Source: Flavobacteriaceae bacterium (lineage in GTDB: Bacteria; Bacteroidota; Bacteroidia; Flavobacteriales; Flavobacteriaceae). From it: 64,000 nt of DNA. The first letter of the stretch is position 1, and the number at the start of each line of letters is the position of its first letter. The stretch spans positions 124,001-188,000 of the forward strand of contig JAQWJJ010000007.1 in NCBI GenBank assembly GCA_029248405.1, in the 5' to 3' direction. This document shows, piece after piece, positions 1-64,000 of this stretch. Under the pieces are notes generated by a model. That model saw only the letters and a list, made by a program, of their open reading frames with translations. It searched no databases and was not told the origin of the DNA. A program made the translations under genes and the position numbers.

Positions 1-1
1 T

Positions 2-601
2 ACCGAGATCAAATTCGCCGCTGACGGTGAAATTTTGGTCAAAGGGCCTCAAATCATGATGGGTTATTATAAAGATCCAGACTTGACCGCCGAAGTCATC
101 AAGGATGGCTATTTCCATACCGGGGACATTGGTGAAATGGACGCTGACGGCTTCCTCAAAATAACGGATCGAAAAAAAGAAATGTTCAAAACCAGCGGTG
201 GAAAATATATTGCACCACAGGTTCTTGAGAATGCCCTAAAGCAGTCGCGATTCATTGAGCAAGTCATGGTCATTGGAGAAAATCAAAAAATGCCAGCGGC
301 ACTCATTCAGCCAAATTTTGATTTCGTCAAAGATTGGGGGCAAAATAAGAAATATGATTTACCTACTGATAATCATGCCCTGAACCAACATCCTAAAGTT
401 GTGGCCAGAATACAAGAAGAAATAGACGGCTTTAACGCCCGATTTGGCAAGTGGGAACAAATTAAGCGCTTTGAACTCACACCAGAAGTTTGGAGTATAG
501 AACTCGGTCACCTCACCCCTACCATGAAGATGAAACGAAAAGTCATCCATCAACGCTATAGTGATTTAGTAGAAAAGATCTACGCCGACACAAGGGTTTA
601 A
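2..601 (+). CDS. Long-chain acyl-CoA synthetase (AMP-forming ligase), C-terminal part
   Basis: Partial gene; the reading frame is open to the left edge. It activates fatty acids to acyl-CoA, the entry step for the beta-oxidation genes that follow. Visible are the adenylate-forming core motif around YHTGDIGEMD, the hinge ITDRKKEMFKTSGGKYIAPQ with the GGK turn, and a C-terminal lid region ending in KMKRK, as in FadD-type ligases with AMP-binding and C-terminal domains. About 200 residues are present, so the N-terminal ATP-binding part lies outside the window. The family is clear; chain-length preference cannot be read from this fragment. Confidence 0.9.
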   Translation, partial: TEIKFAADGEILVKGPQIMMGYYKDPDLTAEVIKDGYFHTGDIGEMDADGFLKITDRKKEMFKTSGGKYIAPQVLENALKQSRFIEQVMVIGENQKMPAALIQPNFDFVKDWGQNKKYDLPTDNHALNQHPKVVARIQEEIDGFNARFGKWEQIKRFELTPEVWSIELGHLTPTMKMKRKVIHQRYSDLVEKIYADTRV

Positions 602-645
602 CCAGTTAATTTTTTGTTGTTTTTATATAGAGTCAAAAAAAGTGG

Positions 646-673
646 ATATTTATTATGCACGCATAATAAATAT
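646..673. promoter_or_regulatory. Perfect 28-bp palindrome, candidate MarR operator
   Basis: Left arm ATATTTATTATGC (646-658), two-base centre AC (659-660), right arm GCATAATAAATAT (661-673). All 13 base pairs match. It ends two bases before a TACCTTTA -7-like box and covers the -33 region of the MarR gene at 690. MarR dimers typically bind palindromes of this sort close to their own promoters. The palindrome is seen directly; the operator role is inferred. Confidence 0.6.
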
Positions 674-675
674 TG

Positions 676-683
676 TACCTTTA
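676..683 (+). promoter_or_regulatory. -7 box of the MarR/fad promoter
   Basis: TACCTTTA matches the Bacteroidota -7 element TAnnTTTG at all but the last base and lies six bases before the ATG at 690. TATG at 654-657, 18 bases upstream, may act as a weak -33 element. This short spacing also supports 690 rather than the GTG at 642 as the start. Confidence 0.4.
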
Positions 684-689
684 CAATTG

Positions 690-1130
690 ATGAAAGCAAA
701 AACTATAGACCACATACTCCGTACGGTTTGGATTTCTGTATCCAAAATGTACCACGAAGAAGCGCTAAAAAAGGAAAGTACCATGGCCACTGGTTTTACC
801 CTGATCAGTATCGATCCGGAATACGGCACATCATCTATGGCTTTGGGCCCAAAAATGGGGATGGAAGCCACGAGTTTGTCGCGCACCCTTAAATCAATGG
901 AGTCGAAAGGACTCATTCAGCGCAAACCGAATCCCGAAGACGGACGTGGTGTCATCATACACTTGACTGAATTTGGCCGAAGTATGCGCAACTTTTCAAA
1001 AGAAATCGTCATTGGCTTTGACCAAAAGGTACGACAGGCCATCACACAAGAAGAACTAGAAACATTCAACAGAGTCGCACAAACCATAATGGATTTGGCG
1101 CAATCTAATCAACCCTTCATCAAAAAATAA
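690..1130 (+). CDS. MarR family transcriptional regulator of the fad block
   Basis: A 146-residue MarR protein. The winged helix-turn-helix spans roughly residues 35-100: recognition helix near 55-72 (MGMEATSLSRTLKSM) and wing at 81-96 (NPEDGRGVIIHLTEFG), flanked by dimerisation helices. It lies between an acyl-CoA ligase and the FadN gene, only three bases upstream of the latter, so it very probably controls fatty-acid oxidation, with an acyl-CoA as plausible ligand (inference). The ATG at 690 is preferred to the in-frame GTG at 642, because the upstream codons overlap the palindrome and promoter. A stretch of small regulators of this type is typical in front of Bacteroidota fad genes. Confidence 0.85.
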   Translation: MKAKTIDHILRTVWISVSKMYHEEALKKESTMATGFTLISIDPEYGTSSMALGPKMGMEATSLSRTLKSMESKGLIQRKPNPEDGRGVIIHLTEFGRSMRNFSKEIVIGFDQKVRQAITQEELETFNRVAQTIMDLAQSNQPFIKK

Positions 1131-1133
1131 CAC

Positions 1134-3545
1134 ATGAAGCGACCAATCAAAAGAATAAAAAATGTTGCAGTCATAGGGTCTGGCATTATGGGTAGTGCCA
1201 TTGCCTGTCATTTTGCCAACATAGGTGTGTCTGTGCTGCTTCTGGATATCGCGCCAAATGAACTAACAGAAATTGAGGCCAGTAAAGGCCTTAGCTTAGA
1301 GCATCGGTCGGTCCAAAATCGCATCGTCAATCAGGCTTTAGCAAAATGCATTAAATCAAATCCCAGTCCCCTTTATCACAAATCTTACGCACAACGCATC
1401 ACTACAGGGAACCTCAAGACAGATTTATCCAAAATCAAATCAGTCGACTGGATCATTGAGGTCGTCGTCGAGCGATTGGACATCAAGAAAAAAGTGTTTG
1501 AACAAATCGAGGAATACCGCGAGCCTGGGACATTAGTCAGTTCTAATACATCAGGAATCCCCATCCACCTTATGGCTGAAGGCCGCAGTGAAGATTTCCA
1601 AAAACATTTTTGTGGCACACACTTCTTTAATCCTCCACGCTATCTCAAGCTACTGGAATTGATTCCTGGCCCCCTAACCGATCCTGAAGTGGTGTCCTAT
1701 CTCGAGGAATATGGCAGTAAGTACCTCGGCAAAACCACAATTATTGCCCGAGACACCCCTGCATTTATAGGCAACAGAATTGGTATTTTTGGGATCCAAA
1801 GTCTTTTTCACCAAATGAATGCTTTAGGCCTCACGATTGAGCAGGTGGATAAGCTTACCGGACCAGTAATCGGTCGCCCTAAAAGCGCAACATTCAGAAC
1901 AGTTGATGTGGTTGGCCTAGACACCCTGGCGCACGTCGCTGAAGGCATTTATGACAATTGTCCGGACGATCAGGCTCACGAGCTATTCCAGCATACAGAT
2001 TTTGTCCGAAAGATGTTGGATCAAAATTGGTTAGGCAGTAAGACGGGCCAGGGCTTTTATAAAAAGATGACTAAAGACGGAAAAAGTGAAATCCACGCGC
2101 TCAACCTTGAGACCATGGAGTACCACCCATCAAAAAAGTCAAAATTCACCACTTTAGAAGCGACAAAGTCAATTGATAATGTCATCGATCGATTCCCAAT
2201 ATTGGTCAATGGAACAGATAAGGCCGGTGAATTTTATAGAGCCAACTTTGGGGCACTCTTCCATTATGTCAGCCTCAAGGTTGGCGAAATAACGGATGAT
2301 CTTTACAAGATCGACGATGCCATGAAAGCTGGATTTGGCTGGTCACATGGGCCCTTTGATATTTGGGACGCCATAGGTCTTGACGAAGGCTTGGCGCTCA
2401 TTAAATCTCTTGGACACACCCCTGCCCCATGGCTCACAGCGCTTTCCAAAGCAGACAAGCCACAGTTTTATGCTTTAAATGACGGCAAAAGGTTTTATTA
2501 TGACTTGACAAAAGCCAAGCATGTTTTGATACCTGGTCAAAATGCCATTCTGGTCTTGGATCATATTGATCAGTCGCATGAGCTCTTCAGAAATTCAGGT
2601 GTTGTCATTCATGATTTGGGTGACGGCATCATCAACTGTGGATTTCATAGTAAAATGAATAGTATTGGCGGTGATGTATTGGAAGGCATTAACAAAGCCG
2701 TAGACATAGCCGAGCGCCATTACGACGGACTTGTCATTGGCAATCAAGGTGCCAATTTTTCTGTTGGCGCCAATATTGGCATGATTTTCATGATGGCGGT
2801 CGAGCAAGAATATGACGAGCTCAATGCAGCGATCAAATACTTTCAAGATACGGTCATGAGGCTGCGTTATTCTAGCATCCCAACAGTTATGGCACCCCAT
2901 GGCTTGACTCTAGGAGGAGGTTGTGAACTGACCTTGCATGCCGACCGCGTAGTGGCCGCAGCAGAAAGTTACATCGGGCTGGTAGAATTTGGTGTCGGAG
3001 TCATTCCTGGTGGTGGGGGCAGCAAAGAAATGACCTTAAGAGCCTCTGACGGCTATCAGAAAAATGATGTCGAACTCAACCGACTTCAAGAATATTTCTT
3101 GACCATAGGCATGGCAAAAGTCGCGACCTCTGCGCAAGAAGCTTTTGATCTTGACATACTTAAAAAAGGCAAAGATGTAGTAGTGGTCAACAAAGATCGC
3201 CAAATAGCCATAGCCAAGACAACGGCCCGTCTAATGGCGGATCAAGGCTATACGCAACCGACAATGCGCCAAGACATCAAAGTTCTGGGCAAGCAAGCAC
3301 TGGGCATGTTTCTAGTGGGCACCAACGCCATGAAGGCAGGACACTACATCAGTGATCACGATCTGAAGATTGCCAATAAATTGGCCTATGTTATGGCTGG
3401 AGGAGATTTATCAGAACCAACCTTGGTGAGTGAACAATACCTGCTGGACCTGGAACGCGAAGCATTTTTAAGTCTTTGTGGAGAGCGAAAAACTCTTGAA
3501 CGACTCCAACACATGATCCGCACGGGAAAGCCTTTGCGTAATTAA
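1134..3545 (+). CDS. fadN: 3-hydroxyacyl-CoA dehydrogenase / enoyl-CoA hydratase (FadN type)
   Basis: A bifunctional beta-oxidation enzyme of 803 residues. The N-terminal NAD-binding Rossmann domain has VIGSGIMG (G15-G20). The 3-hydroxyacyl-CoA dehydrogenase C-terminal domains follow with GNRIG and WSHGPFDIWDAIG. The crotonase domain is at the C-terminus, with the two expected glutamates at E598 (GGGCE) and E618 (VEFGVGVIPGGGG). Dehydrogenase-first order is that of FadN, not of FadB. Both active sites look intact. It is followed 49 bases later by the thiolase gene, and the two together perform steps 2-4 of the cycle on acyl-CoA in the cytoplasm. Confidence 0.93.
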   Translation: MKRPIKRIKNVAVIGSGIMGSAIACHFANIGVSVLLLDIAPNELTEIEASKGLSLEHRSVQNRIVNQALAKCIKSNPSPLYHKSYAQRITTGNLKTDLSKIKSVDWIIEVVVERLDIKKKVFEQIEEYREPGTLVSSNTSGIPIHLMAEGRSEDFQKHFCGTHFFNPPRYLKLLELIPGPLTDPEVVSYLEEYGSKYLGKTTIIARDTPAFIGNRIGIFGIQSLFHQMNALGLTIEQVDKLTGPVIGRPKSATFRTVDVVGLDTLAHVAEGIYDNCPDDQAHELFQHTDFVRKMLDQNWLGSKTGQGFYKKMTKDGKSEIHALNLETMEYHPSKKSKFTTLEATKSIDNVIDRFPILVNGTDKAGEFYRANFGALFHYVSLKVGEITDDLYKIDDAMKAGFGWSHGPFDIWDAIGLDEGLALIKSLGHTPAPWLTALSKADKPQFYALNDGKRFYYDLTKAKHVLIPGQNAILVLDHIDQSHELFRNSGVVIHDLGDGIINCGFHSKMNSIGGDVLEGINKAVDIAERHYDGLVIGNQGANFSVGANIGMIFMMAVEQEYDELNAAIKYFQDTVMRLRYSSIPTVMAPHGLTLGGGCELTLHADRVVAAAESYIGLVEFGVGVIPGGGGSKEMTLRASDGYQKNDVELNRLQEYFLTIGMAKVATSAQEAFDLDILKKGKDVVVVNKDRQIAIAKTTARLMADQGYTQPTMRQDIKVLGKQALGMFLVGTNAMKAGHYISDHDLKIANKLAYVMAGGDLSEPTLVSEQYLLDLEREAFLSLCGERKTLERLQHMIRTGKPLRN

Positions 3546-3594
3546 TTGACATTGACCAAAAACAAATGACCATCATCTTTAAAATGTCTTGTTT

Positions 3595-4785
3595 ATGACT
3601 ACTGCATATATTGTTAAAGCCTACCGCACCGCCGTGGGTAAAGCACCTAAAGGATTGTTTCGATTCAAACGGCCAGATGAGCTCGCTGCAGAAACCATCG
3701 AATACATGATGACCCAATTGCCCGAACTCGAGAAGCACCGAATTGACGATGTGATGGTGGGCAATGCCATGCCAGAAGCAGAGCAGGGGCTCAATATGGC
3801 GCGGCTCATCTCCCTTATGGGACTAAAGACGGAAGAAGTACCTGGTGTCACAGTCAATCGCTACTGTGCCTCGGGACTGGAAACAATTGCTATGGCTACA
3901 GCAAAAATTCAAAGCGGCATGGCCGATTGTATCATAGCAGGAGGAGCCGAAAGCATGAGTTTTATTCCAATGGGAGGTTATAAACCCTCACCGGATTATG
4001 CGATTGTCGCACAAGGCCATGAAGATTATTACTGGGGTATGGGCCTCACGGCAGAAGCGGTGGCTAAAGAATATAACGTCAGCCGCGAAGACCAAGACGC
4101 CTTTGCGTTCCACTCACACCAAAAGGCCATCGCCGCGCAACAAACCAACCGATTTCAAAACCAAATTGTTCCGATTAACATCACAGAGACGTATTTGGAT
4201 GAGAATGGACATAAACAAAATAAGCAATATACAGTGGATCGTGATGAGGGGCCGCGGCAAGATACGTCTCTCGAGGCCCTGGCCAAGTTGAGACCAGTAT
4301 TTGCCAATGGCGGCAGTGTTACAGCGGGGAATGCCTCTCAGATGAGCGATGGTGCTGCCTTTGTGATTGTGATGAGTGAAGCCATGATGCAATCACTTAA
4401 CCTCTCCCCCATTGCCCGAATGGTCAATTATGCTGCTGTAGGAGTAGCGCCAAGAATAATGGGTATAGGACCGGTTAAAGCGATACCCAAAGCATTAGAA
4501 AAATCTGGCATCACAAAAAACGACCTCAAATTAATAGAATTAAATGAGGCCTTCGCCTCACAGTCATTGGCGGTCATCAGAGCCTTAAATTTAGACCCTG
4601 ATATAGTGAATGTCAATGGTGGAGCCATTGCACTGGGCCACCCATTAGGATGTACGGGCACCAAGTTGTCGGTACAGCTTTTTGACGAAATGCGCCAACG
4701 CAGTCAACAAGGCGGATATGGTTTAGTGACCATGTGCGTCGGCACAGGCCAAGGTGCTGCTGGTATTTTTGAATTTTTAAATTGA
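3595..4785 (+). CDS. fadA: Acetyl-CoA C-acyltransferase (3-ketoacyl-CoA thiolase)
   Basis: A 396-residue thiolase that cleaves 3-ketoacyl-CoA to acetyl-CoA and a shortened acyl-CoA. All catalytic motifs are present: nucleophilic C91 in NRYCASG, the histidine in GHPLGCTG, and the second cysteine in CVGTGQG. The ATG at 3595 is taken as the start; an in-frame TTG lies two codons earlier. It is the partner of the preceding FadN enzyme and part of the fad block. Confidence 0.94.
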   Translation: MTTAYIVKAYRTAVGKAPKGLFRFKRPDELAAETIEYMMTQLPELEKHRIDDVMVGNAMPEAEQGLNMARLISLMGLKTEEVPGVTVNRYCASGLETIAMATAKIQSGMADCIIAGGAESMSFIPMGGYKPSPDYAIVAQGHEDYYWGMGLTAEAVAKEYNVSREDQDAFAFHSHQKAIAAQQTNRFQNQIVPINITETYLDENGHKQNKQYTVDRDEGPRQDTSLEALAKLRPVFANGGSVTAGNASQMSDGAAFVIVMSEAMMQSLNLSPIARMVNYAAVGVAPRIMGIGPVKAIPKALEKSGITKNDLKLIELNEAFASQSLAVIRALNLDPDIVNVNGGAIALGHPLGCTGTKLSVQLFDEMRQRSQQGGYGLVTMCVGTGQGAAGIFEFLN

Positions 4786-4828
4786 TTTTTTACCCATACG
4801 ACCCCTAATCTCTTAACAACCTAGAACC

Positions 4829-6634
4829 ATGGAACAGACCCCAACCCAAGATAACTTATTGCGTGGCGGACAATTTTTAGTCCAAGCGACGCCATGTGAT
4901 CACATTTTTACTCCAGAAGATTTCTCAGAAGAACAGCGCATGATGATTGAGTCTGTTCAGGAGTTCGTTGATCGAGAGATTTGGCCCAAAAAGGCCCAAT
5001 TCGAACAAAAAGATTATGCCCTTACACTCGATGTGATGAAAAAAATCGGAGAAATGGGACTGCTCGGTATTGCCGTACCAGAGGAATACGGTGGATTGGG
5101 CATGGGTTTTGTCACCACAATGCTCGTGTGTGATTACATCAGTGGTGCCACCGGATCTATCGCGACTGCATTTGGTGCCCATACAGGGATCGGCACCATG
5201 CCCATAACCCTTTACGGCAATGAAACACAAAAGCAAAAATACATCCCGAAACTGGCCTCCGGTGAATGGTTTGGCGCCTACTGCCTCACGGAACCAGGTG
5301 CAGGCAGCGACGCCAATAGTGGAAAGACAAAAGCAGTCTTGAGTGAAGATGGGACGCATTACCTCATTTCAGGACAAAAAATGTGGATCTCAAATGCTGG
5401 TTTCTGTCAACTTTTTATCGTCTTTGCGCGAATTGAAGACGACAAGAACATCACAGGTTTTATCGTGGAAAATGATCCCAACAATGGGATCACCATGGGC
5501 GACGAAGAGCACAAGCTGGGCATCCATTCATCTTCGACACGACAGGTCTTTTTTAACCAAACTAGAGTCCCTATAGACAATATGCTCTCCCAGCGCCAAG
5601 AAGGCTTTAAAATTGCCATGAATGCACTTAATGTTGGCCGTATTAAACTAGCGGGCGCTTGTCTGGATGCCCAAAGAAGAATCATATCCAATGCTGTGGG
5701 ATATGCCAATCAGCGGGTACAATTCAAAACACCCATCGCCCAATTTGGAGCCATTAAGTCAAAATTGGCAGAAATGGCAAGTGCTGCTTTTGTCGACGAA
5801 AGTGCAACCTATCGTGCATCTAAAAATATCGAAGACCGAATTACCTTGAGGCGACAAGCCGGAAATACTCACCAAGAGGCAGAACTAAAGGGCGTTGAAG
5901 AATATGCCATAGAATGTTCTATTTTGAAAGTCGCTGTGTCTGAAAGTGCACAACATTGCGCAGACGAGGGCATTCAAATCTATGGCGGCATGGGATTCAG
6001 TGCAGATACCCCAATGGAGTCGGCTTGGAGAGATGCCCGAATCACGAGGATTTACGAAGGCACCAATGAAATCAACAGAATGCTCTGTGTCGGCATGCTC
6101 TTGAAAAAGGCCATGAAAGGTCATGTAGATTTATTAGGTCCTGCCATGGCTGTTGCTCAAGAGCTCACAGGAATACCGTCTTTTGAAACACCTGATTATT
6201 CTGAGCCATTTTCGGAAGAAAAAGTCATCATTGACCATCTGAAAAAGGTGTTTTTAATGGTCTCTGGACAAGCCGTTCAAAAATACGGGCCGGATTTGGA
6301 GGAACACCAACAACTTTTACTCGCCGCATCAGACATCATGATCAACATCTATATGGCCGAAAGCGGGCTCCTTAGAGCAGAAAAAACCATGAAGTCAGAT
6401 CCTGAAAAAGGACAAAATCAGATGGAAATGGCCCAGCTCTATCTCTACCATGCCGTAGACAAAATCATTCTAAAAGCCAAAGAAGGCATTATTAGTTTTT
6501 CGGAAGGAGACGAACAGCGCATGATGCTTATGGGACTCAAGAGATTCACAAAATATGTGCACCACCCCAACATTATCGCGTTGCGTGTATCCATAGCAGA
6601 TAAGGTTATTGCCGCTAACCATTATCCTTTTTGA
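4829..6634 (+). CDS. Acyl-CoA dehydrogenase (601-residue type)
   Basis: A FAD enzyme for the first, oxidative step of beta-oxidation. Acyl-CoA dehydrogenase N, middle and C domains occupy about residues 30-420: FAD/substrate motif YCLTEPGAGSDA, then EEHKLGIHSSSTRQVFF, then the catalytic glutamate E410 in IYEGTNEINRM. A further ~180-residue helical extension is found in VLCAD-like enzymes and is usual for this Bacteroidota group. Its 3' end overlaps the convergent galM gene by 13 bases. With the ligase, FadN and thiolase it makes a complete saturated fatty-acid degradation set. Confidence 0.93.
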   Translation: MEQTPTQDNLLRGGQFLVQATPCDHIFTPEDFSEEQRMMIESVQEFVDREIWPKKAQFEQKDYALTLDVMKKIGEMGLLGIAVPEEYGGLGMGFVTTMLVCDYISGATGSIATAFGAHTGIGTMPITLYGNETQKQKYIPKLASGEWFGAYCLTEPGAGSDANSGKTKAVLSEDGTHYLISGQKMWISNAGFCQLFIVFARIEDDKNITGFIVENDPNNGITMGDEEHKLGIHSSSTRQVFFNQTRVPIDNMLSQRQEGFKIAMNALNVGRIKLAGACLDAQRRIISNAVGYANQRVQFKTPIAQFGAIKSKLAEMASAAFVDESATYRASKNIEDRITLRRQAGNTHQEAELKGVEEYAIECSILKVAVSESAQHCADEGIQIYGGMGFSADTPMESAWRDARITRIYEGTNEINRMLCVGMLLKKAMKGHVDLLGPAMAVAQELTGIPSFETPDYSEPFSEEKVIIDHLKKVFLMVSGQAVQKYGPDLEEHQQLLLAASDIMINIYMAESGLLRAEKTMKSDPEKGQNQMEMAQLYLYHAVDKIILKAKEGIISFSEGDEQRMMLMGLKRFTKYVHHPNIIALRVSIADKVIAANHYPF

Positions 6635-7629
6635 CCAAAGCCGTCTATCGAAAAGTCGTAGTCTGTAATGTGGTTATATACTTCATTTGCCTTTAAAACT
6701 GATGTCGGAAAATGAGGGTGATGTGGTGCGTCTGGAAAATTTTGGCATTCCAGACAGAGCCCTGGCCAAGGTTCATGAGGCGTCATAAATTCCTGAGTTA
6801 AATGGGAAAAGTTATGCGGGGTGAACACCACAAGGCCGGGTTGATTGGTCGTGACCGAGAGTTTTATGCCTGATTTTTGGCTATATAATATGGCATGAGG
6901 CCCACGTTTTTTCAGGACGAAGGGCGTGTCAAGACCACCAAAGGATTTTTGACAGATGGGTTTTGACTTGCTAAAATCAAAAGAAGTCCCTTCCAGTGAA
7001 CAATAGTGACCTGTTGGCAATAAATCATCATTCAATGCCAATCTCTTGTTGGCATTAATGTATAATTCATGACCACAGACCGAACCAGAACCATCAAGAT
7101 TGAAGTAAGAATGATTGGTCAAGTTAACGATGGTGTCTTGATCAGAACAAGCGGTATAGGTCACTCGAAATGTTTCGTCTAACCATTCAAATCGCGCTGT
7201 GATTTTTAAATTACCCGGAAATCCATTGTGCCCTTCTGGACTCAGGACACTAAGCTCTATTGAAGCGTCGTTGGGACTGTGATTCGCTGGAGCCGCCCAA
7301 TAAAGTGTGTTGAGGGCTTGAGGACCTCCGTGGAGCTGTATGCCCCTTTCGTTGGCACTTATAGGATGATCTTGGTCATTGAGGCGAAACCCTCCTGAGC
7401 CAATTCTACCCGCAAACCGCCCAACTGTCGCACCAACAAAAAACTGAGCATTCTGATGCACTGCCGACCCATAAACCATAGGATTTTCAAAACCCAAAAC
7501 TACAGAACGCTGAATGCCTTTGGCATCAGAAATAAATAGAGCGTTGAGTGTCGCGCCATAATTCAATATTTGGCCGGTCCATCCTCGGTGATTTGTTATG
7601 TTGTAAACCTTAAGCTGATCCATCATCAT
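6622..7629 (-). CDS. galM: Aldose 1-epimerase (galactose mutarotase)
   Basis: 335 residues, interconverting alpha and beta anomers of hexoses. Active-site elements are visible: RFAGRI (71-76), H100 in GIQLHGG, H173 in NLTNHSYFNL and the catalytic base E294 in LECQNFPDAP. The gene opens with three consecutive ATG codons (M1-M3), so the true start could be any of them. There is no signal peptide, so it is cytoplasmic. It is transcribed alone and overlaps the acyl-CoA dehydrogenase tail-to-tail without a visible terminator hairpin. Confidence 0.92.
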   Translation of the reverse strand: MMMDQLKVYNITNHRGWTGQILNYGATLNALFISDAKGIQRSVVLGFENPMVYGSAVHQNAQFFVGATVGRFAGRIGSGGFRLNDQDHPISANERGIQLHGGPQALNTLYWAAPANHSPNDASIELSVLSPEGHNGFPGNLKITARFEWLDETFRVTYTACSDQDTIVNLTNHSYFNLDGSGSVCGHELYINANKRLALNDDLLPTGHYCSLEGTSFDFSKSKPICQKSFGGLDTPFVLKKRGPHAILYSQKSGIKLSVTTNQPGLVVFTPHNFSHLTQEFMTPHEPWPGLCLECQNFPDAPHHPHFPTSVLKANEVYNHITDYDFSIDGFGQKG

Positions 7630-7771
7630 CTCTAACTATTCGGGGGCAAGGTCGAAATTAGCACATTTATTCGATCTAGGACGCGCCCACAATAAATGAA
7701 TTTATGTACCTTTTATGCACAAATTACTCCTACTTCTTGGGCATAATTAAAAGCACTTATAAAAACACTTT

Positions 7772-9109
7772 ATGAAGAATCATTTATTTTTTTTGTTCTG
7801 CTGGTCATTAATGTGTCCTGCTGTACAAGCACAATCTGACATGCGCATTTATGAAATGATTCAGAATGTCAACAGTGCACGATTGGCCAAAGATGTTCAG
7901 ACCCTTGTTGATTTTGGGACACGACATACCTTGAGCGACACCACATCACACACCAAAGGTATTGGAGCCGCCAGACGGTTCATCAAACAAGAATTTGAGG
8001 CCATAAGTGCTGCATGCGGCGGTTGTCTTGAGGTTTATTACCAAAAATCTTTGATTCAAAAAGGCAGTAATGAGCGGATTTTTGAGGACGTTTGGGTGGT
8101 CAATGTTGTTGCAGTGCAGAAAGGCAACAAAAACCCTAACAGCTATATCATGATGTCTGGCGACATCGATTCTCGCATCAGTGATCCTAATAATGCTGTC
8201 GATACATCTCCAGGGGCCAATGACAATGCCAGTGGTATGGCCGGCACATTGGAAGCCGCTAGGGTCCTGTCGCAATACTCATTTGACAACAGTATTGTTT
8301 ATTTGGGGCTCAGTGGTGAAGAACAAGGTTTATTTGGCGGAAAAGGTGTGGCACAAATGGCCATTGATCAGCAATGGGACGTCATTGGTGTGTTCAATAA
8401 CGATATGATTGGCAATATCACTGGTGTAGACGGTGTCATAGACAACAGAACTTTTCGCATTTTTAGCGAACCCACGCCAGTGACCGAATCTGAGGCAGAG
8501 AGACGCGCTCGCCGATTTTATGGCGGAGAGGTAGATGGAGTTTCGCGGCAACTTGCAAGATATGTCTTCAATACCACCAAAACGTATATGCCCGAAATGA
8601 ACCCTATGATGGTCTATCGGTTAGATCGATTTGGACGTGGTGGTCACCACCGACCATTTAACGACGCCGGTTTTGCAGGCATTCGCATTATGGAAGCTCA
8701 TGAAAATTATACCCAACAGCATCAAGACTTAAGGATCGAAAATGGCATTAGTTATGGCGATCGCATTGAACATGTAGATTTTGATTACGCCGCCAAACTC
8801 ACTGCCGTCAATACAATTAATTTGGCCGCCTTGGCCTGGGCCCCATTGGCCCCAAGTCAAGTGTCTATTGGCGGAATCGTCGCCCCCTCTGTATCACTCA
8901 AATGGCCCCCCGTAAACCGCGCCGTAGCTTATAAAATTTATTGGCGCAAGACGACTTCACCAACTTGGGAATACAGCAGAGTAGTGACCAACACTACGGA
9001 ATTTACCCTGGACGGCATTGTTGTCGACAACTTTTTCTTCGGGGTCGCAGCAATTGGTGCCAATGGTCATGAAAGCATTGTCACCTTCCCAAATAAAATT
9101 CTAAGATAA
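7772..9109 (+). CDS. Secreted M28-family metallopeptidase with FnIII-like tail
   Basis: A 445-residue exported protein. Signal peptide at residues 1-20 (ends PAVQA), M28 zinc peptidase domain about 30-355, and a fibronectin type III-like domain about 360-445. Metal-site motifs: D131/D133 in SGDIDSR, D151 in GANDNASG, catalytic glutamates E183-E184 in SGEEQG, D211 in NNDMIG, and a late histidine in NYTQQHQD. In the usual motif (GHxDS) the first zinc ligand is His; here it is Asp131. The stop codon overlaps the next ATG (TAATG), so it is translationally coupled to the M1 peptidase. No T9SS sorting domain is seen. Confidence 0.85.
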   Translation: MKNHLFFLFCWSLMCPAVQAQSDMRIYEMIQNVNSARLAKDVQTLVDFGTRHTLSDTTSHTKGIGAARRFIKQEFEAISAACGGCLEVYYQKSLIQKGSNERIFEDVWVVNVVAVQKGNKNPNSYIMMSGDIDSRISDPNNAVDTSPGANDNASGMAGTLEAARVLSQYSFDNSIVYLGLSGEEQGLFGGKGVAQMAIDQQWDVIGVFNNDMIGNITGVDGVIDNRTFRIFSEPTPVTESEAERRARRFYGGEVDGVSRQLARYVFNTTKTYMPEMNPMMVYRLDRFGRGGHHRPFNDAGFAGIRIMEAHENYTQQHQDLRIENGISYGDRIEHVDFDYAAKLTAVNTINLAALAWAPLAPSQVSIGGIVAPSVSLKWPPVNRAVAYKIYWRKTTSPTWEYSRVVTNTTEFTLDGIVVDNFFFGVAAIGANGHESIVTFPNKILR

Positions 9110-10734
9110 TGATAAAGCATTATAGCCTTTTGTTTTTGCTCATGCCCTTGAGTCTATTGGGACAATTTACACGTCAGGATTCGCTCCGTGGAGGATTAAA
9201 CCCCGAACGCCTTTGGTGGGATGTCCAGCACTATGACCTCAATATCACCATCACACCACAAACCCGAACCTTCAAGGGGGTCAATACCATGACTTATCGC
9301 GTTATGGATTCTGTAAGACAAATGCAGGTTGACTTGCAGGATCCAATGATGTTGACCCGTGTCATGCAAAATGACCGAGCACTTGACTTTACCCGAGAAG
9401 GGGCAGCATACTTCATCACCATATCAGAAAATCAAACCGTCGGCAGCCAACAAAATATCACACTCTATTTTGAGGGCAAGCCTAAAAATGCCATAAATCC
9501 TCCATGGGACGGAGGAGTGACCTGGCAAATAGACGAATTAAATCGTCCGTTCATTGCTACTGCCAACCAAGGAATTGGGGCAAGTATTTGGTGGCCCAAT
9601 AAAGACCATCCCTATGATGAACCGGACCAGGGGGTCAAAATCGCTCTCTTGGTCCCTCAAAATTTGACAGCAGTTGCTAACGGTCGATTACTCCAAACAA
9701 AAGAGCAGGGCGCATTCACAAGCTATACGTGGGAAGTTAGAAATCCGATCAACAACTATGGCGTAAACATCAATATTGGCCATTATGTGCATTTCAATGA
9801 AATCTATAACGGACTTAACGGGCCTTTGAGTATGGATTATTGGGTCTTAGATCATCATTTAGATGCTGCTCGTCAACAATTCAAACAAGCCCCTCTGATG
9901 ATGGAAGCTTTTGAATATTGGTTTGGTCCCTACCCTTTTTATGAGGATGGATACAAGCTCGTTGAGGTCCCTTATCTGGGAATGGAACATCAAAGCAGCG
10001 TGACCTACGGCAACGGCTTCAACAATGGATACCGAGGGGTGGATCTCAGTGGCAGTGGCTGGGGTGATCGATTTGACTTCATCATCATTCATGAATCTGG
10101 TCATGAGTGGTTTGCCAACAACATCACCAATACGGACGTTGCGGACATGTGGATTCACGAGAGTTTTACGGCCTATTCTGAAAATCTTTACTTGGATTAT
10201 TATTTTGGCAAAGAGGCCTCTCAGGCCTATGTCTTGGGCACCAAAAAAAGGATATTGAATGACAAACCCATTATTGGGCCTTATCATGTCAATCAAGAAG
10301 GCAGCAGTGACATGTATTATAAAGGAGCCAACGTATTACATACACTCCGACAGCTTATTGATGACGACGCGTTATGGCGCCAAATACTCATGGGCCTCAA
10401 TAAAGACTTTTACCACCAGACCATCAGTTCAGCCCAACTTGAAGACTACATCAGTAATGCCTCTGGCATAGACCTTGAGGCTTTCTGGCATCAATACTTA
10501 CGGACCAATAGAATTCCAGTGCTGGTTTACAAAATGGTTCAAGACCAGCTGCAATTTCAATACCAAGACGTTGTAGACCATTTCGACATGCCCCTTAAGA
10601 CCCGGATTAATGGAGTGCCTCAATGGATTTTTCCGACTCATGAATGGCAATCACTGACTCTTCCCGAGCCCGTTACCTCATTTGTAATCGAGAAAGACTT
10701 TTTGGTAGACACAAAAGTTCAAAACACGCCATAA
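9109..10734 (+). CDS. Secreted M1-family metallopeptidase
   Basis: A 541-residue exported aminopeptidase-type enzyme. Signal peptide MIKHYSLLFLLMPLSLLGQ, N-terminal beta domain, substrate-anchoring LGMEHQS loop (equivalent of GAMEN), zinc motif HESGH at 328-332 and the third ligand E351, exactly the M1 pattern HExxH-18-E. It is shorter than classical aminopeptidase N and lacks the long C-terminal helical domain, as is common in Bacteroidota M1 proteins. It overlaps by one base both the M28 gene before it and the TauE gene after it (TAATG at both junctions), so the three form one transcription unit for extracellular peptide degradation. Confidence 0.9.
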   Translation: MIKHYSLLFLLMPLSLLGQFTRQDSLRGGLNPERLWWDVQHYDLNITITPQTRTFKGVNTMTYRVMDSVRQMQVDLQDPMMLTRVMQNDRALDFTREGAAYFITISENQTVGSQQNITLYFEGKPKNAINPPWDGGVTWQIDELNRPFIATANQGIGASIWWPNKDHPYDEPDQGVKIALLVPQNLTAVANGRLLQTKEQGAFTSYTWEVRNPINNYGVNINIGHYVHFNEIYNGLNGPLSMDYWVLDHHLDAARQQFKQAPLMMEAFEYWFGPYPFYEDGYKLVEVPYLGMEHQSSVTYGNGFNNGYRGVDLSGSGWGDRFDFIIIHESGHEWFANNITNTDVADMWIHESFTAYSENLYLDYYFGKEASQAYVLGTKKRILNDKPIIGPYHVNQEGSSDMYYKGANVLHTLRQLIDDDALWRQILMGLNKDFYHQTISSAQLEDYISNASGIDLEAFWHQYLRTNRIPVLVYKMVQDQLQFQYQDVVDHFDMPLKTRINGVPQWIFPTHEWQSLTLPEPVTSFVIEKDFLVDTKVQNTP

Positions 10735-11471
10735 TGCTTGAGCTCATCTATATTGGCGCATTACTTTTCGGCATTGGCACGTTAACTTTTACACTATCAA
10801 CCCTAACAGGTGGCGGAGGAGCAATGGCCCAAATCCCCATAATGAATATTCTTGTTGGACCCAACCTGGCAGCGCCACTGGTCAACCTTGGCGCATTCAT
10901 CAGCAGACCCACGCGCGTGATCTTGTTTTGGCGTCATATTTATTGGCCTGTCTTTTTTTACTACGTCCCCATGGCCATTATTGGCTCATTTTTAGCTTCT
11001 TGGTGGTTTGCATCGCTTCATACGCAATGGATTCAAATTGTGGTAGGGCTGTTTTTGGTCAGCACTATTTTTCAATACCGTTTTGGCAAAAAAGAACGAT
11101 CATTCCCAATACAATTGTGGCACTTTATGCCCTTAGGACTTATGGTCTCATTTATTGGCACATTGACTGGCGGCATGGGGCCTATACTCAATCCATTTTT
11201 GTTGAATTTAGGACTGAAAAAGGAAGCTTTGATTGGCACTAAAGGTGCTCAATCATTTTTCATGGGGTTAGGTCAAATCGCTGCTTATATATCGTTTGGC
11301 TTATTGAGTGAACGGCTTTGGTTCTATGGACTATGCTTAGGCCTTGGCGCGAGCTTGGGTAATTTTCTGGGTAAAAAATTATTATACCGTATTTCAGAAA
11401 AAAAATTCAGACAAATCCTCATCGCATATATGGTAATAAGTGGTGTCCTGTTGATCCATAATGCCCTGTAG
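10734..11471 (+). CDS. TauE/SafE-family membrane transporter (first copy)
   Basis: 245 residues, nearly all hydrophobic, with about eight membrane segments and the two half-repeats typical of TauE/SafE: glycine-rich STLTGGGGA near the N-terminus and GTLTGGMGP in the second half. Family members export or import sulfite, sulfoacetate or other small anions; the substrate here is unknown. The start is the ATG at 10734, coupled to the preceding stop (TAATG), so it is probably co-transcribed with the two peptidases. An in-frame start at 10644 lies inside the M1 gene and is not credible. Confidence 0.85.
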   Translation: MLELIYIGALLFGIGTLTFTLSTLTGGGGAMAQIPIMNILVGPNLAAPLVNLGAFISRPTRVILFWRHIYWPVFFYYVPMAIIGSFLASWWFASLHTQWIQIVVGLFLVSTIFQYRFGKKERSFPIQLWHFMPLGLMVSFIGTLTGGMGPILNPFLLNLGLKKEALIGTKGAQSFFMGLGQIAAYISFGLLSERLWFYGLCLGLGASLGNFLGKKLLYRISEKKFRQILIAYMVISGVLLIHNAL

Positions 11472-11485
11472 TTTTGTCGTCATAT

Positions 11486-11508
11486 TTTAGCCTCTAAGGC
11501 TAAATTTT
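11486..11508 (+). terminator. Hairpin after the first TauE gene
   Basis: TTTAGCC (11486-11492), loop TCTAA, GGCTAAA (11498-11504), followed by four T. It is a 7-bp stem with a short T run between the TauE stop and the next start, so a weak intrinsic terminator is likely. Confidence 0.4.
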
Positions 11509-11542
11509 GGTAACTTTCCTCTTCAATATTTAAATCATAACG

Positions 11543-14500
11543 ATGCAGTCAATATCACGCTTTGCTTTGACAATTATGGTCTTCATGACTACAGGGCCAT
11601 GGGCCGCCGCTCAGGTTTTGGACACCTCATTATTAAAGGATTTAAAACCCCGATCGATAGGCCCTGCGGGGATGTCTGGTAGAGTTACCGCTATTGATGC
11701 CGTCAATGCCAATCCTGAAATCATCTATGTGGGCACAGCTTCAGGTGGGGTCTGGAAAACGACAGGGGGTGGACAAACATGGACCCCATTGTTCGAAAAA
11801 GAAGCCACTAGTTCTATTGGCGCATTGGCCATTGACCAGAGCAATCCCTCAGTCATCTGGGTGGGTACTGGAGAGGGCAATCCACGTAATAGTCTCAATG
11901 GTGGATTTGGTGTTTACCGTTCAATTGACGCCGGCAAGACCTGGCAACTTATGGGCCTCGAAAAAACCAGACACATCCATCGCATCATTGTAGACCCAAG
12001 AGACTCAAATACTGTTTACGTCGGCGCCATAGGCTCTCCATGGGGCGAGCATGACGAGCGAGGAGTATACAAAACTTCAGATGGTGGCCAAAGTTGGGTC
12101 AAGATATTGCACAGCAACAACCATTCTGGTGTGGCCGATATGGTGATGGACCCGAGCAATCCAAATAAATTGGTTGTGGCTTTATGGGAACACAAACGCG
12201 ACCCATGGCACTTCACTTCAGGTGGACCAGGAAGCGGACTCTATATCACGCATGATGGTGGTCAATCCTGGCAAAAGAAAGATCATGCTGATGGCCTTCC
12301 TGAGGGAGATCTTGGGCGCATTGGACTGGCTATAGCACCAAGTAATCCAGACCGAATATATGCCTTGGTCGAATCTAAGAAAAATGCCTTGTACCGCAGT
12401 GATGATGGCGGGGTCACATGGCAAAAAATAAATGACAACGATGATATTGGCAATCGTCCTTTTTATTATTCAGATATTTTTGTCGATCCACATAACGAAC
12501 ACCTTGTTTATTCTGTGTTTACCTATGTCAACGTCTCTATTGATGGCGGAAAAAGCTTCAAACAATTGATGCCTGCCTATGGCGTAGACAATGGGGTACA
12601 CCCTGATCATCATGCTTGGTGGATCCACCCCACCAATGGAAAGTACATGATGGATGGAAACGATGGCGGATTGAACATCACTAAAGACGGTGGCAAAACT
12701 TGGCGATTTGTCGGCAATATCCCTGTTGGTCAATTCTATCATATCGCGACAGATATGGAATTTCCTTATAACATTTATGGGGGCATGCAAGACAATGGCA
12801 GCTGGCGGGGTCCGGCATATGTGTGGAAAGCCCAAGGCATACGCAATAGCTATTGGCAAGAAATTTCCTTTGGCGATGGTTTTGATGTTGTTCCTGATCC
12901 AGAGGACAGCAGATACGGCTGGAGCATGAGTCAAGAGGGCTATGTCAGCCGCTATGACCATCAAACAGGTAATAATTACACGGTCAGGCCAACACATCCG
13001 GACCCTGAGATGCGTTTGCGGTTTAACTGGAACAGTGCCATCAGCATCGATCCTTTTGACAACAGCACCCTTTATTTCGGGAGTCAATTTGTTCATAAGA
13101 GCGAAGACAAGGGGCTGACATGGACCATTATTTCTCCCGATTTGACCACCAACGACCCATCAAAACAAATGCAACATGAAAGTGGTGGTTTGACAATGGA
13201 TGCCACCGGTGCAGAAAATCATACAACTCTATTAGTGATCGAGCCTTCGCCGATAACCCACGAATTGATTTGGACTGGATCTGATGATGGAAAGGTACAC
13301 ATCACTCAAAATGGCGGATTAACTTGGCAAGACGTAGGCACAAATATCAAGGGTCTGCCTCAAGGAAGTTGGATCACACAAATCAAAGCATCGAATAAAA
13401 GACCTGGCGAAGCCTTGCTAGTGGCCAATGATTACAGACGTTTTAACTATACCCCTTATGCTTACCGCACCACAGACTACGGCAAATCATGGGTCCGTAT
13501 TGTTGATCAAAATGACGTCAAGAGTTATGCCCTCTGTATTGTTGAAGACCCAATAGAAGAGCGGTTATTGTTTTTAGGTACTGATGACGGGCTCTATTGC
13601 TCCATCGATGCTGGAAAAAACTGGCGAAAATGGACCAATGGGTTCCCAACAGTTTCTGTAAAGGACTTGGTGATACACCCCAGAGAGCATGATTTGGTTA
13701 TCGCCACATTTGGTCGCTCTGCTTGGGTCCTGGATGACATTAGAATTTTGCGCGCATTAGCCAAGAATTCCGATATGATCAATAATGATCTGGCATTAGC
13801 GCCACCGCCAATCGGTTATCTTGCCGCCTATCAGCAACCCACAGGCTCTCGATTTGGTGCTGATGCCATGTATCAGGGAGACAATAAGCCTTCAGGAGTG
13901 GCATTGACCTATTATGTTAATCAAGCCAAACAAAAAGATCCTGACGCCGCTACAGAAAATGGAACGCCAACAGCGAGCAAAAAAGACAGTCTTATTTTGC
14001 AAATTTTTGAAGGTCAAGACTTGATCCGCACCTTGAAGAAAAAAACACCGGACAGTACTGGTTTTTACAGATGGCGATGGCGTATGGATAAAAGTGGAGT
14101 ACAACGCCCCTCTCGCAACCCTAAGCCTTCGCGTTACGAACCAAGTGGCGGTTGGGTTGCTCCTGGCGACTACCGACTGGTCCTGAATTATGGCGACCAG
14201 AAATCAGAGCAAATGATCAAGATCCAGGCTGATCCAAGAATTCCATATAATGCTCATGCCTATGCCCTGAATCAAACATTACTGCAAGAGGTGCAAACCA
14301 TGACCGAAAGCATTAAAGAAGTTATTGATCAGTTAGCACACAGCAGAGACGCCGTAATTGATCTGACTCAACGCATGTCAGCAATTGATGCGCAACGTTT
14401 TGAAGCCCACATAGACAGCAGCAAGACGATCAATAAAGAGATCAACCAACTGATTGACCTGTTTTTAGGGGCCAACGACGAGCGCCAAGGAATCACGGCG

Positions 14501-14740
14501 TCATTAAAGGTTACCGTCATGGAGCGCATAGGTCAATTGAATTGGTATGCAAGCAGCCGCCCTAATGGGCCCACAGCAACTGAGCAGCAACTCTTGGTCA
14601 ATGCCAAAAACGCATATGAAAAGGCGGTTACTCAAGTCAATGAGTTTTATCAATCCAAATGGGAAAACTACCAGAAAACTATTGAAATATTGGACTTGTC
14701 CCCATTCAAGGCCCACAAACTATTTAACACAAATGAATAA
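11543..14740 (+). CDS. Secreted VPS10/sortilin-like beta-propeller protein
   Basis: A 1065-residue exported protein with signal peptide (1-24, ending WAAAQ). At least ten BNR/Asp-box repeats of the form S/T-x-D-x-G-x-x-W are visible, for example TSDGGQSW, THDGGQSW, SDDGGVTW, TKDGGKTW, SEDKGLTW, TQNGGLTW, TTDYGKSW and SIDAGKNW, over about residues 70-735, which predicts one or two large beta propellers. The last ~300 residues are a separate region with a beta-sandwich-like part and a helical, coiled-coil-prone end. Such proteins are often labelled glycosyl hydrolase or Vps10-domain protein in Bacteroidota, but no catalytic residues can be assigned. There is no T9SS sorting domain. Confidence 0.8.
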   Translation: MQSISRFALTIMVFMTTGPWAAAQVLDTSLLKDLKPRSIGPAGMSGRVTAIDAVNANPEIIYVGTASGGVWKTTGGGQTWTPLFEKEATSSIGALAIDQSNPSVIWVGTGEGNPRNSLNGGFGVYRSIDAGKTWQLMGLEKTRHIHRIIVDPRDSNTVYVGAIGSPWGEHDERGVYKTSDGGQSWVKILHSNNHSGVADMVMDPSNPNKLVVALWEHKRDPWHFTSGGPGSGLYITHDGGQSWQKKDHADGLPEGDLGRIGLAIAPSNPDRIYALVESKKNALYRSDDGGVTWQKINDNDDIGNRPFYYSDIFVDPHNEHLVYSVFTYVNVSIDGGKSFKQLMPAYGVDNGVHPDHHAWWIHPTNGKYMMDGNDGGLNITKDGGKTWRFVGNIPVGQFYHIATDMEFPYNIYGGMQDNGSWRGPAYVWKAQGIRNSYWQEISFGDGFDVVPDPEDSRYGWSMSQEGYVSRYDHQTGNNYTVRPTHPDPEMRLRFNWNSAISIDPFDNSTLYFGSQFVHKSEDKGLTWTIISPDLTTNDPSKQMQHESGGLTMDATGAENHTTLLVIEPSPITHELIWTGSDDGKVHITQNGGLTWQDVGTNIKGLPQGSWITQIKASNKRPGEALLVANDYRRFNYTPYAYRTTDYGKSWVRIVDQNDVKSYALCIVEDPIEERLLFLGTDDGLYCSIDAGKNWRKWTNGFPTVSVKDLVIHPREHDLVIATFGRSAWVLDDIRILRALAKNSDMINNDLALAPPPIGYLAAYQQPTGSRFGADAMYQGDNKPSGVALTYYVNQAKQKDPDAATENGTPTASKKDSLILQIFEGQDLIRTLKKKTPDSTGFYRWRWRMDKSGVQRPSRNPKPSRYEPSGGWVAPGDYRLVLNYGDQKSEQMIKIQADPRIPYNAHAYALNQTLLQEVQTMTESIKEVIDQLAHSRDAVIDLTQRMSAIDAQRFEAHIDSSKTINKEINQLIDLFLGANDERQGITASLKVTVMERIGQLNWYASSRPNGPTATEQQLLVNAKNAYEKAVTQVNEFYQSKWENYQKTIEILDLSPFKAHKLFNTNE

Positions 14741-15413
14741 AGCATCTTTACTGTTTCTTATCGCGTTATTTGGCTTTTCATGTATCGCGCCAATGATGGG
14801 TCAATCTAAGGCGGAAAAAGACCTTGGGTCTTGGTTCTTGTTTTTTAACCAACATCAATTTTCAGAACACTGGAACACGCTGACTGAAGTCCAACATAGA
14901 AGTTATGCGTTTGGCACAAGATTCAATCAGTTACTCATGCGCACGACGCTCAATTATAAGTTCAGTAACGCCGTATCGGTTGGCGCTGGCTACGGGCTCA
15001 TACCCACTGACAATACCTATGAGATTATCGAAGATGAATCTTTAACCTATGAACACCGGATCCATCAGCAGCTGATCATGCGACAAAAGTTCTCAGGTCT
15101 GACTTGGATCCATCGCTACAGACTAGAACAAAGGTTTTTAGAAGACGGCCAAGGGGGACATCAATTGTCTCATCGCGCCCGTTATATGGGTCGTGTCAAT
15201 TTTAAATTGAATGCCCAGTGGTCTATCTCTGTATTTGACGAAGTATTTTTGAATTTGCAAAAACCAACATTCAGTCAGAATCGACTTTATTTCGGAATGG
15301 GCTATCAAACTACACCAAAACTCAATGTGCAACTTGGATTCCTTAAAAATCATTTTAATGCGGTACGGTATAACCGTCTGTTAGTGACCCTTTGGTATAA
15401 CACCTCTAGCTAA
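14733..15413 (+). CDS. DUF2490 outer-membrane-type protein
   Basis: 226 residues, with a signal peptide (ends MMGQ) and a series of alternating beta strands rich in aromatic residues up to the C-terminal VTLWYNTSS, as expected for a small outer-membrane beta barrel. Motifs such as LGSWFLFFNQ, EVQHRSYAFG and RYRLEQRF fit the DUF2490 family. The ATG at 14733 overlaps the preceding gene by eight bases; the open frame reaching back to 14547 is only a shadow. Function unknown. Coupling to the propeller gene suggests a shared envelope role. Confidence 0.7.
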   Translation: MNKASLLFLIALFGFSCIAPMMGQSKAEKDLGSWFLFFNQHQFSEHWNTLTEVQHRSYAFGTRFNQLLMRTTLNYKFSNAVSVGAGYGLIPTDNTYEIIEDESLTYEHRIHQQLIMRQKFSGLTWIHRYRLEQRFLEDGQGGHQLSHRARYMGRVNFKLNAQWSISVFDEVFLNLQKPTFSQNRLYFGMGYQTTPKLNVQLGFLKNHFNAVRYNRLLVTLWYNTSS

Positions 15414-15454
15414 TGACTTTTAACCAAAAAACACTTTTACAGCAACAAAATTCA

Positions 15455-15462
15455 TAACTTTA
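15455..15462 (+). promoter_or_regulatory. Candidate -7 box of sodC
   Basis: TAACTTTA fits TAnnTTTG except for the last base and lies 18 bases before the sodC ATG. No clear -33 TTTG at the right distance. Confidence 0.3.
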
Positions 15463-15480
15463 TAATCAAAATCTGAAAAA

Positions 15481-16065
15481 ATGACGCGCAATATTTTTAC
15501 CATAATGTTACTGGCTATTGGGCTCGTGGCCTGTAAACAAGACCAAAAGAACTCTAATGAACAAGCACCTGCACCGGTGGCGAAAGAACAACAGAAGACT
15601 AAGTCGAATTCTAGTGGCGGACTTGTGGTTCGCCTAGAACCCAAAAGTGACAGCCAAGCTTCTGGTGTTGCCATATTCGTAGAAGAGGGTTATGACATCA
15701 GAATGGTCAGCAAGTTTGAAGGACTCAAACCTGGTCAACACGCCATTCACCTGCATGAAAAAGCAGATTGTTCCGCCACAGACGGCACTTCTGCAGGAGG
15801 TCATTGGAATCCAACCTTTGAAAAGCATGGTGCATGGGGCGACCCAGCGGGTTACCACCGTGGAGATATTGGCAATTTTGAAGTCGCATCGGACGGCACC
15901 GCCAAATATTCGTTTAAAACTGATCAATGGTGCATTGGTTGTGGGGACCCACAGCGCGATATCCTGGGTAAGGCAATCATCATCCATCAAGGCATGGACG
16001 ATCTTACCTCACAGCCTAGTGGTGCTGCGGGCGCACGTGTGGCCTGCGGAGGCATTATTCAATAA
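15481..16065 (+). CDS. sodC: Cu-Zn superoxide dismutase, lipoprotein
   Basis: 194 residues, converting superoxide to peroxide and oxygen outside the cytoplasm. The N-terminus carries a lipobox (LVAC, C18), followed by a low-complexity linker of Gln/Asn/Lys/Pro and then the SodC beta-barrel. Copper and zinc ligands are recognisable in HAIHLHEK, GGHWNP, KHG and AIIIHQGMDD; the disulfide cysteines lie in the segments with KADCSA and RVACGG. An extra pair of cysteines occurs in QWCIGCGD. Tail-to-tail with the nitroreductase, nine bases apart. Confidence 0.9.
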   Translation: MTRNIFTIMLLAIGLVACKQDQKNSNEQAPAPVAKEQQKTKSNSSGGLVVRLEPKSDSQASGVAIFVEEGYDIRMVSKFEGLKPGQHAIHLHEKADCSATDGTSAGGHWNPTFEKHGAWGDPAGYHRGDIGNFEVASDGTAKYSFKTDQWCIGCGDPQRDILGKAIIIHQGMDDLTSQPSGAAGARVACGGIIQ

Positions 16066-16074
16066 CAGAGCTGA

Positions 16075-16713
16075 TTACAAATCGATCACGACCTGATCGA
16101 TGCCGCGACGCACTTTTGCGAAGGAAGCAAAAGGGTCATCTGGTGCTCTAAAGCCAATAGGCACCACGAGCACAGGTGTGACGTTTAATGGGTCCAATCC
16201 GAGAACATTAGTGTATTGATCTGGATAAAAGCCCTCCATAGGACAAGCATCAATTCCTTCAATCGCACAAACCGCCAAAATATTTCCTAACGCAATGTAG
16301 GCCTGTTTTGTCATCCATTGGACACGCTCACCTTGAGACATACCACATATTTCGCTTACCATATGTGCTTGAAAAGGCGCCAAAATTTTCTCAGGTGTTT
16401 GACGGATTTTTCGAATCAAATCAAAATAACCATCGACGAAGTCCTTATCCAGTATATTCTCAATACAAATCACTAATACCGCCGAAGATTGGCGAACTTG
16501 TTGTTGGTTCATAGTCGCAGCCACCAACTTTTCTTTCAAAGATTGATCTTGCACAACTACCATTTTAAGGGGCTGTAGACCGTATGATGTCGCCGTGAGA
16601 TCAAACGCTTGCTTCACTACGGCCAATTGATCTTTAGATAGTTGGCGGGTATTATCAAATTTTTTACAAGCATAACGCCACTGTAACTGTGCTAGAACTT
16701 CAGACTTCATCAT
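16075..16713 (-). CDS. Nitroreductase-family NAD(P)H-dependent oxidoreductase
   Basis: 212 residues, an FMN enzyme of the NfsB/NfnB type. Visible are the N-terminal RYACKKFD with the FMN-contacting arginine, LTATSYGLQPLKMVVV (FMN site), a central helix with YIALGNILAVCAIEGIDACPMEGF, and the C-terminal PIGFRAPDD. It reduces nitro compounds, quinones or flavins; the physiological substrate is not evident. It has its own well-formed promoter (16729-16758). Start at the first of two consecutive ATGs. Confidence 0.85.
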   Translation of the reverse strand: MMKSEVLAQLQWRYACKKFDNTRQLSKDQLAVVKQAFDLTATSYGLQPLKMVVVQDQSLKEKLVAATMNQQQVRQSSAVLVICIENILDKDFVDGYFDLIRKIRQTPEKILAPFQAHMVSEICGMSQGERVQWMTKQAYIALGNILAVCAIEGIDACPMEGFYPDQYTNVLGLDPLNVTPVLVVPIGFRAPDDPFASFAKVRRGIDQVVIDL

Positions 16714-16728
16714 GAACTATTTTTTTTG

Positions 16729-16758
16729 CAAATGTATTATAAATCATAGAAATTCAAA
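16729..16758 (-). promoter_or_regulatory. Bacteroidota promoter of the nitroreductase gene
   Basis: Read on the minus strand: -33 TTTG (16758-16755), 18-base spacer, -7 TACATTTG (16736-16729). Both elements match the Bacteroidota consensus fully at normal spacing, the best promoter in the window. Expected leader about 10 bases. Confidence 0.7.
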
Positions 16759-16796
16759 CGCGCAAGTAGAGGAAGTTGCCGAGTATGGTGGGCAGT

Positions 16797-17555
16797 CTAC
16801 ACCTCAAAAAACCATAATTTAATCGCCAGTATACTCACCATAATGACTAAAAACGTTCTTATGAAACCATCTCCCATTTTTACTGATAATCTGCTCGATA
16901 TCCATGCACCCAGTGCATTACCGATGGCAAGAATCAACCCGATTTTAAAATCGACTTTATCGTTCACCACAAATACAGCCAAAGCTGCAATACTATAGAG
17001 CAAGACAACAAACACTTTGGTCGCATTGGTGCGGACCAAGTTAATGTTATGGGCGTAGTGCAAATAAAGAATGATCAAAAATCCAATCCCCGCGTTGAGA
17101 AAGCCGCCATAAATTCCTAAAAAGAAAAAGATAACGACCCCCTGCCAAAGTGCTCTCCCGGTAACTTTTTCAGCAATGTCTTTTAATTTCATTTTGGGCT
17201 TGAAAACAATTATGGCGATCACAATCACCATAATGACGGCCAATATTTTGTTAAACAAGCCTTCATCGATCACTACAGCAATATTTGCCCCAATAATTCC
17301 TCCTACAGTCGCAGACAATCCCACATAAGTATTGAAAGGAAAGGTAGACACTCCTTTACTGCGGAACCCCATTGTCGCCATGAACGTTTGGATCACTATA
17401 GCCACACGATTAGTGCCATTGGCTACAGAAGGTGGTAACCCCAAGAATATCAAAAAAGGCAGGGACAGCAGGCTACCGCCACCAGCAATTGTATTGATAA
17501 AACCCACAGCAAATCCAATGAGAATGAGCATGGGATAGTGATACCACATTTCCAT
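16797..17555 (-). CDS. TauE/SafE-family membrane transporter (second copy)
   Basis: 252 residues with about eight membrane segments and the family's GGGSLLSLPFL and YGGFLNAGIGF repeats. Probable small-anion permease (sulfite, sulfoacetate or similar); substrate unknown. It is not a close duplicate of the TauE at 10734: the sequences differ throughout. A TAnnTTTG box lies four bases before the ATG, so the mRNA may be leaderless. Confidence 0.85.
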   Translation of the reverse strand: MEMWYHYPMLILIGFAVGFINTIAGGGSLLSLPFLIFLGLPPSVANGTNRVAIVIQTFMATMGFRSKGVSTFPFNTYVGLSATVGGIIGANIAVVIDEGLFNKILAVIMVIVIAIIVFKPKMKLKDIAEKVTGRALWQGVVIFFFLGIYGGFLNAGIGFLIILYLHYAHNINLVRTNATKVFVVLLYSIAALAVFVVNDKVDFKIGLILAIGNALGAWISSRLSVKMGDGFIRTFLVIMVSILAIKLWFFEV

Positions 17556-17559
17556 AATT

Positions 17560-17567
17560 CAAAGGTA
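17560..17567 (-). promoter_or_regulatory. -7 box four bases before the tauE start
   Basis: Minus-strand TACCTTTG, then AATT, then ATG at 17555. Exact TAnnTTTG match. The spacing puts the expected transcription start at the start codon. No TTTG found at -33. Confidence 0.55.
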
Positions 17568-17610
17568 CTTTTAAAATCTCACTCTCCTGAAAAATATTTC
17601 AAACCAGCAG

Positions 17611-17641
17611 TATGTTTTTTTGAAAAAGCATCCTATATTTG
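17611..17641 (+). promoter_or_regulatory. Promoter of tRNA-Ser
   Basis: -7 box TATATTTG (17634-17641), exact consensus, ten bases before the tRNA 5' end. TATG at 17611-17614 sits 19 bases upstream as a three-of-four match to the -33 element. Confidence 0.6.
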
Positions 17642-17651
17642 CAACCGCATT

Positions 17652-17736
17652 GGAGAAATGGCAGAGTGGTCGAATGCGGCAGTCTTGAAAACTGTTGAGG
17701 GTCACACCTCCGGGGGTTCGAATCCCTCTTTCTCCG
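17652..17736 (+). tRNA. tRNA-Ser(UGA)
   Basis: 85 nt with a long variable arm, as in class II tRNAs. The acceptor stem GGAGAAA pairs with TTTCTCC and the discriminator base is G, the serine identity base. The anticodon stem GCAGT/ACTGT encloses a loop with TGA at 17686-17688. The T loop GGTTCGAATCC is normal. CCA is not encoded. It reads UCA codons. Confidence 0.95.
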
Positions 17737-17742
17737 CAGATC

Positions 17743-17784
17743 AAAAACCTTAACTATTGTCTGTCAATTTGTTAAGGTTTTTTT
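17743..17784 (+). terminator. Intrinsic terminator after tRNA-Ser
   Basis: AAAACCTTAAC pairs with GTTAAGGTTTT around a 16-base loop and continues into a run of seven T. It starts seven bases after the tRNA end. Confidence 0.7.
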
Positions 17785-17820
17785 GTTTTCTTTGAATAAC
17801 GTAACAGATCATCGCCCATC

Positions 17821-18246
17821 ATGCTTTTCAATACCAGTTATGCCAATAAAGAATTTGATCATGAAAGTGTTGCCATTGTTGGCCCCTCCTACTCATTGAT
17901 TCAGAAATTGGTCAATGGCCCAAAGGGATCGAGTCGCCTCATTATTGATGGTTTTAGTCCTAAGATTCAAGCACAAATCAAGTCGTCATCGTCGCTACAC
18001 TATGCCAACATTGAATTGAGGCCAAAAGGCATTATCGTGCACTTTACCCAAGGTCTAGAGCGATTTGCCTGGATCATCCCATACTACCGATTAGCCATAT
18101 ACAATACCAGCAAATTCAGTATTCATGGTGATGGACAGTTTATAAAATTCAGAAAAGACAAGCATTATAAAAGCGCCAAAGGCTTCATTGAAAAAATGGC
18201 TCAGGACAAGATTGATTTTTTGAATCTGGATTACTATCAAGATTAA
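17821..18246 (+). CDS. Hypothetical protein, 141 residues
   Basis: No family is recognised. The protein is soluble, without signal peptide or membrane segment. It has a compact alpha/beta look: SVAIVGPSYSLIQKLVNG, then LIIDGF, then ANIELRPKGIIVHF, LERFAWIIPYYRLAIYN and a basic, lysine-rich stretch RKDKHYKSAKGFIEKM before the C-terminus LDYYQD. It stands between tRNA-Ser and the subtilase gene, with its own terminator, so it is probably expressed alone. The ATG at 17821 is the only sensible start. Codon use resembles its neighbours, which favours a real gene. Confidence 0.65.
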   Translation: MLFNTSYANKEFDHESVAIVGPSYSLIQKLVNGPKGSSRLIIDGFSPKIQAQIKSSSSLHYANIELRPKGIIVHFTQGLERFAWIIPYYRLAIYNTSKFSIHGDGQFIKFRKDKHYKSAKGFIEKMAQDKIDFLNLDYYQD

Positions 18247-18273
18247 TATAACGCACTCACGGCTTGAGAGCAT

Positions 18274-18306
18274 AAAAAAACCCACAGGAATCCTGTGGGT
18301 TTTTTG
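18274..18306. terminator. Bidirectional terminator
   Basis: Stem CCCACAGG, loop AAT, CCTGTGGG, flanked by six A on the left and six T on the right, so it works for both the hypothetical gene (plus) and the subtilase gene (minus). Confidence 0.9.
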
Positions 18307-18323
18307 CCTCTTAAAGGGATTGA

Positions 18324-20804
18324 TTATCTCTTCACTAACTTGAGATTGGCTACAGAACCCTCGCGGTAAACACGAACAAAATAGGTTCCAGAGGCCAAGC
18401 CAGCAACATCTACTTGTGCTTGGTTACTGTTAACCGCCATTTGATAGACGGATTGACCAAGAACATTGCGAATTTCCAATTTCTCGATTGGTGCATTAGA
18501 GGCCACTGTAAATTGTGTTTCGGCTGGATTGGGATACAAACTCAGGCCCATAGACTCTTGACTAGTGGTGCCTAACACTCCAGCTACTGTAAAAGTGAAT
18601 GGCTCAGAGAAATCTCCTTGAGCACAATCCGTGTTACCACGAACTCTCCACCAGTAGGTGTAGCCTTCTTGCATGCCTAATACCAAAGACGAATTAAATT
18701 CACTTGACTGAGCAAATTCTACGTCTGTAAAATCAATATTTCTTGAAACCTCTAGATCATAACTCACAACATACTGACCTTCATCAGTCCAAGATAGTTC
18801 ATAAACAATCGGAATATCGATGGCTTCATCTTCAGGGACTAAAAGATCAGCAACTGGCACGTCAGCACTACCTGAACCAAGAACAGTAACCGTTACAGGA
18901 AACTCTTGAGTTTCATTTACACCGACCACTTGAACTAAAAATACATAATCACCAGTGGCGAGATTATTCATGCCTGATAATTCTAAATTACTGGTCCCTT
19001 CAGTACTCAAAGTTGGGTCAGAAAAAGTCCCCGAAACCCCTGAAGGGAGACTAGAGACACCAAATGTAACACCATCAGCATAACCGTTTAAAGGCAAGAA
19101 ATCAACCGCTACAAGAGCGGTGTCATCTCCTTCGCATACTGCGACGCGACCATTGTGTGTCGAGGCAAAGAAATCACTAGTCGCTAAACCAGTAAGAATA
19201 ATTGATACAGCCTGTTGGCCATCAAGAAGATTAGCTCCTTTGTGACTAATGGTCACGTAATAGGCCCCTAAAGCTCCTGGTACTTCAATCTTTTCGATGT
19301 TGTCAACAATATTGTCCCCTGTCGTCGCTGCTGCCGCAAAGTTAAAAGGATCTAACTTCCAAGGCGCGTAAACATCACCACCTGGAGTCGTCATACGCAG
19401 GTCTAAGTCATTGATCAGCATTGGCGTTGGATCATCTTCACTACTGGCATTACCAGGCAACATGACTCCCGGAGCATCCGTCCATGTGATGGACCCCATC
19501 AAATCATCTGAGCCGTTCGAGTTAACTGCAAAACTCATGGTTTCGCCTGAGGCCAAAACGTCTTCTATAATATAAGAGCCGTTATTCATCGAACCGATGA
19601 CCTCTGCCCCACGCTGCACATTCAATAAGCCCCAACCAAATCGGTAATCTGGACCGTCAGCACTTCCGGCCTCGTCAGCGGTATGAAGTGAAAGACCTCT
19701 CAAAGAGGCACTGTTCATATAGCTACCGTTCAATTGGTTATAGTATTGTTGCAATAGCATCAAACTACCAGCGACATTTGGGCTGGACATAGATGTACCA
19801 CTGTAGTTGGCATAAGCCTGGTTTGAACCTGCCAAAGAAGAATACATGTTCACCCCTTTACCTGAAATGTCTGGCTTAATTCTTCCATCGTCTGTTGGTC
19901 CCCAGCTGCTGAATCCTGACATACTGACACTAGATGGTCCTGTATAATTCAGTACCTCAAAAGTTGCTGCGACTACTAAATTATTTTTGGCAGTACCCAT
20001 GTCTGTAAGATAATCAAATCCACTATCTCCAGTATTTACACCACTCTGACGATCGTTTCCTGCGGAAACAACCGGTAAATAATATGGTGCATTGTAGGTG
20101 ATATTGTCCATTCCGCGTGCGTCCGCATCGTAGTAGCCTAACCTCCAAAGAGGAAGGTTCTGGATGCCAGCTCCATAGGAATGATTAGAGACTAATAGCC
20201 CATCGCCAGCAGCCGTAATCATCTCAGGATAATCACTGAACCAATCATGAGCCCACAAGGTTCCTTCAGGAAGCATTCCTTTGGCAGCACCATTAACAAC
20301 ATCACCGTTACCAATCATGGTTCCAGCAACGTGTGTGGCATGATCTCCTGTGCCTGCAGCACCATCTCTCTGGTCGACACGTCCCACTAGCAACTGATGC
20401 GTTGCTCGGACACCGCCTCCATCCCACTCACCGACGATCATGTTTTCGCCATTGAGATCAAGATTAGTCGCACCACCGGTATGCAAGGTATTGGCACGAG
20501 TTGTGATTCCTCCCTCTCTGTTGTGAGAAACACGGTATTTGGGTTGACCATTTTCATAAACTCCGATAAGAGAAGCAATGCCCCCAAATTCAGATTGAAT
20601 TGTTGTTGGCCAGTCGTAAATTGCTGCAAGCTCATAAGCCCGCGCTCTGTTCTCGGCTTCAGCCGCAGAAAATTCTGTTTTTAGCGCATTGAGTTTGTCC
20701 ATATTGTAATGGCTCACAATCTGCGCCCGCTCTGATGGCGTCTGTGCCACAGCAACAGCAGAGACCAAAAGAAGCGCACTAAATAATTGAGTTGTTTTTG
20801 TCAT
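18324..20804 (-). CDS. Subtilisin-like (S8) peptidase with T9SS sorting domain
   Basis: 826 residues, exported across the inner membrane by a signal peptide (1-20, ending AVAVA) and then by the type IX system. S8 catalytic triad: D128 (EWDGG), H155 (GDHATHVAG), S338 (SGTSMSSP); oxyanion N250 (SAGND). After the catalytic domain (about 105-400) follow beta-sandwich domains, including a P-domain-like part and an FnIII-like part with WTDEGQYVVSYDLEVS. The last ~70 residues are a type A T9SS C-terminal domain starting LSLYPNPAETQF and ending NLKLVKR. Probably a cell-surface or released protease. Single-gene unit. Confidence 0.93.
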   Translation of the reverse strand: MTKTTQLFSALLLVSAVAVAQTPSERAQIVSHYNMDKLNALKTEFSAAEAENRARAYELAAIYDWPTTIQSEFGGIASLIGVYENGQPKYRVSHNREGGITTRANTLHTGGATNLDLNGENMIVGEWDGGGVRATHQLLVGRVDQRDGAAGTGDHATHVAGTMIGNGDVVNGAAKGMLPEGTLWAHDWFSDYPEMITAAGDGLLVSNHSYGAGIQNLPLWRLGYYDADARGMDNITYNAPYYLPVVSAGNDRQSGVNTGDSGFDYLTDMGTAKNNLVVAATFEVLNYTGPSSVSMSGFSSWGPTDDGRIKPDISGKGVNMYSSLAGSNQAYANYSGTSMSSPNVAGSLMLLQQYYNQLNGSYMNSASLRGLSLHTADEAGSADGPDYRFGWGLLNVQRGAEVIGSMNNGSYIIEDVLASGETMSFAVNSNGSDDLMGSITWTDAPGVMLPGNASSEDDPTPMLINDLDLRMTTPGGDVYAPWKLDPFNFAAAATTGDNIVDNIEKIEVPGALGAYYVTISHKGANLLDGQQAVSIILTGLATSDFFASTHNGRVAVCEGDDTALVAVDFLPLNGYADGVTFGVSSLPSGVSGTFSDPTLSTEGTSNLELSGMNNLATGDYVFLVQVVGVNETQEFPVTVTVLGSGSADVPVADLLVPEDEAIDIPIVYELSWTDEGQYVVSYDLEVSRNIDFTDVEFAQSSEFNSSLVLGMQEGYTYWWRVRGNTDCAQGDFSEPFTFTVAGVLGTTSQESMGLSLYPNPAETQFTVASNAPIEKLEIRNVLGQSVYQMAVNSNQAQVDVAGLASGTYFVRVYREGSVANLKLVKR

Positions 20805-20865
20805 ATTATTTTTTTTTTGTGAATTTACAAAACATATCGGGATTGAACAATCATCACAAGTGAAA

Positions 20866-21717
20866 TTAACAGTCTTTAGAAATCAATAATGCAACAGCGC
20901 CAAGAATTGCGCTATCCATGGAGGCCGATTGGCGGATTGAGAAGTGCTCCAATTGTTTGGCATAGGGAAAAGTACTTATCGAGGCCATCAAGCCATCCGA
21001 GAAATAAGGCCACGCCTGTGCTATAGAACCACCAAAGATGACTCCTTCTGGCGCCAATATCGATAAACCTATTTTGACAGCCTCCCCCAAATGTTTGCCA
21101 TATGATTCGAAAGCGCTCAAAGCTTCACTATCTCCCAATTGGGCCCTACTGTATAGACCATGAGCAGTTTCATTGTATTGCTTTGTGAAAAAGGCGCTAG
21201 CAGTATAGTCCTCTATTATGCCTTGCTTGTAGGGCAACATTCCGAGCTCACCGGCACCGCTAAGCGCACCCTTGTAAAGTTGTCCATTGATCACAATCCC
21301 CATGCCCAATCCAGTGCCTAAGGTGATGCCGACAAAATTCTGCCAATCTGAAGCCCCTCCAAAACAATGTTCGCCAAGAGCAAAGCAGTGCGCATCGTTA
21401 TTCAACGCTACCGGGACGCCAAAATCGCGAATCAGTAGATCCGCCAATGGCAAACCACTCCACGACGGTATATTTTGCAAATCAACTATCAATCCCTTAT
21501 TGGTGTCTACAATACCCGGGACTCCAACCCCGATTCCTCTAATATCGGTATGCCAAATCTTTTTGATTTCATTGATCAACTGAAACAACAGTACTTCTGA
21601 AGGCAATTTTGCATCAATGACAAGATTCAACTCTTTGACCACAATCCCATGAGATACCAGACCAAATTTAAATGAGGACGCACCAATATCGATCCCTAAA
21701 TAGATTTCCTCTCTCAT
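20866..21717 (-). CDS. ROK-family sugar kinase, probable glucokinase
   Basis: 283 residues. N-terminal phosphate-binding motif LGIDIGASSFKFG, catalytic aspartate region NNDAHCFALGEH (ND), and adenosine-side motifs GITLGTGLGMGIVI and GVIFGGSIA. The ROK zinc motif (CxCGxxGCxE) is absent: the equivalent segment reads GELGMLPYKQGIIEDY. It is 12 bases downstream of the sugar transporter and co-directional, next to a divergent laminarinase, so glucose released from beta-1,3-glucan is the likely substrate (inference). Cytoplasmic. Confidence 0.85.
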   Translation of the reverse strand: MREEIYLGIDIGASSFKFGLVSHGIVVKELNLVIDAKLPSEVLLFQLINEIKKIWHTDIRGIGVGVPGIVDTNKGLIVDLQNIPSWSGLPLADLLIRDFGVPVALNNDAHCFALGEHCFGGASDWQNFVGITLGTGLGMGIVINGQLYKGALSGAGELGMLPYKQGIIEDYTASAFFTKQYNETAHGLYSRAQLGDSEALSAFESYGKHLGEAVKIGLSILAPEGVIFGGSIAQAWPYFSDGLMASISTFPYAKQLEHFSIRQSASMDSAILGAVALLISKDC

Positions 21718-21729
21718 AAATTATTTCAA

Positions 21730-22959
21730 TTAAATGGTTTTGTTTTGCACCAACGGTTTGGACCAAAATCCAATGGATAGAATATAAAGTAACGGCAAGA
21801 ACAGGCCCACAAGTCCCCACTTTAGGCCTAGAATATCTCCAAACAGGCCAATAATCAGAGGAATGATGGCGCCTCCAGCAATTCCTGTACAAAGAAGACC
21901 TGCCATCGCGCCGTGGTGTTTTGGGACCGAATTAAGTCCAAGGGCAAATATAATGGACCACATCACAGAAATGGTAAAGCCCAAAAACGGAAAGGCCAAA
22001 ACGACCAGCTTAGACGGACCAAATAATGCCACCGTGAGGGCAAGAATTGTGGCCGTGGTCGCGAAAATCAAAACCTTTCTACTGCTCATCACCTTGAGCA
22101 GGAATAAGCCAAGGACACAGCCTACAGTGAGCATCGCCCAAAAGTAAGAGACCGTTTGAGCCCCAATAGTCTCGGGGTCATAGCCGTGGTATTCTGCCAA
22201 AAATGGTGAGAGCCAATTGCCTATACCTTGCTCAAATCCAACATAGGCGAAAATCCCAAAAAAGTACAACAGCGCCTTCCTGTCTTGAAACACGACCTGA
22301 TACATCTGCCAGGATGGGGCAGACTCATTCAATTGATTGGATTTTGCGGGATAACGCGCAAAACGGGCAAAGACCAATAAAATCAAACTCATCACACTAA
22401 AAAAGACATAAAGACTGATCCATGGTTTATCGGGGGCAATCCATTGTATCAACTTTTGTATCGGACCCCAAGAATCAGCCGAAGGATTCACAACAAAGAC
22501 ATAGAGCATAGGACTCAGAAAAGAAGCTAAACCAAAAACCAACTGGGCCAAAACAGAATTGAACGCAAAATGTTCCACGCCTCCTGCGATTCGTAGCATT
22601 GGATTGATGATCACTTGCAACACGGCCATGGCACTTCCTAAAACAAAAAGCGTGATGACAAATGATGCATAATTTTGGTTCCAAACAAAAAAACCACAAC
22701 CGGCGAAAATAACACCAAAAGAAAGTTGCAACAAAAGTCGATCACTATAGCGCTCAGCGAGAAACCCAGCAGGAATCGACATGACGGCATAGGCAATAAA
22801 AAATGCAAAGGGCAGCAATCCTAACTCAGCGAGAGAAAGGTCATAACTGTCTTTAACCGCTACAATAATGGAGTTTAAAATATTGGTGATGAAGGAAATC
22901 ACAAAAAACACCAGCAATACGAGCAAAACGGTGTTTCTAAAACGGATTTGATCAGACAT
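21730..22959 (-). CDS. FucP-type MFS sugar transporter
   Basis: 409 residues, twelve predicted membrane segments, of the sugar:H+ symporter group related to FucP and glucose/galactose permeases of Bacteroidota. Family signatures seen are the opening RNTVLLVLLVFFVISFITN, the loop FLAERYSDR between helices 2 and 3, and FEQGIGNWLSPF in the middle. It probably imports glucose or short gluco-oligosaccharides across the inner membrane and hands them to the ROK kinase. The upstream region shared with the laminarinase gene contains a 12-bp inverted repeat. Confidence 0.87.
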   Translation of the reverse strand: MSDQIRFRNTVLLVLLVFFVISFITNILNSIIVAVKDSYDLSLAELGLLPFAFFIAYAVMSIPAGFLAERYSDRLLLQLSFGVIFAGCGFFVWNQNYASFVITLFVLGSAMAVLQVIINPMLRIAGGVEHFAFNSVLAQLVFGLASFLSPMLYVFVVNPSADSWGPIQKLIQWIAPDKPWISLYVFFSVMSLILLVFARFARYPAKSNQLNESAPSWQMYQVVFQDRKALLYFFGIFAYVGFEQGIGNWLSPFLAEYHGYDPETIGAQTVSYFWAMLTVGCVLGLFLLKVMSSRKVLIFATTATILALTVALFGPSKLVVLAFPFLGFTISVMWSIIFALGLNSVPKHHGAMAGLLCTGIAGGAIIPLIIGLFGDILGLKWGLVGLFLPLLYILSIGFWSKPLVQNKTI

Positions 22960-22988
22960 AAGAATTGGCTATGTTTTTTGGACTTGTT

Positions 22989-23039
22989 TAAAGTTAATCA
23001 TTCTCAATAGACTCTATGGCGATAGTGTGATTAACTTTA
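22989..23039. promoter_or_regulatory. Long-spaced inverted repeat in the divergent sugar promoter
   Basis: Left arm TAAAGTTAATCA (22989-23000) and right arm TGATTAACTTTA (23028-23039), a perfect 12-bp inverted repeat around 27 bases. Each arm contains TAACTTTA, a -7-like element, pointing outward to the transporter (minus) and to the laminarinase (plus). A small palindrome ATAGACTCTAT sits between them. It may be a symmetric divergent promoter, a regulator site, or both. Confidence 0.45.
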
Positions 23040-23112
23040 TTAAAGTAAAAGAATAAATGGATTTGGCAGTGATTTCTCATAACCTGGATTTCTTAAATTC
23101 CCACGATAACCC

Positions 23113-23120
23113 TATTTTTG
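23113..23120 (+). promoter_or_regulatory. -7 box of the GH16 gene
   Basis: TATTTTTG, exact consensus, 16 bases before the ATG at 23137. No good -33 TTTG at 17-21 bases; an activator may be needed. Confidence 0.5.
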
Positions 23121-23136
23121 CAGAAAATCATACATC

Positions 23137-24213
23137 ATGAAATATATTTGGACGTTTTGCATTTTTTTGAGTTTCGTGCAGACCCACCAGGCACAAAGAG
23201 CAAATTATGAGTTGGTTTGGTCCGATGAGTTTGAGGGCAACGGCGCTATTGATCCTGAAAAATGGCATCACCAAACACAAATTCCAAATGGGCAAAGCTG
23301 GTATAATGGCGAAATCCAACATTATACAGACCGCATCGAAAATTCTTTTGTCAGTGAGGGCACACTCAAGATCATGGCCAAAAGAGAAACCTATACCAAC
23401 CAAGGGGTCACAAAAGATTTTACTTCAGCACGTCTGAATAGCAAATTCGCTTTCACGTATGGGCGTGTGGTTGTGAGAGCCAAGCTCCCTTTTGGCATCG
23501 GCACCTGGCCAGCGATTTGGATGCTTGGAAAAAACATCATTGAACCAGGAGCTTATTTTACGAGCACACATGGCACAACCTCATGGCCTGCATGCGGTGA
23601 AATTGACATCATGGAGCATTGGGGTAATAATCAAAATTACATCTCTAGCGCTCTCCATACGCCGTCTAGTTTTGGTGGCACAGTGAATACAGGCGGACAA
23701 TTCGTATCAAATGTTTCTGATGAATTTCATGACTATGTTTTGGAATGGGATGAAGAGCGAATGATATTCTCTGTCGACAATATTGTCCACTACACCTATC
23801 AACCCGATCCGCAAAACATGGAAACCTGGCCTTTTGACGCGGATCAATATATGTTATTTAATGTTGCTATTCTGCCCGAAATAATCCCGACCAACTTCAC
23901 TGAAGACGCGATGGAAGTGGATTATATCCGAATTTACCAAAACAATCTTGCCGCCGGAGATTTCGAACAACCATTGAACCAACCATGGTATCCTAATCCA
24001 GCTCGTGATCATATCACGCTTCAAGATGCCAGCGATTATATGGGCGGAACTGTCAAAATATTCGGCATTGATGGTGCTTTAATCGGTGTTTTTGAAGTAT
24101 CGGCCACCTCATTGATTCTAGACATGTCCTCTTACGCCTCCGGTTTATACTATGTGGTACTTGAATCCGCATCACAGCGCCACACCAATACCAGTAAAGT
24201 CATTAAGTTCTGA
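23137..24213 (+). CDS. GH16 endo-beta-1,3-glucanase (laminarinase) with T9SS sorting domain
   Basis: 358 residues. Signal peptide (1-19, cut after THQA), GH16 jelly-roll domain about 22-270 with the family signature GEIDIMEHWG: nucleophile E155, D157 and acid/base E160. NGEIQHYTDR and WPAIWML are typical of laminarinases. A T9SS type A sorting domain follows from about residue 285 (PWYPNPARDHITL) to the C-terminus KVIKF. It should be secreted and cut beta-1,3-glucans such as laminarin; the adjacent transporter and kinase could handle the products. No SusC/SusD pair accompanies it. Confidence 0.92.
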   Translation: MKYIWTFCIFLSFVQTHQAQRANYELVWSDEFEGNGAIDPEKWHHQTQIPNGQSWYNGEIQHYTDRIENSFVSEGTLKIMAKRETYTNQGVTKDFTSARLNSKFAFTYGRVVVRAKLPFGIGTWPAIWMLGKNIIEPGAYFTSTHGTTSWPACGEIDIMEHWGNNQNYISSALHTPSSFGGTVNTGGQFVSNVSDEFHDYVLEWDEERMIFSVDNIVHYTYQPDPQNMETWPFDADQYMLFNVAILPEIIPTNFTEDAMEVDYIRIYQNNLAAGDFEQPLNQPWYPNPARDHITLQDASDYMGGTVKIFGIDGALIGVFEVSATSLILDMSSYASGLYYVVLESASQRHTNTSKVIKF

Positions 24214-24230
24214 CATCACCACTGAACTAA

Positions 24231-24274
24231 AAACAAAGAAGAGGACCTCGTTACGGGATCCTCTTCTTTGTTTA
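24231..24274. terminator. Bidirectional terminator between GH16 and carbonic anhydrase
   Basis: AAACAAAGAAGAGGA pairs with TCCTCTTCTTTGTTT over 15 bp around a 14-base loop. It is symmetrical, with A-rich and T-rich edges, between two convergent genes. Confidence 0.8.
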
Positions 24275-24299
24275 CGGATGGCGCTAATGCGACAATGCC

Positions 24300-24926
24300 T
24301 TAATAAAACGTCACTGCACCTGTGGCTATGTCGTACATGGCACCAGTAATTTTAATGTCACCCATATCTTCAAGCTCTTTGAGCACCTCACTTTGATTTC
24401 TGATATTATCAATGGTCATTTCTACATTTTTCTTGGCAACAGCATTGACAAAATCAAGATTGGCCGATGTGCGTAAATCAGCTTCTTCTGGGGAACTTAC
24501 CGCGGCAACAGCTGGTTCGATTTTCTGAATTAAAGCGCTTAGATTCCCTAACCTTGCATGATCGCATGCACCTTTGACAGCACCACAACTCGTATGGCCC
24601 AAGACCACAATTAACTTTGTCCCCGCCAACTTAGAGGCGAATTCCATACTCCCCAAAATGTCTTCATTGACAAAGTTTCCTGCAATACGGACACTAAAGA
24701 TGTCCCCTACTCCTTGGTCAAAAACCAATTCAGCAGAAACCCTCGAATCAATGCAACTCAGTATGGTCGCAAAAGGATATTGACCACTAGTGGTGTCCTG
24801 CACCTGTGCTAGTAAATCTCGTTCAATTTGTGTCTTATTTAAAAATCTCTGGTTGCCGGCCACGAGCTCCTCTTGTGCTAATGCAGGGGTCATGGCATTT
24901 TGTGTTTCTCTGGTATGTGCTTTCAT
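24300..24926 (-). CDS. Beta-class carbonic anhydrase
   Basis: 208 residues, interconverting CO2 and bicarbonate. Zinc ligands C58, H111 and C114 with the catalytic dyad D60/R62 (SCIDSR and GHTSCGA). No obvious signal peptide, so cytoplasmic. It is five bases downstream of the SulP transporter gene and in the same direction; such SulP-carbonic anhydrase pairs are known to suggest bicarbonate transport. The start at 24926 gives a normal length. Confidence 0.93.
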   Translation of the reverse strand: MKAHTRETQNAMTPALAQEELVAGNQRFLNKTQIERDLLAQVQDTTSGQYPFATILSCIDSRVSAELVFDQGVGDIFSVRIAGNFVNEDILGSMEFASKLAGTKLIVVLGHTSCGAVKGACDHARLGNLSALIQKIEPAVAAVSSPEEADLRTSANLDFVNAVAKKNVEMTIDNIRNQSEVLKELEDMGDIKITGAMYDIATGAVTFY

Positions 24927-24931
24927 AATAA

Positions 24932-26512
24932 TTATTTTTTCTGATATGATTTTGAATAGAAAAATTCTGTATAATTCTCGGCGTTAACCAACATTCCTTT
25001 TTCTGATATGAGTTTTATTTCGATGTTCTTCAACAAGGCTTTTTCCACGAAGTCATTCAAAATTTCGATGATGTCATGATCAAGATAGCGTGTTTTGCGC
25101 ACATCTAATTCTAAATGAGTATTTTCTTTGAGATTATTCAACTCCTTAAGAATAGCTCCCTTATTGATAAAAGTGACTTCTTCGGCAAGCGTTATTCTTA
25201 TTTTCGGAACACCATTGCTTTTGTCCTCCAAATGCAAAAAGTGAGAGTTTTGGTAGCTTTTGACCAAAATGACCACGATGCCAACGGCCAAACCAATGCC
25301 AATTCCGGTCAATAAATCCGTCAACAAAATACCCAAAACGGTAGTGATGAATGGCACAAATTGCTTCCATCCCAATTGATACATAGATTTGAACAACGCC
25401 GGTTTGGCAAGCTTATAGCCTACGATCAATAGAATAGCAGCCAATACCGATAGTGGAATCTGATTCAGCAAATTAGGTATGAGTAATACCGATACCAATA
25501 AAAAGAATCCATGAATGATCGCCGATAGCTTTGTTTTGCCACCCGATTGAATATTGGCAGAGCTCCTGACAATGACTTGAGTCACCGGTAAGCCACCGAT
25601 AAAACCAGAAAGCATATTTCCAACACCTTGAGCCCAAAGTTCTCTATTGGTTGGCGTCACATTTTTGTCGGGATCAAGGCGGTCTGTTGCTTCAACACAC
25701 AATAAAGTTTCTAAACTTGCCACAAGGGCAATAGTGAATGCTGTGACCCATACATCAATGCGGAAAAAAGCTTCAAAATTAGGCAACATGAATTGATCCA
25801 AGAATCCTTCTATACTGCTACTAACAGGTACTTGAACCATGTTTTTTGGCAAGATTTGAAAGGCAGTTTGATCATTGAAGGTCACAAACAGAACCCCCAT
25901 GACGACGGCCAAAAATGGCGCCTGTATCCATTGAAGGAATCCCGGTAACTTGACCTTTATTTTATCCCATGTTAACAATACTACCATAGAAATAATAGCA
26001 ACCACAGTAGAGCCTAAACTCAACATATTCAATGTTTTGATAATTTCACTAAACGTATTTTCTCCATCTACTTGACGAAAAGCAAAATCACCTTCAGGGT
26101 CCGCATCAAAACCAAAAAAATGAGGAATTTGTTTCAAAATAATGATCAAGCCAATACCCGTGAGCATACCCTTAATGACCGCAGAAGGAAAATACAAACC
26201 GATGATCCCTGCCCGAACCAGGCCCAAGACAATCTGAAATGCGCCCGCAATAACCACAGCAGCCATAAAATTTTGGTAGCCACCTAAAGCAGAAATAGAC
26301 GTAAACACAATGGCGGCTAATCCGGCCGCTGGCCCACTGACCCCGATCTTAGAACCACTTAAAGCACCGACAACAATACCACCAATGATGCCCGCGATGA
26401 GCCCTGAAAATAATGGCGCTCCACTGGCCAAAGCAATACCCAAACATAATGGGAGGGCGACGAAAAAAACGACAATACTTGCCGAAAAATCATTTTTAAT
26501 ATTTTTAAACAT
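24932..26512 (-). CDS. SulP-family anion transporter with STAS domain (probable bicarbonate carrier)
   Basis: 526 residues: a membrane domain of about 10-14 segments (residues 10-395) opening with FSASIVVFFVALPLCLGIALASGAP-type sequence, the SulP signature region SGPAAGLAAIV, and a cytoplasmic STAS domain (about 415-510). SulP proteins carry sulfate or bicarbonate. Direct linkage to carbonic anhydrase points to bicarbonate, as for BicA (inference from context). Preceded by a small membrane-protein gene. Confidence 0.88.
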   Translation of the reverse strand: MFKNIKNDFSASIVVFFVALPLCLGIALASGAPLFSGLIAGIIGGIVVGALSGSKIGVSGPAAGLAAIVFTSISALGGYQNFMAAVVIAGAFQIVLGLVRAGIIGLYFPSAVIKGMLTGIGLIIILKQIPHFFGFDADPEGDFAFRQVDGENTFSEIIKTLNMLSLGSTVVAIISMVVLLTWDKIKVKLPGFLQWIQAPFLAVVMGVLFVTFNDQTAFQILPKNMVQVPVSSSIEGFLDQFMLPNFEAFFRIDVWVTAFTIALVASLETLLCVEATDRLDPDKNVTPTNRELWAQGVGNMLSGFIGGLPVTQVIVRSSANIQSGGKTKLSAIIHGFFLLVSVLLIPNLLNQIPLSVLAAILLIVGYKLAKPALFKSMYQLGWKQFVPFITTVLGILLTDLLTGIGIGLAVGIVVILVKSYQNSHFLHLEDKSNGVPKIRITLAEEVTFINKGAILKELNNLKENTHLELDVRKTRYLDHDIIEILNDFVEKALLKNIEIKLISEKGMLVNAENYTEFFYSKSYQKK

Positions 26513-26575
26513 ATGAGTGTTTTCGACCGTCTCAAGACGGTCAATGAATAATAATTGAAAAACGCGAAGAAAGAA

Positions 26576-26881
26576 TTATACCTGTTCTGGGGGAAGCAGT
26601 ATAGGATTTGGGTAGCCTTGATGGACTTGGTCAGAATAACCATTAAAAAGCTCTTGGACCATTGCAAGGTCGATAAAATTCAGCTCTATTTTCAAATCAA
26701 CTGTGCACTCCTCTTTTACATCATCGGTCCACTCTAGGCTCGACTCCTTTTCATGCTCCTCCTCCACAGACAACCACTGAACAGTTTCCTTGTTGACCGC
26801 AACAATGTGCACCAACACCATAGGGGTCAGAAATAAACACAAAAAAAAGAAGGCACTAATGGTACGTAAATCCAAGGACAA
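26576..26881 (-). CDS. Small hypothetical membrane or exported protein, TTG start
   Basis: 101 residues. One hydrophobic N-terminal segment (about 8-29, ISAFFFLCLFLTPMVLVHIV), then an acidic stretch rich in Glu/Asp (VEEEHEKESSLEW) and a C-terminal half with LKIELNFIDL. No family recognised. The start appears to be TTG at 26881: no ATG occurs before the hydrophobic segment, and a TATCTTTG box lies 12 bases upstream. It is 63 bases ahead of the SulP gene in the same direction, so it may be the first gene of the SulP-carbonic anhydrase operon. Confidence 0.55.
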   Translation of the reverse strand: MSLDLRTISAFFFLCLFLTPMVLVHIVAVNKETVQWLSVEEEHEKESSLEWTDDVKEECTVDLKIELNFIDLAMVQELFNGYSDQVHQGYPNPILLPPEQV

Positions 26882-26893
26882 TAATTTTTTTCA

Positions 26894-26901
26894 CAAAGAT
26901 A
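26894..26901 (-). promoter_or_regulatory. -7 box ahead of the small-protein/SulP/carbonic anhydrase genes
   Basis: Minus-strand TATCTTTG, exact TAnnTTTG match. CTTG 19 bases upstream (26924-26921) is a three-of-four -33 match. It lies 12 bases before the TTG start. Confidence 0.55.
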
Positions 26902-27077
26902 AGATGATAGAAAAAATGAACAAGAAAATTCATCAAATTATTCTGTGTCATAGAGCAATGGTCAAATAAAACACCTGCTGATCTATCGTGACCAGCTGCC
27001 CGCTCTTGCCTACTGACACTCATTATTTGAGGAGTGTCGCAGCAGTTAAAAAACAGTTATCTTTATCCATTAAATAC

Positions 27078-28118
27078 ATGACCATGACACTAAAACCACT
27101 ACTGACTTTATTGCAAGGCGCTTTTTTAATGTTTTGTATGATCACAGCGGCGCAAAATTCTGACGATAATTTCAGAGAAAGATATGCTGCAACCATAACC
27201 GCTGAAGACCTCAGCACATTACTCTATACTGTTGCTTCTGATTCGATGCAAGGCAGAATGACAGGCACCGAGGGTCAGAAAATGGCTGCGGATTATTTGC
27301 GTACCTTCTATCAAAATCACAACATTCCTCCAGCACCAACAATGGAAGGTTATTACCAAGAAATCCCTGCCGAATATTTCACAAGAATGGAAAATCCAGT
27401 CCGCTCAGAAAATGTCATTGCTTACATCGAAGGCACGGAACTTCCTGACCAAGTTGTCGTCCTTTCGGCTCACTACGATCATGTGGGTATGGATGGTGAC
27501 ACAATTTATAATGGTGCGGATGACGATGGTAGTGGCACTGTAGCGCTCATGGAGATTGCAGAGGCCTTTCAATTGGCCAAAGAACAAGGGCACGGACCCA
27601 AAAGATCACTGCTGTTCTTGCATGTTGCTGGTGAGGAAATTGGATTGTATGGGTCACGCTATTATACAGAGCACCCGATTATCCCTCTTGCGCAAACACT
27701 TTGTGACCTTAACACAGATATGATAGGCCGTATTGATCCCCTAAAGAACGGTAACGATAACTATATCTATCTCATTGGTAGCGATAAATTAAGTCAGGCC
27801 TTACATGATTTATCGGAAGAAGTCAACAACAGATATGTTCAATTAGAATTAGATTATACCTTTAATGCCGACGATGATCCAAATCGATTTTATTACCGCA
27901 GTGATCATTATAACTTTGCCGAAAAGAATATTCCGGTCATCTTCTATTTTAATGGTGTCCATGAAGACTACCATAGACCAACGGACACACCCGATAAAAT
28001 AAATTACCCGCTAATGGCCAAGCGGGCTCAATTGATTTTTCACACCGCCTGGGAAGTCGCCAATCGTCAAGACCGCATTTTTGCCGACAAACTCTCAGAG
28101 CAGAAAGAACAAAACTAA
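27078..28118 (+). CDS. Secreted M28-family metallopeptidase (second copy)
   Basis: 346 residues with a signal peptide (about 1-25, ending MITAA). All M28 zinc-site motifs are intact: H132/D134 in SAHYDHVG, D149 in GADDDGSG, catalytic E186-E187 in AGEEIG, D214 in NTDMIG, and a final histidine in DYHRPTDT. Probable periplasmic or secreted aminopeptidase. ATGs at 27078 and 27084 are both possible; upstream in-frame codons back to 26988 do not resemble a signal peptide and are rejected. Unlike the M28 enzyme at 7772, it keeps the normal first histidine. Confidence 0.88.
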   Translation: MTMTLKPLLTLLQGAFLMFCMITAAQNSDDNFRERYAATITAEDLSTLLYTVASDSMQGRMTGTEGQKMAADYLRTFYQNHNIPPAPTMEGYYQEIPAEYFTRMENPVRSENVIAYIEGTELPDQVVVLSAHYDHVGMDGDTIYNGADDDGSGTVALMEIAEAFQLAKEQGHGPKRSLLFLHVAGEEIGLYGSRYYTEHPIIPLAQTLCDLNTDMIGRIDPLKNGNDNYIYLIGSDKLSQALHDLSEEVNNRYVQLELDYTFNADDDPNRFYYRSDHYNFAEKNIPVIFYFNGVHEDYHRPTDTPDKINYPLMAKRAQLIFHTAWEVANRQDRIFADKLSEQKEQN

Positions 28119-28123
28119 AAAGG

Positions 28124-28153
28124 AAAACCCCGATCTCACGATCGGGGTTTTTT
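28124..28153. terminator. Bidirectional terminator shared by the M28 gene and tRNA-His
   Basis: AAAACCCCGATC, loop TCAC, GATCGGGGTTTT followed by more T on the plus strand, and T-rich sequence on the minus strand too. It sits between the peptidase stop and the tRNA 3' end. Confidence 0.9.
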
Positions 28154-28159
28154 CTTCTG

Positions 28160-28234
28160 GGTGGAAGACGGGATTCGAACCCGCGACCCTCGGTACCACA
28201 AACCGATGCTCTAACCAACTGAGCTACAACCACC
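28160..28234 (-). tRNA. tRNA-His(GUG)
   Basis: On the minus strand the anticodon loop TTGTGGT between TCGGT and ACCGA gives GTG. The histidine hallmark is present: an extra G at -1 (28234) opposite C73 (28160). The D arm and T arm (GGTTCGAATCC) are normal. CCA is not encoded in full. The acceptor stem GTGGTTG faces CTTCCAC, which leaves two T-T oppositions at pairs 5:68 and 6:67. Confidence 0.93.
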
Positions 28235-28261
28235 ATTAAATAACTGCTCTAAAAGCGGAGG

Positions 28262-28293
28262 CAAATATAATTTAAAAAGCTACTTTCCGCAAT
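28262..28293 (-). promoter_or_regulatory. Promoter of tRNA-His
   Basis: Minus strand: ATTG (28293-28290, three-of-four to TTTG), 20-base spacer, then TATATTTG (28269-28262). The -7 box is identical to that of tRNA-Ser. Confidence 0.6.
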
Positions 28294-28306
28294 TATTTTT
28301 GACAAA

Positions 28307-29035
28307 TTAAATCAAATCTGTTAGTGCACTAACTGCAGGGTATCTCTCACTCGTAAACCCTTCTGCAAAATCAGTTCCAATGAGCCTGCCGAGATTTTTA
28401 TATCGGTAGCTCAAACTGTCCTTCACATTCTCTGTAGAAATTGGCGTCATGGGCTCCTTACTGTTTGGGTCATAAAACTGACTCTTGTAGGCAAAAACCG
28501 CGGCTAGTTTGGTTTCCATATAGCCCGTTACATCTACAACAAAATCAGGTTCCAGATCATTCCATTGGATGTAATGATAAACATGCTTGGGCCGCCACGA
28601 CAATTGATCAACCCCATCGCTAGAAGTTCTTATGTTTTTTAAGCCTGACAGAAAGCATGCATCACTGACCAGCTTACTCCCTTTGGGGTGGTCAATGTGG
28701 CGGTCCTCAACAGCATTACACAACACAATTTTGGGTCGCGTTGCACGGATGATCTGGATCAATTTCAATTGATTCTGCTTATTATTCTCAAAAAAACCAT
28801 CGGCCAAGCCCATGTTATGGCGAAAGGTAACGCCTAGTATTTTTGCTGCTGCCATGGCTTCGTCATGACGGATTTCTGGAGTACCACGAGTCCCGAGCTC
28901 ACCCTGAGTGAGGTCGACAATACCAACGCTTCGGCCCTGTGCAATCTCTTTGGCAATAGTTGCCCCAGCACTCATCTCAACATCATCAGGATGTGCGCCA
29001 ACGGCCAAAATATCAACTGTGCGTAATGTATTCAT
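28307..29035 (-). CDS. bshB1: Bacillithiol biosynthesis deacetylase BshB1
   Basis: 242 residues of the LmbE/PIG-L zinc deacetylase family. It removes acetate from N-acetylglucosaminyl-malate to give GlcN-malate, the second step of bacillithiol synthesis. Zinc and catalytic motifs: AHPDDVE near residue 14, RHIDHPKG in the middle, and the family's TQGELGTRGTPEIR and YKSQF segments. It follows the transsulfuration gene by five bases, which fits a link to cysteine supply, since cysteine is added in the next bacillithiol step. Confidence 0.92.
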   Translation of the reverse strand: MNTLRTVDILAVGAHPDDVEMSAGATIAKEIAQGRSVGIVDLTQGELGTRGTPEIRHDEAMAAAKILGVTFRHNMGLADGFFENNKQNQLKLIQIIRATRPKIVLCNAVEDRHIDHPKGSKLVSDACFLSGLKNIRTSSDGVDQLSWRPKHVYHYIQWNDLEPDFVVDVTGYMETKLAAVFAYKSQFYDPNSKEPMTPISTENVKDSLSYRYKNLGRLIGTDFAEGFTSERYPAVSALTDLI

Positions 29036-29040
29036 AGGAT

Positions 29041-30192
29041 TTATTTAATGACATTAATGGCTTGCGTGATGTCGCGAATCAGGTCTTCAACATCTTCAAT
29101 ACCAACAGACAACCTAATCAAATGATCAGAGATGCCCATCGTTTTTCTGGCCTGCTCTCCGACAATCGAATGAGAGGTTGCTGCTGGCAATAATGCTGTT
29201 GACTCAACACCAGCAAAACTCAAAGACCGTTTGATGACTCGGAGCGCCTCCAAAAACTGCTCTGCATTTAATCCAGCGGCCAGCTCAAATGAAATCACAC
29301 CAGAAAATCCTTTCATTTGGCGTTTGGCTATCTCATGACTCGCATGACTCTTTAGCCCAGGGTAATGAACCTTGGCGATGCTTGGGTGCGCTTCAAGCCA
29401 TTCTGCAATAAACTGGGCATTCGCATTATGGCAAGCAACCCTGAGGCCCATCGTTTTGATGCTCCTCTCGAGTAACCATATGGTGTATTCGCTAAGATTG
29501 GCCCCAAACATTTTGGCAGACGAAAATATTCTGTCCCGATGGGCTTTACTGCAAGAAATAGTACCCGCTAATATATCACTATGCCCGCCCATATATTTTG
29601 TGGCACTGTGCACCACCACGTCAACACCAAAAAGTGCTGGATTTTGATTGACCGGCGATGCCATAGTATTGTCTATAATGGAAACCAGGTCGCGTGACTT
29701 TGCCAACGCACTGATCATGTTAAGGTCAATAACTTCTAGTAAAGGATTAGAAGGAGATTCTATATAAATGACTTTAGTATTGGTTTTGATTTTGTCCGAA
29801 AAAGCCTTTTGATCTGAACCATCTACGAAGTCATGACTGATGCCATAGTGGGCACATAATTCTGTCAAAAAGTGGTAGGTCCCACCGTAAATGGAAGTCT
29901 GGACCACAATATGATCACCCGAATGCAAAAATGCCATAAGCGCATTGGTAATCGCCGCCATGCCACTACCAAAAATTAATGAGGCCTCACAGTGCTCTAA
30001 ATCCGAAATCTTTTGACAGAGCGCTTGCTGATTCGGTGTGTTGAAGTATCTGGGGTAAAGATCACCTGATTTAACCTGATAATCGTAAGACGTCGCCATA
30101 TACAGCGGGGACACCGCACCACCATATTCTAGATCATGTAATTCTCCTGAGTGAATACAAACTGTATTAATGCCTTTAACTTTATCCGACAT
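29041..30192 (-). CDS. Cystathionine gamma-synthase / gamma-lyase family PLP enzyme
   Basis: 383 residues of the Cys/Met metabolism PLP family (fold type I). PLP lysine K199 in SATKYMGGHSD, cofactor-binding FGSGMAAI and ESPSNP, and YGGTYHFL. Whether it makes cystathionine or splits cystathionine/homocysteine cannot be decided from motifs. First gene of a two-gene unit with bshB1, so cysteine formation for bacillithiol is an attractive role (inference). Confidence 0.88.
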   Translation of the reverse strand: MSDKVKGINTVCIHSGELHDLEYGGAVSPLYMATSYDYQVKSGDLYPRYFNTPNQQALCQKISDLEHCEASLIFGSGMAAITNALMAFLHSGDHIVVQTSIYGGTYHFLTELCAHYGISHDFVDGSDQKAFSDKIKTNTKVIYIESPSNPLLEVIDLNMISALAKSRDLVSIIDNTMASPVNQNPALFGVDVVVHSATKYMGGHSDILAGTISCSKAHRDRIFSSAKMFGANLSEYTIWLLERSIKTMGLRVACHNANAQFIAEWLEAHPSIAKVHYPGLKSHASHEIAKRQMKGFSGVISFELAAGLNAEQFLEALRVIKRSLSFAGVESTALLPAATSHSIVGEQARKTMGISDHLIRLSVGIEDVEDLIRDITQAINVIK

Positions 30193-30320
30193 AATCCTGC
30201 TTTAAACAATAAAAGTACAAAATACACCTTAGGATTACTATCTTTAACCTGATAAAAGCCATAATAAAACAGATGTATTCTGAGCATATTCATATATGAT
30301 TTTGGCCCTAACATTTCCTA

Positions 30321-31556
30321 ATGAAAGTACTACTGATCCACATCAAAGAATTGCTTCAAGTTCATCAAAATCCACCACAATGGTTGGCAGGAGAAGACAT
30401 GGGACAACTCCCCATATTGCGCAATGCATGGCTACTGCTTAATGGCGATCTCATTGAGGCTTACGGTCCAATGGAAGAGGTCCCTCAAGGAAACTTCCCC
30501 AAAATAATAGACTGTACCGGCCGTATTGTTCTGCCAACTTGGTGTGACAGTCATACACATATTGTTTTTGCCGGTAATCGTTCAGGAGAATTTGTCGCTC
30601 GCCTCAAAGGCATGACTTATCAAGAAATCGCCGACAACGGGGGCGGCATTCTCAATAGTGCCCTTACCCTGCAAAACACCTCTGAGACGAAATTGATGCA
30701 GCAAGCCTCTAAGCGCCTCGAGGAGCTCATGTACTTGGGCACCGGTGCCATTGAAATTAAAAGTGGTTATGGCCTTTCGCTGGATGCCGAAATGAAGATG
30801 CTGCGGGTCATCCAGCGGCTCAAGAATAAGTATCCATTGGCGGTAGTGGCGACTTTTTTAGGGGCTCATGCAGTGCCAAAAGAATTTGCGCATAACAAGC
30901 AAGGCTATATCAATCAAATTTGCCATGAAATGATTCCTGCCATTACCAAGGAATCACTCGCCTCTTACATTGATGTTTTTTGCGAGCAAGGCTACTTTTC
31001 AGCTGAGGAAACACAACAAATTTTGTCTGCTGGCAAACAATATGGGCTCACTCCAAAGATTCATGTCAACCAATTCAATGCTATAGGTGGTGTTGCTGTT
31101 GGGGTTAAAAATGAGGCGCTCAGCGTCGATCATTTAGAATTAATTACAGACGAAGATATTGAGGTTCTGAAAGACAGCAAGACAATGCCTGTGGCTCTCC
31201 CCGGCTGCTCCTTCTTTTTGAGCATACCTTATACTCCTGGAAGAAAAATAATTGATTCTGGATTGCCTTTAGCGATTGCCTCAGATTTTAATCCAGGTTC
31301 AGCCCCTTCAGGCAATATGAATTTTGTAGTCGCCACGGCATGCATTAAAATGAGACTTACCCCAGAAGAGGCCATAAACGCCGCGACAATTAATGGTGCG
31401 TACGCCATGGGCCTTGGCCATGAATATGGCTCTATTACACCGGGGAAAAAGGCAAGTGTCATCATCACTCAAGAATTAGAATCTTATGTCCAATTACCTT
31501 ATGCATTTGGTGAAAATCACATCGACCAAGTCATATTAAACGGTCGAATCATATGA
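30321..31556 (+). CDS. hutI: Imidazolonepropionase
   Basis: 411 residues, amidohydrolase family. It opens the imidazolone ring to give N-formimino-L-glutamate in histidine degradation. Metal and substrate motifs: CDSHTHIVFAGNR near residue 75, IKSGYG, GAHAVPKEF, HVNQFN, SVDHLE and SDFNPGSAPSGN. It overlaps hutG by four bases (ATGA), so the pair is one translationally coupled unit. hutH and hutU are not in the window. Confidence 0.94.
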   Translation: MKVLLIHIKELLQVHQNPPQWLAGEDMGQLPILRNAWLLLNGDLIEAYGPMEEVPQGNFPKIIDCTGRIVLPTWCDSHTHIVFAGNRSGEFVARLKGMTYQEIADNGGGILNSALTLQNTSETKLMQQASKRLEELMYLGTGAIEIKSGYGLSLDAEMKMLRVIQRLKNKYPLAVVATFLGAHAVPKEFAHNKQGYINQICHEMIPAITKESLASYIDVFCEQGYFSAEETQQILSAGKQYGLTPKIHVNQFNAIGGVAVGVKNEALSVDHLELITDEDIEVLKDSKTMPVALPGCSFFLSIPYTPGRKIIDSGLPLAIASDFNPGSAPSGNMNFVVATACIKMRLTPEEAINAATINGAYAMGLGHEYGSITPGKKASVIITQELESYVQLPYAFGENHIDQVILNGRII

Positions 31557-32554
31557 GTCAATTTGAGGGCATCGAATCAATAAACCCCAAAGATTTCACC
31601 CATCTTCGCCAAGGCGAGACCAAATGGGGCGAAGTCATGGCGATTGTTAGAGACCCGAAAACTCTTGCAACTGAGCCCGCGCGGTATATTCTGTTAGGCA
31701 TTCCCGAAGATATCGGTGTTCGTGCCAATGGTGGACGACAGGGCGCAACAGAAGCATGGACCCAGACCTTAAGCACCTTGTGCAGTTTGCCCGCACCCCC
31801 AAATGAATGGTCCCATGATTTAGCCTTATTAGGGACTGTCTCTTGCAATGACTTACAACAGGCGAGTCTGGGTCTCAATCCCGGTGATCCCGCTGACCAA
31901 AAAATATTTCACCAACTCATTACAGAATTAGATGATCGGGTAACGATCATCATCCAAACCATAGTTGAATCGGGCAAAATTCCTATTGTTATTGGAGGCG
32001 GACACAACAATAGCTTTGGCTTACTTAAAGGAGCTTCATTAGCCACTAGACAAGCATTGAATTGTTTGAATATTGACACCCATGCAGATTTTCGAGCATT
32101 AGAACACCGCCATAGCGGCAATGGCTTCAGTTATGCAGTAGATCAGGGTCATCTGAATCTTTATGCCTTACTCGGCTTGCAAAACGCGATGACCTCGAGA
32201 GAGATTCTGGCCAGAATAAGAGCCCATCACCAACAATTCTATCTGGTCACATACGAATCACTGATCGATCAAGAAATAACATTCGACAAGGCACTTCAAA
32301 ACACGATTGATTTTGTGGGCGCATCTCCTTTTGGCCTTGAAATTGATCTGGACGTCATCGCGCAGATGGGGAGCAGTGCCCAAAGTCCTTCTGGATTAAC
32401 ACTTGATCAAGTGCGCGCCGCGCTCCGTCGCATCAAGCAACAGGAACATTGTCAATATGTGCATCTCTGCGAAGGCGCTCCTGAATACGGCACGTCGCAC
32501 CAACAAGTTGCCAAAGCACTAGCACTGTTGATTTATGATGCAGTTCGCCCTTAA
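31553..32554 (+). CDS. hutG: Formimidoylglutamase (arginase family)
   Basis: 333 residues. It hydrolyses N-formimino-L-glutamate to glutamate and formamide, directly after HutI. Binuclear manganese motifs of the ureohydrolase family are visible: GGGHNNSFG, NIDTHADFR and EIDLD. The third motif lacks the last aspartate of the arginase form SxDxDxxDP, as is common in Bacteroidota members. Coupled to hutI by an ATGA overlap. Alternative: another ureohydrolase, but the context supports HutG. Confidence 0.88.
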   Translation: MSQFEGIESINPKDFTHLRQGETKWGEVMAIVRDPKTLATEPARYILLGIPEDIGVRANGGRQGATEAWTQTLSTLCSLPAPPNEWSHDLALLGTVSCNDLQQASLGLNPGDPADQKIFHQLITELDDRVTIIIQTIVESGKIPIVIGGGHNNSFGLLKGASLATRQALNCLNIDTHADFRALEHRHSGNGFSYAVDQGHLNLYALLGLQNAMTSREILARIRAHHQQFYLVTYESLIDQEITFDKALQNTIDFVGASPFGLEIDLDVIAQMGSSAQSPSGLTLDQVRAALRRIKQQEHCQYVHLCEGAPEYGTSHQQVAKALALLIYDAVRP

Positions 32555-32580
32555 AAAAGCAACTGAACACCCCACAAAAA

Positions 32581-33222
32581 TCAATTCTTTTGAGCCAACA
32601 AAGGAACGAAGCGACAGGGGCCATATTCTAGTTTTTCGAACTTAGAGGGCGAAATGCGCCTAAAAACTGTCATGATTTGATTGTCTTCCCCTAGAGGAAT
32701 CACCAAACGACCGCCTACTTTGAGCTGCTCCAACAATGGCTTTGGCACAAACGGAGCTCCAGCAGTAACGATTATGCCATCATAAGGCGCCTTTTCAGGC
32801 CACCCCTTATAACCATCACCAAAAATCATTTTTTTAGGTCTAAAACCCATTTTTGGCAATAAAAGACTGGTTTTTTTAAATAGTATGTTTTGGCGCTCGA
32901 TCGTATATAATTCAATGCCTAAAGCCACCAACACAGCACTCTGATAGCCACTTCCTGTTCCAATTTCCAATACGCGCGCGCCTGAAAAACACTCTAAAAG
33001 TTCTGTTTGGTGTGCCACAGTGTAGGGTTGTGAAATCGTCTGGTCGGCCGCGATAGGAAATGCCTTATCCGTGTAGGCGTGATCCAAAAATCCACTGTCC
33101 ATGAACCAATGTCGTGGCACTTTATTCATGGCCTCTAAAACCAATGGGTTTTTGATTCCTTTGCGCTGCAGTTCCTCTAACAACTTCTTTCTCTTACCTT
33201 GATGTATGTAGGTGTCCTTCAT
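32581..33222 (-). CDS. pcm: Protein-L-isoaspartate O-methyltransferase
   Basis: 213 residues, SAM-dependent repair enzyme for isoaspartyl residues in aged proteins. SAM motif I is VLEIGTGSGYQSAVL near residue 95; the conserved substrate segment ISQPYTVAHQTELL and the post-motif YDGIIVTAGAPFVP are also present. Length is normal. Single gene, convergent with hutG. Confidence 0.93.
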   Translation of the reverse strand: MKDTYIHQGKRKKLLEELQRKGIKNPLVLEAMNKVPRHWFMDSGFLDHAYTDKAFPIAADQTISQPYTVAHQTELLECFSGARVLEIGTGSGYQSAVLVALGIELYTIERQNILFKKTSLLLPKMGFRPKKMIFGDGYKGWPEKAPYDGIIVTAGAPFVPKPLLEQLKVGGRLVIPLGEDNQIMTVFRRISPSKFEKLEYGPCRFVPLLAQKN

Positions 33223-33369
33223 TATTTTTGTGACGGCTCGGCCTTATATTGTCGCCCATTATCGCATTCCTGTACCCATGCGGCAGAGTTGATACATGAA
33301 TCCTAACAAATCTACTAAAAGCGCCCCGGATTTAACTTGGGTTGGACCCCTAATTTTGGTCAAAAAAAG

Positions 33370-33377
33370 TATCTTTG
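33370..33377 (+). promoter_or_regulatory. -7 box of the Gfo/Idh gene and following operon
   Basis: TATCTTTG, exact consensus, 17 bases before the ATG at 33395. The nearest TTG-like -33 candidate is 24-25 bases upstream, somewhat too far. A second match, TAATTTTG, lies at 33351-33358. Confidence 0.5.
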
Positions 33378-33394
33378 TTTGAAACTGTAAGCAC

Positions 33395-34363
33395 ATGTTA
33401 AAAGCTGGTGTATTTGGTGCAGGACATTTAGGTAAGATCCACCTAAAGCTCCTGGAACAATCGTCTTATTACGAATTGGTTGGTTTTTTCGATGCAGATC
33501 GCGAAGCGGCCATGGACATTGAACGACGTCTGGGCTATACTTATTTTGAAGATCCTGACGCGCTCATTGCGCTTTGTGATGTCATTGATATTGTTACTCC
33601 TACCCTGCATCATTTCGATGGCGCCCAGAAGGTTTTAAATGCTGGGAAGCACGTTTTTATAGAAAAACCTATCACGCACAGTTATGAAGAAGCTCAAGGC
33701 ATCATCGCTCTAGCAGAAAAACACGGCGTATTGGGACAGGTCGGGCATGTTGAACGATTCAATCCCGCTTTTACGGCCGTCAAAGATCTGATTGACCAAC
33801 CCATGTTTATAGAAGCACACCGACTCGCAGAATTCAATCCGCGTGGAACTGACGTTCCGGTTGTGCTGGATTTAATGATCCATGATATTGATGCTATTTT
33901 GAGTGTCGTCGATAGCCCAGTGAGGGCGGTAAGTGCTAGTGGTGTATCAGTCATTTCAGAAACACCTGACATTGCCAATGCGCGCATTGAATTTGATAAT
34001 GGATGTGTCGCCAATCTTACCGCCAGCAGAATTTCCATGAAAAAAATGCGAAAAGTGCGCTTTTTTCAAAAGGATGCATACATTTCTGTTGATTATCTAG
34101 ACAAAACATGTGAGGTGGTCAAAATGAAAGACGCGCCCAAAAGCCCTGACGATTTTGCCATGGTACTGACCAATGCAGAGGGCATCAAAAAACAAATATA
34201 TTTTGACAATCCATCAGTTGGCGATAACAACGCCATTTTAGACGAACTCGAATCTTTTGCCCGAGCCATAAACGAAAAGACTACTCCAGTGGTGAGCTTG
34301 AATGATGGCGCAGAAGCATTACGGGTGGCCTTATTGGTGATTGATAACTTTAAACAACTCTAA
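33395..34363 (+). CDS. Gfo/Idh/MocA-family oxidoreductase
   Basis: 322 residues. N-terminal Rossmann domain with GVFGAGHLGKIHL (NAD(P) binding) and the EKPITHSYEEA motif with the family lysine; C-terminal alpha/beta domain for substrate and dimer. Cytoplasmic. Substrate unknown: the family covers sugar, inositol and bile-pigment dehydrogenases. First of a plus-strand series of six closely spaced genes. Confidence 0.85.
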   Translation: MLKAGVFGAGHLGKIHLKLLEQSSYYELVGFFDADREAAMDIERRLGYTYFEDPDALIALCDVIDIVTPTLHHFDGAQKVLNAGKHVFIEKPITHSYEEAQGIIALAEKHGVLGQVGHVERFNPAFTAVKDLIDQPMFIEAHRLAEFNPRGTDVPVVLDLMIHDIDAILSVVDSPVRAVSASGVSVISETPDIANARIEFDNGCVANLTASRISMKKMRKVRFFQKDAYISVDYLDKTCEVVKMKDAPKSPDDFAMVLTNAEGIKKQIYFDNPSVGDNNAILDELESFARAINEKTTPVVSLNDGAEALRVALLVIDNFKQL

Positions 34364-34367
34364 TCCT

Positions 34368-35255
34368 ATGAAGAATGTTGCTGTTATTGGGGCGGGGACA
34401 ATGGGCAATGGCATTGCTCATACTTTCGCCCAAAACGATTACAGAGTCCAACTCATTGATGTTTCTGAGAAAGCACTTGCGGGCGCTTTAGCAACCATTT
34501 CTAAGAATCTCGACCGCATGGTGGCCAAAGAGGTTATATCAGAGCAAGACAAAGCCCAGACACTGGCCAATATAACGACTTATACAGACCTAGAAGAAGG
34601 CGTTGAATATGCCAGTCTTGTCGTAGAGGCCGCCACTGAACGCCTGGATTTGAAGCTTCAAATATTTAAGGATCTTGATACGTTTTGTCCGGAGGACACC
34701 ATTTTGGCAACCAATACATCATCGATTTCTATTACCAAAATTGCTTCGGCCACATCACGACCTGACCGCGTAATTGGGATGCACTTCATGAATCCTGTTC
34801 CCCTTATGAAATTAGTGGAAATCATTTCAGGTTATGACACCAGTGAAAAAACGCTAGAGACCATCATTAAGATGTCTCAGAAGTTACATAAAATACCCGT
34901 TGCGGTGAATGACTATCCAGGATTTGTCGCCAATCGAATATTGATTCCTATGATCAACGAAGCCATTGAGACACTCCATACTGGGGTTGCAGGGGTCTCA
35001 GAGATTGACGCCATTATGAAATTAGGCATGGGCCATCCTATGGGGCCATTGCAACTTGCGGATTTTATCGGTTTGGATGTTTGTCTTTCGATACTTCATG
35101 TCATGCATGATGGATTCAAACAGCCAAAGTTTGCCCCATGCCCATTGTTGATCAATATGGTCGAGGCTGGGAAACTCGGTGTCAAAAGCGGTGAAGGATT
35201 TTATGATTATTCAAAAAGTCGTAAAGCCGAATCTGTAGCCAAACGATTTCTATAA
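34368..35255 (+). CDS. 3-hydroxybutyryl-CoA dehydrogenase
   Basis: 295 residues, NAD(P)-dependent conversion between acetoacetyl-CoA and 3-hydroxybutyryl-CoA. Rossmann motif VIGAGTMGNGIAHTFA near residue 5, ATNTSSISIT, catalytic histidine in GMHFMNPVPLMKLVE, and the C-terminal dimer domain with GFVANRILIPMINEA and HPMGPLQLADFIGLD. The start is taken at the ATG at 34368, after the Gfo/Idh stop. It ends in TAATG, coupled to the YggS gene. May serve butyrate or amino-acid catabolism. Confidence 0.92.
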   Translation: MKNVAVIGAGTMGNGIAHTFAQNDYRVQLIDVSEKALAGALATISKNLDRMVAKEVISEQDKAQTLANITTYTDLEEGVEYASLVVEAATERLDLKLQIFKDLDTFCPEDTILATNTSSISITKIASATSRPDRVIGMHFMNPVPLMKLVEIISGYDTSEKTLETIIKMSQKLHKIPVAVNDYPGFVANRILIPMINEAIETLHTGVAGVSEIDAIMKLGMGHPMGPLQLADFIGLDVCLSILHVMHDGFKQPKFAPCPLLINMVEAGKLGVKSGEGFYDYSKSRKAESVAKRFL

Positions 35256-35932
35256 TGCCCAACGCTATAGCACAGAAAATAAAAGCATTAAAGGAGCAAA
35301 TACCCAGCGAGGTAACATTAGTTGCGGTATCCAAAACAAAACCTATCGACATTTTGCAAATGGCATATGACGGTGGCCAAAGGGTTTTTGGTGAAAATAA
35401 AATTCAAGAGATGTCCCGTAAATGGGCTGAATTACCAAAAGACATCCATTGGCACATGATTGGTCATGTACAAACCAACAAGGTTAAGTATATGGCCCCA
35501 TTTGTCGCACTGGTCCATTCCGTAGACAGTTTTAAACTCCTTAAAGAAATTGACAAGCAGGGACGCAAAAATAACCGTTGCATTCCATGTTTGCTTCAGG
35601 TGAAAATCGCGGCCGAAGAAGAAAAATTTGGATTGACAAAAAGCCAGGTTACCGATATTCTTGACTCTGATTTTGTCGCTCAAATGGAAGGTGCTGTTAT
35701 TGTTGGCCTTATGGGCATGGCGACATTTACTGACGACAAGGAGCAGTTGACAAAAGAATTTTCTTCTTTACAATTATTCTACCAGCAACTCAAAACACCT
35801 TATCAATTTACGACCCTTTCTACAGGCATGAGTGCTGATTACCCGCTAGCCATCGCCCTAGGCAGCACAATGATAAGGGTTGGGAGCGCATTATTTGGCC
35901 ACCGCGAATACCCGCAACAAAGCACCGCCTAG
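35255..35932 (+). CDS. YggS/PLPBP-family PLP-binding protein
   Basis: 225 residues, an alanine-racemase-fold protein that binds PLP and maintains vitamin B6 balance. PLP lysine in LVAVSKTKP near residue 28, FGENKIQE, HMIGHVQTNK and the C-terminal STGMSADYPLAIALGSTMIRVGSALFG are all diagnostic. Coupled to the upstream dehydrogenase (TAATG). Confidence 0.92.
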   Translation: MPNAIAQKIKALKEQIPSEVTLVAVSKTKPIDILQMAYDGGQRVFGENKIQEMSRKWAELPKDIHWHMIGHVQTNKVKYMAPFVALVHSVDSFKLLKEIDKQGRKNNRCIPCLLQVKIAAEEEKFGLTKSQVTDILDSDFVAQMEGAVIVGLMGMATFTDDKEQLTKEFSSLQLFYQQLKTPYQFTTLSTGMSADYPLAIALGSTMIRVGSALFGHREYPQQSTA

Positions 35933-35935
35933 TCA

Positions 35936-37309
35936 ATGTATGCCATTGTCGACATAGAAACAACGGGAGGGAAATATAACGAAGAAGGCATTACCGAAAT
36001 TGCCATCTACCGATATGACGGTCAGGATATTGTAGATCAGTTTTGTAGTTTGGTCAATCCAGAGCGACCAATTCAGCCATTTGTGGTCAATCTGACCGGA
36101 ATCAATAATGCGATGCTGCGTCAAGCACCCAAATTCTTCGAAATAGCAAAAAGGATTGTAGAAATCACCAAGGACTGTGTACTGGTCGCGCATAATGCAC
36201 AATTCGATTACCGCATCATGTGTACAGAATTCGAACGTCTCGGTTATCCATTCGAAAAGCAAAGTTTGTGCACAGTAGAATTGTCAAAAAAACTAATTCC
36301 TGACCAACCCTCCTATAGCCTAGGCAAACTCACAAGATCTTTAGGCATACCATTAAGCGATCGCCATCGGGCGCAAGGAGACGCTTTAGCGACGGTAAAA
36401 CTTTTCAAGTTATTGCTCGATAAGGATAGTGAAAAAAGCATCGTAAAGAATCTGATACGCCATGACCCAAAAAAGCAACTTGAGCCCAAATTATTAGACC
36501 TCATCGCAAGTGCACCAACAACGACCGGAGTGTATTATATGCACAATAAAGACGGCGACATCATCTATATAGGCAAGAGTAAAAATCTCAAAAAACGACT
36601 CACACAACATTTTACTGGTGAGCAGAGGAAAGCCAAAAAGATTCAATTAGAAGTGGCTGATGTTCACTTTGAAGTGACGGGCAATGAACTGATCGCTTTA
36701 CTTAAAGAAAGTGAAGAGATAAAAATACACAAACCATTATACAACAGAGCTTTACGCAAGACTTTGTTTCAATACCAACTCACCTCTTCGATCGACAACC
36801 ATGGCTATATAAACTTGCAAATAGAAAAATCTGATAAACGCAAAAAGGCCATCACCACCTTTACCAGTTTCCAACAGGCCAAATCGGTTCTTTTCAGAAT
36901 CACTGAGACCTATAGTCTATGTCAAAAACTGAATGGATTATATAAAAGCACCTCAAGCTGTTTTCTTCATGGGTTGGACAATTGCCATGGCGCCTGCGTC
37001 CAACAAGAAGATCCAGAGACCTACAATTCGAGGGTGAAAGAATTCATCAATAAAAATAGTTTTAGTGCAGAAAATATTCTGATCATCGACCAGGGAAGAA
37101 CAGTAGATGAACGCTCTGTCGTGGCCATAGAAAATGGCAAATACAAGGGTTTCGGATATTTTCATCTGAATTTTCAGATCCAACGCCCAGAGGTCCTTCA
37201 GTCTATTATACGCCCCATGCAGGACAATCGTGATGCCCAACACATTATCCAATCCTATCTGAGAAAACACAAGGTTTTAAAGATATTAAAATTCAATACG
37301 GAAGATTAA
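35936..37309 (+). CDS. DEDDh exonuclease fused to a GIY-YIG (UvrC-like) nuclease domain
   Basis: 457 residues. N-terminal DnaQ-type exonuclease (1-170): ExoI VDIETTGG, ExoII HNAQFDYRIM, ExoIII HRAQGDALAT. The middle (about 195-275) is a GIY-YIG endonuclease domain: TTTGVYYMH, IIYIGKSKNLKKRL, with the family's N-terminal UvrC/Cho look. The C-terminal ~180 residues have a cysteine cluster (SSCFLHGLDNCHGAC) like the UvrC region after GIY-YIG. Such fusions are known in Bacteroidota and Actinobacteria and are expected to act in DNA repair, but the precise reaction is not established. Lacks the UvrC C-terminal RNase H-like and HhH domains. Confidence 0.85.
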   Translation: MYAIVDIETTGGKYNEEGITEIAIYRYDGQDIVDQFCSLVNPERPIQPFVVNLTGINNAMLRQAPKFFEIAKRIVEITKDCVLVAHNAQFDYRIMCTEFERLGYPFEKQSLCTVELSKKLIPDQPSYSLGKLTRSLGIPLSDRHRAQGDALATVKLFKLLLDKDSEKSIVKNLIRHDPKKQLEPKLLDLIASAPTTTGVYYMHNKDGDIIYIGKSKNLKKRLTQHFTGEQRKAKKIQLEVADVHFEVTGNELIALLKESEEIKIHKPLYNRALRKTLFQYQLTSSIDNHGYINLQIEKSDKRKKAITTFTSFQQAKSVLFRITETYSLCQKLNGLYKSTSSCFLHGLDNCHGACVQQEDPETYNSRVKEFINKNSFSAENILIIDQGRTVDERSVVAIENGKYKGFGYFHLNFQIQRPEVLQSIIRPMQDNRDAQHIIQSYLRKHKVLKILKFNTED

Positions 37310-37330
37310 AATTAAAATCTTCCTATTTTT
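37300..37330 (+). terminator. Hairpin overlapping the exonuclease stop codon
   Basis: GGAAGATT (37300-37307) pairs with AATCTTCC (37316-37323) around eight bases, followed by TATTTTT. The left arm contains the last sense codons. It may terminate or attenuate before the K+ channel gene. Confidence 0.45.
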
Positions 37331-37349
37331 AAGTCATAATCCACTAAAC

Positions 37350-38186
37350 ATGGTCAAATCGAACCTAAAGCCGTGGCAAAAAGTGCTGCACGAAATCATC
37401 TATGAAGCCGACACACCGGCGGGCAAGTATTTTGATGTGGCGTTGCTGATTTTTATTTTGGCCAGTGTCGCCTCGGTTATGATAGAAAGTGTTAAGGGCT
37501 TACCCGATCAATTTTATTCAGTCTTGCGGACCATTGAATGGGTCATCACCATACTCTTCACTATTGAATATATCTTGCGCATTATTTGTCTCCAAAATCC
37601 AAGACATTATATATTGAGCTTTTATGGCATTATTGATTTCATATCGACCATACCTCTTTATTTGAGTCTTGTGCTATCAGGGAGTTCGGCCCTAGTCACC
37701 GTTAGAGCCCTGAGGCTGCTCCGGGTATTTAGAATATTAAAGATTACGCGCTATATTGGCGAGGCCCGACGACTTAGGTCCGCTCTGCAGCACAGCAAAC
37801 CGAAGATTTTGATTTTTCTTTTCGCTGTATTGATCGTGTCGATCATTACCGGCACATTAATGTACCTCATTGAAGGAGACAACAGTGGCTTTACAAGTAT
37901 CCCAAGAGGTATTTATTGGGCCATCGTCACCTTGACCACAGTTGGGTTTGGCGATATTGCACCAACAACTCCACTGGGCCAATTCATCGCCTCGATCCTG
38001 ATGATTTTGGGATATGGCATCATCGCAGTACCAACAGGCATCGTAAGTGCTGAATATGCCAAACACGAGCTGGCGGATGTCCCCAGCAACACCCAGTCTT
38101 GTGCACATTGTGGACACCATCAGCATCAAGACAATGCCAAATTTTGCCTTAATTGTGGCAGCGCGCTCAATGCTCCAGAATCATGA
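37350..38186 (+). CDS. Voltage-gated-type K+ channel with C-terminal zinc ribbon
   Basis: 278 residues. Six membrane segments: S1-S3 within residues 25-100; an S4 with regularly spaced arginines (RALRLLRVFRILKITR, about 113-128); S5; pore loop; S6. The selectivity filter is TVGFGD within TLTTVGFGDIAP. After S6 comes a ~45-residue cytoplasmic tail with two CxxC pairs (CAHCGHHQHQDNAKFCLNCG), a zinc-ribbon. Tails of this kind occur in Bacteroidota ion transporters. It overlaps miaA by four bases. Confidence 0.9.
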   Translation: MVKSNLKPWQKVLHEIIYEADTPAGKYFDVALLIFILASVASVMIESVKGLPDQFYSVLRTIEWVITILFTIEYILRIICLQNPRHYILSFYGIIDFISTIPLYLSLVLSGSSALVTVRALRLLRVFRILKITRYIGEARRLRSALQHSKPKILIFLFAVLIVSIITGTLMYLIEGDNSGFTSIPRGIYWAIVTLTTVGFGDIAPTTPLGQFIASILMILGYGIIAVPTGIVSAEYAKHELADVPSNTQSCAHCGHHQHQDNAKFCLNCGSALNAPES

Positions 38187-39091
38187 ACACCGACATGACC
38201 TTAGTTTCGATCGTCGGCCCAACGGCCATTGGCAAGACAGCACTGAGCCTCTCAGCAGCAAAGTCTTTAGGCTGCCCAATATTGTCTGCTGACTCACGCC
38301 AATTTTATAAAGAGATGACCATAGGAACAGCGGTGCCAAGTGCTGCTGAACTTCAATCTGCTCGGCATTATTTCATACAGCACCGAAGCATTCAGCAACC
38401 CTATTCTGTTGGTGATTTTGAACGAGAGGCCATCACGCTCATTGATGAGCTGCAAAAAAAACACGAGCATTTAGTCATGGTAGGAGGTTCGGGTTTGTAC
38501 ACCAAAGCGGTGGTTTCGGGTTTAGACGCTTTCCCAAAAATTCCGGAAACCATAAGAAACGAGCTCAATAAAACACTAGAGGAGGACGGGATCGAGTGCC
38601 TTAGAGCAGAATTGCGCACCGTAGATCCAAATTATTTTGCACAAGTAGACCTCAATAACCCCCAAAGAATCATCAGAGGTCTAGAAGTGTATCGAGGTAC
38701 AGGACTGCCTTTTTCTTCCTTCAGAACGAATCGTGTCAAAAAACGACCATTCAAAATTTTATCTATAGGACTTGAAGCCCCAAGAGAAGTGTTGTATGCG
38801 CGCATCAACGCACGAGTCGATGAAATGATGAACAATGGATTGCTTGACGAAGCAAAGGCCTTATTTGACTATCGATCCCTGAATGCATTACAAACTGTAG
38901 GTTACCGAGAGTTATTTCAATTCTTGAACCATGAGATGAATCTGGAAAGTGCTGTAGCGTTGATCAAAACCAATACGCGGCGATTCGCAAAACGACAAAT
39001 GACCTGGTTCAAGAAGGATCCATCAATCCAGTGGTTTGACTATCGAACACCGCACGCAGAGTTGATTCAAACCCAATTAAAACAGATGTGA
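38183..39091 (+). CDS. miaA: tRNA dimethylallyltransferase
   Basis: 302 residues. It adds the dimethylallyl group to A37 of tRNAs reading UNN codons, including the tRNA-Ser(UGA) in this window. P-loop GPTAIGKTALS near residue 10, SADSRQFYKEMTIGTA, and the C-terminal TRRFAKRQMTWFK. The ATG at 38183 overlaps the channel stop (ATGA); the longer frame from 38153 lies within the zinc-ribbon coding part and is not used. Confidence 0.94.
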   Translation: MNTDMTLVSIVGPTAIGKTALSLSAAKSLGCPILSADSRQFYKEMTIGTAVPSAAELQSARHYFIQHRSIQQPYSVGDFEREAITLIDELQKKHEHLVMVGGSGLYTKAVVSGLDAFPKIPETIRNELNKTLEEDGIECLRAELRTVDPNYFAQVDLNNPQRIIRGLEVYRGTGLPFSSFRTNRVKKRPFKILSIGLEAPREVLYARINARVDEMMNNGLLDEAKALFDYRSLNALQTVGYRELFQFLNHEMNLESAVALIKTNTRRFAKRQMTWFKKDPSIQWFDYRTPHAELIQTQLKQM

Positions 39092-39115
39092 CTCAAGCAG
39101 ATTGGTCTTTATGTT

Positions 39116-39832
39116 TTATTGGTCAATTTCTGTTTTAACAACCAATCTAAAGCCTTCGCCGTGGATATTAATGATCTCGACATCATCATCCGTACTGAGG
39201 TACTTTCTCAATTTGGCAATATACACATCCATACTTCTGGAGGTGAAGTAATTGTCATCCCGCCAAATCTTGGTGAGCGCCAGTTCACGGGGCATTAAAT
39301 CATTTTTATGCAACGCCAACAACCGCAACAAATCATTTTCTTTAGGGGACAATTTAATAGGCTTCTCTTCTTTATAGGTCAAATATCTGAGTTTGGCATT
39401 AAGATGAAAGTGTCCTAATCTGAAGTCAAATTGCTTACTATCACTGACCGTTTCTTTGGACTTACGCTGTATGATCGCTTTGATTTTCATTAATAAAACC
39501 TCACTATCAAATGGTTTGTTCAAATAATCATCCGCACCAATCTTATAACCCTTGAGCACGTCCTCCTTCATCGCTTTGGCGGTGAGAAAAATAATCGGCA
39601 CCTCTTTATTCTTTTCTCTGATTTCTTTGGCTAGGGTAAAGCCATCTTTGTAGGGCATCATGACATCTAGAATACACAAATCGTAGTCGTCTTTTTTGAA
39701 TTTTTCAAAGCCTTCCATCCCGTTCTTGGCCAAGATCACGTTGTAATCATTGATGGTCAAATAATCCTTCAAAACCGCTCCAAAGTTAGGATCGTCTTCT
39801 ACTAATAAAATCTTTTTATTATCTGTTGTCAT
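39116..39832 (-). CDS. rprY: OmpR-family response regulator, RprY-like
   Basis: 238 residues. Receiver domain (about 8-125) with phospho-acceptor aspartate in CILDVMMPYKDG, the acidic pair VEDDP, the switch TAKA and lysine in NKPFDSEVL; then an OmpR/PhoB winged-helix DNA-binding domain (about 140-235) ending in INIHGEGFRL. Three bases after the kinase gene, so one operon. The pair resembles RprX-RprY of Bacteroides. Target genes are unknown here. Confidence 0.85.
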   Translation of the reverse strand: MTTDNKKILLVEDDPNFGAVLKDYLTINDYNVILAKNGMEGFEKFKKDDYDLCILDVMMPYKDGFTLAKEIREKNKEVPIIFLTAKAMKEDVLKGYKIGADDYLNKPFDSEVLLMKIKAIIQRKSKETVSDSKQFDFRLGHFHLNAKLRYLTYKEEKPIKLSPKENDLLRLLALHKNDLMPRELALTKIWRDDNYFTSRSMDVYIAKLRKYLSTDDDVEIINIHGEGFRLVVKTEIDQ

Positions 39833-39835
39833 AAT

Positions 39836-41398
39836 TTATGAGATTAAGTCCAGTTTAATATAAAAAACACTGCCACTACCCTTTTCACTTTCTACGTAAA
39901 TATCGGCATTGTGGTCATCTAAAATTCTTTTGACATAGGACAAGCCTAATCCATGCCCTTTAACATTGTGCAAGTCTCCAGTTGGCTCACGGTAAAATTT
40001 TTCAAATATCTTTTTTTGCACCGTCTTAGACATGCCAATACCCAAATCACGGACTTTCAGCACCACTGTATTTTTGATGTTTTCCGTACTGATAGTGATC
40101 ATGGGCGGTCCTTCAGAATATTTAATGGCATTATCCAAGACATTCACTATAACGTTTGTCAAATGAAGTTCATTGCCCAATACAGAACATTTAGCCGCCA
40201 ACAATTCTTTTTCTAAAACCCCTTGACGGTCTTCAATCATTAAGCTCACATGTGAGACGGCGTCTTCAATGATGTCGTGTAACTTGATGCGTTTCTTTGG
40301 CAAGTCAAGCTCGTTTTTCTCTAACTTAGAAATACGCAACACATTTTCTACCTGAGCATGCATCCTCCTATTTTCATCACGAATCATCTTAAGGTATCGC
40401 GCGATGAACTCCTTGTTATCGGACACCTTCGGATTCTTCATGGCGTCCAAGGCCAAGTTGATGGTGGCTATCGGTGTCTTGAACTCATGGGTCATATTAT
40501 TGATGAAATCTGTTTTGATCTGAGAAATCTGACGCTGACGAAAGAGTTGGGACAGCGTATTGGCGTAAGTCAATATAATGACTCCTGTGAAAATTAAAGA
40601 AAGTAATGCCATACCCATTAGAGAATTCAATATTTCCTGATTTTTATCAGAAAAATTCACATACAACTGGTAGTGTGTTTGGAATGTATCGTTAATAAAG
40701 AGTGGCACACCATAAGTATTCTCCGGATCCAGTTCAAATCCCCTAGAGCGTACCTTGGTCGCGAGTTCATCACTATAAATTGCAAAATCAAATTTAGATT
40801 TGATGCCACGTTCCTGAGCCTCTGCTGTGATAAGTCCTTCAATTTCTTGGGCCGTCACGCGCTTGTGGATCGGCATTCGGGAAGCGATATTCGCCACAGC
40901 CTCTTCAAATTGCTTGCGCTCAAAATCCCTCAAACGATCAAAGTCGACAGTGGTTTGAGTGATCTCACCTTGATCATCTAAGGAACTGATGATGCGTGTC
41001 GTGGATTTTTGATTTGTTATTTTTTTGAAGGCAATCGAATCAAACTCAACATCAGAGAAATAGGCCGACAACTTATAATCTTCTTCTATAATGCCATCCG
41101 AAAAAATCACTGTTTCGTTTTTGTCTTCATTGACAATGCGGTAAATCAACTCAGTGACATTGATGTTTTCTGGTCGCTCTATACTATCGACAAGACCACT
41201 GTATAATTTGTAGTAATCCTCAGATTCACGCAATTGCACACTGCGCGCAACATCTATGAGCACCTGACGGACACTAATGGTAAACTGATCTTCTTTTGTG
41301 GAGTAGGCGTTATTGATCCAATAGCCTTGAACAAACATGATGCCCAGTAGGGATAGAGACATCAAACTGATAAGCAGTGTAAACAGCCTTTTATTCAT
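39836..41398 (-). CDS. rprX: Sensor histidine kinase, RprX-like
   Basis: 520 residues. Membrane segment near 8-27, a periplasmic sensor region of about 230 residues without a recognisable fold, a second membrane segment near 258-280 (MALLSLIFTGVIILTYAN), then HisKA with the phospho-histidine in NNMTHEFKTPIATI and a HATPase domain with N box NVLDNAIKYS, G1 DLGIGM and G2 GHGLGLSY. Membrane sensor for the adjacent RprY-like regulator. The 66-base upstream region has TTAAC half-sites that may be the regulator's own target. Confidence 0.87.
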   Translation of the reverse strand: MNKRLFTLLISLMSLSLLGIMFVQGYWINNAYSTKEDQFTISVRQVLIDVARSVQLRESEDYYKLYSGLVDSIERPENINVTELIYRIVNEDKNETVIFSDGIIEEDYKLSAYFSDVEFDSIAFKKITNQKSTTRIISSLDDQGEITQTTVDFDRLRDFERKQFEEAVANIASRMPIHKRVTAQEIEGLITAEAQERGIKSKFDFAIYSDELATKVRSRGFELDPENTYGVPLFINDTFQTHYQLYVNFSDKNQEILNSLMGMALLSLIFTGVIILTYANTLSQLFRQRQISQIKTDFINNMTHEFKTPIATINLALDAMKNPKVSDNKEFIARYLKMIRDENRRMHAQVENVLRISKLEKNELDLPKKRIKLHDIIEDAVSHVSLMIEDRQGVLEKELLAAKCSVLGNELHLTNVIVNVLDNAIKYSEGPPMITISTENIKNTVVLKVRDLGIGMSKTVQKKIFEKFYREPTGDLHNVKGHGLGLSYVKRILDDHNADIYVESEKGSGSVFYIKLDLIS

Positions 41399-41400
41399 CT

Positions 41401-41454
41401 GTTAAAATTAAGATTTTAACAACTAGGCTATTGCCCCTTTAACCTTACCTTAAC
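41401..41454. promoter_or_regulatory. TTAAC half-sites and inverted repeat ahead of rprX-rprY
   Basis: GTTAAAAT (41401-41408) and ATTTTAAC (41413-41420) form a perfect 8-bp inverted repeat around TAAG. Further TTAAC copies at 41439-41443 and 41450-41454 are direct repeats exactly 11 bp apart, the usual half-site phase of OmpR-type regulators. Candidate autoregulatory site; the inverted repeat could instead serve as a weak terminator of coaE. Confidence 0.4.
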
Positions 41455-41464
41455 AACAAAAGTT

Positions 41465-42082
41465 TTATTGATCGGGCGCTAAAGATTCCGTTAATTTCTG
41501 GTGAATTTGATGGACTTGCTTGAGGGTCTCAGAAAGGATCTCGTTCTCAATGACATAATCTGCCTTTTTCCTCTTGATCTGATCTGGCCATTGTCGCGCC
41601 ATTCTGGATTCCACTTGCTCTAATGTCGCACCATCCCTTTCAATGACACGATTCAATCGCACGTGCTTAGGGGCAGTAACCAAAATAACCGCCTCACACT
41701 GATCCGCACCGCCGGTCTCATATAAAATAGCCACTTCCTTGACCACATAAATCGAATCTTGTTTCGATAGCCACAATTCAAAATCAAGAGCCACCGATGG
41801 GTGTACCAAGGCATTCCAGGAAGCGAGCAATTCAGGGTCAGCAAAAATATGTGTTGCCACGAAACCGGTATTGAGCCTTCCATTGACATAAGTCTCAGGG
41901 CCAAGCAGATCTCGAAGTTTGCCCTTCAACTCTATATCCATGTTCATCAAAATCTTTGCACGCTCGTCTGCATGATATACCGGCACACCCAAGGCCGCAA
42001 ATTCTGTCGCAACGGTAGATTTGCCACTCCCAATACCTCCTGTCAGACCAATAACCTTGGGTTTAATCCTTAAAGACGACAT
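41465..42082 (-). CDS. coaE: Dephospho-CoA kinase
   Basis: 205 residues. Last step of coenzyme A synthesis: phosphorylates the ribose of dephospho-CoA. P-loop GLTGGIGSGKSTV near residue 14, the CoA-site HADERA, and VIERDGATLEQVESRMARQW lid segment are all present. It overlaps the ybbR gene by 20 bases. CoaBC, two earlier steps of the same pathway, is also in this window. Confidence 0.94.
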   Translation of the reverse strand: MSSLRIKPKVIGLTGGIGSGKSTVATEFAALGVPVYHADERAKILMNMDIELKGKLRDLLGPETYVNGRLNTGFVATHIFADPELLASWNALVHPSVALDFELWLSKQDSIYVVKEVAILYETGGADQCEAVILVTAPKHVRLNRVIERDGATLEQVESRMARQWPDQIKRKKADYVIENEILSETLKQVHQIHQKLTESLAPDQ

Positions 42083-43007
42083 AATCCACTTTTTTATGAC
42101 TGAGTTCTGTTTTGATGATGCCCTTGGGACTGATGACTAATTTTGGAACCATAAAGCTGTCTTCCGTTATTTTTTCAGAAAAATCACAAACCAATTTAAA
42201 GCTCGACGGCACAACTTGGTTAAATTGAGCTACTGATACTTCAAATTGAACGGACATAGATTCTGGAAAAATTTTCAGTTCAGTATTCCTGGGGACATTG
42301 ATCAATGTCACGGGCAAAACAAGTTTCTTCTGGGCAAACTCTTCCACAGTCATCTCCAGATGCACGGCTTGATCAGAAAGAACAATTTCACTGTTTTCTG
42401 GCAATTGTAGTGCCAAGTCGTGATCCAAGTCACGATCTAAAGCATTAATGACGAGTTCCTCTGTATTGATGCTATCTATTAAGGCGATGCTATTCTGAGG
42501 ACCAAAAATTTTGACTTTATCAGGGGTCATCAACAATTCTGACACCTGGCGAAACCCTTGTTTAAAATCAATTTCACCCCTAAAAACAATGGGAATCAAT
42601 CTCGAAGACATTTGATCCAAAGGGATCAACAATTCCTTTATTTCGAGAGACAACACCCCCACATCGGGCAATTGTCTGTAGCAAAAAGCCAACAATTGAT
42701 CTTGATTGAACCGCAAAGTCTCTTGATCAATTCTATTGCCTGCTGAAGCATCGATCACAATTTGTTTTCGCCCCAATGAGTGACCGAGTAATTTAAATCC
42801 ATTGGCTTTTACCCCGACTCTAAATTGTTCAACAGCGGATTTGCCAAGTAAAGTTTCCTCAGGCAGATTTTTATAAACCACATTCAAGGTCAGCTCAGTC
42901 GATAAATCTTTAGAAAATTTAGTCAAGAACCAAATGCCCAAAGCCAATCCTAAAAAGAACAAAAAGCTTTTTACTTTTTGATTTTTCTGTACACTGACCT
43001 TATTCAT
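42063..43007 (-). CDS. YbbR-like domain protein
   Basis: 314 residues: one N-terminal membrane segment (about 13-30, FLFFLGLALGIWFLTKF) followed by an extracytoplasmic region with several YbbR-type repeats of beta strands (for example LVLPVTLINVPRNTELKIFPESM). The family's role is unclear; in Firmicutes YbbR (CdaR) regulates a c-di-AMP cyclase, but no cyclase is adjacent here. In Bacteroidota the gene commonly lies beside coaE, as it does here. Confidence 0.78.
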   Translation of the reverse strand: MNKVSVQKNQKVKSFLFFLGLALGIWFLTKFSKDLSTELTLNVVYKNLPEETLLGKSAVEQFRVGVKANGFKLLGHSLGRKQIVIDASAGNRIDQETLRFNQDQLLAFCYRQLPDVGVLSLEIKELLIPLDQMSSRLIPIVFRGEIDFKQGFRQVSELLMTPDKVKIFGPQNSIALIDSINTEELVINALDRDLDHDLALQLPENSEIVLSDQAVHLEMTVEEFAQKKLVLPVTLINVPRNTELKIFPESMSVQFEVSVAQFNQVVPSSFKLVCDFSEKITEDSFMVPKLVISPKGIIKTELSHKKVDYVVFKD

Positions 43008-44016
43008 TTATCGCTGTTTTAAAAAATAATTCTGGAAGCGCTCTCTGGGGGTTCTGACGCAAAACTGAAACCAAAAAATGCGCTCTCAGAAATCCAAATG
43101 CATAGACGTACAATTGAATCCAAACGGCAAAGGTAGCATTTATCGCAACACTGATGGACTTTGTCATTACCCCGGCACTTATAAAAACAGCAGCATAATA
43201 AGCCATCAAAATCACAAAAAATGACCAATAACCCAATAGACCAATGACAAGGGTAATTAAACTAGCGACCAGCCAAAGTCCAGGCAGCCAAAAAATCCAT
43301 TTTGCCCCAGCGGGGTGCCATTTGTTGAGAATAGGGCGCGCCAAACCGAATTTATAAACTTGGCGCGCATATTTTGACCAAGAAAGTCGGCGTTTGTGAT
43401 AAACAAAAGCCCCTGAGATCAATTGTGACTCAAATCCCAAATGCCATAATCGATGAGTGAGATCAGGATCTTCACCAGGATGAATATGGGCAAAGCCGCC
43501 AGAAGCCTTAAATGCCTTAGAAGAGAGTCCCATATTAAAACTTCTTGGCTCGAACCGTACAACTTGCTTTTTGTGACCTCGAATGCCTCCTGTGGTGATG
43601 AAGGAAGTCATGGCAAAATCAATACCCCGTTGCAGAACACTAAAGTCTTGATGAGCAGCATCAGGACCTCCAAAAAAGTCGGGTTGATGCCTTTTGACAT
43701 ACCCATCGATCGTCATCAGGTATTTCTTGGGCAATGTGCAGTCAGAGTCTAATATGATGTAGTAGTGACCGCGCGCACGTGACATACCATAGTTCCTAGA
43801 GTCTCCCGGACCGGTATTGGGTTTTATTAAATAGATAATGTCCAAGCGTTTCGCGAAGTCCTGGACCACTGATCCAGCAGTGTCAACAGAACCATCTTCG
43901 ACCAAAATCACCTCAAATACCACACTGCCCTCTAAGGTCGTCATAGACTGAAACAGCTCTCTGACCTCATCAGGACGGTTAAACACAGGTATGACAAACG
44001 AATATTCTGGCTTCAT
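43000..44016 (-). CDS. Family 2 glycosyltransferase
   Basis: 338 residues. GT-A domain (1-225): FVIPVFNRPDEV at the N-terminus, metal-binding DSD in YIILDSDCTLP, acceptor-side GEDPDLTHRL (a variant of the ED motif), followed by RRLSWSKYARQ. Two or three membrane segments follow at the C-terminus (about 240-305), placing it at the inner membrane. It probably builds a surface glycan; donor and acceptor are unknown. It overlaps ybbR by eight bases. A TAnnTTTG box lies four bases before the ATG. Confidence 0.88.
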   Translation of the reverse strand: MKPEYSFVIPVFNRPDEVRELFQSMTTLEGSVVFEVILVEDGSVDTAGSVVQDFAKRLDIIYLIKPNTGPGDSRNYGMSRARGHYYIILDSDCTLPKKYLMTIDGYVKRHQPDFFGGPDAAHQDFSVLQRGIDFAMTSFITTGGIRGHKKQVVRFEPRSFNMGLSSKAFKASGGFAHIHPGEDPDLTHRLWHLGFESQLISGAFVYHKRRLSWSKYARQVYKFGLARPILNKWHPAGAKWIFWLPGLWLVASLITLVIGLLGYWSFFVILMAYYAAVFISAGVMTKSISVAINATFAVWIQLYVYAFGFLRAHFLVSVLRQNPQRALPELFFKTAINE

Positions 44017-44020
44017 AATA

Positions 44021-44028
44021 CAAAAGTA
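44021..44028 (-). promoter_or_regulatory. -7 box four bases before the GT2 start
   Basis: Minus strand TACTTTTG, then TATT, then ATG at 44016. Exact consensus; predicts transcription start at or next to the ATG. Confidence 0.55.
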
Positions 44029-44035
44029 AGGAAAT

Positions 44036-44066
44036 TAAAAAGCCATCCCGTAAGGGACGGCTTTAT
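44036..44066 (-). terminator. Terminator of fabI
   Basis: Stem AAAGCC-A-TCCC paired with GGGA-C-GGCTTT around GTAA, with one A-C mismatch. Read on the minus strand it is followed by TTTTTAATTT. It separates fabI from the GT2 promoter. Confidence 0.75.
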
Positions 44067-44122
44067 TATGATGCTTATCATAGTTGCGGTCGCAAAACAA
44101 CCTTTAACCTCAAATTATGGCA

Positions 44123-44944
44123 TTAAGATTCGTCAGTAACAAAATAATCCATCACCGCATCACTCACACCCATATTGGAAAATCCACCATCGTTAAAAAG
44201 GTTTTGAAGTGTGACACGTTTAGTCAAATCGCTGAAAAGACTAATGGTGTAATTGGCGCAATCTAAAGCCGTTGCATTGCCTAGTGGAGACATCTTGTCT
44301 GCATAAGCAATAAAGCCATCGAAGCCCTTAACACCTTGACCAGCGGTCGTCGGGGTTGGCGACTGTGAAATTGTATTGACGCGCACCTTTTTATCACGGC
44401 CAAAGAAATAACCAAAGCTTCGCGCTATGGACTCTAAATAAGCCTTGTTATCCGCCATATCATTATAATCTGGAAAAACGCGCTGGGCTGCCATATAGGA
44501 TAGGGCGACAATACTGCCCCACTCATTCATGGCGTCCTGCTTGTACAAAACTTGCATTGTCTTGTGGAAAGACAAGGCTGAAACGTCCCATCCTTTATGG
44601 GTCCAATCGTAATTTTGTTCTGTATAATGTTTGCCCTTTCGGACATTAACCGACATGCCAATAGAATGCAAGACGAAATCTAGGGGACCTCCTAGAATGG
44701 ATACCGCTTGGGCCACTAAATGCTCTAAATCTTCAATTTTTGTCGCATCAGCAGGGATGATTTCAGAGCCTGTTTTCTTGGCTAAATCATCAATTTGCCC
44801 CATGCGCATGGCAATTGGTGCATTGGTCAATACAAATCGCCCTCCTTCTTCATGAACACGCTCGGCAGTTTTCCAGGCAATAGAATTCGGATCTAGTGCA
44901 CCAAAAATAATCCCTCTTTTTCCTTTTAATAAGTTATAAGCCAT
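44123..44944 (-). CDS. fabI: Enoyl-[acyl-carrier-protein] reductase (NADH)
   Basis: 273 residues. Reduces trans-2-enoyl-ACP in fatty-acid elongation, the triclosan target. Atypical SDR with GIIFGALDPNSIAW at the N-terminus, catalytic Y150 and Y160 and K167 (Y-x6-K in YNDMADNK), SIGMSVN, and the typical C-terminal LFNDGGFSNMG. Single gene with its own promoter and terminator. It opposes, in metabolic direction, the fad block at the other end of the window. Confidence 0.94.
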   Translation of the reverse strand: MAYNLLKGKRGIIFGALDPNSIAWKTAERVHEEGGRFVLTNAPIAMRMGQIDDLAKKTGSEIIPADATKIEDLEHLVAQAVSILGGPLDFVLHSIGMSVNVRKGKHYTEQNYDWTHKGWDVSALSFHKTMQVLYKQDAMNEWGSIVALSYMAAQRVFPDYNDMADNKAYLESIARSFGYFFGRDKKVRVNTISQSPTPTTAGQGVKGFDGFIAYADKMSPLGNATALDCANYTISLFSDLTKRVTLQNLFNDGGFSNMGVSDAVMDYFVTDES

Positions 44945-44969
44945 TTTTTGCAGGTTTAGTTAGATGTCG

Positions 44970-44977
44970 CAAATATA
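44970..44977 (-). promoter_or_regulatory. -7 box of fabI
   Basis: Minus-strand TATATTTG, exact consensus, 25 bases before the ATG at 44944, ending just beside the recN stop codon at 44980. No TTTG at -33. Confidence 0.5.
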
Positions 44978-44979
44978 CA

Positions 44980-46632
44980 CTAATTCAATAATTGGCGAGC
45001 ATGTGCCTTTGCCGAGTCTGTCAATTCTCGTCCACCAATCATCTGCGCAATCTCTTGGATGCGCTCTTGAGGATCCAAGTCCTTGATATAAGTCCTTGTT
45101 TTTTCTCCGTCACTTTCTTTAAAAATCCTTTTATGGAACCGGCCTTTTGCCGCGGTTTGTGGCAAATGTGTCATACAAAACAATTGCCCACGATCACTCA
45201 TATCACGCAAGATATCTGCCATTTTTGACGCGATTTCTCCAGAAATTCCAGTATCAATTTCGTCAAAAATTAGAGTTGGCAGCGCTTTAAATTCGGCCAA
45301 AACTGCTTTAACAGCCAAAACCACTCGACTCATCTCTCCACCTGAGACCGCCAAATGAATGGGCTGGGGCGCTATACCCTTATTGGCAGAAAACCAAAGT
45401 GAAAGTTGTGCACCACCATAGTAATTGAGTTCCTCCACTCGGGTTAAGCGCAATTGCCATTGTGCATCACCTAAAGCCAGCTGGCTTAAATAATGATTCA
45501 CCATTTTTTCAAATTTAGGAATGGCCAATAGTCGCTTTTCATGAAGTTCAGTCGCCTGATTTTCAAGCGCTTTTTTCAAAGAAACTTGCTCAGCCTCCAG
45601 CAAACCTATTCTCTGGTCTATTGTTGAGGCATTGGCAATCTTCTCAGACAACTCGTCTCTGATCTCCACTAAATCGGCAATCGATACCACTCCATGTTTG
45701 GTTTGTAAGCGATAAAGCCCGTTGAGTGTTTCCTCTATATCCTGTAGAGATGATGGATCTGTGTCGAGGCGATCCCTCTGATCGTCGATTTCGTCCCTAA
45801 TGTCCGAGAGTTCAATCCGCACAGATTCTATACGCTGATACAATGCATGGAAATCCCCGCCAATGGAGGCCAGGCGTCCCAATCGCTGCTGCAAAGTATT
45901 GAGTTGGTCGACCAAGCCAATATCATCATTAGAAAGATGCTGCCATGACTCTTCCAGCACCTCCTGAATGAGTTCTTGATGCTTCAGTCTTGATTGTGCC
46001 TCTTCCATATTTACCTGATCCATGCCATCAAGAGAGGCATCGACAAGTTCCTGCAGCATAAACTGCTGATAATCTAATTCTTGCAAAGCTCTTTGTTGGG
46101 CCGAAATGAGATCTGAAATCGTCTTTTGATTGGTCAGAAAATACTGATAGGTCTTTTTGTAGTCCCCATGTGCCTTCTGTTGACCACTCAACGCGTCTAA
46201 TAGATCAAATTGATATGCTTCTTGACCAAGTCGATGGGTATCTCCTTGATGATGAATCTCCACCAGACACTCACTCAGTTGCTGGACCTGACTCAGACTG
46301 GCTAGAGCATCATTGACAAAGGCCCTAGATTTGCCGCTAGGCAAAAGCTCTCGGCGCAATATGGTCATTGGGTCATAATCCAAATCAAGTGCTTTAAAAA
46401 GCTCTTCTAAGTGATAGGCACGAACATCAAAATGCGCTTCGATGACACATTTTTTATCTGGATTTTTGGCCACTTTCGAATCAGCACGTTTCCCTAATAC
46501 CAGGTCAAGAGCACCTAATACAATCGACTTACCCGCCCCGGTTGCTCCTGTCACAACCGTGAAACCGGAATCAAAGGATACAGACATGTCCTCAATCAGT
46601 GCGTAGTTCTTTATGACAATGGTGGTCAGCAC
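44980..46632 (-). CDS. recN: DNA repair protein RecN
   Basis: 550 residues, SMC-like ATPase in double-strand break repair. Walker A GATGAGKSI near residue 31, a long coiled coil (about 170-370), ABC signature VSGGEMSRV, Walker B LIFDEIDTGISG, and the H-loop MTHLPQTAAK. The start is GTG at 46632 followed by CTG, giving the usual opening MLTTIVIKNYALIE; there is no ATG nearby. Belongs to the minus-strand group with porD and coaBC. Confidence 0.94.
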   Translation of the reverse strand: MLTTIVIKNYALIEDMSVSFDSGFTVVTGATGAGKSIVLGALDLVLGKRADSKVAKNPDKKCVIEAHFDVRAYHLEELFKALDLDYDPMTILRRELLPSGKSRAFVNDALASLSQVQQLSECLVEIHHQGDTHRLGQEAYQFDLLDALSGQQKAHGDYKKTYQYFLTNQKTISDLISAQQRALQELDYQQFMLQELVDASLDGMDQVNMEEAQSRLKHQELIQEVLEESWQHLSNDDIGLVDQLNTLQQRLGRLASIGGDFHALYQRIESVRIELSDIRDEIDDQRDRLDTDPSSLQDIEETLNGLYRLQTKHGVVSIADLVEIRDELSEKIANASTIDQRIGLLEAEQVSLKKALENQATELHEKRLLAIPKFEKMVNHYLSQLALGDAQWQLRLTRVEELNYYGGAQLSLWFSANKGIAPQPIHLAVSGGEMSRVVLAVKAVLAEFKALPTLIFDEIDTGISGEIASKMADILRDMSDRGQLFCMTHLPQTAAKGRFHKRIFKESDGEKTRTYIKDLDPQERIQEIAQMIGGRELTDSAKAHARQLLN

Positions 46633-46695
46633 AAGTGCAGAATATTAAGGTTAATTACTTTTTGGACTGCTTTGGTAGTCGAACCCAATAGATAC

Positions 46696-47586
46696 CTACA
46701 ATTTTATTTTATTCCAGTTTTCGCTCTTTGTGGGCGCAATGCGCTTTAGGTTTTCCACCAAATCTGTCAGCTCTATAGTCGGGCCACCTGAAAATACCTG
46801 CTGAATTTCATCTGCCTTAGCATCAAAAAATGTACGCATTAAGAATGAATTTGGTCTGCGTGCGTTGACTTTTTTAAGGTTAATCACCGCATCTCTCACG
46901 GCAGTTTTGGCATTTTTCAAATTGCTATCCATAACATCTAAGCCTAATCTATGGTATTGATACATGGTGGTTCTAAAGTCACTGTAGACATTGGAAATAA
47001 TGGCATCATTGTATCGGTAACGCGACTGTGTTCCATCTACTGCTTTCCATCCCTTATAGTTGCTTGATGCTCCAGTGTTGACAATTTGCTTGGCTTGAGC
47101 AAAATAGGGGTCTCCTCCACTTGGCACAAAAGTATCCGCGTCAAGGCCAATGATCGTATAAACGTGATAAGCCAAAACCGAAACAAGGTTAGAGTCAAAA
47201 TTATTAATATTGAAAACCAAAGGTTGGAATTCAGAATAATCAAAAGAGAACTGCCTATCGTTATAATTGTAAATCGGCGAATCATAGGTAGATCCAAATA
47301 CCGTTCTTGAAGACTGGACTTGGAGTGTGCCCGTAAATGACGTCGACTCGAAACTTTGGAGAATCAGGGTAAAGTTGCAATCTATTCGTTCTTGATTAGC
47401 AAAGGTTTTATTGGTCCACTGGGTTTCGTTCAGCAGCTCCGTCAATTGATCCTTTAGCGTCCTGAATACTTGTGCATTGGGCTGCCCTGTTTGCTCTGCA
47501 TCAATGGTCACAGTCGCATTAAGCTCTTGAGCATTGACTGCTGAGTTGAGTAACAAAAGAATCAATAAAATGCAAAATTTACGCAT
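46696..47586 (-). CDS. porD: PorD-like type IX secretion protein (DUF4835)
   Basis: 296 residues with signal peptide (1-19, ending AVNAQ), then the DUF4835 region throughout: ELNATVTIDAEQ, RIDCNFTLIL, FEQ-like beta segments, YHVYTIIGLDADTF and the C-terminal LKRIAPTKSENWNKIKL. In Bacteroidota this family (PorD) has been linked to the T9SS and regularly lies between coaBC and recN, as here. The window has three probable T9SS cargo proteins. It overlaps coaBC by eight bases. Confidence 0.82.
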   Translation of the reverse strand: MRKFCILLILLLLNSAVNAQELNATVTIDAEQTGQPNAQVFRTLKDQLTELLNETQWTNKTFANQERIDCNFTLILQSFESTSFTGTLQVQSSRTVFGSTYDSPIYNYNDRQFSFDYSEFQPLVFNINNFDSNLVSVLAYHVYTIIGLDADTFVPSGGDPYFAQAKQIVNTGASSNYKGWKAVDGTQSRYRYNDAIISNVYSDFRTTMYQYHRLGLDVMDSNLKNAKTAVRDAVINLKKVNARRPNSFLMRTFFDAKADEIQQVFSGGPTIELTDLVENLKRIAPTKSENWNKIKL

Positions 47587-48784
47587 GGTGCTTTTGGATT
47601 ATAAAATCAATGACATCAGCAGCAACTTCCGTTTTTAACTTAACCGGATAGGTACTGTGTGTTCCATTGGATTCCACTATTGTGATTTTGTTGGTGTCCG
47701 CGCCAAAGGCCACCCCTTTGTCTCCTAGCGAATTTAAAACAATTATATCTAAATTCTTTTTTTTGAGCTTCATTTTTGCTTGCGCCAAACCATCTTGAGT
47801 CTCTAAGGCAAACCCCACGAGACATTGATCTGCCTTGCGCTCTCCGAGGGTTTGAGCGATGTCTCTTGTTGGCTTTAGTGACAACGTCCAGTCCTCTGTT
47901 TTATTTTTAATTTTTTGATCAGATTGCTCTTTTGGCTTGAAATCAGCTACAGCAGCACAAAGTACAGCAACGTGGCATGAGTCAAAAACAGAAGACACAG
48001 CATCGAACATCTCTGTACCAGTAATGACATCGATCTTGAGGATCTCAGGATGCAAACTCAGGTCCTTTGTTGGCCCAGAAACTAAGGTGACTTTTGCCCC
48101 CAATTCGGCAGCCCTATTGGCTAAAGCATAGCCCATTTTACCACTTGAGAAATTCCCTATATACCGGACTGGATCGATCAGTTCGAATGTTGGACCTGCA
48201 GTGATCAAATAATGCTGACCGTTAAGTGGTGCCTTAGAGCGCAAATCATGCTCAATAAAGGCCATGATGTTTTCGGGCTCAGCCATCCGACCTTGTCCGA
48301 CCAGACCACTGGCTAATTCGCCATGCTCCGCAGGTATCATGATGTTGCCATAAGATTGAAGACGAGCAAAAGAAGCTTGCGTAGCAGGGTGTGCATGCAT
48401 ATCCAAATCCATCGCTGGCGCAAAGTACACCGGGCACTTTAGAGATAAATAAGTCGCAAGTAAGAAATTATCGCTCGCTCCTTGTGCCATTTTAGCAAGA
48501 GTGTTGGCCGTCGCCGGCGCCAAAACAAAAAAATCAGCCCAAAGTCCCAGGGTCACATGATTGTTCCAAACTGCATGGTCCTCATCAGTGTCCGTAAAGG
48601 AAGAAAGTACAGGATGATTTGTTAGGGTAGAAAGTGTTAAAGGCGTGACAAAAGACTTGGCATCAGGGGTCATGACGACACGCACCTCAGCACCACTTTT
48701 GACCAGTAACCGCACTAATGAAGCGGTCTTATAGGCAGCGATTCCCGCTGAAATGCCTAAAAGTATCTTTTTCCCGCTTAACAC
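47579..48784 (-). CDS. coaBC: Bifunctional phosphopantothenoylcysteine decarboxylase / phosphopantothenate-cysteine ligase
   Basis: 401 residues. CoaC flavin-dependent decarboxylase domain about 1-185 (catalytic histidine in AVWNNHVTLG, the PASANT-like motif PATANTLAKM, and FAPAMDLDMH), then the CoaB ligase domain about 186-401 (LITAGPTFELIDPVRYIGNFSSGKMG, AAVADFKP). Makes 4'-phosphopantetheine for CoA. Start is GTG at 48784, giving MLSGKKILLGISAG; no ATG is available. Confidence 0.95.
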   Translation of the reverse strand: MLSGKKILLGISAGIAAYKTASLVRLLVKSGAEVRVVMTPDAKSFVTPLTLSTLTNHPVLSSFTDTDEDHAVWNNHVTLGLWADFFVLAPATANTLAKMAQGASDNFLLATYLSLKCPVYFAPAMDLDMHAHPATQASFARLQSYGNIMIPAEHGELASGLVGQGRMAEPENIMAFIEHDLRSKAPLNGQHYLITAGPTFELIDPVRYIGNFSSGKMGYALANRAAELGAKVTLVSGPTKDLSLHPEILKIDVITGTEMFDAVSSVFDSCHVAVLCAAVADFKPKEQSDQKIKNKTEDWTLSLKPTRDIAQTLGERKADQCLVGFALETQDGLAQAKMKLKKKNLDIIVLNSLGDKGVAFGADTNKITIVESNGTHSTYPVKLKTEVAADVIDFIIQKHHA

Positions 48785-48799
48785 CTTTAAAGATTTTGG

Positions 48800-49132
48800 T
48801 TAGTCAACTACCTCATCTTTGGTGTTGCGGTAATAAATTTTTTCTTCTAGCCATTCTTGGACTGCCAAAGCGTGTGGCTTTGGAAGACGCTCATAAAACT
48901 TAGAGACTTCAATTTGCTCTTTATTTTCAAAAATCTCCTCCAAGCTGTCGTTGTAGGTCGCAAACTCTTCTAGCTTCTCAGTCAATTCTTTTTTGATGTC
49001 ACCATTGACTTGAACGGCACGCTTCGAGATGATCGAAATTGCCTCATAAATATTATCAGTAGCCGAGTCCAATAGATTTTTGTCAATTGTCGTGGTACTT
49101 ACAGGGGCATCGGAATTTTTAAAATCGCTCAT
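48800..49132 (-). CDS. rpoZ: RNA polymerase omega subunit, Bacteroidota type
   Basis: 110 residues, divergent omega protein that stabilises the polymerase. Region near residues 23-45 (ATDNIYEAISIISKRAVQV) matches the omega core motif; the acidic C-terminal half and PHALAVQEWLEEKIYYR are typical of Bacteroidota members. Between bamD and coaBC, with gaps of 21 and 15 bases, the usual order in this phylum. Confidence 0.85.
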   Translation of the reverse strand: MSDFKNSDAPVSTTTIDKNLLDSATDNIYEAISIISKRAVQVNGDIKKELTEKLEEFATYNDSLEEIFENKEQIEVSKFYERLPKPHALAVQEWLEEKIYYRNTKDEVVD

Positions 49133-49153
49133 AGCTTAAACTTTAATCGTTTC

Positions 49154-49957
49154 TTAAGAAAGGCTTTCTAGCCTCGTTTTTATTTTTAATAATAATTCTT
49201 CGGCTGCGCCTCGCTTATCACTATCTCCATAGTTTTTAAGGAAACTCTCATAATGTCTTTGGGCAGCTTCCAAACGCTCTTTGACCAGATAGGATACACT
49301 GTTTTCTGCCAATTTGTATGCCGCCTCTAAACGGCCAAAATAGGCCTCTTTTCTGTATATCGACCCTGGGTGGTCTTTGATGAAATTCTCGTAAGCGTTG
49401 ATTGCTGCTTTGTAATCACTGATCCGCAAATATTGTTGCGCCGTATCAAAGTCCTTACGCTCTAGCTTAGACTTGAGCTCCAGCACCATCGCATTACAGT
49501 CTTTTCTGTATTTTGAATCTGGAAATTTATCGACAAAGCCCTGAAGTTTTTCGAGGGCCGCAAAGGTATCTTTTTGATCTAAAGAAAATCTGGGAGATAA
49601 TTTATAATAACTCTGGGCAGAGCGAAATGCGGCTATTTCCAAGCTATCACTCTTTGGATAAGAGGCTGTAAACCGCTCAAATTGATAACCTGCCAAATAA
49701 AAATCACCTAAATTATAAAACGTGTTCGCATAACGGAACATCAACGGTTCCGCTTGGGGCTTGCCCCGATAAATCGGCACAATTTGCTCCATCAGCGGTA
49801 ACGCTTTCTTGAATTTTTTCTCCTTATACAGAGAATCTGCAAAAGTATATTTCGTACCGACATCATCGGATCTGAGCAATTTTTGATATTGTCCACAACT
49901 GACTAAAAGCAGCGCCAACACAAACAAAATGCCTTGATTTTTGGTTTTCGAAATCAT
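49154..49957 (-). CDS. bamD: Outer membrane assembly lipoprotein BamD
   Basis: 267 residues. Lipoprotein signal with lipobox LVSC (C21), then about five TPR-like helical repeats (for example FADSLYKEKKFKKALPLMEQIV, YKAAINAYENFIKDHPGS). It is the scaffold of the BAM machine that inserts beta barrels into the outer membrane. A TAnnTTTG box is four bases before the ATG, and no other Met precedes the signal sequence, so a leaderless mRNA is likely. First gene of the bamD-rpoZ-coaBC-porD-recN group. Confidence 0.92.
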   Translation of the reverse strand: MISKTKNQGILFVLALLLVSCGQYQKLLRSDDVGTKYTFADSLYKEKKFKKALPLMEQIVPIYRGKPQAEPLMFRYANTFYNLGDFYLAGYQFERFTASYPKSDSLEIAAFRSAQSYYKLSPRFSLDQKDTFAALEKLQGFVDKFPDSKYRKDCNAMVLELKSKLERKDFDTAQQYLRISDYKAAINAYENFIKDHPGSIYRKEAYFGRLEAAYKLAENSVSYLVKERLEAAQRHYESFLKNYGDSDKRGAAEELLLKIKTRLESLS

Positions 49958-49961
49958 CGTG

Positions 49962-49969
49962 CAAAAGTA
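49962..49969 (-). promoter_or_regulatory. -7 box four bases before the bamD start
   Basis: Minus strand TACTTTTG, then CACG, then ATG at 49957. Exact consensus. No TTTG at -33. Confidence 0.55.
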
Positions 49970-50047
49970 GTGAATTAATGGGATTATTAATTAATTATGC
50001 CTCGAAAATAGAATCTGACAATCATTTAAAGCCCATTTTAAGAAAGA

Positions 50048-50938
50048 TTAACGTTCAATCCCGACAAAATCATTAACAAATGATGCGATTCTTTCATACA
50101 GGACCTCATCCACTGGCACCAAAGGCAGGCGCAGCTCATTCTTGCATAGCCCCAAATAATGAAATAATGCCTTAATTCCTGCTGGATTACCTTGTTGAAA
50201 AATATAATCGATCACTGGCATCATCTGATAGTGCAACCTGAACGCGGCTAAGTGCTCACCGTTTAAACCAAGTCTAATCATTTTTGAAAATTCATTTGGC
50301 AAGCCTTCACCAATAACAGAAATCACACCGTGACCACCAGCCAAAACCATTGGCAATGCGATCATATCATCACCAGAAATAACCAAAAATCCTTCGGGAA
50401 CTGCACGAATGATCTTCATGGCCTGAACCAGATCACCCGCTGCTTCCTTGATGCCAATGATATTAGGACACTCTCGGGCCAGACGCGCAATGGTTTCAGG
50501 CATCATGTTGCTCGAGGTGCGGCCCGGAACATTGTACAACAATAATGGAACCTTGCTCGCTTGAGCCACAACCTGAAAATGACGGAAAATACCTTCTTGA
50601 GTGGGCTTGTTATACATCGGACTCACAGAAAGGACCGCATCAATTTGCCGAGAATCAACTGCCGTGATCTGCCGCACAACCTCTGCCGTGTCATTTCCAC
50701 CAACACCCAAAACAATGGGCAATTGGTTTTGATTTTCAGACAAAACTGCTTCCAAAACCAAAGTTTTTTCTTCAGGACTCAAAGTCACGCTCTCTCCCGT
50801 TGTTCCTAATACAACCAAATAATCTATACCGTTATCAATTTGATAACGCACGATGCGCTTCAGCGCTGGAAAATCGATAGCGCCTGTCTCTGTAAATGGG
50901 GTAACCAGCGCCACCCCAGTACCTATTAATGCTTTCAT
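50048..50938 (-). CDS. dapA: 4-hydroxy-tetrahydrodipicolinate synthase
   Basis: 296 residues, TIM barrel. Condenses pyruvate with aspartate semialdehyde in the lysine/diaminopimelate pathway. Schiff-base lysine in [10 protein letters not shown], catalytic tyrosine in LLYNVPGRT, and [11 protein letters not shown] near residue 44. It starts four bases inside the end of the DUF6913 gene. dapF, a later step, is at the right edge of the window. Confidence 0.94.
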
Positions 50939-51465
50939 ATGGCCTTGTTTAATAAAGTGAAATATTTCTTTAGTTCTGTTCTAAAATCGGTAACCTTATC
51001 GGGCGCTACAGCAATTAATAAATCATATAAATCTGCACGCAGTCCTCTGCTCCCAACTTTAAACTTACTTTGACTCTTGGCCACCATGAGGTCCATAAAA
51101 TCGTTTCCCGGGAGATATAATGCCACCAAAACATCAAATTTAGTTTCCAAAAATTCTAGAGCACCTGGATGATGGATTTGACCTTTCCAGTCAATATCAT
51201 TCTGATGCATTTGGTTCTGACGCAAAGAGGGCAAGTTATCTTTTTGCTCCAAAAAAGTAAAAACCTTGACGTCTTTTGGGGCCAAATTAAGGTCAAAGGA
51301 ACATTGATATAGTTGGTCTAGATCGACTATAATCTCTTCGTCCACCAGAAACCCTATGGTGTGACAAGGGTCATTGACCTCAGACCGATCTCTCTGACTG
51401 ATGGCTTCCTCTAGATGCCGATGAAGCCATTTCATTTTGATCCAATGAATGATCTTTTTCACCAT
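50935..51465 (-). CDS. Conserved hypothetical protein (DUF6913-like)
   Basis: 176 residues, no signal peptide or membrane segment. Opens with a basic helix ([23 protein letters not shown]), then IGFLVDEE, a central KVFTFLEQ and [26 protein letters not shown], ending near [12 protein letters not shown]. It resembles the uncharacterised family found between ligA and dapA in Flavobacteriia; the family assignment is from memory of that context and not certain. Overlaps dapA by four bases and follows ligA by one base, so it is tightly co-expressed with both. Function unknown. Confidence 0.65.
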
Positions 51466-51466
51466 A

Positions 51467-53557
<2,091 letters not shown>

Positions 53558-54409
53558 CTAAGGCCTCACTGCAGAAACGATCCGAGGCTTGCCATAGCTG
53601 TCGTTTATTAAACTGACAGAGTGGTAACCCAAATGCATGAGTAGTGTCTGGGTTTCTTGGCCAAAAGCAGCATTAATTTCAAAATAAATCCGTCCATTTG
53701 GCAATAAGCTGGACAAACCTAACTCCGCTATCTTTTGATAAAAAAGTAATGGTTCGTCGTCGGGGACAAACAATGCTAAATCTGGTTCCTGAGTCAAAAC
53801 ATGTGCGCGCATATGGGCTTTTTCACTCATACACACGTAAGGAGGGTTCGAGACAATAACATCCCAGACGGCCTTCTGCGGCCCTAAAGTCAACACATTT
53901 TTTTCTTCAAAACAAACGGCAGCACCCAATTGGATGGCGTTGCTTTTTGCGATGCGAAGTGCCTTTGGTGAAATATCCCAGGCCGTTAAATGAGACCCCG
54001 TTAATCCTAATTTTAAACTTACCGCAATGGCACCAGAACCTGTGCCAATATCTAAAACATTCAACCCCACTGCAGAAGCTTCTCTCTTGATGATCAAATC
54101 TACCAGCTCTTCAGTTTCGGGTCGAGGTATCAGCACGTCCCTTGAGAGCGTTAAGCAATGTCCATAAAAATAAGTTTCTCCGAGTATGTATTGGATGGGC
54201 TTGAGTTGAGACAATTCTTTCAATACATCAGCATACCAATTTTGGTCTTCTGTGGTCAGGTATTGGTCTTGGTTAATCAAGAGGTCTATCGCTGACCAAG
54301 ACCGTCTATAATCTGTGACGCGACACAACATTGCATGCGTTTCTTCTGGACCATAATAATTGTTCAGTACCGCCAACCATTCATTTTTCAAATCCTTATA
54401 GGTCTGCAT
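53558..54409 (-). CDS. prmC: Peptide chain release factor N5-glutamine methyltransferase
   Basis: 283 residues. Methylates the GGQ glutamine of RF1 and RF2. N-terminal helical domain (1-80), SAM motif VLDIGTGSGAIAVSL and the catalytic NPPY in IVSNPPYVCMSE, plus the family segment LIPRPETEELV. It overlaps the GNAT gene by 14 bases. Confidence 0.93.
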   Translation of the reverse strand: MQTYKDLKNEWLAVLNNYYGPEETHAMLCRVTDYRRSWSAIDLLINQDQYLTTEDQNWYADVLKELSQLKPIQYILGETYFYGHCLTLSRDVLIPRPETEELVDLIIKREASAVGLNVLDIGTGSGAIAVSLKLGLTGSHLTAWDISPKALRIAKSNAIQLGAAVCFEEKNVLTLGPQKAVWDVIVSNPPYVCMSEKAHMRAHVLTQEPDLALFVPDDEPLLFYQKIAELGLSSLLPNGRIYFEINAAFGQETQTLLMHLGYHSVSLINDSYGKPRIVSAVRP

Positions 54410-54887
54410 CGAGTCGTTTTAACATATGAACACCACAGGAATAATGACCCGTGTTGCCCAAAGCGCCATCAATGTATTGAAAACCCATTTTCTGATAAAG
54501 ATGCTGCGCGTGAAGCATATCATCCATGGTCTCTAAATAACAAAAAGAAAAGCCCTGATTCCGCGCATATTCTAGACATATTGACATCATATTTTGCCCT
54601 AAACCACGTCCTCTTGCCTCAGGCAAAAAATACATTTTTTGCAACTCACAGTAGGCTTCATCGTAGTCGCGTAATGGGGCAATCCCTCCACCACCGATAA
54701 TTTTTTTATCGTCGTGCAATACAAAATAAGCACTCTTAGCAGACTGATATGTTGCAAACATTTGGTCCAAAGAAGCGTCCTCATAGGCTGTGCCAGTCTG
54801 CGGCGCCTTAAATTCTTCCAAAACGCGTTTGATCAGTTTATTCAGGTCCTGATCATCCGATGGCTCAATTAAACGTATCTGCACCAT
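54396..54887 (-). CDS. GNAT-family N-acetyltransferase
   Basis: 163 residues, starting MVQIRLIEPSD at the ATG at 54887; the longer frame to 54995 runs back over the ribD promoter and is rejected. Acetyl-CoA-binding motif A is LPEARGRGLGQNMM (RGRGLG), followed by YLETMDDMLHAQHLYQKMGF. Substrate unknown. Upstream partner of prmC, divergent from ribD. Confidence 0.82.
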   Translation of the reverse strand: MVQIRLIEPSDDQDLNKLIKRVLEEFKAPQTGTAYEDASLDQMFATYQSAKSAYFVLHDDKKIIGGGGIAPLRDYDEAYCELQKMYFLPEARGRGLGQNMMSICLEYARNQGFSFCYLETMDDMLHAQHLYQKMGFQYIDGALGNTGHYSCGVHMLKRLDADL

Positions 54888-54910
54888 AAGTGTGAGTGAA
54901 ATATAACTCG

Positions 54911-54918
54911 TATTTTTG
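54911..54918 (+). promoter_or_regulatory. -7 box four bases before the ribD GTG start
   Basis: TATTTTTG, then AAAG, then GTG at 54923. Exact consensus. Supports both the GTG start and the four-base leaderless-type spacing. Confidence 0.55.
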
Positions 54919-54922
54919 AAAG

Positions 54923-55957
54923 GTGAAGATACACGAAAAATACATGCAGCGCTGTTTGGATTTGGCCAAAAATGGATTAGGAACGACTTATCCAAACCCG
55001 CTAGTAGGCTGCGTTGTGGTCAAGGATAATGTGATCATTAGCGAAGGATGGCATTATAAAGCCGGAGAACGTCATGCCGAGGCACAAGCCATAAATGGTT
55101 TAAAAGACAAAAAATTATTGGCTGGCGCGACACTATATGTGAGCCTTGAGCCATGCAACCATTATGGCCGGACCCCTCCTTGCGCGCATCTTATTGCAGA
55201 CTCTGGGATCACTAAAGTAGTCGTTGGTGCAAAAGACGCCAACCCTGTTGTCAATGGTTCTGGAATCGCCTACTTACAGGCCAACGGTATTGAGGTGATT
55301 ACGGACGTGCTTTGTCACCAGGCTGAAGCGTTAAATAAAAGGTTTTTTACCTTTATCAAAAAGCAACGCCCTTACATTATTTTGAAATGGGCAGAAACTA
55401 GTAACGGTTATTCTGCACCATTAAGCAAAGACCTCAAGCGTCCTGTGTGGATCACTACTCCAGAATCAAGGCAACACGTTCATAAATTAAGGGCCCAAGA
55501 GCAAGCCATTTTGATCGGTAGTGCAACATTACGTCAAGATAATCCGAGACTCACAGCCAAAGACTGGAACAATATCAATCCCCAGGCTTTTGTTCTGGGT
55601 CAGCCAAAGATCTCGGATGAGGCACTGACGCTTTTTAAGGACCCCAGTCATGCCCAATGGATCAACCCAAAGCAACAATGGTCCGCTCATCAAATAGCGC
55701 AACACCTTTATAAAAACGGGATTCAAAGTGTCTTGGTAGAAGGTGGTACTCAAACCATACAATCCTTTATTGACCAAGACCTTTGGGATGAATGCTATAT
55801 CTATCGATCCTCTGTAAAATGGCAATCTGGCATTTCTGGTCCGCGACTCAAAACCAAAACGACAAAGGCATCAGTCTCTTTTGGCCAAGACCAACTGCAC
55901 CATCTGTTATTTAAAAAAGAAACCTTTTCGCCAAAGGTGAGCATACAGCCCTCATGA
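54923..55957 (+). CDS. ribD: Riboflavin biosynthesis bifunctional deaminase/reductase RibD, GTG start
   Basis: 344 residues. Pyrimidine deaminase domain 1-145 with zinc motif HAEAQA and EPCNHYGRTPPCA, then the reductase domain with GSATLRQDNPRLT and LVEGGTQTIQSF. Two early steps of riboflavin synthesis. The GTG at 54923 is taken as start (MKIHEKYMQRC), because this N-terminus is conserved and the -7 box is four bases ahead; the first ATG is seven codons later. Overlaps yigZ by four bases. Confidence 0.93.
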   Translation: MKIHEKYMQRCLDLAKNGLGTTYPNPLVGCVVVKDNVIISEGWHYKAGERHAEAQAINGLKDKKLLAGATLYVSLEPCNHYGRTPPCAHLIADSGITKVVVGAKDANPVVNGSGIAYLQANGIEVITDVLCHQAEALNKRFFTFIKKQRPYIILKWAETSNGYSAPLSKDLKRPVWITTPESRQHVHKLRAQEQAILIGSATLRQDNPRLTAKDWNNINPQAFVLGQPKISDEALTLFKDPSHAQWINPKQQWSAHQIAQHLYKNGIQSVLVEGGTQTIQSFIDQDLWDECYIYRSSVKWQSGISGPRLKTKTTKASVSFGQDQLHHLLFKKETFSPKVSIQPS

Positions 55958-56574
55958 CGCCAAATATTCAAGATGTATACAAAACCATAAAGGATCCCTC
56001 GACTGAGGTCCTTTTTAAAGATCGTGGCAGCAAGTTTTTTGCCTATGCCTATCCTGTAAAAACCATCGAACAAGTCCAAGAGGTTCTTGACCACATCAAA
56101 TCTCTTCACCCAAGTGCTGGTCATCATTGTTTTGCTTATCAGCTCGGCGAAGGCTATGAACAATATCGTGTTTCTGACGATGGGGAGCCAAACCACAGTG
56201 CGGGCACTCCGATATATGGACAAATTCAATCATTAGAATTGACCAATTGCCTGGTGGTCGTGGTTCGTTATTTTGGAGGCACCAAGCTCGGGGTCAGCGG
56301 ACTGGTCCATGCATACAAAACCTCAGCAGCCCAAGCCCTTGAACACACTGACATTATAGAACAGTACATCACACGGCGGGTTGTGATTTCGTTTCAGTAT
56401 GAGGAAATTGGCGTGCTTATGCGTTATCTCAAAACACAAGATCACCGCATAACAGAGCAGCACTTAGGAACACCATGCACATTGACTCTCGAAGTTCGAT
56501 TAGACGCCATGGAGGAACTCAAAATTCGCCTAGCACAATGGCACAGAATGACTTGCAAAATTTTGGACCACTAA
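55954..56574 (+). CDS. YigZ/IMPACT-family protein
   Basis: 206 residues. N-terminal UPF0029/IMPACT domain with FKDRGSKFFAYAYPV, DDGEPNHSAGTPIYGQI and VVVRYFGGTKLGVSGLVHAYK; C-terminal ferredoxin-like domain. Thought to be linked to translation control; exact role unclear. Coupled to ribD (ATGA). Confidence 0.88.
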   Translation: MTPNIQDVYKTIKDPSTEVLFKDRGSKFFAYAYPVKTIEQVQEVLDHIKSLHPSAGHHCFAYQLGEGYEQYRVSDDGEPNHSAGTPIYGQIQSLELTNCLVVVVRYFGGTKLGVSGLVHAYKTSAAQALEHTDIIEQYITRRVVISFQYEEIGVLMRYLKTQDHRITEQHLGTPCTLTLEVRLDAMEELKIRLAQWHRMTCKILDH

Positions 56575-56577
56575 GGT

Positions 56578-56979
56578 TTACTCCAGATTCAATTTTTCCA
56601 CTAAATATTGGGGGGCCTTTCGGATCTTTCCCGATAACTTATCAACAAATGCGAGAGTCGTTTCAGCTGTCGCTAAAAGTGTATTTTCCTGATTGTAAAT
56701 TTCATAAACAAACACAATTTTTGCTGTAGGAAAATTCTTTAAAGTTGTTTGGATCACCAAACAGTCGTCATAATGGGCTGGCGCATGGTAACTGATCTCC
56801 AATTTGGTCACTGGAAGCAGTATATTCTCTTGCTCAAGAAATTTATAAGAAAACCCTAGGAGCCTCAGCCAATCTGTCCTTGCTTGTTCGAGATACAAGG
56901 CATAATGTCCATAATAGACAAAACCCATTTGATCTGTTTCTCCATAGCGTACTCTTAACTCGGTAGTTGATTTTTTCAT
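56578..56979 (-). CDS. Acyl-CoA thioesterase (YbgC/FadM hot-dog family)
   Basis: 133 residues. Typical opening ELRVRYGETDQMGFVYYGHYALYLEQARTDWL-type block with the catalytic aspartate in TDQMG, then the hot-dog sheet. Hydrolyses acyl-CoA thioesters; chain preference not visible. Three bases tail-to-tail with yigZ and divergent from dnaA. Confidence 0.88.
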   Translation of the reverse strand: MKKSTTELRVRYGETDQMGFVYYGHYALYLEQARTDWLRLLGFSYKFLEQENILLPVTKLEISYHAPAHYDDCLVIQTTLKNFPTAKIVFVYEIYNQENTLLATAETTLAFVDKLSGKIRKAPQYLVEKLNLE

Positions 56980-57182
56980 TTTTGAGGTCTAAAAAAAAGG
57001 TTCCTTTTTTATGGATGATAAAGTAGTTTCATTATGCGAAAAAAAAAAACAAAATTCAATAGGCATTTAATTTTTTTTTAGATTTTTTGTTCACATATTT
57101 GCATAGTCATCAGAATAACACAGGAGCGTCCCACTTCTTTTTTCTAGACAACAGATTTAACTAAAAAACCGCTACTTTAATT
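56980..57182. other. AT-rich region upstream of dnaA
   Basis: 203 bases without a gene. It holds an 11-A run at 57039-57049 and a 9-T run at 57071-57079, and CATATTTG near 57095 as an imperfect -7 box. No good match to the DnaA box TTATCCACA was found; the nearest is TTGTTCACA, with two differences. Nothing else stands out. Confidence 0.4.
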
Positions 57183-58610
57183 ATGACTAAAACTGCAGAA
57201 TCAGTTTGGGGCAATTGCTTGACGTTTATCGAAGATAATATTTCGTCGCAAGCATACAAAACATGGTTCGAACCGATCAAAGCAGTTAAGCTCAATGACA
57301 ATGCGCTCAGCATCCAAGTGCCGAGTAAATTCTTTTACGAATGGCTAGAAGAGCACTATGTCAAATTACTTAAAGTTTCCCTTACCAGAGAATTAGGAAC
57401 TAAAGCCAAATTAGTGTACATCATCAAGATGGAAAACACATACGGCAACAAACAACCGTTTACTGAAAAAATTCCTAGTGCCAATAGAAGTCAGATGAGG
57501 GATCAAGAGGTCAGCGTTCCATTGAAGCACAAAAGCCCGGAGCTCAAAAATCCTTTTGTCATTCCAGGAATTCGAAATGTCAAAATTGAATCGCAGCTCA
57601 ATCCAAATTATAGTTTTGAAAATTTTCTTGAAGGAGACTCGAATCGTTTAGCGCGCTCAGCAGGTTACGCAGTGGCCAACAAGCCAGGAGGCACCTCATT
57701 TAATCCTTTGCTGATATTTGGCGGTGTTGGACTTGGTAAAACCCACCTGGGCCACGCCATTGGTGTTGAAATAAAAGAAAAATATCCCGAAAAAACGGTG
57801 CTTTATATTTCCGCTGAGAAATTCACACAGCAATATATCGAGTCGGTCAAGAAAAACAACAGAAATGATTTCATACACTTCTATCAAATCATTGATGTGC
57901 TCATCGTAGATGACATTCAACTCCTTTCGGGCAAAGCCGGTACTCAGGATGTATTTTTTCATATATTCAACCACCTCCATCAAAATGGGAAACAGGTCAT
58001 TTTGACCAGTGATAAAGCCCCAGTGGATATGATGGATATTGAACAACGCTTACTTTCAAGGTTCAAATGGGGTTTATCTGCAGAACTCAATCATCCCGAT
58101 TACGACACTCGGATTGCGATAATCAAAAATAAGCTTTATCGTGACGGTGTTGAAATGCCAGAAGACATCATCGAGTTTTTGGCCAATAATATCAAGACCA
58201 ATATCAGAGAGTTAGAAGGTGCCATTATATCACTGATCGCTCATTCTTCTTTCAACCGCAAAGAAATAACCATCGACTTGGCAAAAAAAATAGTCGATAA
58301 CTATGTCAAGCACACCAAAAGAGAAGTTTCCATCGATTACATCCAAAAGGTAGTCAGTGAATACTTTCAGATGGATGTTGATACTTTGCAATCCAAAACT
58401 CGCAAGCGCCATATCGTTCAAGCCCGTCAGTTGGCAATGTTTTTTGCAAAAAAATTCACAAAGGCATCGTTGGCCTCAATTGGTTCGCAAATAGGTCAAC
58501 GCGATCATGCCACAGTATTGCATGCGTGCAAAACAGTTGACAATCTTTCCAGTACTGATAAGCAATTCCGTAAATATGTTGATGACCTCAACAAAAAGCT
58601 AACGCTCTAA
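57183..58610 (+). CDS. dnaA: Chromosomal replication initiator DnaA
   Basis: 475 residues. Domain I (1-85, opening SVWGNCLTFIEDNISSQAYKTWF), linker, AAA+ domain with Walker A GGVGLGKTH (180-188, K186) and Walker B LIVDDIQLLSGK, sensor LSRFKWGL, then domain IV DNA-binding with the signature IGQRDHATVLHACKTV. Initiates replication at oriC. Its upstream region does not carry clear DnaA boxes. Confidence 0.96.
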   Translation: MTKTAESVWGNCLTFIEDNISSQAYKTWFEPIKAVKLNDNALSIQVPSKFFYEWLEEHYVKLLKVSLTRELGTKAKLVYIIKMENTYGNKQPFTEKIPSANRSQMRDQEVSVPLKHKSPELKNPFVIPGIRNVKIESQLNPNYSFENFLEGDSNRLARSAGYAVANKPGGTSFNPLLIFGGVGLGKTHLGHAIGVEIKEKYPEKTVLYISAEKFTQQYIESVKKNNRNDFIHFYQIIDVLIVDDIQLLSGKAGTQDVFFHIFNHLHQNGKQVILTSDKAPVDMMDIEQRLLSRFKWGLSAELNHPDYDTRIAIIKNKLYRDGVEMPEDIIEFLANNIKTNIRELEGAIISLIAHSSFNRKEITIDLAKKIVDNYVKHTKREVSIDYIQKVVSEYFQMDVDTLQSKTRKRHIVQARQLAMFFAKKFTKASLASIGSQIGQRDHATVLHACKTVDNLSSTDKQFRKYVDDLNKKLTL

Positions 58611-58634
58611 GCCCGAAAAATACACCAACAACAG

Positions 58635-59108
58635 ATGAAAAAGACAAACGTTTTAATGGTATGTCTTGGAAATATCTGCCGCTCACCTTTGGCCGAGGGA
58701 ATCTTAAAATCTAAGCTCAATACTGAACATTTTTATATTGCTTCAGCTGGCACTGGACCATGGCACGTCGGCAATCCCCCAGATCCAAGGAGTGTAGCCA
58801 TTGCAAAAGAGCACGAAATAGACATCTCCCAGCAGAAAGGACGACAATTTTCACCATATGACTTCGAAGAATTTGATCGGATTTATGTCATGGACCGCTC
58901 CAACTATCAAGACGTTTTGCGCTTAGCCCATAACGAACAGGAAAAATCAAAAGTCTCCATGTTGCTCAACAACTTGTTTCCAGAAGAAAATGTCGATGTG
59001 CCCGACCCCTATTATGGTGGAGAAGACGGGTTTAAAAAGGTCTATGACCTGATTGACCAGGCCTGCAACTCGATTGCCCAAGAACTCAATAATCAAACAA
59101 ATAGCTAA
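58635..59108 (+). CDS. Low-molecular-weight protein-tyrosine phosphatase
   Basis: 157 residues. P-loop VCLGNICRSPLAEG with nucleophile C10 and R16 (C-x5-R), general-acid aspartate in DVPDPYYGG. Cytoplasmic; partner kinase not in the window. 24 bases after dnaA in the same direction, a common order in Flavobacteriia. Confidence 0.92.
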   Translation: MKKTNVLMVCLGNICRSPLAEGILKSKLNTEHFYIASAGTGPWHVGNPPDPRSVAIAKEHEIDISQQKGRQFSPYDFEEFDRIYVMDRSNYQDVLRLAHNEQEKSKVSMLLNNLFPEENVDVPDPYYGGEDGFKKVYDLIDQACNSIAQELNNQTNS

Positions 59109-59118
59109 AATCCATCTC

Positions 59119-60486
59119 ATGATAAGACTTACTTTTTTTCTCAGCTTATTGCTCAGCATGACTGTACAAGGGCAAGAACTCAATTTAATTCCATTTGCTA
59201 CTGGCTTTAATGCGCCGCTCAATATTCAAAATGCAGGTGATCAACGCCTATTTATAGTAGAACAAGGTGGTCGCATCAAAATTGTCAATAGTGATGGCAC
59301 AACAAATGCAACACCATTTCTGGACCTCTCTTCTCTTATCTCTAGTGGGGGAGAACGCGGGCTTTTGGGACTTGCCTTTCACCCAAACTATGTGACTAAT
59401 GGTTATTTCTATGTTTACTATACTAACCCAAATGGCAACACTCAAGTCTCACGTTTTTCAGTCGATGCGCAAAATCCCGATTTGGCAGATCCCAATAGTC
59501 AACTTGCCCTGTTGAGTTTTACTCAGCCCTACGCTAACCACAATGGCGGCTGTATTGCCTTTGGTCCAGACGGATACTTATACATTGGCAGCGGCGATGG
59601 CGGTAGCGGTGGGGACCCTGAAAATAGAGCCCAAAACACCACAACACTCTTGGGTAAAATATTGCGGATTGATGTCGATCAAACCAGCGGAGGATTAAAT
59701 TATGCCATCCCAAATGACAACCCATTTGCCGGAAGCACCACTGATGCTCAAGAAATTTGGGCCTATGGCATACGCAACCCTTGGAAGTTTAGTTTTGACT
59801 CAGCCAATGGCGACCTTTGGATCGCCGACGTGGGACAAAATGCATTTGAAGAAATCAATCGTGTGTCAAGTACTGAATCAGGGCTAAATTATGGCTGGCG
59901 ATGTTACGAAGGCAATCAAACGTATAACAACAGTAACTGCCCACCTTCCAATGAATTGACCTTTCCAATTACCATTTACCCGCACAATGTCGGCAGCTCT
60001 ATAACAGGTGGTTATGTCTATAGAGGTGCGCAGACCCCATGGCTTCAAGGCTATTATATTTTTGCTGACTTTGTTTCAGGCATCATGGGACTGGTCAATC
60101 CAGACAATGGCGTGATAGAAGTCACGCAAAATTTCAGCCAGAATTGGTCGTCATTTGGTGTAGATATTGATCAGGAGCTCTATGTTTCTGGTTTTAACGG
60201 CGTTATTTATAAGATTGAAGGTGTGGTCCTTGGTGCTGAAGACTTCGGCATGTCACGAGTCACCCTTTGGCCCAATCCCAGCAACGATTCCACGACAATT
60301 TCGGCAACAACTTCGATACTAAGTGTTATTGTTTACGACAGTAAAGGTGCTCAGCTCGCTACGGTGACCACCAATAACGACACGACACTGGAGTTAGTCA
60401 CAGATCAATGGGCTAATGGATGGTACGTCATCCAGGTCATTACGGATAAAGGGCAGATCAGTCATCACAAACTTTTAGTCCAGTAA
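59119..60486 (+). CDS. Secreted PQQ-dependent sugar dehydrogenase with T9SS sorting domain
   Basis: 455 residues. Signal peptide (1-20, ending TVQGQ), six-bladed propeller of the soluble glucose dehydrogenase family: GERGLLGLAFHPNY, NHNGGCIAFGPDGYLYIGSGDG, GKILRID, YGIRNPWKFSFD, ADVGQNAFEEIN and GLNYGWRCYEG. A T9SS type A sorting domain runs from about residue 385 (LWPNPSNDSTTI) to the end HHKLLVQ. The start is ATG 59119; the frame open to 59053 overlaps the phosphatase gene. Substrate sugar unknown. Confidence 0.9.
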   Translation: MIRLTFFLSLLLSMTVQGQELNLIPFATGFNAPLNIQNAGDQRLFIVEQGGRIKIVNSDGTTNATPFLDLSSLISSGGERGLLGLAFHPNYVTNGYFYVYYTNPNGNTQVSRFSVDAQNPDLADPNSQLALLSFTQPYANHNGGCIAFGPDGYLYIGSGDGGSGGDPENRAQNTTTLLGKILRIDVDQTSGGLNYAIPNDNPFAGSTTDAQEIWAYGIRNPWKFSFDSANGDLWIADVGQNAFEEINRVSSTESGLNYGWRCYEGNQTYNNSNCPPSNELTFPITIYPHNVGSSITGGYVYRGAQTPWLQGYYIFADFVSGIMGLVNPDNGVIEVTQNFSQNWSSFGVDIDQELYVSGFNGVIYKIEGVVLGAEDFGMSRVTLWPNPSNDSTTISATTSILSVIVYDSKGAQLATVTTNNDTTLELVTDQWANGWYVIQVITDKGQISHHKLLVQ

Positions 60487-60488
60487 AT

Positions 60489-61199
60489 ATGGGGGGCTTA
60501 GGGAATCTTTATTTGATACCGTGTTTTTTAGGGGACGCTTCTCCACTCAGCGGATTACCGCAATCCGTTTCCCAAGCACTAGAGTCTATTGACCATTATG
60601 TGGTTGAACATGAAAAATCCGCAAGGAGATTCATCAAAACGGTGCTGCCGAGTAAGGTTCAAGGTAGTCTCCATATTCGTGGTATTGACAAACATACAAA
60701 GTCAGAAGACATTTCTGAACTATTGACCCCATGTCTCGAGGGGCACGACATTGGTGTCATTAGCGATGCAGGTTGCCCTGGTGTCGCAGATCCAGGCGCA
60801 GCCTTGGTGGCACAAGCGCACCAACTCGGCATCAAAATATTCCCCCTGGTAGGTCCCTCCTCTATATTGTTAGCACTTATGGGTAGTGGATTCAACGGCC
60901 AACAATTTGCCTTTCACGGCTATCTACCGATTGATCAAAAAGAACGCAAATTAGCCTTACAGAAGCTCGAACGAGAGTCTTTACGAGATGGCCAAGCACA
61001 GATTTTTATTGAAACTCCTTACCGCAATAACCAAATGCTGGCAGCCTTAAAACAGATTTTATCGACTGAAACTAAGGTTTGTGTCGCTTGCGACTTGACC
61101 TTACCTAGTCAATATATCCAATCATGTTCGATAAGGCAATGGCAACATATTAAAGTTGATTTGCACAAACGACCAGCAATATTTATTATTCAATCTTAA
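60489..61199 (+). CDS. RsmI-like SAM methyltransferase (tetrapyrrole methylase family)
   Basis: 236 residues. The family segments are recognisable: NLYLIPCFLGD at the N-terminus, the SAM-site GVISDAGCPGVADPGA near residue 97, LVGPSSILLALMGSGF, FHGYLP and IFIETPYRNNQML. Shorter and more divergent than RsmI (16S rRNA C1402 2'-O-methylase), so it is a paralogous group of Bacteroidota; target uncertain. Overlaps the convergent gene by four bases (TTAA). Confidence 0.83.
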   Translation: MGGLGNLYLIPCFLGDASPLSGLPQSVSQALESIDHYVVEHEKSARRFIKTVLPSKVQGSLHIRGIDKHTKSEDISELLTPCLEGHDIGVISDAGCPGVADPGAALVAQAHQLGIKIFPLVGPSSILLALMGSGFNGQQFAFHGYLPIDQKERKLALQKLERESLRDGQAQIFIETPYRNNQMLAALKQILSTETKVCVACDLTLPSQYIQSCSIRQWQHIKVDLHKRPAIFIIQS

Positions 61200-61837
61200 A
61201 AAAGGACCTCAGATTTAAGCAAGTTACGGTTCGTTGGAACCACCGAGATGTCATAACCAGAAAATTTGCTCAAATATTCTTCTAAACGCGTTCCAAAGGC
61301 ATCTTGAAACTCAAAATTTCCGTTGCTGCGGAGGTATTTCTTGACGTTTCCTGCACCAGCCAAGTGGGCGGCAGCTAATATCCCAGACTCTGTAATTTCA
61401 ATTCCGTTAATGTAAGTCCCAGAATAGCGGCCCAAGTCACGCCGCAAAACCCATTTATTGCGTGCTGTATAGGCCAAAAAGGCTGTCTCTTGTAGCAGTG
61501 AGTTTTGTAAAAAAGCATCACCGCCTTCAATTCCAATTAGTCGGAGGGTGTTATTATTGAATTGGTATTTACCCAAATACCCCAAGGTATTGACCACATC
61601 GTAACGCCCCTGAGATTCCTTGAATGCTATAGCTTCCTTAAAGGCCACATAAGCATCCCCTAAGCGCACCCCATCAGGAGCCATTTGTTCTTGGTCAAAT
61701 TCTTGCACAGAGGGCACATGATAACAAAGGGCATCGGACTGGAGCTCAGTGAGCACTTCAGCAGTGTCATTATTCCAAGACAGGCCGATAAATGCGCATG
61801 CCACAAATATCAAAATAAGTAATCTTCGTTTTTGCAT
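61196..61837 (-). CDS. Exported lysozyme-like/transglycosylase-like protein
   Basis: 213 residues. N-terminal hydrophobic segment (about 5-20), then a lysozyme-fold-like region about residues 66-180: a glutamate in AIAFKESQGRYDVV followed by LGYLGKYQFNNNTL (a form of the ESxGxY...GxYQF pattern of SLT-like domains) and GILAAAHLAGAGNVKKYL, a typical lytic-transglycosylase helix. Probable peptidoglycan cleavage, with E74 as candidate catalytic residue (inference). It lies 98 bases from mltG, another wall enzyme, in the same direction. Confidence 0.62.
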   Translation of the reverse strand: MQKRRLLILIFVACAFIGLSWNNDTAEVLTELQSDALCYHVPSVQEFDQEQMAPDGVRLGDAYVAFKEAIAFKESQGRYDVVNTLGYLGKYQFNNNTLRLIGIEGGDAFLQNSLLQETAFLAYTARNKWVLRRDLGRYSGTYINGIEITESGILAAAHLAGAGNVKKYLRSNGNFEFQDAFGTRLEEYLSKFSGYDISVVPTNRNLLKSEVLF

Positions 61838-61877
61838 AGTGGTGTATTTTAATACGCCTACCCACGAAATGGGCCTG

Positions 61878-61885
61878 CAAAACTA
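61878..61885 (-). promoter_or_regulatory. -7 box ahead of the lysozyme-like gene
   Basis: Minus-strand TAGTTTTG, matching TAnnTTTG, about 40 bases before the ATG at 61837. A 12-bp palindrome GTATTTTAATAC (61843-61854) lies in the predicted leader. Confidence 0.4.
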
Positions 61886-61935
61886 ATACATTTTTCAATA
61901 ACCTGATTTATAGAGAGTTAAAATTAAAATAGGTT

Positions 61936-62982
61936 TTATCTTTTGATTCTGTTTTTGGCCAACCAGCGCACATAAGCCTGCCGCTTTTCATTATGTTGTT
62001 TAAGAGTCTTGGAAAACAGATGGTATCCTGGACGTTCAGGATCTGCCACAAAGTATAAAAACTGATGCCTTTCGGGATTCAAAACAGCATCAATAGAGGA
62101 GATATCAGGCATGGCAATGGGCCCAGGAGGTAAATCTTTGTATTTATAGGTGTTATATGGTGAATCCAGTAGTAAGTCCTTATACAGAACCCTCCTAATC
62201 ACTTGAGAAAAATCATTCTCCAAAGTTTTCTTAGCGTAGATCACCGTTGGGTCCGCTTGAAGCATAATGCCTTTTGACAAACGATTCAAATAAACTCCTG
62301 CGATTCTCGGACGCTCGCTGACTTTGACCGATTCCTTCTGGACTATAGCCGCAAGGGACATCACCTCCAAGTCCGTCAACCCCAAGTTAGAGGCCTTGAT
62401 TTTGCGTTGGTCATTCCAAAAGGCATTATATTCTTTGATCATGCGCTGAAAGATTGCCTTGGGGGTGATATTCCAATATACTTCGTATGAATTTGCAATG
62501 AATAAAGCCAAAATATTTCCCCTGTTGACACCATCAACCTGCTGAAAATATGATTTTTCGGTGAATGCCTTAAGTAGAGCAATACTGTCGGGCTCAATTT
62601 GTTTGGCCATTGCCCCTGCCAGATCTTCAATACGCTCCTGGTTATTGAATGTCAGTGTGATTGGGCGATTACCGCTGCGCAGTATATTGATCAACTCATT
62701 GTTTGTCAGACCATCAGTAATCTGATATCGTCCTGGCCGAATATTTTGGTCATAGCGCTTGATGCGACTCAATCGCTCAAAACTAATGGTGTCTTCTAGT
62801 AGCGGACCCAAATGACTCATGACCTCCTTGAAGGTATCGTGAGACCCTATAAATAAAACAGAAGTAGGCTCTGTTGTTTTTGTGTTGGGCGCCCAGAACA
62901 AACTATAAAAGACCGTCAAGAAATAAATCAAGCCTAAGGCGAAACACAAGCGCAAAAATCTCAAAACACTCTTTTTACTCAT
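61936..62982 (-). CDS. mltG: Endolytic murein transglycosylase MltG
   Basis: 348 residues, one N-terminal membrane segment (about 11-30), LysM-like region, then the YceG domain. Catalytic glutamate E217 in AAIVQKESVKVSERP, followed by GVYLNRLSKGIMLQADPTVIYA and the C-terminal SPYNTYKYKDLPPGPIAMP. Cuts nascent glycan strands. Three bases after the GNAT gene, in the same direction. Confidence 0.94.
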   Translation of the reverse strand: MSKKSVLRFLRLCFALGLIYFLTVFYSLFWAPNTKTTEPTSVLFIGSHDTFKEVMSHLGPLLEDTISFERLSRIKRYDQNIRPGRYQITDGLTNNELINILRSGNRPITLTFNNQERIEDLAGAMAKQIEPDSIALLKAFTEKSYFQQVDGVNRGNILALFIANSYEVYWNITPKAIFQRMIKEYNAFWNDQRKIKASNLGLTDLEVMSLAAIVQKESVKVSERPRIAGVYLNRLSKGIMLQADPTVIYAKKTLENDFSQVIRRVLYKDLLLDSPYNTYKYKDLPPGPIAMPDISSIDAVLNPERHQFLYFVADPERPGYHLFSKTLKQHNEKRQAYVRWLAKNRIKR

Positions 62983-62985
62983 GAC

Positions 62986-63522
62986 TTATGATAAAGGTCT
63001 CATTTTTTGATAAACATATAAATCTGCAAATCCGTCAGGAATTTTCCACCATGACTTAAGTTCTCCAGAGCACTTGAATCCCAGAGACTCAAATAAGCCT
63101 ACACTGGGGGCATTATCTACCGCGACATACGCATAGAGCTGGTGCAATTCAAGATGTCTAAAACCATATTGTACGACTAAATTGATCGCTTCTTTAGCTC
63201 TTCCCTTTTGGCGCTGGCCTTCTTCGCTGATCACAATACCCAAACCAGCCTTTCTGTGGCGGGGGTCGAAGTCAAAGAGATCAACAAAACCAATAGGATC
63301 AAGTGATTCTTTTAGACAAATGACCAAACGCAATTGGCGGGAATCATAGATGGAGCGCTGGCTATCGGCCAAATAAGTCTTGAGTACCGCCTTAGAATAA
63401 GGCGCTATAGTATCGCTCACTGACCAAAATTCTTGGTTATTTTCAACTTGATAGAGAAAACCTAAATCCTCAGGTTCTAAAGCACGCAAGCAAATATTTG
63501 TCCCGACTAGCGTCATAACCAT
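62986..63522 (-). CDS. GNAT-family N-acetyltransferase (RimJ/RimL-like)
   Basis: 178 residues. ICLRALEPEDLGFL opening, acetyl-CoA motif EEGQRQKGRAKEA and the helix around LHQLYAYVAVDNAPSVGLFESLGF, with a C-terminal sheet. Could acetylate ribosomal proteins, amino sugars or antibiotics; target unknown. It overlaps dapF by ten bases and lies in one unit with dapF and mltG. Confidence 0.82.
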   Translation of the reverse strand: MVMTLVGTNICLRALEPEDLGFLYQVENNQEFWSVSDTIAPYSKAVLKTYLADSQRSIYDSRQLRLVICLKESLDPIGFVDLFDFDPRHRKAGLGIVISEEGQRQKGRAKEAINLVVQYGFRHLELHQLYAYVAVDNAPSVGLFESLGFKCSGELKSWWKIPDGFADLYVYQKMRPLS

Positions 63523-64000
63523 TCGCCCTTAAAAACAGCTACAGCAGGTCCTGTAAGTGTAATGTCTGTGTATTGCCCCTCATTAAAGGTGAAGGCCACC
63601 TTCAGTCGCCCACCTAAAGTATTTAAAGAAACATCATTATGCGCCGTCAACGACAAATAATGCATGGCTAAGGCAGCGGCTGTAGCTCCAGTACCGCAGG
63701 ACAAGGTTTCTGCTTCAACCCCACGTTCGTAGGTGCGCAGATCAAAACTCCCATTGAGTCCAGCTGAGACAAAATTAATGTTAGCACCATCAACACCAAA
63801 AAAATCATGGCGCAATGAGCGCCCAAGAGTCAATACATCTAGATCTTTCAAGGTGTTCTTGACACATATTTGGTGTGGGGAACCTGTGTCGAGAAAAACG
63901 CCATATTCATTAGAGTCAATGACAGAAACATCACTCATGGCCAGAACCACTTCTCCCTGATCAAACCACGCTTGATGCAAGCCATCTGGCGCTTCAAACT
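63513..64000 (-). CDS. dapF: Diaminopimelate epimerase, C-terminal part
   Basis: Partial: the frame runs off the right edge (the 5' end is outside). It converts LL- to meso-diaminopimelate for lysine and peptidoglycan. Visible are FEAPDG at the edge, the second catalytic cysteine in AETLSCGTGATAAAL and the C-terminal GGRLKVAF. About 162 residues are present. Followed by GNAT and mltG, both wall-related or wall-adjacent. Confidence 0.93.
   Translation of the reverse strand, partial: FEAPDGLHQAWFDQGEVVLAMSDVSVIDSNEYGVFLDTGSPHQICVKNTLKDLDVLTLGRSLRHDFFGVDGANINFVSAGLNGSFDLRTYERGVEAETLSCGTGATAAALAMHYLSLTAHNDVSLNTLGGRLKVAFTFNEGQYTDITLTGPAVAVFKGEWL

Follow-up and report, generated by a model that had tools for sequence, protein, structure and literature searches.

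Whether a perfect palindrome at the promoter of a marR gene serves the regulator encoded beside it, and what that regulator would control, is the question raised by a fatty-acid degradation locus of a Flavobacteriaceae bacterium. The locus lies in the window, which here means the whole stretch of 64,000 nucleotides that was analyzed. Its features are listed in Table 1. To our knowledge, the regulation of fatty-acid catabolism in Bacteroidota has been little described. The Flavobacteriaceae are major degraders in marine, soil, and freshwater settings. In Flavobacterium psychrophilum, fish mucus and plasma strongly induced the beta-oxidation genes, and the passage of the paper that reports this induction names no regulator for it (PMC9723704).

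Table 1. Positions of the features at the marR-fad locus, counted from the first nucleotide of the window
Feature	Position	Strand	Description
Long-chain acyl-CoA ligase, C-terminal part	2..601	+	Upstream of marR
Operator palindrome (putative)	646..673	.	28 bp, 13-bp arms, AC center
Conserved operator unit TAYTATGCRYGCATARTA	651..668	.	18 bp; at least 16 of 18 positions kept in 108 of 110 marR upstreams
Core TATGC-AC-GCATA	654..665	.	Ten TATGC/GCATA positions 100% invariant in 108 loci
-7 promoter box TACCTTTA	676..683	+	Bacteroidota TAnnTTTG type, read from sequence
marR	690..1130	+	MarR-family winged-helix regulator, 146 aa
fadN	1134..3545	+	3-Hydroxyacyl-CoA dehydrogenase/enoyl-CoA hydratase
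fadA	3595..4785	+	Acetyl-CoA C-acyltransferase
fadE-like acyl-CoA dehydrogenase	4829..6634	+	Exceeds the NCBIfam cut-off of NF058590 (Bacillus-type FadE)

The palindrome and the marR promoter

The palindrome, ATATTTATTATGC-AC-GCATAATAAATAT, was complementary at 13 of 13 arm positions, exactly as a preliminary description of this DNA had claimed. The range of 646 to 690 given there spans the palindrome, the -7 box, and the start codon, but the palindrome itself ends at 673. Among the near-contiguous palindromes of the window, it ranked second by length. When the window was resampled 60 times with a first-order Markov model, the maximum arm length ranged from 8 to 12 bp and never reached 13 bp. 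The full 28-mer was unique both in the window and in the 1.92-Mb genome, even with up to three mismatches allowed.

The -7 box begins 2 bp beyond the end of the palindrome, and the two elements abut, as had been described. According to a passage of PMC9723704, the TAnnTTTG element occupies positions -12 to -5 in F. psychrophilum. From this placement, we infer that marR transcription starts at about position 688. Such a start would put the operator at about -42 to -15 and would leave the marR mRNA nearly leaderless.

The marR product matched the Pfam MarR family (PF01047; E = 5.6e-10), scoring 39.4 bits where the cut-off is 24.6. Its AlphaFold2 model had a pLDDT of 91, and the best fold matches in the PDB were MarR proteins, with a TM-score of up to 0.81 and with DNA complexes of MepR, MarR, SlyA, and FabT among them. 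The protein showed no GntR or TetR domain and matched only MarR and related winged-helix families. By the Pfam match and the predicted structure, the regulator of the window is a plain MarR protein. Three bases separate the marR stop codon from the fadN start codon, and fadA and the acyl-CoA dehydrogenase gene follow, which agrees with the gene order given earlier. This order was conserved in near relatives, where marR was followed by fadN in 79/79 testable loci, then by fadA in 76/76 and by fadE in 74/74, and the ligase gene was located upstream of marR in 66/76 relatives. Across Bacteroidia genomes in which both genes could be placed, fadN came directly after marR in 87 of 94.

Conservation of the site upstream of marR

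A scan of genome contigs yielded 80 marR loci, mostly from Flavobacteriaceae, which together with the relatives' genomes gave 110 distinct upstream regions. The core TATGCNNGCATA was present upstream of marR in 108 of these 110 distinct orthologous loci, and the two loci without the site lay at contig ends. In the 108 loci, the invariant TATGC and GCATA halves were flanked by TAY and RTA, respectively, and by A/T runs. In 92 of these upstream regions, a TAnnTTTG-type box started 7 to 9 bp past the 18-mer (110 regions in all), and the alignment columns beyond the site and the -7 box carried little information.

The site was also conserved in distant members of the class. We fetched 40 marR upstream regions from distant Bacteroidia, mostly chosen for the absence of the full 18-mer. 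The exact core was found within 150 bp upstream of marR in 33 of the 40 (about 0.006 expected), and these 33 showed no extra core copy between 150 and 600 bp. Core variants with one or two positions changed were found in five others, and the remaining two contained nothing resembling the core. GC-rich genomes kept the core in the form GTATGCATGCATAC. The distant MarR proteins fetched with their downstream genes were 31 to 45% identical to the window MarR, and the fadN-fadA-fadE order was mostly retained beside them. Within a phylum sample of 198 genomes, all 36 MarR matches fell in the class Bacteroidia, and on this sample the regulator appears to be confined to that class. Judged from these alignments, the operator is conserved to the class level, and the palindrome is very probably an operator. 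The preliminary description had made conservation in relatives one test of its proposal, and on this point it was borne out.

The occurrence of the motif was then compared with that of the regulator gene in a class sample of 197 Bacteroidia genomes, 98 of which matched the MarR profile. The class-wide search accepted copies of the 18-mer with no more than a single mismatch. The motif was present in 38 of the 98 genomes with marR and in 5 of the 99 without it (p = 3e-9), and among genomes with fadN alone it was present in 37 of 97 with marR and 2 of 63 without (p = 6e-8); both p values are optimistic because related genomes were treated as independent and phylogeny was ignored. The comparison among fadN-carrying genomes indicates that the motif tracks the regulator and not the pathway. 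The 18-mer was found in just 38 of the 98 marR genomes because its flanks drift, and the core was kept in most of those examined.

Some marR promoters carried more than one copy. At six loci, a second operator copy was located about 22 to 30 bp upstream, and these tandem operators were mostly from Winogradskyella- and Psychroserpens-like genomes. In one family (L226, L227), two operator copies were 83 bp apart.

Other sites and the candidate regulon

We also searched for the site away from marR. When one mismatch was tolerated, 45 of 60 relatives had between 1 and 7 copies of the 18-mer, and a reversed-pattern control gave no match in the 60 relatives or in the 197 class genomes. The 794 kb surrounding 80 marR genes contained 90 cores, of which 87 were located at the marR promoter and three at fadD. 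The window genome (1.9 Mb) contained exactly two exact cores, at the marR-fad and etfB promoters; from base composition, about two copies of the 12-bp core would be expected in a sequence of that length. Weak matches in this genome, with two or three mismatches, came close to the background given by the reversed pattern. The etfB gene fits the pathway as a second target, because the electron-transfer flavoprotein takes the electrons of acyl-CoA dehydrogenase. An additional site had been anticipated at the acyl-CoA ligase gene. It was absent from the window genome but was found upstream of fadD in three Aquimarina-like genomes.

Other sites were read in 80 further stretches fetched from relatives. 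They were located before etfB (27 sites, usually with a pyruvate-dehydrogenase E1-beta gene facing the other way), nitronate-monooxygenase (NMO)-like genes (12 sites), genes for TonB-dependent receptors of about 800 aa (11 sites, mostly adjoining glmS), KASIII-like genes (4 sites), FadL/OmpP1 porin genes (3 sites), thioesterase genes (3 sites), GDSL lipase genes (2 sites), FabH genes (2 sites), and fadN genes unlinked to marR (2 sites), with one site each before a patatin gene and an esterase gene. Intragenic sites were very few, with one clear case; nearly all of the sites lay in promoters, and many of these promoters belonged to lipid-catabolic genes. In distant Bacteroidia, sites preceded other acyl-CoA dehydrogenase genes and a thiolase gene (five loci). 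As read from these promoters, one site is shared by several unlinked genes, which together make up a putative dispersed regulon for fatty-acid catabolism. The idea of a simple, self-regulated switch held in that a conserved site lies at the regulator's own promoter, but the sites mark a dispersed regulon and not a single operon.

With one operator so deeply conserved, the regulon can be read off the sequence in MarR-carrying Bacteroidia. The operator flags uncharacterized genes, such as those for the glmS-adjoining TonB receptor and for NMO-like and KASIII-like proteins, as probably involved in lipid use, and it provides a ready test system. We know of no tie between this TonB-dependent receptor and lipid uptake, and the glmS-adjoining receptor of 800 aa is a possible lipid-linked uptake system. 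The receptor sites were mostly without a recognizable -7 box just downstream.

Several smaller features were observed at these promoters. The operator at nine TonB receptor loci in Flavobacteriaceae had an AATT-type flank and was located about 80 bp before the start codon. Nine loci showed the operator in promoters of NMO-like flavoprotein genes. At five etfB loci, about 18 to 20 bp separated the operator from a downstream box of the form TAnnTTcG or TAnnTTTA. One genome carried copies of TATGCAAGCATA upstream of two neighboring paralogues with signal-peptide-like starts and of a similar gene elsewhere. These genes showed no visible lipid link, and the copies may be chance occurrences or a repurposed site.

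Proposed mechanism, known systems, and alternatives

We propose that the palindrome is the operator of the adjoining MarR protein and that this protein is an acyl-CoA-responsive autorepressor of the fad operon and of unlinked lipid genes; we put the probability of this reading at about 0.86. The sequences show the site, its conservation, its promoter placement, its other targets, and its co-occurrence with marR. Binding by MarR, repression, and the acyl-CoA ligand belong to the proposed mechanism, which would operate as follows. A MarR dimer would read the dyad TATGC-NN-GCATA together with its AT-rich flanks, and the bound protein would extend over the promoter from the -33 region to the -7 box and exclude RNA polymerase. 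The site abuts the -7 box at marR, at unlinked fadN, and at several NMO-like promoters, and a dimer bound in this position would be expected to obstruct RNA polymerase. MarR would thereby repress marR as well as the downstream fadN, fadA, and fadE genes, and it would act at the unlinked copies, namely, etfBA in the window genome and, elsewhere, fadD and the genes for the FadL porin, thiolase, thioesterases, and other acyl-CoA dehydrogenases. Once fatty acids have entered the cell and been activated, an intermediate would free the repressor, and uptake, beta-oxidation, and electron transfer would be switched on together. This inducer would most likely be an acyl-CoA, since acyl-CoAs are both made and consumed by the products of the regulated genes, and a long-chain acyl-CoA is the favored candidate. 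The promoter arrangement is most simply read as repression of marR itself together with the fad genes.

The proposed system resembles several known regulators. The FadR protein of Bacillus subtilis is an acyl-CoA-responsive repressor of the TetR family that controls fadNAE, etfBA, and an acyl-CoA ligase gene. The two systems share a homologous fadN-fadA-fadE operon, and the window FadE passes the Bacillus-type FadE model; however, the window regulator is a MarR protein and heads the operon, and, as far as is known, the B. subtilis FadR operator differs in sequence from the window operator. The E. coli FadR is a GntR protein that represses fadL, fadD, fadBA, and fadE together and is relieved by acyl-CoA. 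It does the same job, but its protein family and operator are unrelated, and the second role of FadR in fatty-acid synthesis has no sign here. FabT of streptococci is a MarR protein that is autoregulated through a palindrome. In contrast to the window MarR, with its beta-oxidation context, FabT has a fab gene context and controls fatty-acid synthesis with acyl-ACP as the effector and another palindrome as the site. A FabT structure (6jbx) was among both the fold and sequence matches of the window MarR, but the two are distant, with 17 to 18% identity over the aligned fold. The FabT model was absent from the NCBIfam matches of the window MarR, which we do not regard as a FabT ortholog. CouR and HcaR are MarR repressors of catabolic operons, and CouR responds to a CoA thioester; they were found among the sequence matches (CouR, 6c28) and the fold matches (HcaR, 4rgr) but act on aromatic-acid pathways in Proteobacteria through other operators.

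The preliminary description knew of no operator for this MarR group, and we likewise found no description of this operator, regulator, or regulon in the open-access papers searched, which is weak evidence of absence. We consider it probable that the sites represent an undescribed fatty-acid-degradation regulon across Bacteroidia, in which a single MarR repressor with a single operator word (TATGCNNGCATA) does the job of FadR and which includes a TonB-dependent receptor. On the comparisons above, the best reading of MarR is that of a FadR counterpart of Bacteroidia, neither GntR nor TetR. A MarR repressor with its operator is a known kind of system, and its conservation here is unusually wide and well supported.

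Two alternatives concern the protein that acts at the site and its mode of action. MarR could be an activator, or it could repress marR-fad and activate etfBA from a site centered near -40. In the window genome and its closest relative, the etfB 18-mer is located 18 bp upstream of the box, compared with 7 to 9 bp at marR, a shift of about 10 bp or about one helical turn, and the etfB box in other genomes is often a weak TAnnTTcG. The shifted spacing might reflect a different mode of action and could mean activation at etfB. However, the sites that abut the -7 box are in the usual repressing position, and activators form a minority among MarR proteins; we regard activation as unlikely. The site could also belong to a different, unlinked fatty-acid regulator for which marR is merely one target. 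The spread of the site over many lipid genes would fit this view, as would two genomes that carry the motif, G046 with a weak MarR match and G022 with a weak or no match, although the G022 assembly is 84% complete. The site varies least at the promoter of marR itself, as autoregulation predicts, and it follows marR even among genomes with fadN. The motif matches that were read in marR-less class genomes were inside genes, at gene ends, or without fad context. We regard an unlinked regulator as quite improbable.

The other two alternatives deny that the palindrome is a protein-binding site. Acting as RNA, it would form a hairpin terminator or a leader structure, and the 13-bp arms do fold as a hairpin with a z-score of -2.9. 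The palindrome is upstream of the inferred transcription start, however, and has neither a U-tract nor a GC-rich stem. The flanking dyad positions showed no covariation, with C-A combinations in 33/108 loci and T-G in 20/108, as independence predicts, and this independent variation argues against an RNA hairpin. The hairpin or terminator reading was rejected on position and absent covariation, and we give it very little weight. A chance palindrome in AT-rich intergenic DNA has a negligible probability. The core alone is expected at about the number found in the window genome, but the 12-bp limit of the resampled arms and the regulon evidence oppose this view, and it was refuted by the conservation at marR, the class-level core, and the promoter placement of the cores.

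The longest near-contiguous palindrome of the window, AAAAAACCCACAGGAATCCTGTGGGTTTTTT at 18275 to 18305, has perfect 15-bp arms and a GC-rich stem, with an A run on one side and a T run on the other; it looks like a bidirectional intrinsic terminator.
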